From positions 13,856 to 43,571 of the IMG/VR virus record IMGVR_UViG_3300030098_006700: DNA of 29,716 nt; one strand, 5' to 3'. The DNA comes from a virus. Made by a program: the position numbers and the translations under genes. Shown here in pieces: positions 1-29,716 of the stretch. How positions within the stretch are numbered: position 1 is the stretch's first letter; the number at the start of each line of letters is the position of its first letter. The notes under the pieces are model-generated. The model was not told the origin of the DNA, made no database searches, and saw only the letters and a list, made by a program, of their open reading frames with translations.

Positions 1-117
1 AACCGTATGTCACATATTGATGAATACAAAGGTGCTATTGTTTTCTTATGTTCAGATGCTAGCAGCTACATGACAGGAGAGAATCTTGTTATTGATGGAG
101 GAAAGTCAGTATGGTAG
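1..117 (+). CDS. Short-chain dehydrogenase/reductase, C-terminal end (partial)
   Basis: The frame is open from the first base and ends at TAG 115-117, giving the last 38 residues of a protein whose start lies outside the window. The tail contains [20 protein letters not shown], the usual C-terminal signature of classical FabG-like short-chain dehydrogenases (substrate loop end and the final strand). The NAD(P)-binding and catalytic parts are not visible, so the substrate cannot be named. In legionaminic acid loci of Campylobacter a short-chain dehydrogenase (PtmA) sits next to the CMP-sugar synthetase gene; that is a contextual parallel, not proof. The stop overlaps the next start by 7 bases, which suggests coupled translation with the cupin gene. 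Confidence 0.85.
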
Positions 118-482
118 CGAAACACACAATTCACCCTCCTATGAAATATGTTGAAAAAGGCTGGGGTTATGAAAAATGGATCATTAATAAACAAGAATAC
201 TGTGGCAAACTTTTATTTTTTAAAAAAGGTAAGCAGTGCTCATGGCACTATCATAAAAAGAAAGATGAAGTTTTTTACCTACAGTCTGGTAAGATGATAG
301 TTCGATATAGTGACGGGGATAATCCAGAGTTAGCAAACGAAATCATACTTGAATCAGGGCAAAATTTTTATGTTTATACTGGCTTAAGGCACCAAATGTA
401 TGCGTTAGAAGATTCAGAATTATTTGAATTTTCTACTCAGCATTTTGATGAAGATAGCCACAGAATTAGAAAAGGAGATTAA
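111..482 (+). CDS. Cupin-domain protein of the sugar cassette
   Basis: A 123-residue single-domain cupin. Motif 1 is visible as W45-H46-Y47-H48 followed by E53 and G60, and a later His in GLRHQM (about residue 94) would complete a two-His/Glu/His metal site. The N-terminus ([10 protein letters not shown]) and the metal motif resemble the cupin domain of mannose-6-phosphate isomerase/GDP-mannose pyrophosphorylase proteins, and small cupins of this type occur in nonulosonic acid gene clusters. Its reaction is not known from sequence; sugar isomerisation or epimerisation is an inference. The ATG at 111 has a strong ribosome site GGAGG at 97-101, inside the preceding gene, and the stop is immediately followed by the cytidylyltransferase gene. 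Confidence 0.85.
473..477 (+). promoter_or_regulatory. Ribosome binding site that sets a TTG start
   Basis: AGGAG lies six bases before TTG 484-486. It favours this TTG over the in-frame upstream ATG at 424, which would extend the cytidylyltransferase 20 residues beyond the family's normal N-terminus and deep into the cupin gene. Confidence 0.7.
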
Positions 483-483
483 A

Positions 484-1173
484 TTGAAAAATATTAAAGA
501 TGTAGTTGTATTAATTCAAGCGCGCCTTTCATCGCAAAGATGTCCTAAAAAAATGGTAAGACCCTTTGCTGATACAACATTAACTGATTTAACTATTGAA
601 AAGCTTTTATCGTCGAGTATAATTCCTAAAGAAAATATTTGTTTAGCAGTGCATGAGCCGGAACTTATTGAAATTGGCGAAAAACATAATATAAATGTTT
701 TTGTCAGAAGTAAAAAGTCTTCAATGGCCGAAGGGGAATCTATGCACACTCTTTATGAGTGGTGGGATAAGATTCCATATAAATACATTGTTATGGTAAA
801 TGCTTGTGTTCCATTTTTGAAAATTGAGACAATAGACAATTTTGTGCAAAAATATATTGATTCATCATCCACTGGTATGTTTGGTGTTGTAGAAAAAAAG
901 AATTATTTTTGGGATAAAGACGGAAACTGCTTAACACCACCAACAGAGGCTGTTATGAATACTAAAACAGCCGATGTAATATACGAGGCTGCCCATTGTC
1001 TATATGCTAGCAGTATGGAAAGTATTGGTAATAATATTTGGATGGGCGACTTTCGGAAAAAGGACGATATCGAGTTGGTAACTGTACCAGAAAACGAAAT
1101 TTTTGATATAGATTATGAGTGGGAATTTAAATTATACGAAGAGCTTTACAAAGCAAAGGTTAATAATGGATAG
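484..1173 (+). CDS. CMP-nonulosonate (acylneuraminate-type) cytidylyltransferase
   Basis: About 229 residues from TTG 484. Enzymes of this family transfer CMP from CTP to a 2-keto-3-deoxy sugar acid, giving the donor used by glycosyltransferases. The N-terminus has the nucleotidyltransferase loop VLIQARLSSQRCPKKM, close to the SpsF/NeuA signature (I-x-A-R-x-x-S-x-R-x-x-x-K). Further on are VNACVPFL (the metal and sugar region seen as N-x-x-x-P-F in NeuA proteins) and a C-terminal EIFDIDYEWEF, matching the D-I-D-x-x-x-D/E metal-binding end. It lies three genes before a NeuB-type synthase, which supports a nonulosonic acid substrate. Whether the sugar is sialic, legionaminic or pseudaminic acid cannot be decided. 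The last 8 bases overlap the dehydratase start. Confidence 0.8.
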   Translation: MKNIKDVVVLIQARLSSQRCPKKMVRPFADTTLTDLTIEKLLSSSIIPKENICLAVHEPELIEIGEKHNINVFVRSKKSSMAEGESMHTLYEWWDKIPYKYIVMVNACVPFLKIETIDNFVQKYIDSSSTGMFGVVEKKNYFWDKDGNCLTPPTEAVMNTKTADVIYEAAHCLYASSMESIGNNIWMGDFRKKDDIELVTVPENEIFDIDYEWEFKLYEELYKAKVNNG

Positions 1174-2164
1174 TAAGTTTATAGACGGTAAAACTTTTTT
1201 TATTACCGGCGGAACTGGCACTTTAGGAAAAGCTCTTGTATTAAAGATAAAATCATGTGGTGGTAAAGTTGTTGTTTTTAGCAGAGATGAAGGAAAGCAG
1301 GCACTTCTCTATGGCCATGATAGCAGTATTATTAGAATTATTGGGGATATTAGGGATTATGATAAACTGAATGTATCCATAAAAAGAAGCAAACCAGATA
1401 TTATAATACACACTGCAGCGCTTAAAAGAATTGATGATATGGAGTTTTACCCAGACGAGTGTGTAAAAACGAATATTGAAGGTTCTGAAAATGTTGCAAA
1501 AGCAGCTTTTGAAAACAAAGTCAAAAAATGTATTTTAATCTCAACTGATAAAGCGTGCCAACCTGTTAATGTATATGGTTCATCTAAGTTTATTGCTGAG
1601 AGGGTGTTTACTAATTATGATTATTTTTCAGAACATACAATATTCTCATCTGTTAGATATGGTAACGTTCTTTGCAGTAGGGGTTCATTCATACCACTGT
1701 GGCTGTCCTTATTAAACGATAATAAAAAGATTAATGTAACATCTTTAGAAATGACTAGGTTTCTTTTTACAATTAACGATGCGGTTGACACTGTATTAGG
1801 TGCTGTTAAGCACTCTGAAGGTGGCGAGGTATTTATTCCACAAATACCTTCCTATGATATGAGAACAATCATAAACGCAATAAAAGTAATACATGCCGCA
1901 GAAGTTCAATATAATGAAGTAGGATTAAGGCCTGGAGAAAAACTGCATGAAGATATGTTAGCGTTAACCGAACTTCCATTTACTTACAAAGTTGACAATA
2001 TTAATCTTTTGTGTGTTAGGCCACAATATACAAACCGTTTGCACAATAAAAAATGGAAAAAATATACTGGCACTCATTTTAATTCTGCTTTGCATGTATC
2101 TGATGACACAAAATCTCTAGTTGATTTAATAATAAGAGGAAGTAAAGAAAATGAATCTCAATGA
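1166..2164 (+). CDS. PseB/CapD-type sugar-nucleotide 4,6-dehydratase
   Basis: A 332-residue extended SDR with start ATG 1166, preceded by AAAGG. The Rossmann loop is GGTGTLG (residues 15-21). The catalytic set is visible as D128-K129 (in STDK) and Y137 in Y-G-S-S-K, with K129 and Y137 eight residues apart, as D132/K133/Y141 are in Helicobacter FlaA1 (PseB). Other family marks are VRYGNVLCSRGS and, near the C-terminus, RPGEKLHEDM. PseB-like enzymes remove water across C4-C6 of UDP-GlcNAc and may epimerise C5, the first committed step to pseudaminic acid; relatives start routes to FucNAc or QuiNAc sugars. The usual next enzyme, a PLP aminotransferase, is not in this window. An upstream in-frame ATG (1115) would add 17 residues without family support. 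Confidence 0.85.
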   Translation: MDSKFIDGKTFFITGGTGTLGKALVLKIKSCGGKVVVFSRDEGKQALLYGHDSSIIRIIGDIRDYDKLNVSIKRSKPDIIIHTAALKRIDDMEFYPDECVKTNIEGSENVAKAAFENKVKKCILISTDKACQPVNVYGSSKFIAERVFTNYDYFSEHTIFSSVRYGNVLCSRGSFIPLWLSLLNDNKKINVTSLEMTRFLFTINDAVDTVLGAVKHSEGGEVFIPQIPSYDMRTIINAIKVIHAAEVQYNEVGLRPGEKLHEDMLALTELPFTYKVDNINLLCVRPQYTNRLHNKKWKKYTGTHFNSALHVSDDTKSLVDLIIRGSKENESQ

Positions 2165-2960
2165 GACTGTTTTAATTACTGGAACAACTGGGATGTTAGG
2201 TAAACAGTTTTTGAGTTTTTTTAAAGATAAATATAAAAATGTATATACTTTAAATAGACAAGACGGCGACTTACTGAATTTTCATTTTGTCAAAGATTAT
2301 ATCTGTAAAATTGATCCTGATATAATTATTCACTGCATCGCTGATACAAACTTAGAACGTTGTGAAAAACAAGAAAAACAAACACTCTTACTACATTGTG
2401 GGTTGACTCATTGTCTATCATCTAATGATTGTAAGGTCGTGTATATATCAACATGTTCAGTAATACAACCACATAATTTTTATGATAAAACAAAACTTCT
2501 TGGTGAGCAAATATGTCTTTTAAATAACAAAAACAGCGTAATAGTAAGAACCAATATATATGGATCAAATTCAAGCTCGGGAAATTCATTATTTGAGTGG
2601 GCCTACAATAGTTTTGCTAGCAATAGACAGGTGACAGGATACTCTGATGTATTCTTTAATGCAATTTACACTAAACAGCTTGTAAGATCTGTATATCACC
2701 TTATTAAAAATAATCACGTAGGTGTTATTAATATCGCGGGCGATTATTCGATCAGTAAGTTTGAATTTTTACAGAAAATATGTAAAATTTTTAACTTTAA
2801 TGAATCTCTTTTAATTGAAGGTAAACAGCCAACAAATTTTTCTGTAAATAGAAACAAAGACATAACGTTAAATATTGACGAGGCAAAACAAAAATACAAT
2901 ATTAAACTAGAATTAGAAAAAGGTATAGTTGAACTTAAAAAAGATTTGGAGATACAATGA
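2151..2960 (+). CDS. RmlD-like NDP-sugar 4-keto reductase
   Basis: A 269-residue SDR of dTDP-4-dehydrorhamnose reductase type. It begins VLITGTTGMLGKQF (Rossmann loop G-x-x-G-x-x-G), has the RmlD-like segment DPDIIIHCIADTNLERCE, and the catalytic Y-D-K-T-K followed by L-L-G-E. Such enzymes reduce the C4 keto group made by a preceding dehydratase, so a two-step partnership with the gene at 1166 is plausible, giving a 6-deoxy sugar nucleotide rather than, or in addition to, a pseudaminic precursor. The start overlaps the dehydratase by 14 bases; AGAGGA at 2135-2140 is a possible ribosome site. The nucleotide attached to the substrate (UDP, dTDP or GDP) cannot be inferred. Confidence 0.8.
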   Translation: MNLNETVLITGTTGMLGKQFLSFFKDKYKNVYTLNRQDGDLLNFHFVKDYICKIDPDIIIHCIADTNLERCEKQEKQTLLLHCGLTHCLSSNDCKVVYISTCSVIQPHNFYDKTKLLGEQICLLNNKNSVIVRTNIYGSNSSSGNSLFEWAYNSFASNRQVTGYSDVFFNAIYTKQLVRSVYHLIKNNHVGVINIAGDYSISKFEFLQKICKIFNFNESLLIEGKQPTNFSVNRNKDITLNIDEAKQKYNIKLELEKGIVELKKDLEIQ

Positions 2961-4027
2961 AAGACATTATTATAGATAATAAAAAGATAGGCCCGAACCA
3001 ACCAACCTATTTTATAGCAGATATTGCTGCTAATCACGATGGTGATTTAGAAAGAGCAAAGATGTTATGCAAGCTTGCAAAAGACAGCGGCGCCGATGCA
3101 GTAAAATTTCAACATCATAACTGTAAAAAATATGTAAGTGATTATGGATTTAGAAATTTAGGAGGCAAATTTAGTCATCAGTCTTCATGGAAAAAATCAA
3201 TTTATGACACGTATAAATCAGCAGAAGTGCCAACGTCTTGGACGACTGAATTAAAAAAATATTGCAATGAAATAGAAATAACAATGTTTTCTACACCTTA
3301 TGACATAGAAATGGTAGAACATTTAAATGATTATGTAGACTGCTATAAAATTGGCTCAGGTGATTTGGCATTTAATTTAATGATAGAAACTGTCGCTAAA
3401 ACAAAAAAACCAGTTATGATAGCAACTGGTGCTTCAACGTTAGATGAAGTTGTAAACGCCGTTGAAATTTTAAGAAAAAACAATGTTGATATAGTCTTGA
3501 TGCAATGCAATACAAATTATACAGGCAATGATGAGAATTTCGATTTTATCAACTTAAATGTTTTAAAGACATACAAAAATTTGTTTCCAGATGTTATTAT
3601 TGGTTTAAGTGATCACACACACGGCCCAGTTACAACTTTAGGTGCTGTTGCTTTGGGAGCAAGAGTGGTTGAAAAACACTTCACTGATGATAATGATAGG
3701 CACGGCCCTGATCACCCTTTTTCTATGAATCCAAAATCATGGAGAGAAATGGTTGATCAAACAAGAATATTGGAAAGATCTATGGGAACTGGCATTAAAA
3801 AAGTTGAAGACAATGAAAAAGAAACAGTAGTATTACAAAGAAGGGCTATGAGACTTGTAAGAGATTTAAAACAAGGTGATCTGATCACAATGTCAGATTT
3901 TGAGTTCCAAAGACCGTGCCCTGAAGACGCGTTATCAATAAATAAATTTAACGAAATTATAAATAATAAGGTAAACAGAAATATTTTATGTGGTGAATAT
4001 ATTAGAGCCGAGGATATTGATTTATGA
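2957..4027 (+). CDS. NeuB-family nonulosonic acid synthase
   Basis: A 356-residue two-domain protein of normal family length. Residues 1 to about 285 form the TIM-barrel synthase: FIADIAANHDGD (residues 19-30, family motif E-I-G-x-N-H-x-G), GADAVKFQ, MFSTPYD, YKIGSGD, MIATGAST and GLSDHT. Residues from about 290 form the SAF antifreeze-like domain (RLVRDLKQGDLI to the end). The enzyme condenses phosphoenolpyruvate with a 6-carbon N-acyl hexosamine to give a 9-carbon 2-keto acid, the defining step for sialic, legionaminic and pseudaminic acids. The acidic residue of the first motif is Asp22 instead of the common Glu. This gene, with the cytidylyltransferase, is the strongest evidence for a nonulosonate pathway. 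ATGA overlaps with both neighbours suggest tight coupling. Confidence 0.92.
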   Translation: MKDIIIDNKKIGPNQPTYFIADIAANHDGDLERAKMLCKLAKDSGADAVKFQHHNCKKYVSDYGFRNLGGKFSHQSSWKKSIYDTYKSAEVPTSWTTELKKYCNEIEITMFSTPYDIEMVEHLNDYVDCYKIGSGDLAFNLMIETVAKTKKPVMIATGASTLDEVVNAVEILRKNNVDIVLMQCNTNYTGNDENFDFINLNVLKTYKNLFPDVIIGLSDHTHGPVTTLGAVALGARVVEKHFTDDNDRHGPDHPFSMNPKSWREMVDQTRILERSMGTGIKKVEDNEKETVVLQRRAMRLVRDLKQGDLITMSDFEFQRPCPEDALSINKFNEIINNKVNRNILCGEYIRAEDIDL

Positions 4028-4554
4028 TGATATCACCTGATGAAAGAGTAAATTTAACACCAATCGAAGTTGAAGATCTCGAAACCATCAGGAGTTGGAG
4101 GAACAGCCCCAATATTCAAAGGTATTTAAGAGAATATAGATTGTTTTCTAAAACTCAAAAAGCAGAATGGTACAATTCTATGGTTAACAATAATAAATTT
4201 GAAATGTTTTTAATTAGAGATAATCAAACCTGCGAAGCGGTTGGTGTATGTGGGTTAACATATATAGATTGGGTTAATAGGCATGCTGATTTACATATCT
4301 ATACTGGTAAACAAGAACTGTGGATAGATGAATTGTATTGCCCCAGGACTATGAAACTTATGCTTAATTATGCTTTTAAATTTTTGAATTTAAATAAAGT
4401 ATGGGCAGAGATATATGAAATAGATAATAAAAAAATTGATTTTTTTATAAAAAACGATTTTAAAGTAGATGCAACGTTAAGGGAACATTACTATTATAAT
4501 GGAAAATATTATAATTCTCACATTCTTTCATTGTTAAAGTGTGATTATGAATAA
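4024..4554 (+). CDS. GNAT-family sugar N-acetyltransferase (PseH/RimJ-like)
   Basis: A 176-residue protein with the RimJ/PseH layout: start VNLTPIEVEDLETIRSWRN, a central strand AVGVCGLTYIDW, then a helix and the terminal FFIKNDFKVDATLREHYYYNGKYY that closes most members. PseH and its relatives acetylate the 4-amino group of the UDP-sugar made by an aminotransferase in nonulosonate routes, and the location directly after the NeuB gene fits this. Compared with RimJ proteins the acetyl-CoA loop (R/Q-x-x-G-x-G/A) is weak here: KQELWIDELYCP is found where it should be, so activity is less certain. The start has two ATG codons in tandem (4024 and 4027); the first forms an ATGA overlap with the synthase stop. 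Confidence 0.8.
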   Translation: MMISPDERVNLTPIEVEDLETIRSWRNSPNIQRYLREYRLFSKTQKAEWYNSMVNNNKFEMFLIRDNQTCEAVGVCGLTYIDWVNRHADLHIYTGKQELWIDELYCPRTMKLMLNYAFKFLNLNKVWAEIYEIDNKKIDFFIKNDFKVDATLREHYYYNGKYYNSHILSLLKCDYE

Positions 4555-5233
4555 CGTTATGTTTATTGGAGCACACCCAGATGATGTTGAGTTGGGTTGC
4601 GGTGGCACCATTTATAAGTATTCACAAATGGGCTACGAAATTTTAGTTTTAATAATTGCAGAAGGCAGTAGTGCCCGTTATGACGACTTGGAGCAAAATA
4701 AAGATTTAATAAACAAACAAATAACTGAACGCAAGGAAAGTTGCAAAAAATCTTTGACAAATTTAGGAGTAAAGAAATTTAAATTTTTTGATCTTCCATG
4801 TGGAAGATTAGACACTGTTCCACTTTTAGATATAAATAAGATTATAGAAAAACAATTAAATATCTTTAAACCCAACACAATATTTACTCATTCAAGCGTT
4901 GATACAAATAAAGATCATCGAATAATTTTTGAATCTACCAAGATAGCTACAAGACCATTCGCATACCCATCTATTAGTAGAATATATTCTTATGAAGTAT
5001 TATCATCCACAGAGTGCAGTTACACAGATGTTTTTAAGCCAAATCATTTTGTTTCCCTCAATAAACAACAAATAAATAAAAAGGTTGAATCACTGAATTT
5101 TTATAAATCAGAAATGAGGGACTACCCCAACCCTCGTTCACCTGAAGGTATTGAAACTTTAGCAAAGTTTAGGGGTATGCAAATTGGCAAACATTATGCT
5201 GAATCATTCGAAGTTTTAAAGAGTTGGTCATGA
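4547..5233 (+). CDS. PIG-L/LmbE-type N-deacetylase
   Basis: A 228-residue zinc-dependent deacetylase of the PIG-L family, which removes acetyl groups from N-acetylglucosaminyl substrates. The N-terminal signature AHPDDVELGCGG (residues 9-20) supplies the zinc ligands His10 and Asp13 and the general base Asp12; the second motif H115-x8-H124 (in FTHSSVDTNKDHR) supplies the third zinc ligand. Start ATG 4547 fits the family N-terminus; an in-frame GTG at 4541 would add two residues. It overlaps its upstream neighbour by 8 bases and the formyltransferase downstream by 4 (ATGA). The order deacetylase then formyltransferase suggests that an acetyl group is removed to free an amine that is then formylated; this is inference. 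Confidence 0.9.
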   Translation: MNNVMFIGAHPDDVELGCGGTIYKYSQMGYEILVLIIAEGSSARYDDLEQNKDLINKQITERKESCKKSLTNLGVKKFKFFDLPCGRLDTVPLLDINKIIEKQLNIFKPNTIFTHSSVDTNKDHRIIFESTKIATRPFAYPSISRIYSYEVLSSTECSYTDVFKPNHFVSLNKQQINKKVESLNFYKSEMRDYPNPRSPEGIETLAKFRGMQIGKHYAESFEVLKSWS

Positions 5234-5874
5234 AAATATGTTGCGTTGGATATCGCCCATGGGCCTTGGAAATATATGACTTTGTAGAAAACAATGATTA
5301 CGAAGTTTTAATTATTAGGTCTAAAAAAGAATATAACGAAGATAAAATAATAGAGTATGATCCTGATTATATATTGTTTTATGGGTGGAGTTGGATTATA
5401 AATTCAAAACTATTAGAGGACTTTAGGTGTATAATGTTACATCCATCGCCACTGCCAAAGTATCGCGGCGGTAGTCCAATACAGAATCAAATTATTAACG
5501 GCGAGTTAGACAGCGCTGTGACATTATTTTTAATGGATTCTGGTATTGACACTGGTGATATTTTAGCACAAGAATATTTATCGCTCGAAGGAACATTATC
5601 AGAGATATTTGCTCGAATTACTGAAATTGGCAAAAAACTAACTCTTGATGTTTTAACAAATAACTATAGCAGAAGAAAGCAAGATGATAAGAACAGTACT
5701 TATTTTCCTAGACGCAAGCCATCACAAAGTGAAATAACTATTGACGAGATAATGACAAAAAGCGGAGAATATCTGCATAATAAAATTAGAATGTTGCAAG
5801 ACCCATACCCTAACAGTTTTATTAGAACTTCAGATGGTAAAAAACTAAAAATTATTTTGAGCGAATTGGAATAA
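5230..5874 (+). CDS. Fmt/ArnA-like sugar N-formyltransferase
   Basis: A 214-residue protein with the methionyl-tRNA/UDP-aminosugar formyltransferase fold. Visible are the loop HPSPLPKYRGGSPIQ (from His71), TLFLMDSGIDTGDIL with Asp107, and YFPRRKPSQSEITID with IRMLQDPYPNSF near the end, as in ArnA and Fmt. Such enzymes pass a formyl group from N10-formyl-tetrahydrofolate to an amine. His71 and Asp107 are 36 residues apart, equal to the His110 and Asp146 spacing in E. coli Fmt, but the catalytic Asn expected two residues before His is Met69. It lacks Fmt's long C-terminal tRNA-binding domain, so a sugar substrate is more likely than Met-tRNA. ATG 5230 overlaps the upstream TGA; an in-frame TTG at 5224 is less likely. 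Confidence 0.85.
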   Translation: MKICCVGYRPWALEIYDFVENNDYEVLIIRSKKEYNEDKIIEYDPDYILFYGWSWIINSKLLEDFRCIMLHPSPLPKYRGGSPIQNQIINGELDSAVTLFLMDSGIDTGDILAQEYLSLEGTLSEIFARITEIGKKLTLDVLTNNYSRRKQDDKNSTYFPRRKPSQSEITIDEIMTKSGEYLHNKIRMLQDPYPNSFIRTSDGKKLKIILSELE

Positions 5875-5876
5875 AC

Positions 5877-6755
5877 ATGAAGTGGACAAATGAAATAAAT
5901 CAATTATCATCACCTCTTAAGAAATCAAGCTTCTTAAGTTCAAGAGGAGATTTTATTAAGCTCCTTAAGCATGGCACGTTGTTTTTAAGAGGTGCTATAG
6001 ATAACCTAGGAGCAAGTAGCCTTTATACCAGTAAAGAAGTTGTATATCAAAATTTTAAATATTTAGAAAAGTTTAAAAATTCTAAAATATTGATTATTGG
6101 TGCTGGCCCATCTATAGAGAGAGGTTTTGATGAGTCAGAATATGATTATATCTGGAGTTGTAATAATTTTTACAAGAATGAAAATTTAAAAAAATACTCA
6201 ATTGATTTAGTTACTTTGGGGGATGAAATAGATTTAAATGATCAAGCGCTGCAGCAATATTTGAACGAAAACAAGACGATAACATGTTTTGAAAACTACT
6301 ACACTAAGCCTGCGGAAATGAAAAACTTCAAAGAGAAATATCCAGACTCTACGTTTTGGGCTATGACTAGATATCATTCTAGAATTGGCAGTATTCCACG
6401 GCTTGTGTGTATGGCGGTCCTATTAGGAGTCAAGGAGATCCACCTTATAGGAATGGATGGTTATGTGCCTAAAAATAAAAATTATAGCAATAGTACATTC
6501 GAGCCAAATAAAAAGAGTTCTGGTACAATTGAGGATGTTTCTAAAGATGAAGAAGAAGTACTTGCCCATTATCGTGAACAATATTTGGCAATGTGGGATT
6601 ATCTCCTTCACGATATAGGTCAGAACGTATTATTTGTAAATTTGGGCCATGAACATGTTTGTAATTTATCAACAGATGTTTTGACACAGGTTTTGGGTGG
6701 TGACTATCGCGATTATCTTTACAATCCTGACAGTCGAAAAGGTGGACAAGAATGA
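5877..6755 (+). CDS. Maf/DUF115-like putative nonulosonate transferase
   Basis: A 292-residue protein. A central nucleotide-binding motif ILIIGAGPSIERG (about residues 70-82) and the strand IHLIGMDGY (about 189-197) recall the G-x-G-P-S-L and final G-x-D motifs of DUF115/Maf proteins and of GT42 CMP-sialyltransferases. In Campylobacter, Helicobacter and Aeromonas, Maf proteins are needed for transfer of pseudaminic or legionaminic acid to flagellin. The N-terminal 60 residues are basic and have no recognisable domain. Given the CMP-activating and NeuB genes nearby, transfer of a CMP-nonulosonate to a protein or glycan acceptor is a good hypothesis but has not been shown; related folds include pterin pyrophosphokinases (MptE). 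It starts two bases after the formyltransferase stop and overlaps the next gene by 4. Confidence 0.6.
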   Translation: MKWTNEINQLSSPLKKSSFLSSRGDFIKLLKHGTLFLRGAIDNLGASSLYTSKEVVYQNFKYLEKFKNSKILIIGAGPSIERGFDESEYDYIWSCNNFYKNENLKKYSIDLVTLGDEIDLNDQALQQYLNENKTITCFENYYTKPAEMKNFKEKYPDSTFWAMTRYHSRIGSIPRLVCMAVLLGVKEIHLIGMDGYVPKNKNYSNSTFEPNKKSSGTIEDVSKDEEEVLAHYREQYLAMWDYLLHDIGQNVLFVNLGHEHVCNLSTDVLTQVLGGDYRDYLYNPDSRKGGQE

Positions 6756-7636
6756 ATAAATTGGACGGGGAAAGAATAAAGATATTTGAAGCGGCCACAA
6801 ATACTAATATAGAAATCTTATTAGCAGATATTGAAAAGTATGCCGTGAATCCATGCACTTTAGAAAATGTTATTGATAATGATGATTTAAACCAAAAAGG
6901 GCTTCAAGTATATCGATATTTATTATATGATTGGGCTTTTGATGAAAAGAGAAGAAATTTTTCTTTATGGGGTTCCGATTTAGGTGAACAATTAAGAACT
7001 AATGGTTTTATAAAAATGGAAAACCTTTTGTCTGTGCCTGATTTAAAATTACTTCAAAGAAAGGTATTATCTTTACCTCATTTAACGAGGAAGGAGTGTG
7101 AAAATCTTCCGCTAAAAATGGACATTTTAAATAACAAAAAAATACAGAATGTGTTTAAATATTGTCAAGCAGATACATCATACACTGAAGCGGAACTTTA
7201 TCTTAGAAAAATATCACACATAGAACCTGGCGAATATTGTGAAGATGCAAGACAATATAATTTTCATGTTGATAAGTTTTATCCAAATTATAAAGTATGG
7301 TTTTATCCTTTTGAGATCAAGGAGGCACATGGCCCATTGGCATTTTTTCGAGGTTCGCATAAAAATACAGTGAAAAAGATGAAATGGGTTTTTGAAAGAA
7401 GCGTGAAAAATGAAAATTGGAGTAGGCTCCATTTTAATGTAGAAGATTATCATAACAAAACACGCGATCTAGAACTGGGCGAAGAAATTAGATGCGCAGC
7501 GCCAGCGAACACAATGTTTATAGTTGACACCCGAATGTTTCACAGAAGAACACCAGCACCCGTGGGGAAACTAAGATTGAGTTTTAGAGCAATATTAGAT
7601 AGGAACAACATATTCAAGGGAGGAATAAATTGTTAA
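6752..7636 (+). CDS. Phytanoyl-CoA dioxygenase-like (2-oxoglutarate/Fe(II)) enzyme
   Basis: A 294-residue protein whose second half carries the PhyH layout. The iron ligands are visible as His172-x-Asp174 (FHVDKF) and His264 (MFHRRTPA), with Arg275 eleven residues later as the probable 2-oxoglutarate-binding residue (RLSFR). Between them is GPLAFFRGSHK, which matches the G-P-x-x-x-x-x-G-S-H stretch of the family. Members hydroxylate small molecules, lipids or sugars; the substrate here is unknown, and a sugar or its lipid carrier is inferred from the location. The N-terminal 100 residues are not recognised. The ATG overlaps the previous stop by 4 bases, and the end overlaps the FkbM gene by 7. 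Confidence 0.82.
   Translation: MNKLDGERIKIFEAATNTNIEILLADIEKYAVNPCTLENVIDNDDLNQKGLQVYRYLLYDWAFDEKRRNFSLWGSDLGEQLRTNGFIKMENLLSVPDLKLLQRKVLSLPHLTRKECENLPLKMDILNNKKIQNVFKYCQADTSYTEAELYLRKISHIEPGEYCEDARQYNFHVDKFYPNYKVWFYPFEIKEAHGPLAFFRGSHKNTVKKMKWVFERSVKNENWSRLHFNVEDYHNKTRDLELGEEIRCAAPANTMFIVDTRMFHRRTPAPVGKLRLSFRAILDRNNIFKGGINC
7617..7623 (+). promoter_or_regulatory. Ribosome binding site that supports a TTG start
   Basis: AGGGAGG lies six bases before TTG 7630-7632. It is a near-perfect anti-16S match and fixes the FkbM gene start at a rare TTG, as at 484. Confidence 0.75.
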
Positions 7637-8295
7637 AAACAACCATATATGGTAAAAATGAAATTTTTGTAGATACTTCCGATGTTCGTGGCCAATGGAT
7701 AATTGATCAAAAAGGCACACAAAAGGAGAAAATTACTTTATTGAAAAAGGTATGTATAGCTAATAATGTTGATATTTTTGTTGATATAGGCGCAAATTAC
7801 GGAGAATTTTCAGTAGCCCTTTCAGAAAAAGTCAATGAAGTACATTCTTTTGAACCAAATCCGACAGTATTTAAATGCCTCAAAGAGACTGTAAAATTAT
7901 ATGATAATATGAATATATATCAAAAGGCAGTCATGGATGTGGAGGGTGTTGCTGATTTTTATTTACATAAAAAATATTCTGGTGGGGGGAGATTATCTCC
8001 TTGGACATGGAATGAGAATAATAGAAAAGAGAATTATGAAAAAGTAAAAGTCTCAACATGTGATATTCTTGATATATTGTCTAATTTGGAGATTCAGCCA
8101 AAGTGTATATTGTTGAAAATGGACACCGAGGGTAGCGAAATAAAATTGATCAATTATCTAAAAGATTATCTCATGGCAACTGATAAATGGTTTATATTTT
8201 TCGAAAAAAATAAAATTACCCCATCCCAAAGAAAAAACCTTCCAGGTAGAATATTAATAGACATGCAACATGACATGCTAATAGGAAAAATATGA
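7630..8295 (+). CDS. FkbM-family SAM methyltransferase
   Basis: A 221-residue protein starting at TTG 7630. The SAM-binding motif I is FVDIGANYGEFSVAL (about residues 50-64), followed by VHSFEPNPTVFKCL, which is the acidic strand end plus the E-P-x-P found in FkbM proteins, and later LLKMDTEGSE, the family's typical D-x-E-G-x-E. FkbM enzymes O-methylate sugars and polyketides and are frequent in surface polysaccharide loci and in large marine phages. A methyl cap on the cassette's glycan is the most likely role (inference). The stop forms an ATGA overlap with the HAD gene, so the two are probably translated together. Confidence 0.88.
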   Translation: MLKTTIYGKNEIFVDTSDVRGQWIIDQKGTQKEKITLLKKVCIANNVDIFVDIGANYGEFSVALSEKVNEVHSFEPNPTVFKCLKETVKLYDNMNIYQKAVMDVEGVADFYLHKKYSGGGRLSPWTWNENNRKENYEKVKVSTCDILDILSNLEIQPKCILLKMDTEGSEIKLINYLKDYLMATDKWFIFFEKNKITPSQRKNLPGRILIDMQHDMLIGKI

Positions 8296-8603
8296 TTATA
8301 TATGTAGATGTTGATGAAACCATATGCGTGACACCATCATGTAGGAATTATTCGCTAGCATCCCCTCTTAAGGAGCGAATAGAAAAAATCAATAAACTTT
8401 ATGACGAGGGTAATACTATAATTTATTGGACTGCCCGTGGCACTACATCTGGAATAGATTGGAGAGATGTCACCGAAAAGCAATTTGTCACATGGGGAGT
8501 AAAATATCACGATTTAAAACTTGGTAAACCAAATTATGATCTTTTTATAGATGATAAAAATATTAATTCAGATACATTTTTCAAGGAGAACACAAATGAA
8601 TGA
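8292..8603 (+). CDS. Small HAD-type phosphatase, capsule-biosynthesis type
   Basis: A 103-residue minimal HAD protein. Motif I is Y-V-D6-V-D8-E-T10 (D-x-D-x-T/S), motif II is the Thr in IIYWTARG, and the final acidic motif is LFIDDK preceded by the Lys of LGKPNYD. It has no cap domain, as in the KdsC/phosphatase-like proteins of polysaccharide loci that remove a phosphate from sugar phosphates. In a nonulosonate route a phosphatase would act on a 9-phosphate if the NeuB homologue uses a phosphorylated substrate, but this is speculation. It is the last sugar-type gene; its final 8 bases overlap the start of the first small phage gene, which shows the cassette and phage module are contiguous. 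Confidence 0.8.
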   Translation: MIIYVDVDETICVTPSCRNYSLASPLKERIEKINKLYDEGNTIIYWTARGTTSGIDWRDVTEKQFVTWGVKYHDLKLGKPNYDLFIDDKNINSDTFFKENTNE

Positions 8604-8823
8604 ACATGAACAAAACAATTTGAAGCTGTCTAATCAAGCTTTGGGGGCTATTATGATGGCCCTGCAAGAATCGCTATTAAACCAGATAGATATCGTGCCA
8701 ATTTTGCAAGGCTTTGATCTGCAGAATGGAAACGATGGCTTGGTAGTTATGAATCCGCCAACAGTCAGATTTTCTGATGATAGCGAAGTTAGTGAACAAG
8801 ATTTACTGAATATGGTAAAATAA
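8596..8823 (+). CDS. Small conserved-looking phage protein, function unknown
   Basis: A 75-residue protein starting at ATG 8596, preceded by AAGGAG (8583-8588). An in-frame upstream ATG (8551) would add 15 residues inside the HAD gene and has no ribosome site. A helical N-terminal half (LSNQALGAIMMALQESLLNQ) is followed by DIVPILQGFDLQN and GLVVMNPPTVRF, then an acidic end. The pattern resembles small hypothetical proteins near gene 55 in marine T4-like phages, as I remember them; no function is known to me. It abuts the zinc-ribbon gene with no gap. Confidence 0.8.
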   Translation: MNEHEQNNLKLSNQALGAIMMALQESLLNQIDIVPILQGFDLQNGNDGLVVMNPPTVRFSDDSEVSEQDLLNMVK

Positions 8824-9093
8824 ATGCCTCGATATAGATATGTATGTGAGGTTTGCGATAATGATCAGGTGGCATTTCATTTATATGATGAGTCACCGTT
8901 AATTAATTGCAATGAATGTGATAGCATAGAACCGTTGGTTAAATCTATCACTACTCCTTCTTATATCACGAAAAAAACAGGCCCCGTAAAGGTGGGCGAT
9001 ATTACAAGAGAATATATCGAAAAGAATCGTGAAATTTTAGAAGAGGAAAAACTTAAGGCCAAAGAAGAGGAATATGGAAATGACCCGACTTGA
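8824..9093 (+). CDS. FmdB-like zinc-ribbon protein
   Basis: An 89-residue protein beginning MPRYRYVCEVCDND, close to the FmdB/zinc-ribbon start (M-P-x-Y-x-Y-x-C-x-x-C). Two CxxC pairs (Cys8/Cys11 and a second pair in INCNECD, about residue 29) can bind one zinc. The C-terminal third is charged and probably helical (EKNREILEEEKLKAKEEE). Zinc ribbons of this type occur in phages beside morphogenesis genes; roles in transcription or assembly are only guesses. The last 20 bases overlap the next gene. Confidence 0.8.
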   Translation: MPRYRYVCEVCDNDQVAFHLYDESPLINCNECDSIEPLVKSITTPSYITKKTGPVKVGDITREYIEKNREILEEEKLKAKEEEYGNDPT

Positions 9094-9442
9094 AATAATT
9101 TTGTCAGCAGTGACAGTGGTGTCTATTCTGTTTAGTGTGGGTATATTTGCATATGCGCGTTCTGCCATGGCCCGCTTGCTTTTCGTATCTGAAGAATTGG
9201 GAGATCTTCAGAATATGATAAATGGCTTCGCTAATCATTTAAAAACAGTTTATGAATTGGAGGCGTTTTATGGAGATGAGACTTTACAACATCTTTTAAA
9301 TCATGCAATTTCATTTAATGAACAATTAGAAACGTTTGAATTTATTTACTCCCTAACAGAACAAGAGGCTCAAGAAGCTGATAAGGAAACTGAATATAGT
9401 GACAATACAGAAGAAGAGGCGACGTCGCCGCCCCAAAACTAA
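9074..9442 (+). CDS. Single-pass membrane protein with acidic tail
   Basis: A 122-residue protein with one clear transmembrane segment (about residues 7-27, IILSAVTVVSILFSVGIFAYA), a helical middle with conserved-looking LGDLQNMINGFANHLKTVYE and AISFNEQLETFEFIY, and a strongly acidic C-terminus. A short N-terminus before the membrane segment suggests inner-membrane insertion, but topology is not determined. Similar proteins lie upstream of gene 55 in marine T4-like phages, by recollection. The start may be ATG 9074 or ATG 9080; GAGG at 9067-9070 is better spaced for 9080. The last 44 bases are also read in another frame by the sigma gene. Confidence 0.75.
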   Translation: MEMTRLEIILSAVTVVSILFSVGIFAYARSAMARLLFVSEELGDLQNMINGFANHLKTVYELEAFYGDETLQHLLNHAISFNEQLETFEFIYSLTEQEAQEADKETEYSDNTEEEATSPPQN

Positions 9443-10106
9443 AAATTATTATTTTACGCAAGTTCATGAAGATGCAATAGTCCAATACAGCAAAACTCAA
9501 TGTATCAAAACTAGAACAGATTTATACGTTAATTATATACAGCCAGCGTTCAGTGAAATGGTAGATAAAATAGTTTTTACTTATAAATTTACTACGTTAC
9601 CGAATTGTGACTCACTGCGTGATGAATGCAAAATTTGGCTTGTTACCATATTAGATAAATATGATCAAAGCAAGGGTTCTAAAGCATTTTCATATTTTTC
9701 TGTGATTACTAAGAATTGGTTTATTCATAAAGTAAAACAGCAACAGAAAAGGAATCGTCGCGAAGTAGATCTGGAAAATATTTCTAAGCGTCATGAAGAG
9801 GAATTTTTAGCCACTGAAGAATCATATATTTCCGTCCGTGAAGAAGAAGAATTCTGGTCTTCGTTTTATACTGAATTAAAATCATGGGATATCTCCTTAA
9901 TGAAAGAGAATGATTTGAAGGTCTACAAGGCGATAATCATACTTTTCGAATCAAAAGAAGATATTGAGATTTTTAATAAAAAAGCTATTTATTTATATCT
10001 GAGAGAAATCACAGATTTGAATACTAAACAAATTGTTAATTCTCTTAAGAAATTTCGTAAAAGATATTATAGCTTTAAGGACGATTGGGAAAACGGATTA
10101 TTATGA
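9399..10106 (+). CDS. 55: Late-transcription sigma factor, T4 gp55-like
   Basis: A 235-residue protein starting at GTG 9399 (AAGGA 14 bases upstream; no other good start follows nearby). The first residues are a basic tract, QKKRRRRRPKTKNYYF, as in gp55 relatives of marine T4-like phages. The middle (DECKIWLVTILDKYD, then KGSKAFSYFSVITKNWFIHK) matches sigma region 2, which contacts core polymerase and the -10 element; region 4 is absent, as in gp55. In T4, gp55 directs host polymerase to the TATAAATA late promoters with gp33 and the gp45 sliding clamp. Its presence predicts a single -10-like late motif elsewhere in the genome; see the TTAAATACCCC sites. The gene ends with an ATGA overlap with the next one. 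Confidence 0.82.
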   Translation: MTIQKKRRRRRPKTKNYYFTQVHEDAIVQYSKTQCIKTRTDLYVNYIQPAFSEMVDKIVFTYKFTTLPNCDSLRDECKIWLVTILDKYDQSKGSKAFSYFSVITKNWFIHKVKQQQKRNRREVDLENISKRHEEEFLATEESYISVREEEEFWSSFYTELKSWDISLMKENDLKVYKAIIILFESKEDIEIFNKKAIYLYLREITDLNTKQIVNSLKKFRKRYYSFKDDWENGLL

Positions 10107-10402
10107 CTCAGGATTTGGATAAATTAATAGAAGAAGCTTTGGGAAATATTCGCAGTGATCGTAAAGTTGCGCGGGAATTTTTGAATGAAATAGCAACGCA
10201 AATTGCAACCGATGCAGATAATAATAAATACCTGAGTCCTGTGGCTGCTAAACATATTGAAACAATGCAGCGATCTAATGAGCAATTAGTTAAACTTATC
10301 GGCCTGCGACAAAAAGCAGGAGTTGAGAATGTAGAGTTGACCGATGAAGATAAAGACAGCTTGTTAGATATGATTCAGGGAAATATAGAAGATGGCCGCT
10401 GA
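10103..10402 (+). CDS. Small helical protein, possible terminase small subunit
   Basis: A 99-residue acidic, mainly helical protein starting at ATG 10103 in the ATGA overlap; an in-frame TTG at 10085 would add six residues. The segment AAKHIETMQRSNEQLVKLIGL followed by ELTDEDKDSLLDMIQ resembles the pattern in gp16-like small terminase proteins and related unknowns of marine T4-like phages, from memory. The assignment is weak: there is no large terminase gene in this window to support it. The last 11 bases overlap the M15 peptidase gene. Confidence 0.55.
   Translation: MTQDLDKLIEEALGNIRSDRKVAREFLNEIATQIATDADNNKYLSPVAAKHIETMQRSNEQLVKLIGLRQKAGVENVELTDEDKDSLLDMIQGNIEDGR
10221..10232 (+). promoter_or_regulatory. 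Weak late-promoter-like match (AATAAATACC)
   Basis: The bases ATAATAAATACC differ by one base from the T4-like consensus TATAAATAC and lie about 160 bases before the ATG of the M15 peptidase gene. The codons here (Asn-Asn-Lys-Tyr) explain the sequence equally well, so this is kept only as a low-confidence site. Confidence 0.15.
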
Positions 10403-11618
10403 CGAAAACGGTCCAATTCCTTCGGAATCGCTCACAACCGTTGAAGCAATGAATGACTGGCTGTTTCGCCGTCAATCTCGCTTTAATCTTTTTGGCAGGA
10501 AGAGTGTTTTCAAAGCTCAAGTGTTGACCCCTCCGAAAGCCCTTGCTGTAGAGGGTGCCTCTATAGAGAACGCTGAACATGTTTGTATGATAAGATTTAC
10601 ATCACCACACATGCCACATAAGAAATTTTTACCAGATCCGTGCGAGTTGAGTTCTGCAGAAAATCCAGCCTACGTAACAAGACTTGTATCATTACATACA
10701 CGAATGGTCATACCTTCTCAACACGATGGCCCAATGCCTATCGTTAATGATATAGTAGATGTTGTTTTAGAACCTGCAGGCTTTGCTAACGCACCATATG
10801 ATATTCAAACTGCTAAATTCTCAAAACTTAGAGATAGGCCAACTCCCGAGAATGCCAATTTGGAGACTGGTTGTGCTCCAATAGCTTCGTTATTTGAGGG
10901 CGGTGCAAATATAGCTATAGTAGGCGGCGCCCTTTTAGATTATGATGGACCAGTCGTTTTGGGAGGTTCTGGTGGTGAAGGAAAAGTAGCATCTGCGTCT
11001 GGTGTAGAATATTGGCGGTTTGAAAAATCATTTAGTGTAATAGATGCAGCCGTGCGTCCTGATTTTGAAGCTTTCTTTGAAGAATTAAAATCCATGGGAT
11101 ACACACCAAAAATTACTTCCACACGCAGGAGTGTCAAACATCAATGGATGTTGAAGGTGGGCATCTTATCTGGTATCACACCTGCTAGTCCATGTAACTC
11201 CGATCATCAGTATGGATTTGCTATAGACATGAATGCTGGAACACCAACCGGCGGCAATGTAAATTCTAAATCCTCTTCTTCCGCGTGGGCGCCCATTGTA
11301 ACTGTAGCAGCCCGACACAATCTTAAGTGGCAAGGAATGAAAGATCGAGTGCATTTTTCTCATACTATGTCTGCTAAAGTATTAACAAAATTAAAACAAA
11401 AATGTAAAGATTACTATTGGACCAAATACGGCACAACTTGGTCAAATTGGCCGCGTAATTTCCCAGATGAATTACAATATATCGACCCACCAGTTGATGG
11501 GGTGCCTATGATGGGGGATGAGGCGGCAATTTCTGCAGCAGCGGGCACAGTATTGTCTTCTGAGTCCGATAGTGAAACGGACCCACAAGATAATGAATCT
11601 GGCGCCGGGAACGTCTAG
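10392..11618 (+). CDS. Virion-associated M15 peptidase with adaptor domain
   Basis: A 408-residue protein in two parts. Residues about 15-175 form an adaptor domain, with FLPDPCEL (79-86) and AYVTRLVSLHT, shared with the next gene. Residues about 213-340 form a D-Ala-D-Ala carboxypeptidase/L-Ala-D-Glu endopeptidase-like domain of the M15 family: S270-x-H272-x-x-G-x-A-x-D279 and D318-x-x-H321, supplying the zinc ligands His272, Asp279 and His321 and a catalytic acid. It should cut the peptide stems of peptidoglycan. There is no signal peptide, and the location with tail genes suggests a tail-borne enzyme used during entry rather than a lysis endolysin; this is inference. A proline- and acid-rich tail of about 40 residues follows. 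It overlaps the previous gene by 11 bases. Confidence 0.82.
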   Translation: MAADENGPIPSESLTTVEAMNDWLFRRQSRFNLFGRKSVFKAQVLTPPKALAVEGASIENAEHVCMIRFTSPHMPHKKFLPDPCELSSAENPAYVTRLVSLHTRMVIPSQHDGPMPIVNDIVDVVLEPAGFANAPYDIQTAKFSKLRDRPTPENANLETGCAPIASLFEGGANIAIVGGALLDYDGPVVLGGSGGEGKVASASGVEYWRFEKSFSVIDAAVRPDFEAFFEELKSMGYTPKITSTRRSVKHQWMLKVGILSGITPASPCNSDHQYGFAIDMNAGTPTGGNVNSKSSSSAWAPIVTVAARHNLKWQGMKDRVHFSHTMSAKVLTKLKQKCKDYYWTKYGTTWSNWPRNFPDELQYIDPPVDGVPMMGDEAAISAAAGTVLSSESDSETDPQDNESGAGNV

Positions 11619-11629
11619 GGGATATTAGT

Positions 11630-12847
11630 GTGTTACAAATTGATTCTTTAAGTGACGAAAAAATCTTGTTAGAGTGGTTATTTTTACAAGAGAATACATT
11701 TGATATTTATTCAAATAAAGAGGAATTCGCCATAAAGGTGTTGTCAAATCCAGTCAGTTTATCGCAGGCTGGCGCCCGCGCCATGGGAATGCCTGGCAAT
11801 TCTTCTGTATCTGGTGAACAATATGTTTTTATGGGGCGAATCATGGGCGAGGGTGCTCCATCTCCACATGAACAGTTTTTGCCAGATCCGTGTGATTTAG
11901 CAACAACTGAAGAGCCAGCTTATATCACTAGACTAATATCCATGCATACTAAATTTCTTATATCCAATAAACAGCCTCCCCCGTTCACAGTGGGGAGTAT
12001 TGTTTACGGTCGTTTAGGTTGCAGTTCTGGAGAAGATGGCGGCACTTATAATCTACAGTACGCGGAATTAGATCGTTTAAGTTATAAAACATCAGCATAT
12101 TATGAACAACAAAAGACACTTGATTGCCCTGAAGTTAAAGGAATAAACGATCTATTCCTGTCAGGAGAGCCTTTTGCTTTGCAAGAAGTGTCACGAGTCG
12201 GGGCAGGGGCAGATGCAGCCGTAGTGAATATTAATATATCCCCAAGCGATTGGTTGCCATGCATTGAAGATATTCGGCCACTTTTGGATTTTATTGCCAG
12301 CGGGGAAGGCGGATACAATTCTATGAACCAGGGCACGTCTAATAACCAAATTGTGGGAAGCACTCATGACGCGTCAACTATTATAGGCTCAAACCTTACA
12401 GAGATGACCATTTCACAAGTACAAGCATACCAAGCAAAACCGAGTGGAGATCCAAAACGATTATTTGCTGCCGGTAGATATCAAATTATCCCTGCGACCA
12501 TGCCTAGTGCAATTGCGAATTCGGGATTAACTAATGACCTTGTGTTTAATGAAGAAAACCAAGATATTTTAGGAGCAGCATTAATTTTTGGGAAAAGGCC
12601 AATTATGGGTAATTATATTTTAGGGCTACATGATAACCAGCACGAAGCTCATTTAGCTTTTGCTCAAGAATGGGCATCAGTCCCAGATCCAACAAAAGAA
12701 CCACCACAATCTTACTATGGCCACGGAAATAAATCTGCACATACAAACGAACAAGTGGCTGCAGCGCTAGATGCAGCCCGCGCCGCCGTTTCTACAAAGT
12801 GCGGCGCCTCATTGTCTGCAGCAGGCACCGATAGTTCGTATGGTTAA
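11630..12847 (+). CDS. Virion-associated lysozyme-like protein with adaptor domain
   Basis: A 405-residue paralogue of the upstream gene. Residues about 10-180 repeat its adaptor domain, with LLEWLFLQENTFDIYSNKEE, FLPDPCDL (83-90) and AYITRLISMHTKF. From about residue 205 a lysozyme/transglycosylase-like domain appears: LLDFIASGEGGYNSMNQG with candidate catalytic Glu226, MTISQVQAYQ, then FAAGRYQIIPAT (279-290). Such domains cleave the glycan strand, so the two proteins would attack both bonds of peptidoglycan. The arrangement recalls T4 gp5, where an OB domain and lysozyme sit on the spike, though the adaptor's fold here is not known. Start is GTG 11630, with AGGGG at 11617-11621. The C-terminal region is Ala-rich, with no visible spike repeat. 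Confidence 0.8.
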   Translation: MLQIDSLSDEKILLEWLFLQENTFDIYSNKEEFAIKVLSNPVSLSQAGARAMGMPGNSSVSGEQYVFMGRIMGEGAPSPHEQFLPDPCDLATTEEPAYITRLISMHTKFLISNKQPPPFTVGSIVYGRLGCSSGEDGGTYNLQYAELDRLSYKTSAYYEQQKTLDCPEVKGINDLFLSGEPFALQEVSRVGAGADAAVVNINISPSDWLPCIEDIRPLLDFIASGEGGYNSMNQGTSNNQIVGSTHDASTIIGSNLTEMTISQVQAYQAKPSGDPKRLFAAGRYQIIPATMPSAIANSGLTNDLVFNEENQDILGAALIFGKRPIMGNYILGLHDNQHEAHLAFAQEWASVPDPTKEPPQSYYGHGNKSAHTNEQVAAALDAARAAVSTKCGASLSAAGTDSSYG

Positions 12848-12854
12848 ATACCCC
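12843..12854 (+). promoter_or_regulatory. Candidate late promoter, GTTAAATACCCC
   Basis: The bases GTTAAATACCCC overlap the stop of the lysozyme gene and lie about 50 bases before the ATG at 12904, in the longest gap of the window (12848-12903; nothing else seen there but the ribosome site GAGGAAA at 12893-12899). The core resembles the T4-type late element TATAAATA with two changes. The same TTAAATACCCC string precedes the gene at 22734. Function is inferred from position and recurrence. Confidence 0.35.
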
Positions 12855-12903
12855 AGCTTCTTAATTCACAATATTACACTAATTATTATCGCGAGGAAAC
12901 AAA

Positions 12904-13839
12904 ATGGCGAAAAAAATTCCCTTTGGTGAATTGGGTATAAACCCAGATTATATCACTGTACAAATGGGCAAGGATGTCCGACCTCACTTAAATATTTTGC
13001 CGCAAAACAGTGGACTGCTCGGTACGCCGGCACCTATTCCTACGTGGGGCTACAACACACCTCCAGGTGCATATCAGATAGAAAACAACGGAGCTTATAT
13101 TGTAGCGGGCAATTTGGGTCCATCCAATTCCACCCAGGGTGCTGGTGCTCAAGGTGCTCACACTCCCACGGTGGACATTGTAGTCGGTCGCGGAGCCTGC
13201 ATAAATCAAGGTAAAGGGCCACAAGAAGGTGATATAGTAGAGAGTAACTTTGCCGCCGATGCTGCCCGTGTTTTTGTTAGTCGGATGACAGATTTGGATC
13301 GGTATTTTGGGCTAGCCAAAGAAGGAACGGCTGATGCAGGAAAATTGGTTAATCGTTCTGGAGTTGCAGCAAAAGCTGACAAAGTGGCTTTAATAGGCCG
13401 CGAAGGGGTAAAAATTGTTACAGGTCCCGCCCAAGGTGCTAAATTTGGCCTTAGTGGCGAGTTAAATTCTACTTGTGGTAAAATACAACCGCACGTACCC
13501 AAAATTGAACTCATCGCTGGCAATAATTATGACGCAACACAGGGTGTGGGCTTGGGGGATGCTACCCGTGATTCTTTGCGGCAATTACATGACATTATAC
13601 AAGATCTATTAGGGGCTGTTTATAATTTCGCCCTGTTACAGACTAACTGGGATGGTGTACTGGGTGTCACACCGCTCACTCATCATGCTGCTGGCGCCGC
13701 CCCAAAAGTTATGGGTGATATTACTTATGTGATGAGCACTCTTTATTCCACTAGATTAAATTTGATGCTTTGGCATTTCAATACGTTGTCTCCATGGGGT
13801 GGAGAATATATTGTTAGTAGAAATGTGAAGACAACTTAA
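12904..13839 (+). CDS. Probable baseplate spike or hub structural protein
   Basis: A 311-residue protein, rich in Gly, Ala and Asn. The N-terminal half is a Gly/Pro-rich segment (for example PIPTWGYNTPPGAYQIENNG). The middle DIVVGRG, NFAADAARVFVSRMTDLDRYFGL, then RSGVAAKADKVALIGREGVKIVTG has the alternating hydrophobic/polar pattern of a beta-helix or prism. The C-terminal half is helical (RDSLRQLHDIIQDLLGAVYNF). It follows directly after the two adaptor-hydrolase genes, as the C-terminal spike domain follows lysozyme in T4 gp5, so a spike or tip role is possible. I do not recognise a named family. The ribosome site GAGGAAA and the 56-base upstream gap suggest its own transcription start. Confidence 0.6.
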   Translation: MAKKIPFGELGINPDYITVQMGKDVRPHLNILPQNSGLLGTPAPIPTWGYNTPPGAYQIENNGAYIVAGNLGPSNSTQGAGAQGAHTPTVDIVVGRGACINQGKGPQEGDIVESNFAADAARVFVSRMTDLDRYFGLAKEGTADAGKLVNRSGVAAKADKVALIGREGVKIVTGPAQGAKFGLSGELNSTCGKIQPHVPKIELIAGNNYDATQGVGLGDATRDSLRQLHDIIQDLLGAVYNFALLQTNWDGVLGVTPLTHHAAGAAPKVMGDITYVMSTLYSTRLNLMLWHFNTLSPWGGEYIVSRNVKTT

Positions 13840-13862
13840 TTATATAATGAAGTAGGTAAATT

Positions 13863-16800
13863 ATGGCAGAATCTAAATTCTTACCCTTTCAGGACACCAA
13901 TGGCGATGGTTTAATTGACATTTGTGATATTATAACCGTTGAAGAACCGAAATATTGTCCCGAGTGTATACCCAACCCTAATGCTATTGTACCAAATTGG
14001 CATGATCGCACACGTTTTGAACCGTTTTTAAATGAGAAAATATGCCACTACCAAGTGGCCATCAAAGCTAAAAATCATACAACCACGGGTCTCCCAGACC
14101 CCGAGAAGGCTACTCAAGAAGAGGCTATGGAAGCCCTTACAGAAATTTTTGATGAATATTTTGAAATGGCTATAAAGGGGATGTTAAAGGTTTATAACAA
14201 AGATGACTCACAAGATAGTTTAGATATTGTCAAAGAGGCAGTCGAATATCATAAATTTTGGCTTCCTCCTCGTCCTTTGTCAGTTTTACAGCTTTTGTAT
14301 TCTGTACCCAAAGAGGTGATAGACGGCTTAGATGATAGAGAAGATGATGAAGAAGAGGAAGACACATTAGAGGGTCTCGAAGTTACTATTAGTGCCAAAG
14401 CCATCGGTCCAATGATGATGCGCGTACGGAAAACTCTCAAGCTATACACATCATATTCCTATATTTATATGGCTAATGATGGCGGTAATTTGCTCAGAGT
14501 GCAGGATGATGTAACATTTTATCTGGAGCCATATGGCGATTGGGGCTTTGGAGGCGGCATTATGTCAAATGTGCTGCCGCAGTTGGATAGTTTTTTGAAT
14601 AAATATGGATTTGCTGTTCCATATGGGGTATTTGGCGCAGACCTCAACCCATTTGCTGGATATGACAAGGTTACTGAATTGACTTTTACATTTGGTGATG
14701 GAACTGGCACAACTTACGATGGTAGGTCTGACGAATATGTATTGAAAAAGCTAAGTTTTTTCACAGAGGAATGCGGCGAAAAACCAATTATTTATAGATA
14801 TAATGGAAGACTAGAGGCCCTTAATAGTGAATCAGCATGGCGTGATAAAACAGCCATGGCATACCTAGCCAATTTGCCCAAGATGGATAGTGATATTATG
14901 GCCCGCGTTCCGATATCATGGCTGGAATTTGTTGAAAAACACACGTATCCTAAAATATATGGTACTGCTAATTTAGTTTTTGAGGATACTGTCAGTAGTT
15001 GTGTTATGGAAGCACTTCAAAATGAAACTAAACAGTTAGGTCAAGACATTTTAAATGAAGTGTTTAGTTTGGGTGATGCTATAGCATATAAATTTCATGA
15101 AAATTTGTGCAAGAAGTCGCTAGGTGAAGCTGAAGAAGAGAAAATAAAATTGGGACTCATTTATGATCCTGTTACGGGAGCCACCACGGATTTATATAGC
15201 ATGGCTCTTATGCAGGCTTATCAAACACTAGAAGATGAAGACCAAGTTTTTATGAATTTGTGCATGCGAATAATGAGCATGGGTGTTGGCTCTCCCGCAG
15301 GTCAAATGTTGGATGAACTATGGGCTAATAGTCTAGATGGATTAAAGTGGTGTGGTCTTACAGATCTTCTGATGGAGGTCGTAGGGTGTTTAGCTGGAGG
15401 CTTAAGTTTTGAAGAATATTTAGCTACAATTGTAGATTCAGCCTTGCGCGGAATGAACATCAATAATTTTGGTGATTTGTTTATTGGGCTTCCTCCTGAC
15501 AAACAAGCAGAACTTGATGCTCTTGTCAAAAAGAATTTAGAAGAAGGAAATATATTTTCTGAAGGCGATAGTGCTGACCAATATTCAGATTCATTAGCTA
15601 ATATGGGGGAAACGTCGCCCGCTAATGATAAATTTTGGGAATGGACGAAGCCGTGGGAAGATGATTCCATCGCCGCCGCCGAAAAGGCTGCTGGTGATAA
15701 AGGCCACATGACCCATGAGGAACAGCAACAAGATAATTTCAATGAGCGTACGCTTGTACAACAGTTGGACATTGGCTCAGAAGAAAACCGCAATAAGCTT
15801 AGTTCTAATGTGGTTATGGAAGCATATATTAAAGCACTCTTGGAAGTATACCAAGAAAACCTTTTAGATTTGGTGGATGAGTTAAATAAATTTCCAGGCG
15901 CCCAGCTAATTGCGAATGTTATTACATTGTTGGACTGCCCACGCCCAGCCATGATGAATCCGTCAGTATTTGATTTTATCAAAGATCTTGAATTGCCGTT
16001 TTGTCGCGATATGAACGATATTGCTTTTCCTAAGCTGGTTAATCCTTTCGGTTGGTTCCCTAAGTGGGCAGATATTACGTCCGCTATTAAAGATGCTGTG
16101 ATGTATGCACTACAGCAGCTTATTGTTACTATTATTGTCAAGCTAATAGTGAAAATATGTGAACTTATTGGTAATGCACTGTGTAACGCACTCGGAGTCG
16201 TCGGAGATGTCGCAGCATCACTTCCAGATCTTTTAACTGGCAGAGATAATTTACAGAACTTAATTAAAGAAGCCATTTGTGGAGAAGATGCTGATGACGC
16301 TGTGATTGAAGGTACAGTAATAGACATGGTAGCACTTTTGGGACTTGGCGGCGCAGCTTTTGCAGATACAGAAAAAGCTCTTATGTTTGCTGGTGACGTC
16401 AGTGGAGCTTTGACTAGATTAGAGTTAAACCAGTTGATGTTGGGAGAGCCGACAGAAGATACACTTAGAATTGTCATGAGCATTGTTGAAACACAACATC
16501 CTGAATATTTAGATGCTATTCCGAACAAAGAAAATGCCGCAGCCATGTTCAAGGGAATGGGTAATCTATTCCCAGCCCCATTTAGGGCCGCTATGTTGGA
16601 TTTCGTTCAGCAGTTGCCTGACAATGATGTAATGCCAGCAAACCCTTCATTGTGTGCCACAACTGAGCAAATTGAAGCTTTCAGTAATCTTCGTTGTGAA
16701 ATTTTGTCAGGCCGCGCCACACCAGAACAATGTTGTGAAATGTTCGATGACATACGAGAGTCAGCTAAACAAGATATCAGCGATCTTATGAAAGCGACCA

Positions 16801-19800
16801 GTAGGGGAGACTGGATTGCCAATAATATTCCTCCTATAGTATCCGATCCTGGCTGTGATAATGGTATCGCGCCCTTTGAGCCTGAAGTTGCGGCCTCCAC
16901 TACAACGGCTGCGCTTGGTAATCAATTAGAACAATTAAAAGTAGATTATAGTACCGATATGATCGGCAACGGCCCAAGCAATAGCGATTACGGACTAGTC
17001 AATATGATTTTATCTGATACGATGGGGAGGCCGCTGACCACGCATATGCGTAAAGTTAATAACCGAGCACGTTATGTAGATTTTTATATTCCCGATGGCG
17101 CACTGGATGACTTAGACGCGTCTGCGGGCAGCTTTTCTATCTGGGAAGCACTTTCGGTAACTAATAATAATATCTCCGATTATCAAGCTCAGCGCGGTGC
17201 CTATCCATCGCGTGTAGCTGACTATTTGCGAAGAAAATTAGAGGAGATTGGCGACGGAGATGTTGATGTAGAGCTTGGTAATAAACCTACAGGCACTGAT
17301 GCATCCACAAGAGAATTTGACTATGGCGAACAGTGGCCAGATTTTGATGTTACTGGGGAAAAACTTCATGAAGATGATCTCCCTGGCAGGCATGTTGATT
17401 TAGTAAAACTTCCAGATTACGGCTATAATGTGCGGATTGACGTCACGGAAGATAGTGATGGAAAAGCAGACGGAATTCAAGTTACACAACTTGGAAGAAA
17501 ACAAAATCCTGATATTTCTATAGAATATAAAGATGCTGCTTCTGGTGAGGGTCCTTATATAGATGAATCTAAAGGTCGCGCAACGTGGATATATGGATTT
17601 GATCTGTACGTATATTTTGCCGACATCCATAGAAACGATGAAACTGGTGAAATTGTCAATAGAGCCGATGATAATTTGAGAATTCAAATTGTAGAAAAAT
17701 TTAACATGGCTGGTGGTATTGATAAAAAATTAAAGAAGTTGATGCCGCGAAAAGAATGGAAAGAATATGAAGAACAATGGGAAGCCGAAGGTAGCCCATC
17801 GGTGATTTATGACGATAGATACGAATTCCTTGGAGTTGATAACACTTTGGCGGGCGTAATACACGCCATTGGCCCGTCAGAACCGCTGCCAAAAAACAGC
17901 CCGTTCCCCGAGAAGGCTACTCTGATTGATAAATTCGAAGCCTATCCTGAATTTATTAACAGCTTTCAAACATTGACTGAATATAGTCCGCCAACAATTC
18001 TATTGACAGAAATGGCGGAAGTTATGGATGATACCGACATGTCGTTGGATGCAGCGAAATCATGGCGCCAAGATACTATACAGAATGCCCTCCAAATGGT
18101 GTTTTCGGAAGTTTCTGCCAACACTGCTAGTTGGGCTTATGGCGCGAAATATGACGATCTTGATGATAAGGATATAGAATATGGATTTAACGAAGATGGA
18201 ACGTGGGTGCCATATGGTGATGTCAGAATAGAAATGGATGATGGAGGCTCACGCCCGCTGCGTAACAGAGATATGAAACTAGGTATCAGTTATGACCAAT
18301 ATTTGAATGAAGAGGCGGGGACACCCGAAGATACTCGCGTATTATACCTAGATCCGAATATATATGGCGGTCGTTATTCAAACCCTGCAATCTATATTAA
18401 GCCTCTCAAGAATGAGGGGTGGCTTGGGATGGTAGATGTTTTATTTCCAGATTTAAGTCCCTGTAAACCACAGACTTCGGACTTAGTTGATTTTGGGGAA
18501 ATTCAACAGTTGATTGATGATATATATCCATACATGCCAGAAGATGAGAGATTAAAATCATCTCCTGATTGTGTAATAGAAAAGCCTTATGCCCGCATTT
18601 TACCACGCCCTGCCAAGGCTGGTCTGGTTGGTTTGATTAAGGCCGCCATTAGAATTTATGGAAGCAATTTCTTTATTAAGTCTCTCCCTGTTTTTACTAC
18701 ATTTGGTCCTAAATTTCCAGATAGTTACAGTTCTGTATATGCTTCTTTTATAGTTGAAAAAATGGAAGAGTCTTTTAAAGATGCGCGAGGACCGTCATGG
18801 GTTATGTTTGATGTTTTCTCGGACCATGAATTTTGGTATGCGTTTTTAGAACAATCGGTCCAGATGTATTCTGTTTTGGTTGATGAAGGAAAGGTAGATC
18901 CTCCCCCATTGGTTTTGGCTGCTCTTTTCCGCCTTAATGATATGCAAGAAGAATATGATTATCCTTTCAAAGATGATCTCAAAGAAGCCCGAGATTTAAA
19001 TCTTGCAAACAGGTTTCAGAGCCTCAAAAGCTATAGGGAAGAAAAAAATCTATCACAAGTGCGGCAGACCGAGGAAGATGCTAAACTGATCTTAAAAGAA
19101 TTCGTTATAGAAGAATTAAACTTCTTAGCCAAGAAATTTATGTCTAATCTCAAGACTGTTAATATGAAACCACTTTATCAAGAGTTGGATTATTATATTT
19201 TAGATAATATGTGCGGCGCATCAGAGTTGACGCTTAATGCCGCAGTAAAACCAAACGGTTCATTTCAAGCCAGCTATATAGACATTCAAACAGAAGAAGG
19301 AAATGGATATTATACCAGTGGAAGCGAATTTGTAGTTAGTAAAGATATAGATGAATCGGGACTTTCGAGAGGTGAAGAATATATTGGTTATTACAATATA
19401 ATTACAGATGAGTATGGCACCCCTGTTTGGCGCAGTGGCGAAGAATATAACGAAGAAGCTCTACAGGATTTGTTAGCTCCAATGGTCAATATGACGGAAG
19501 TTGCAATTGGAGATGTCCCCGATTATGATACTGCCAGTACGGATTCATCTTTCTTCGTAGAAAAATATATTGTTGTTGATGGTGAACGATATTCTGTTGA
19601 CAATGGTGTGGCAGAAGTAAAAGACGTCACAGATCCCACACAATTAATATCGGATGTATATCCAGGTACTTTGGAGATAGTGACGGATGAAAATGGCCAA
19701 GCTGTTGGTCTTACTGGAAAACTAGGTGTACGTTATGGAATGAGATTTGGGGCTGTTGTGGATTCTCAAAAATATGAATTGACCGCAGTAGAAATAGATG

Positions 19801-20525
19801 CACTGGATACAACCATTAGCGCGTTTAAAACATTAGCGCCAAACAGCAAACTGTTGCTCTGCCTGCTACAACTTCTCGTGAAGGATGACCAATATAGGTT
19901 AGTAACGCGTTATATAATACCAGTTAATAAATTGACTGCTACTGCAGCAATTTATAATTCTCAAGCTTTCTTGTCTTCCATTAATCAGCTTTCTGTGGCG
20001 GAAAATGCAACTTGGCGTTCCGCCTGGAGTCCTTTGGATTATGAAGAAAATAACCCTGGCAAGCCGGGACTTTCTGCTATAGTTACGTTTGATTCAGATT
20101 ATAATGTAGAAAGTGTACAAGAAAAGCAATTAGGATTGCAGACTGCCGCCGGAGACTATGGCGAAGAAAATCCAGAAAGCAGTTATATTGGCTCTATGGA
20201 GGGATCGTGGGCGAACGTTAATGATCGCCAGCAAGCATGGACTCCAGGCTTTATAGAATATGATGATTGGGAACAAGAGACTTTGATTAATTCTACTTAT
20301 CGGATTAAAAAACTATTTAGAACATATTATAATTCGCGCGAATTTGATCCTGGCGATATTGCTAAGGCCGCCGGTCGTGCAGGCCCAGGTTCAATCTTTT
20401 TCAAGCGTATGAGGGACGCATTACGACCAGCCCCAGGGCGCCGTTTATTACCATGGTGGAGGAAGAGAAGGCTTGTCACTAATCCATATAATGCTGATGG
20501 TGAATTGTGTGAAAATGAAGATTGA
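13863..20525 (+). CDS. Giant virion structural protein (2220 aa), function unknown
   Basis: One open frame of 2220 codons starts at ATG 13863, with a weak GTAGG ribosome site. Residues 11-22 read DTNGDGLIDICD, an EF-hand/dockerin-type calcium loop with Asp/Asn at positions 1, 3, 5, 9 and 12, followed by a C-P-E-C pair (Cys32/Cys35). A very acidic stretch lies near residues 156-172. A helical hydrophobic region (about 745-790, LIVTIIVKLIVKICELI) could be a membrane segment or a buried helix. The rest alternates acidic, Asp/Tyr-rich strands with helices. It immediately precedes gp25 and gp6, suggesting a baseplate or tail role rather than a typical helical tape measure. The C-terminus is basic (RAGPGSIFFKRMRDALR). 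I do not recognise any enzyme motif. Its size and lack of close family memory make it the largest unknown here. Confidence 0.75.
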   Translation: MAESKFLPFQDTNGDGLIDICDIITVEEPKYCPECIPNPNAIVPNWHDRTRFEPFLNEKICHYQVAIKAKNHTTTGLPDPEKATQEEAMEALTEIFDEYFEMAIKGMLKVYNKDDSQDSLDIVKEAVEYHKFWLPPRPLSVLQLLYSVPKEVIDGLDDREDDEEEEDTLEGLEVTISAKAIGPMMMRVRKTLKLYTSYSYIYMANDGGNLLRVQDDVTFYLEPYGDWGFGGGIMSNVLPQLDSFLNKYGFAVPYGVFGADLNPFAGYDKVTELTFTFGDGTGTTYDGRSDEYVLKKLSFFTEECGEKPIIYRYNGRLEALNSESAWRDKTAMAYLANLPKMDSDIMARVPISWLEFVEKHTYPKIYGTANLVFEDTVSSCVMEALQNETKQLGQDILNEVFSLGDAIAYKFHENLCKKSLGEAEEEKIKLGLIYDPVTGATTDLYSMALMQAYQTLEDEDQVFMNLCMRIMSMGVGSPAGQMLDELWANSLDGLKWCGLTDLLMEVVGCLAGGLSFEEYLATIVDSALRGMNINNFGDLFIGLPPDKQAELDALVKKNLEEGNIFSEGDSADQYSDSLANMGETSPANDKFWEWTKPWEDDSIAAAEKAAGDKGHMTHEEQQQDNFNERTLVQQLDIGSEENRNKLSSNVVMEAYIKALLEVYQENLLDLVDELNKFPGAQLIANVITLLDCPRPAMMNPSVFDFIKDLELPFCRDMNDIAFPKLVNPFGWFPKWADITSAIKDAVMYALQQLIVTIIVKLIVKICELIGNALCNALGVVGDVAASLPDLLTGRDNLQNLIKEAICGEDADDAVIEGTVIDMVALLGLGGAAFADTEKALMFAGDVSGALTRLELNQLMLGEPTEDTLRIVMSIVETQHPEYLDAIPNKENAAAMFKGMGNLFPAPFRAAMLDFVQQLPDNDVMPANPSLCATTEQIEAFSNLRCEILSGRATPEQCCEMFDDIRESAKQDISDLMKATSRGDWIANNIPPIVSDPGCDNGIAPFEPEVAASTTTAALGNQLEQLKVDYSTDMIGNGPSNSDYGLVNMILSDTMGRPLTTHMRKVNNRARYVDFYIPDGALDDLDASAGSFSIWEALSVTNNNISDYQAQRGAYPSRVADYLRRKLEEIGDGDVDVELGNKPTGTDASTREFDYGEQWPDFDVTGEKLHEDDLPGRHVDLVKLPDYGYNVRIDVTEDSDGKADGIQVTQLGRKQNPDISIEYKDAASGEGPYIDESKGRATWIYGFDLYVYFADIHRNDETGEIVNRADDNLRIQIVEKFNMAGGIDKKLKKLMPRKEWKEYEEQWEAEGSPSVIYDDRYEFLGVDNTLAGVIHAIGPSEPLPKNSPFPEKATLIDKFEAYPEFINSFQTLTEYSPPTILLTEMAEVMDDTDMSLDAAKSWRQDTIQNALQMVFSEVSANTASWAYGAKYDDLDDKDIEYGFNEDGTWVPYGDVRIEMDDGGSRPLRNRDMKLGISYDQYLNEEAGTPEDTRVLYLDPNIYGGRYSNPAIYIKPLKNEGWLGMVDVLFPDLSPCKPQTSDLVDFGEIQQLIDDIYPYMPEDERLKSSPDCVIEKPYARILPRPAKAGLVGLIKAAIRIYGSNFFIKSLPVFTTFGPKFPDSYSSVYASFIVEKMEESFKDARGPSWVMFDVFSDHEFWYAFLEQSVQMYSVLVDEGKVDPPPLVLAALFRLNDMQEEYDYPFKDDLKEARDLNLANRFQSLKSYREEKNLSQVRQTEEDAKLILKEFVIEELNFLAKKFMSNLKTVNMKPLYQELDYYILDNMCGASELTLNAAVKPNGSFQASYIDIQTEEGNGYYTSGSEFVVSKDIDESGLSRGEEYIGYYNIITDEYGTPVWRSGEEYNEEALQDLLAPMVNMTEVAIGDVPDYDTASTDSSFFVEKYIVVDGERYSVDNGVAEVKDVTDPTQLISDVYPGTLEIVTDENGQAVGLTGKLGVRYGMRFGAVVDSQKYELTAVEIDALDTTISAFKTLAPNSKLLLCLLQLLVKDDQYRLVTRYIIPVNKLTATAAIYNSQAFLSSINQLSVAENATWRSAWSPLDYEENNPGKPGLSAIVTFDSDYNVESVQEKQLGLQTAAGDYGEENPESSYIGSMEGSWANVNDRQQAWTPGFIEYDDWEQETLINSTYRIKKLFRTYYNSREFDPGDIAKAAGRAGPGSIFFKRMRDALRPAPGRRLLPWWRKRRLVTNPYNADGELCENED

Positions 20526-20537
20526 GGGTATTTATAG
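20526..20537 (-). promoter_or_regulatory. TATAAATA late-promoter match on the minus strand
   Basis: Read on the minus strand, the bases are CTATAAATACCC, containing the exact T4 late consensus TATAAATA. They fill the short gap between the 2220-aa gene and gp25. Facing leftwards, a promoter here would make RNA antisense to the giant gene, as no minus-strand gene is supported. The match may be chance in AT-rich DNA. Confidence 0.25.
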
Positions 20538-20552
20538 AAGCGAGGAAAAAAG

Positions 20553-20921
20553 ATGAGTGGATTTGGACCCCGTTTGCCGATAACTTATAGCGACATAGAC
20601 GGATACATGCTATTAAAAGATTATGCTTCAGTTATACGGCAAAATTTTAAAATGTTAATTCTCACCAACCCTGGTGAAAGAATAATGGAACCTGACTATG
20701 GCGTGGGGATGTCGCGCTTTTTATTCGAAAACTTTAGTGACACGACATATGCAGACATAGATAGAAGGATTAGACAACAAACTAAAATTTACATGCCTTT
20801 TATAAACATTGTCGAAGTTCAATTTAATGCACCTGATCTTGATTCAAATACTTTGAACGTTTCCATTAAATATTCCATCCCACAAATCGGAGCGTTCGAT
20901 TTACTTCAATTTACTATTTAA
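20553..20921 (+). CDS. 25: Baseplate wedge protein, T4 gp25-like
   Basis: A 122-residue protein of the GPW/gp25 family, about the size of T4 gp25 (132). The family core is plain: QNFKMLILTNPGERIMEPDY followed by GVGMSRFLFEN, where the N-P-G-E-R and G-x-G-x-x-x-x-L-F-E motifs are diagnostic. The protein ends with VSIKYSIPQIGAFDLLQFTI. gp25 joins gp6 and gp53 in the wedge core and contacts the sheath of contractile tails, so it is one of the best markers that this phage has a contractile tail. Ribosome site GAGGAAA (20542-20548) has the same form as that of the gene at 12904. The next gene, gp6-like, starts 16 bases downstream. Confidence 0.93.
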   Translation: MSGFGPRLPITYSDIDGYMLLKDYASVIRQNFKMLILTNPGERIMEPDYGVGMSRFLFENFSDTTYADIDRRIRQQTKIYMPFINIVEVQFNAPDLDSNTLNVSIKYSIPQIGAFDLLQFTI

Positions 20922-20937
20922 AAAATGAGGGCTTTTT

Positions 20938-22734
20938 ATGTCAGATGAGCAAAAAAAAATAGTTCCTATAGATTATACACATCGAGAATTTCAAGAAATT
21001 CGACAAGATCTTATTGGAATAGCGGAAAGATTTTATCCGGATACTTTTCAAGATTTTAGTGAAGGTTCTTTCGGGGCCATGATGGTAGATGCGGTGGCCT
21101 ATGTTGCCGACCAGTTAAACTTCTATTTAGATTATAATATCAATGAAACGTTTTTAGATACAGCATATCAATATAGCAACATTGTGCGCCATGGTCGAAT
21201 TATGGGATATAAAGATCCTGGCCCTCCTTCAACTTACGGAACCGTTGCATTGTTTGCAGTAATCCCTGCTTCAGCAACTGGTTTGGGTCCAGACAGTTCA
21301 TATCTGCCAATAATCAAGCGCGGAACATCATTCACATCGTCTGGCGGCTTGTCATTCATTTTAACAGAAAATGTTGACCTGGCATCACCAAAAAATTTGA
21401 CTGTAGTTGCTCGTGTTGATGCTGCGACTCAGGCGCCAACACATTACGCCATAAAAGCATATGGAACGGTTGTATCGGGCAGGTACGGAACTCAACAAAT
21501 TAGCGTTGGCTCTTATACAAGATTTCCAAGATTTTCTCTTAATTCGCCCAATATTGTAGAAATTATATCTGTTGTTGATACAGAGGGGAACGAATATTTT
21601 GAGGTGGATTATCTCGCACAGGATATGGTCTTTAAAGAAATTCCTAACAACAATTTTAAAAATGATAACGTACCTTCGGTGCTTAAACCATATTTGGTGT
21701 CGAGAAAATTTGTTGTAGAGAGAGATAGAAATGGTGTTGCACTTCAATTTGGAAGTGGAGATAGTGGTACATCAAACGTCATAGTAGATCCGCAGTCAGT
21801 TGCTATTAATTTACATGGCAAGGATTACGTAACCGACACAACATTTGATCCCACACGCTTATCTAAAGATACAATTAATGGAATTGTGCCAGTAAATACA
21901 ACTCTAACTGTTACTTATCGAGTTACAAATACGGCTAACTCGAATGTTGCAGCGCAGAAATTAAATAATGTTTCGAGAGTTAATTTGGAATTCAAGGATC
22001 GCCAATCTTTAAACCCAACCACTGTCGGTGAAATTCGTTCTTCGATTGAAGTTAATAATGAAACTCCTATTGTGGGTAGTGTATCATCACCAACGACGAT
22101 GGATATAAAAAGGCGCATCTATGACACTTTCCCAACACAGAACCGTGCAGTAACACAGGCTGATTATGAAAATATCGCTTATCGCATGCCTGGAAAGTTT
22201 GGATCGGTTAAACGCTGTTCTGTGCAGCGAGATCCAGATTCGATGAAAAGAAACCTTAATATGTACGTTATTTCAGAAGATCAATTTGGTAAATTGACAC
22301 AAAGTAATGCAGTTATAAAAAACAACTTAAAAACTTGGCTGAATCAGTATAGAATGTTAAGCGATACGATTGATATCTTGGATGCTTATATAATTAACTT
22401 TGGAATCGAGTTTATAGTAACCCCTCAACTTGGTGCGGATCGCTATGATGTCCTTGATGCGTGTATCGCACAACTGACTCGCAAATTTATGAATCCGTAT
22501 TTTATTGGAGAACACCTGTATGTGACTGATATTTATAGTGAACTCAACAAAGTTAAAGGGGTTTTAGATGTTACTAAAGTGGTAATAACGAACAAGTCGG
22601 GTGGCAATTACTCAAGTACAGAATTTAATATTAACCAGAACATGTCGCCAGAAGGAACGTATGTGATTTCTCCTAAAAATTCACTCTTCGAGCTTAAATA
22701 CCCCCAGACAGATATTGTAGGAAAAGTTAGATAA
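20938..22734 (+). CDS. 6: Baseplate wedge protein, T4 gp6/phage J-like
   Basis: A 598-residue protein matching the gp6 wedge family (T4 gp6 is 660 residues). The N-terminal helix DYTHREFQEIRQDLIGIAER and SEGSFGAMMVDAVAYVADQLNFYLD followed by the ETFLDTA stretch are typical of gp6/J baseplate proteins. Later NRAVTQADYENIAYRMPGKFGSVKR matches the family's conserved core (the R-A-V-T-x-x-D-Y motif). In contractile tails gp6 forms the inner iris ring around the hub and holds the wedges together. The start is ATG 20938, with GAGGG about 7 bases upstream; the stop TAA overlaps the next ATG by one base. Confidence 0.9.
   Translation: MSDEQKKIVPIDYTHREFQEIRQDLIGIAERFYPDTFQDFSEGSFGAMMVDAVAYVADQLNFYLDYNINETFLDTAYQYSNIVRHGRIMGYKDPGPPSTYGTVALFAVIPASATGLGPDSSYLPIIKRGTSFTSSGGLSFILTENVDLASPKNLTVVARVDAATQAPTHYAIKAYGTVVSGRYGTQQISVGSYTRFPRFSLNSPNIVEIISVVDTEGNEYFEVDYLAQDMVFKEIPNNNFKNDNVPSVLKPYLVSRKFVVERDRNGVALQFGSGDSGTSNVIVDPQSVAINLHGKDYVTDTTFDPTRLSKDTINGIVPVNTTLTVTYRVTNTANSNVAAQKLNNVSRVNLEFKDRQSLNPTTVGEIRSSIEVNNETPIVGSVSSPTTMDIKRRIYDTFPTQNRAVTQADYENIAYRMPGKFGSVKRCSVQRDPDSMKRNLNMYVISEDQFGKLTQSNAVIKNNLKTWLNQYRMLSDTIDILDAYIINFGIEFIVTPQLGADRYDVLDACIAQLTRKFMNPYFIGEHLYVTDIYSELNKVKGVLDVTKVVITNKSGGNYSSTEFNINQNMSPEGTYVISPKNSLFELKYPQTDIVGKVR
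22695..22706 (+). promoter_or_regulatory. Candidate late promoter, TTAAATACCCCC
   Basis: TTAAATACCCCC lies inside the end of the gp6-like gene, about 30 bases before the ATG at 22734. It shares TTAAATACCCC with the site before the gene at 12904. It codes for Leu-Lys-Tyr-Pro, so chance is possible; repeated position upstream of structural genes is the argument for a promoter read by the gp55-like factor. Confidence 0.3.
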
Positions 22735-24650
22735 TGGCCATTAAAAAATATATCGCTGATGCCACTACCACAATTGTTAACGCGTATCAGCCGAATCTTC
22801 GGATTCGCGGAACTGGCTCTAATATGGGCGCTGCGGATGTCATAGAAGTATTTTCAGTTTATGGTCGCGAGACAGCACCAGTCACTGGGACTGGCGGCTC
22901 TCAAGAATTATCTCGCGCGCTTGTAAAATTTCCTGCTGCTGATATAGCTGCTGATAGAACGGCAGGAACAATTCCAGATAGCGGTAGTGTTAGTTTCTAT
23001 TTGCGTGTTTTCAATGCTGTTCACACTAAAACTGTACCGCGCGATTATAAGTTGGTTATCGCAGCAGTTTCCCAGTCGTGGCAAGAGGGCGTGGGTCTTG
23101 ATCTGGAAACATATAAAGATTTGACACAAGGCAACCCTGGTTGTAACTGGATTGTCAGAAATAATACTAAAATAGCACAGATAACAAAAGTCACTTTTAG
23201 TTCTGATACTCTTGCGGATTATGGAGCAGGTTCTGGGGAAAACTATATTAGCATCTACGATGGTTACGACAGATATAATTTATGGTTTAATGATGGTTCT
23301 GGAGATTCAGCACCATCACAAACTGGTACAGAAACAGAAATCGATATAAGTTCGACCACGCCCGCTGCAGCGAGTATCGCTGCGCAGTTTAATTCAGTAG
23401 TTAATGGTTTGAGTGGCTTTTCAACAAATATAGACAGTGGAGTTAACACTATTGTATATGTGACTTCTAGTACGGCAGGTGCGGTAGATGAGACTACCAC
23501 CATAGGCACTTTGAGTGGGATTGCTTTATCTGCCCAGCAGACTGGAAGAGAAGGTACTCCATGGGTAACCGTTGGGGGTGATTACATCACTAGTTCGGGT
23601 CACATATTCTCCCAAAGTTTCTCTACTGGTTTAGAGGATATTGAAGTAGATATTACCCCACTGGTTGAAAAATGGGTTAGCGGTACCCAAGCTAACTATG
23701 GTGTTGGTATACACTTATCTAATTCTTACGAGGCCTATTTTTCGAGTTCGACTGGTGAGAACAATGGCAGTGTTATTAACAACCTGTCGGGCGCCGTTAA
23801 ATCATATTACACAAAAAGATTGTTCGCCAAGGGAACACAATATTGGTATAAGCGCCCGATAATTGAAGCTCGTTGGGATTCCACTGTCAAGGATGATAGA
23901 GGAGACTTTTACTATAGCAGTTCTCTGGCGCCCGCCGCAGACAATCTTAACACACTTTACATTTACAATTATGTTCGCGGCGCCTTGACTAATATCCCTG
24001 CCGTTGGTACTGGATCGATTTTAGTTAGTCTTTATTCAGGCTCTTCAGTGCCCACAGGAAGCAAACTGGTATTGTATGACGGTGGCACAAATCTTACAGG
24101 AGGTTGGGTGTCTACTGGAATTTATTCTTGCTCTGTGGCTATCACAGCGGCCAGTACTCCCTTAAACCCACTTTTCGATGTTTGGCACTCAGGTGGCGTT
24201 GAATATGTGACTGGCTCGATTGTGCCAGCAGAAATGCAAGCATCAATGACCATTTCCAAACCAGTATATTATATTAACATAACAAACATGAGACAAGATT
24301 ATCGAAGTGACGAAGTTGCTCGCTTTAATTTATATGTGAGAAATAAAGACTGGCAGCCGACCATTTACACAGTTGCCAACAATACTGCCCCTGCTACAAC
24401 TATTGAGAGCGCTTCATATCGAGTTTATCGGGTACTTGATGGCCTTGAGGTGATTCCATACGGCACCGGCTCTGATCGTTGCACACAACTCTCTTACGGG
24501 GTGTCTGGCAATTATTTTGATTTTGACATGAATAACATACAGCCTGGATATGAATATGCATTTAAATTTGCTTTTTATGATCCTTCGCTGTCATCATGGT
24601 CTGAGCAATCAGAAACGTTTAAGTTCCGAGTAGAAGATTATGAGTATTAA
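22734..24650 (+). CDS. Virion protein with DNRLRE-like domain
   Basis: A 638-residue protein. The N-terminal part has a DNRLRE-like pattern, a beta-sandwich known from cell-surface proteins: a string of short strands, SRALVKFPAADIA, then SVSFYLRVFNA and SQSWQEG (about residues 110-117), and again DITPLVEKWVSGTQANYGVGIHLS (about residues 305-328, the V-x-x-W-x-x-G-x-x-x-N-x-G-x-x-L motif). The rest is Gly/Ser/Thr-rich beta structure ending in YEYAFKFAFYDPSLSSWSE. It is placed after gp6 where T4 has gp7, but does not resemble gp7. Binding a surface glycan or building a wedge-fibre joint are both possible; neither is shown. The stop overlaps the next ATG by 11 bases. Confidence 0.7.
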   Translation: MAIKKYIADATTTIVNAYQPNLRIRGTGSNMGAADVIEVFSVYGRETAPVTGTGGSQELSRALVKFPAADIAADRTAGTIPDSGSVSFYLRVFNAVHTKTVPRDYKLVIAAVSQSWQEGVGLDLETYKDLTQGNPGCNWIVRNNTKIAQITKVTFSSDTLADYGAGSGENYISIYDGYDRYNLWFNDGSGDSAPSQTGTETEIDISSTTPAAASIAAQFNSVVNGLSGFSTNIDSGVNTIVYVTSSTAGAVDETTTIGTLSGIALSAQQTGREGTPWVTVGGDYITSSGHIFSQSFSTGLEDIEVDITPLVEKWVSGTQANYGVGIHLSNSYEAYFSSSTGENNGSVINNLSGAVKSYYTKRLFAKGTQYWYKRPIIEARWDSTVKDDRGDFYYSSSLAPAADNLNTLYIYNYVRGALTNIPAVGTGSILVSLYSGSSVPTGSKLVLYDGGTNLTGGWVSTGIYSCSVAITAASTPLNPLFDVWHSGGVEYVTGSIVPAEMQASMTISKPVYYINITNMRQDYRSDEVARFNLYVRNKDWQPTIYTVANNTAPATTIESASYRVYRVLDGLEVIPYGTGSDRCTQLSYGVSGNYFDFDMNNIQPGYEYAFKFAFYDPSLSSWSEQSETFKFRVEDYEY

Positions 24651-27600
24651 AAAGCTTTTTGAATCAAGCGACAAGAAAAGAAATTATTTATCCGACACTA
24701 CTGAAAAAGAAGCTTTCGCTGATGTAGAGTCAGGTCGCAATGTGCGCGCTGTAATTGAAAAACAGCGTACCTATGTCCCTGGTCTTAATTATGCTGTCCC
24801 TTCTATGTTCGTCAAGTATGGATCAGCATACTTGTATTATAAAGGCGCGATGACGCGCGTTTATGATTATTACCCCTACGATGGCTCGGATGCTGAACAG
24901 ACAGAGTTTTATAATCAACTTCTGGATGTAGAAAAATATCTTTTTGATTATAGATATCCGCGAACTACTGGCTATGCCACTATTAGTGCGGATGGGTGGG
25001 GTGCAATTGTTCCCGGCAACGATGAAGAGGGGTATCGAAAACCATCAATAATCGAACATATTACATTATACGGCGGCCCACATACGGCGTCTTATAAAAG
25101 TATAAAAGATACATTCCCAGATTCACCAGATTCTAAGAGACAAAATTCTAATATTTATGACACAGACATTTATACTAGCGCTGGTTTGCCTTCAGATTAT
25201 GGTTCTGGTTCACGCGAATCCAACCTAAAAGCTAATTTTGATACTGGTGTGACAGTAGAATTTTGGTTGCAAACTGGTTCTTTGAACGTTGGTGGCACCA
25301 CAGAAAAACAACTTGTTTTTGACATGTGGAATAGTGCATCGGCATCTGGTTCGGCTTACGGTAGAATTAGCATCGCTCTAACTTCTAGTGCAGCTTCTGG
25401 TGGTAGCCCTTTCTTACTTACTGTGCAGTCAGGAAATGTGTGGACAGGCGCAGGATTTAGCGGACTACAGGAAACACAGATAGGAACTGGTTCGCTTACT
25501 AATAACTCATTATCTTCGTGGTCTCATTACGCATTTGTTTTGTATAATTCTGGTAGTTCTTTTGTAACTAAATTATATGTTAATGGTGCCTTAAACGATA
25601 CAATTGTGACTGGCTCAACATGTGCCGAATTAAACTCTAAGAATATGTTAGCATATCTTGGAGCACAAGTAACTGCCAGCATTTTATCCCCAGGTACACG
25701 TAATGGTGGAACGGGCTGGGCTAAGCTTTCTGGTTCTATTGACGAATTTAGATATTGGAAAGTCGCAAGAAATGCTAAAGAGATTGGACTCAATTACAAT
25801 ACGCAAGTAGGGGGCGGTACAAACACAGATATTTCCAATACTACCCTTGGGGTGTATTACAAATTTAATGAGGGTGTAACGGCTACTGCGAGCGTAGATA
25901 GTACTGTGTTAGACTACTCTGGCCGCCTTAGTAACGGCGCATGGACTGGCTACGGCACCAACTCTAGAAATACAGGCTCCGCCATAGTATCTGCTTCTGC
26001 GGCTGCAGAAGAACATAAAGATCCGATTATTTATTCATTCCATCCAGATGTTCTTGATTTACAGACGACTCTCTTAACGACTGGTGAAAATTACGATCTT
26101 CAAAATAATAGTGCATTAGTTAATATGCTACCGTCTTGGGTGCTGGAGAACGATGAAGGCCATGCACAGACATCTCTTGAAACTGACTTAAGAAAGATGT
26201 CTCACATTGTGGCAGCTTATCTGGATCAGCTTCGAGTGCGTATAGGTATGACGCAGAACTTTAAATCTCCCACTTATACGCCTACTGGCGCCACACCATA
26301 TCCTTTCGCGCAGCATATGCCTCAATCTTTGGGACTTTACACTCCGCAATTATTTGTAGATGCATCTGTGTTGGAAACATTTTCGAATCGCAACGAGGAG
26401 AGAATATTTGAGTCAGATTTGATCGAGGCAAAAAACCTCATTTATTTAAACCTCTATAACAATTTAACGGAAATTTTTAAGGCGAAGGGAACCGAGAAGG
26501 CCATCAAAAATGTTCTTAGATGCTTTAGTTTAGATGATCGACTTATTAAGCTTAAAACATATTCAAACGAAAATGTATATGAATTGCGCAACAATTTAGA
26601 ACAAGTTTTATATGAGAATTCTGGAATCAACTTCAATTTTGAAGTTGACGGATACGGCTATAGTGGCAGTAGTGGTGTGGTATACCAGTATGCTACAGCT
26701 TCTTCTCCCTTATCGCGCGGCTACATAAGTGGAACCAATACAGCAGGTAGGGAAGAACTTTATGGATGCACTGCAGAGGCCAGTGTTGTATTTCCAGCTT
26801 ATAATTTGCCTCGCGGCCAGACCAAAATGGATCGGACCAATCTCTTGACGTCTTCTTTGTTTGGTATGACGACTCCAATCGCGGCAGATCCTGGTAGTAC
26901 AACTCAGATTGCCACTAGTTCTAATAACTTTCAAGTGTTCGCCATCCGCGACGAGGAAAATTCAAAGAACGTTCGCTTCATGCTTACTTCTTCATATTAC
27001 CCACATCCGTTTTCTGCCATGGTTAGCGATACATTTTTTAATGTATATGATAATGAGGAATGGCATTTTTCTGTCCGTATAAAGCCGAATAGCGATTTAG
27101 TAGGTATAGTATCCGCGTCGTTTGATACTGGCGGAGGAGTTCCAGGCTCATCCTTGACAGCATCGAGTTATGATGTTGTTTTCAGAGGTGTTAATGCAAT
27201 ATCAGATAATATTCAAAACAGCTTTACTATATCACAATCATTGAATTATTTGGAAGGTTCTTCTTTCCTAAAATCTCCTAAGCGCTTGTATGTGGGCGCA
27301 TTACGCACCAATATTACTGGGGCGTTACAACATCGCGCCGATACTAGAGTTTTAGATTTAAAATACTGGACAAAATATTTACAAGACGGCGCGCTTGATC
27401 AACACTTATTTGATGATCGCAATGCGGGCCTATCAGCATCATATCAAAATCTATCTCCGTTGGATCCTGTTCTCAACGAGGTTGATACACTGAATTTAAA
27501 TACTTTAGCACTCCACTGGACTTTCGCGAACATCACTGGTTCGGATGGAGCAGGCACTTTCCCAGAATATGTAACAGACATGAGTTCTGGCTCTGCTGAA

Positions 27601-29716
27601 TTACAGGACAATTATGGCTGGATTGGTGGCGTGGCGGGTTGGCAGCACACGGGTATAGGATACGGATTTCCCCCTACATCATCACAAATTGCGACAAAAG
27701 AATTGTACAATTCGTTGAGATTTATCGACCCAGAACAAACGATATCTTCTGATATGATTAATATTGTTTCTAATGATGAACTTGCTTTCGGTACCCCTCA
27801 AAATCCACCCAGCTTCTTTCAGATAATTGAAAAAAGCATGTACGACGCTGTTTCTGAAGAGATGTTGGTATTTTTTGCTGGCTCGATTGACTTCAATAAT
27901 GTTATTGGAGAATCTGTTAATCGATATCGTGAAAGATATAAGACAATGGAAAAGTTGCGACAAATATTTTTCCAAAAGGTGTCGGGATATAATACAGTTG
28001 ATAAATATGTAAAATATTACAAATGGTTCGATGATGCACTTTCTACTATTATTTCGCAATTGCTGCCAGCATCTACAGAATTAGAAGAGAATGTGGCCAA
28101 TGTTGTAGAAAGCCATGTCTTAGAGAGAAATAAATATAAAAGTCAATATCCTACCATAGAATTCCGTGGCTGGGGAGATCTTGAAACTGTCATTCAATGG
28201 GGCATAGATGTTTTTGGTGATACAGAAGAAGAAGCCGCAGCCGCTATCACATCGTGGGAATCTCCCCTTCCATCCTCACCGCGCGCCACAAACATAAGAG
28301 GAGACTATTGGAAATACAGAGCAGAAAGAACAAGCGCTGAAATATCTTCTAGTAATACGACAGTTGATAGTCAACGCGAAAATATACGCAAGGTTGTGTC
28401 ATATACCCGCAATACTCAAGAAGCCTATACGTTAGCAACGCTTGACGGTCAACGCTATACGCATATGCCTTATTTCAAGAAGTATGGCCAATTGCCTCGA
28501 ATTACAGCAGAAGTTATGCGACAAGAAAGGCCTTATAGGAAAAAGGGACAGACTAACGGTGCTAAGGTCATTCATGGTGGAACCAATTTCCGTCAAGAGA
28601 AAGCTTTTGAAATTAGTAGAAAAGCCCTACAACCAGCAGGCCCTGTTAATAAGAGTGATGATGTATATGTGCCGCTTAATGTCTTGTTGGCACCTATCTC
28701 TCAACTTGAACCGTTGAATGAAATAAATTTAAAAAATAGCCAAGATGATTTTTCAAATAATCGCCATCGGGAAAGAGACTTGAAAGTATATTATGGTCCA
28801 AATTATGAAGACGGTCTGGGTTATAACAATGTTAGTTCGCGAAAAGCGTTTCCCTTCAACATTTTAAATAGTAATGTAACCACAGGATATAACAAGCAGA
28901 TATGTGACCGCGCAAGTTCTAGTTTAGAAATTGTTAATCTTCATGTTGACGGATATGGGCCGAACATGGAAAGGCCGATGCAAGGTCCGTTTACAGAACA
29001 TAATGTTGGAGGTTTACAATCACGACATATCGCGCTTAATACCGGTACGGACACATATTTGACACGCCCAGAAGCTTGGAAAATTTTGTTGGGAACTTGT
29101 ACCACTATTGATGGTGTATCGGGGGCCATTGGAATGGTTGGGGCTGATTATCCCTATCCCGAAGCAAATGAGGAAGGCGCCAACCCGTACCCCATGACAG
29201 GTGCTCAAAAGGCAGTATACTACAGAGGTATGACTGCTAAACGTCCAGTGAATATTAGAAATATTTCTCAATCCTTGTCTTCTCCGTTGGGTAATTACAG
29301 TCGCAATTATCAAGTGATACACAGTGTCGGAGCCTATTCTAATCCGCGACAATTTATTGAATTTAATGAACAAGTATCCTTGCCAGTGCAAATAACTGAA
29401 CTTAATCTTTCCCCTACACAGGGTAGAACTATTTTGAGCAATCGACGTGCCGAAGAGGGTCATTTCGTGTTCACACCAGATTATTCTATTGGTTATTTAA
29501 GGAGCGGCTCCACTGGTAGATCAATTATAAAAGGAAGATTCTCCGCATGCCCAAGTATTGAAACCTCCAATCAAGGATATTGTGACATTCGTTCTGGTGA
29601 ATTTTCCCCGTATAATGCATTGAATTACAGGTATTTATCAGTTATAAGACCTTTCCAAAATATGTCTGGCACTGTTTCTGAGCCAGTTGGTATAGGTACT
29701 CCTGGGATCCGAGTTG
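24640..29716 (+). CDS. Giant LamG-containing baseplate/tail protein (partial, C-terminus cut)
   Basis: An open frame runs from ATG 24640 to the window end, over 1692 codons without a stop. A LamG/concanavalin-type domain occupies roughly residues 190-450: TGVTVEFWLQTG, LYVNGALND and GSIDEFRYWKVARN are its typical strands. Next to it are helical wedge-like stretches (IYLNLYNNLTEIFKAKGTEKAIKNVLR) and a later segment KYYKWFDDALSTIISQLLPAS with VESHVLERNKYKSQYP that appears in large structural proteins of marine T4-like phages, from memory. Position after gp25 and gp6 suggests a gp7-like wedge role; the LamG domain would then face outward and might bind glycans. The start overlaps its neighbour by 11 bases, with no strong ribosome site, which suggests translational coupling. 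Confidence 0.85.
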   Translation, partial: MSIKKLFESSDKKRNYLSDTTEKEAFADVESGRNVRAVIEKQRTYVPGLNYAVPSMFVKYGSAYLYYKGAMTRVYDYYPYDGSDAEQTEFYNQLLDVEKYLFDYRYPRTTGYATISADGWGAIVPGNDEEGYRKPSIIEHITLYGGPHTASYKSIKDTFPDSPDSKRQNSNIYDTDIYTSAGLPSDYGSGSRESNLKANFDTGVTVEFWLQTGSLNVGGTTEKQLVFDMWNSASASGSAYGRISIALTSSAASGGSPFLLTVQSGNVWTGAGFSGLQETQIGTGSLTNNSLSSWSHYAFVLYNSGSSFVTKLYVNGALNDTIVTGSTCAELNSKNMLAYLGAQVTASILSPGTRNGGTGWAKLSGSIDEFRYWKVARNAKEIGLNYNTQVGGGTNTDISNTTLGVYYKFNEGVTATASVDSTVLDYSGRLSNGAWTGYGTNSRNTGSAIVSASAAAEEHKDPIIYSFHPDVLDLQTTLLTTGENYDLQNNSALVNMLPSWVLENDEGHAQTSLETDLRKMSHIVAAYLDQLRVRIGMTQNFKSPTYTPTGATPYPFAQHMPQSLGLYTPQLFVDASVLETFSNRNEERIFESDLIEAKNLIYLNLYNNLTEIFKAKGTEKAIKNVLRCFSLDDRLIKLKTYSNENVYELRNNLEQVLYENSGINFNFEVDGYGYSGSSGVVYQYATASSPLSRGYISGTNTAGREELYGCTAEASVVFPAYNLPRGQTKMDRTNLLTSSLFGMTTPIAADPGSTTQIATSSNNFQVFAIRDEENSKNVRFMLTSSYYPHPFSAMVSDTFFNVYDNEEWHFSVRIKPNSDLVGIVSASFDTGGGVPGSSLTASSYDVVFRGVNAISDNIQNSFTISQSLNYLEGSSFLKSPKRLYVGALRTNITGALQHRADTRVLDLKYWTKYLQDGALDQHLFDDRNAGLSASYQNLSPLDPVLNEVDTLNLNTLALHWTFANITGSDGAGTFPEYVTDMSSGSAELQDNYGWIGGVAGWQHTGIGYGFPPTSSQIATKELYNSLRFIDPEQTISSDMINIVSNDELAFGTPQNPPSFFQIIEKSMYDAVSEEMLVFFAGSIDFNNVIGESVNRYRERYKTMEKLRQIFFQKVSGYNTVDKYVKYYKWFDDALSTIISQLLPASTELEENVANVVESHVLERNKYKSQYPTIEFRGWGDLETVIQWGIDVFGDTEEEAAAAITSWESPLPSSPRATNIRGDYWKYRAERTSAEISSSNTTVDSQRENIRKVVSYTRNTQEAYTLATLDGQRYTHMPYFKKYGQLPRITAEVMRQERPYRKKGQTNGAKVIHGGTNFRQEKAFEISRKALQPAGPVNKSDDVYVPLNVLLAPISQLEPLNEINLKNSQDDFSNNRHRERDLKVYYGPNYEDGLGYNNVSSRKAFPFNILNSNVTTGYNKQICDRASSSLEIVNLHVDGYGPNMERPMQGPFTEHNVGGLQSRHIALNTGTDTYLTRPEAWKILLGTCTTIDGVSGAIGMVGADYPYPEANEEGANPYPMTGAQKAVYYRGMTAKRPVNIRNISQSLSSPLGNYSRNYQVIHSVGAYSNPRQFIEFNEQVSLPVQITELNLSPTQGRTILSNRRAEEGHFVFTPDYSIGYLRSGSTGRSIIKGRFSACPSIETSNQGYCDIRSGEFSPYNALNYRYLSVIRPFQNMSGTVSEPVGIGTPGIRV

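Follow-up and report, generated by a model that had tools for sequence, protein, structure and literature searches.

In VgrG proteins, a gp27-like part, a gp5-OB-like part and a spike are united in a single polypeptide. The three VgrG proteins of V. cholerae (VgrG1/2/3) share a common spike-forming part; two of them carry different C-terminal domains and one carries none, and a mixed trimer has been reported as needed (PMC8668125). In phage T4, gp5 is both a subunit of the baseplate hub and the tail lysozyme. A maturation cut between Ser351 and Ala352 separates it into an OB-fold plus lysozyme part (gp5*) and a spike (gp5C) (PMC7650644). Here we describe a locus of an uncultured, marine, tailed phage in which two adjoining genes, termed gpA and gpB, join a common N-terminal domain to two different predicted wall-cutting enzymes. 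Our literature search, which was of partial coverage, found no published description of such an array. The stretch of DNA that was analysed (29,716 nucleotides, hereafter the window) comes from a virus record of 86,978 bases in IMG/VR (87 kb, partial), referred to as G000.

Two tandem genes in a T4-like baseplate block

The neighbourhood of gpA and gpB resembles a T4-like baseplate block, with all genes on the plus strand. Its 5' anchor is a gp55-like late sigma factor gene (9399-10106; PHROG late sigma factor, E=0.0016), homologues of which, 55-85% identical, were found on 80 contigs. It is followed by a small conserved gene of 105 aa (sm, 10085-10402), gpA (10392-11618, 408 aa, ATG start), gpB (11630-12847, 405 aa, GTG start), W311 (12904-13839), a gene for a conserved 2220-aa protein (13863-20525), a gp25-like baseplate wedge gene (20553-20921; Pfam GPW_gp25, E=2.1e-13), and a gp6-like baseplate wedge gene (20938-22734; PHROG baseplate wedge, E=5.9e-20; ~30% identical to Mel-JY01 and Immuto). 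The 2220-aa protein gave no convincing family match with Pfam and PHROG profiles. We refer to the place between sm and W311, which gpA and gpB occupy as first and second gene, as the slot. The two ORFs fill exactly the span 10392-12847 named in the original prediction; gpB starts 11 bases past the gpA stop codon, with AGGGG just upstream. The nearest annotated phages, ~30% identical in the sigma factor and gp6, are Flavobacterium phage Immuto, Microcystis phage Mel-JY01, and an uncultured 484-kb phage. Elsewhere in the window (1115-2960), two adjoining genes both match one nucleotide-sugar epimerase family (PHROG 540).

The original prediction had proposed that the N-terminal regions of both proteins align while their C-terminal parts are different enzymes. 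Aligned locally, residues 12-146 of gpA and 5-150 of gpB score 208 and are 33% identical across 135 aligned positions (z=38; 1000 shuffles with a mean of 29 and a maximum of 52), and all three motifs that had been quoted are present. The C-terminal parts are unrelated to each other (score 31-32, z=-0.4). An HMM of the N-terminal domain (N-domain) recognizes residues 32-143 of gpA (10485-10820, E=2.6e-26) as well as residues 25-147 of gpB (11702-12070, E=5.7e-30). The record G000 holds no third copy of this domain.

The C-terminal domain of gpA (residues 218-323; 11043-11360) matches the Pfam M15_4/VanY models, with a Peptidase_M15_4 score just over the curated cut-off (25.7 vs 25 bits). It retains the zinc/catalytic motif HxxxxxxD ... 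D/ExxH of the M15 family in the form HxxxxxxD plus DxxH (H272, D279, D318, H321), and profile score and motif together place gpA in this family. Its nearest solved relative, to which it can be aligned, is the phage L-alanyl-D-glutamate peptidase 2vo9. Weak sequence matches in the PDB between gpA residues 175-217 and designed 'Cake' propellers were dropped, being the sum of many tiny repeats.

The protein gpB has no match in Pfam. Its residues 217-387 (12278-12790) match phage endolysin/lysozyme PHROGs (37890, 30077, 90, 1200; E down to 1.9e-23), contain SGEGGY at 224 and AAGRYQ at 280, and are 47-52% identical to the lysozyme domain of cyanophage proteins. This similarity spans the whole domain, placing it in the cyanophage tail lysozyme family (PHROG 90/37890). 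As judged by these sequence matches, the proposed pair of a peptide cutter and a glycan cutter within a baseplate block is borne out. When gpA, W311, and a divergent W311 served as tblastn queries, none of 50,697 phage records matched. Direct searches of IMG/VR for the pair by DNA patterns and exact peptides were equally fruitless, apart from an antisense match in L006 that is due to chance.

The slot is filled in all 81 syntenic loci

Relatives were gathered by a sigma factor alignment search, which yielded 80 contigs out of at least 525 relatives (55-85% sigma identity). Together with the window, these represent 81 loci. Both sm and W311 occupy the same places in 81/81 loci, and the slot between them is never empty. 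It holds one gene in 70 loci and two or three in the other 11, which represent nine distinct arrays. On the 3' side of W311, most loci have a gene of the 2220-aa type, followed by gp25 and gp6 where the contig reaches that far. The iterated N-domain HMM matches 56 out of 96 slot proteins, but none of 480 shuffled sequences and none of 3000 unrelated ORFs; it does not reach the other 40 slot proteins. Some slot proteins are so short (190-265 aa) that there is no room for an enzyme. Two of them match the N-domain HMM, and the rest show a similar pattern by eye. Many slot genes are clearly of the N-domain plus enzyme type, and the tip of the tail thus seems to act as a socket into which different cutting tools can be fitted. 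At the other extreme of length are slot proteins of 929-1325 aa (L055:10901-14878, L052:10965-14834, L047:10987-13776), which may carry several enzyme domains per chain, as an alternative to tandem genes.

By BLAST, the C-termini of the 43 N-domain proteins identified first form 23 groups. With 79 slot proteins, Pfam identified VanY/M15 (19, largest model), Amidase_2 (6), Phage_lysozyme2 (5), M23 (4), GDSL (2), SLT (2), Phage_lysozyme (1), and a tyrosine-phosphatase-like domain (1). The slot repertoire hence comprises M15 and M23 peptidases, amidases, several lysozymes, transglycosylases (SLT), GDSL hydrolases, a phosphatase-like domain, or no enzyme at all. The T4-type Phage_lysozyme model (PF00959) found no match in the records of G000 and 12 relatives.

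Eight of the nine multi-gene arrays combine clearly similar N-domains (z 17-142) with differing C-termini. The N-domains of L025 are 91% identical, with C-termini that match M23 in one copy and a hub tail lysozyme in the other (PHROG 27932, E=5.4e-21). Within-array N-domain identity is 84% in L036, 64% in L045, 60% in L014, 49-53% in L044, 44-48% in L010, 33% in the window, and 30-45% in L087, where an M23 copy, a GDSL copy, and an enzyme-free copy stand side by side. For the C-termini, z is near zero in most arrays, with short similarity left in L025 and L036. The exception is L038, whose two slot genes have unrelated N-termini.

One slot protein (L014:4863-6602) has the protein-tyrosine-phosphatase motif HCTHGADRTG in its C-terminus, with a Y_phosphatase3 match just under the cut-off (E=2.5e-4); if this is a phosphatase-like domain, a module of the tail hub would be a strange place for it. 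The GDSL/SGNH hydrolase domains of L045:11002-12276 and L087:4633-6006 are possibly wall or LPS de-esterases. The third slot gene of L010 (13637-14947) has a SAGC motif and matches PHROG 3000/33083; its product possibly has an L,D-transpeptidase-like fold.

Duplication and exchange of slot genes

In a tree of the N-domains (46 rows, 120 columns), copies from the same locus are sisters with high support in L010, L014, L025, L036, and L044. This implies either at least five tandem duplications accompanied by enzyme replacement, or homogenization of the N-domains within a genome; these five arrays look like lineage-specific duplications. The window pair behaves differently. The N-domain of gpA groups with L016 (99/97), whereas that of gpB joins the L010 trio loosely (86/64). 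A tree that forces the two together was rejected (AU p=0.0145), which rules out a recent simple duplication. Therefore, the duplication is old, or one of the copies was acquired. The original prediction of a duplication followed by domain swapping thus stands as far as a common N-terminal module with swapped enzymes is concerned, a pattern that recurs in many relatives, but gpA and gpB are not each other's closest copies.

Among the 80 contigs (out of at least 525 relatives), L016 is nearest to the window, with identities of 58% for W311, 49% for the 2220-aa protein, and 57% for gp25. Yet it has a single slot gene, the C-terminus of which groups with the M15 proteins and shares only 35% identity with gpA in a stretch of 189 residues. 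The slot therefore changes faster than its surroundings.

Fold of the N-domain and a candidate spike protein

An AlphaFold2 model of gpB residues 1-167, based on 48 sequences, reached a pLDDT of 80.7. The model has no significant match in the PDB (E>=0.14) and none to gp5 itself, and most of its best 50 PDB matches are of OB type (PriB, SSB, RPA, uS12, NTR). In a viral library, the sole match with E<0.001 is a protein of an uncultured marine virus annotated as Peptidase M23B, probably a further member of the N-domain plus enzyme architecture. An N-domain profile aligned collinearly with the OB domains of ten T4-like gp5 proteins over 72 columns (P=0.0021, probability 13.5%). Several profile comparisons were tried, and the hhalign probabilities were low throughout (7-14%) despite P values of 0.002-0.005. 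Single-sequence hhalign comparisons with gp5 proteins were uninformative, and a comparison with the Immuto-type hubs was so too. The Gp5_OB model (PF06714) gave no slot matches across 11 records. Below its cut-off, the Phage_base_V model responded in 13 genomes to T4 gp5 and the L012 slot protein only, with no match in G000; the L012 match, placed via the contig range, covers a 'P-x-x-GD-x-V-x-V' stretch. The original prediction had described the N-terminal region as a docking adaptor. With moderate confidence, drawn from sequence comparison and the model, we consider it better read as a divergent gp5-type OB-fold hub module.

Both gpA and gpB end shortly past the enzyme, with no C-terminal spike in the same polypeptide. 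A candidate for the spike is encoded directly 3' of the slot. An HMM of W311, run against 1816 other ORFs, ranks the spike half of the Immuto hub first and the hub of the uncultured phage LR756508 third; the matched parts are collinear, although the hubs taken one by one match only weakly. The structure model of W311 is confident, shows long C-terminal helices and no obvious beta-helix, and has no significant match in the PDB. Inspection of the Immuto and Mel-JY01 hub sequences by eye suggests a similar helix-rich stretch at their C-terminal ends, too. A search of 170-203 kb relatives for a separate Immuto/Mel-JY01-type hub turned up none. These findings suggest, with moderate confidence, that W311 corresponds to the gp5 spike half, encoded as a protein of its own. 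If the spike is separate from the OB plus enzyme proteins, the division that T4 makes by cleaving gp5 into gp5* and gp5C would here be made at the gene level. The original comparison, in which T4 has one such enzyme, had missed that the spike half of gp5 appears here as a separate next gene. The W311 homologue of L078 (11681-12973) starts with a LysM-like sequence, YTVIPGDNLTKISRRYGI, which by its look could be a wall-binding domain on the spike.

Role of the slot proteins

We consider it probable that gpA and gpB are two enzyme-bearing tail hub halves (gp5*-like, OB plus enzyme), with W311 as a separate spike and the slot as a socket for one to three genes. Virion location, enzyme activity and stoichiometry of gpA and gpB are what we infer in the following scheme. 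The N-domain would dock at the tip of the tail tube, in the threefold positions, and W311 would supply the spike half of gp5. When the tail contracts, the tip would uncover both activities, the M15 endopeptidase of gpA (of the L-alanyl-D-glutamate type, to go by its nearest solved relative) and the lysozyme of gpB, and the murein would be cut in its peptides as well as its glycan strands. Across the clade, the OB module would be kept, or duplicated and homogenized, while the C-terminal enzyme is replaced. A more specific version, which we offer tentatively and regard as rather doubtful, is that the hub is a mixed trimer of different OB plus enzyme paralogues around one spike. Two or three enzymes, wall-directed or even not, would then sit at defined positions in each particle and be swapped as cassettes, and the presence of three seats would explain why no array in the 81 loci exceeds three genes.

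The slot proteins could instead be accessory virion wall hydrolases at the baseplate, with an N-domain that is not a gp5 OB hub and another protein serving as hub. We judge this improbable, even though it would account for the lack of a significant gp5 match by sequence or fold, and one cyanophage does have a tandem of M15 and lysozyme genes that adjoins a normal gp5 and is nevertheless separate from it. An accessory enzyme is hard to reconcile with a slot that is filled in every one of the 81 loci, at times by nothing more than a short protein with no enzyme; a place that is never empty and tolerates loss of the enzyme fits a structural part. In addition, the 170-203 kb relatives yielded no other hub of the Immuto/Mel-JY01 type, the slot adjoins a spike-like gene, and the OB alignment is collinear (P=0.0021).

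Many of the matched C-terminal domains carry the PHROG label 'endolysin', and gpA and gpB might accordingly be endolysins that act at the end of infection, with a substrate-binding or regulatory N-domain. This is very unlikely, given their place in a baseplate gene block, the enzyme-free versions, and the tandem copies with different enzymes. Moreover, four large relatives have a separate Amidase_2 gene (~307-326 aa) far from the slot, which disfavours the slot proteins as lysis enzymes; the likelier lysis enzyme of these four phages is this separate amidase of ~310 aa. Finally, a chance likeness of the two N-domains, or one gene being a decayed copy, can practically be dismissed, since against an identity of just 33% stand z=38, a single HMM covering both at E<1e-25, and two intact reading frames with the catalytic motif of gpA kept.

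Comparison with known systems

If gpA and gpB are indeed hub halves, the puncturing hub of these phages would be as modular as T6SS spikes, with a conserved docking unit, a separate needle, and fast-exchanged enzymes, and genes labelled automatically as 'endolysin' in this uncultured clade would probably be entry enzymes. The arrays would allow a test of heteromeric phage hubs and represent a natural experiment on the wall chemistries of the hosts, and the slot C-termini would be a large source of hub-compatible wall-cutting domains.

Cyanophage ACG-2014d has two adjoining genes, gp009 and gp010, which encode an M15 protein (gpA HMM, E=1.6e-16) and a member of the same lysozyme family (gpB HMM, E=3.3e-47). 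In contrast to gpA and gpB, they have long N-termini that do not match the slot N-domain; further downstream, gp5 is present as a normal gene of its own. The same pair of activities on an unrelated N-terminus indicates that this combination is not unique to the window. The hubs of Immuto, Mel-JY01, and LR756508 share the gene order sigma - hub - gp25 - gp6 and have a spike half that matches W311, but they unite docking domain and spike in one chain without a fused enzyme; in Mel-JY01, the next gene after the hub encodes a chitinase-like enzyme. In KVP40 gp5, a hub can evidently do without its enzyme domain: the record notes that the lysozyme domain is missing, as in the enzyme-free slot genes, yet this gp5 is annotated as a single gp5 gene, and the stretch examined holds no paralogue array.

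The order of a putative N-terminal docking domain, a wall cutter, and then a proposed spike, in a baseplate block near gp6, is that of T4 gp5. Unlike in T4, OB plus enzyme and spike seem to be encoded separately, the number of OB plus enzyme genes ranges from one to three, the enzymes come from many unrelated families, and the N-domain has diverged beyond the reach of the Gp5_OB model. With the 'evolved' VgrG proteins, the slot proteins share the principle of hub paralogues that have a common part and different or no C-terminal domains, L087 being a close parallel. They differ in joining a short N-domain (~150 aa) to an enzyme, without a fused gp27-gp5 core, in a phage and presumably for entry. 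By analogy, T4 gp5 is the closest mechanism and the VgrG set of V. cholerae the closest logic.
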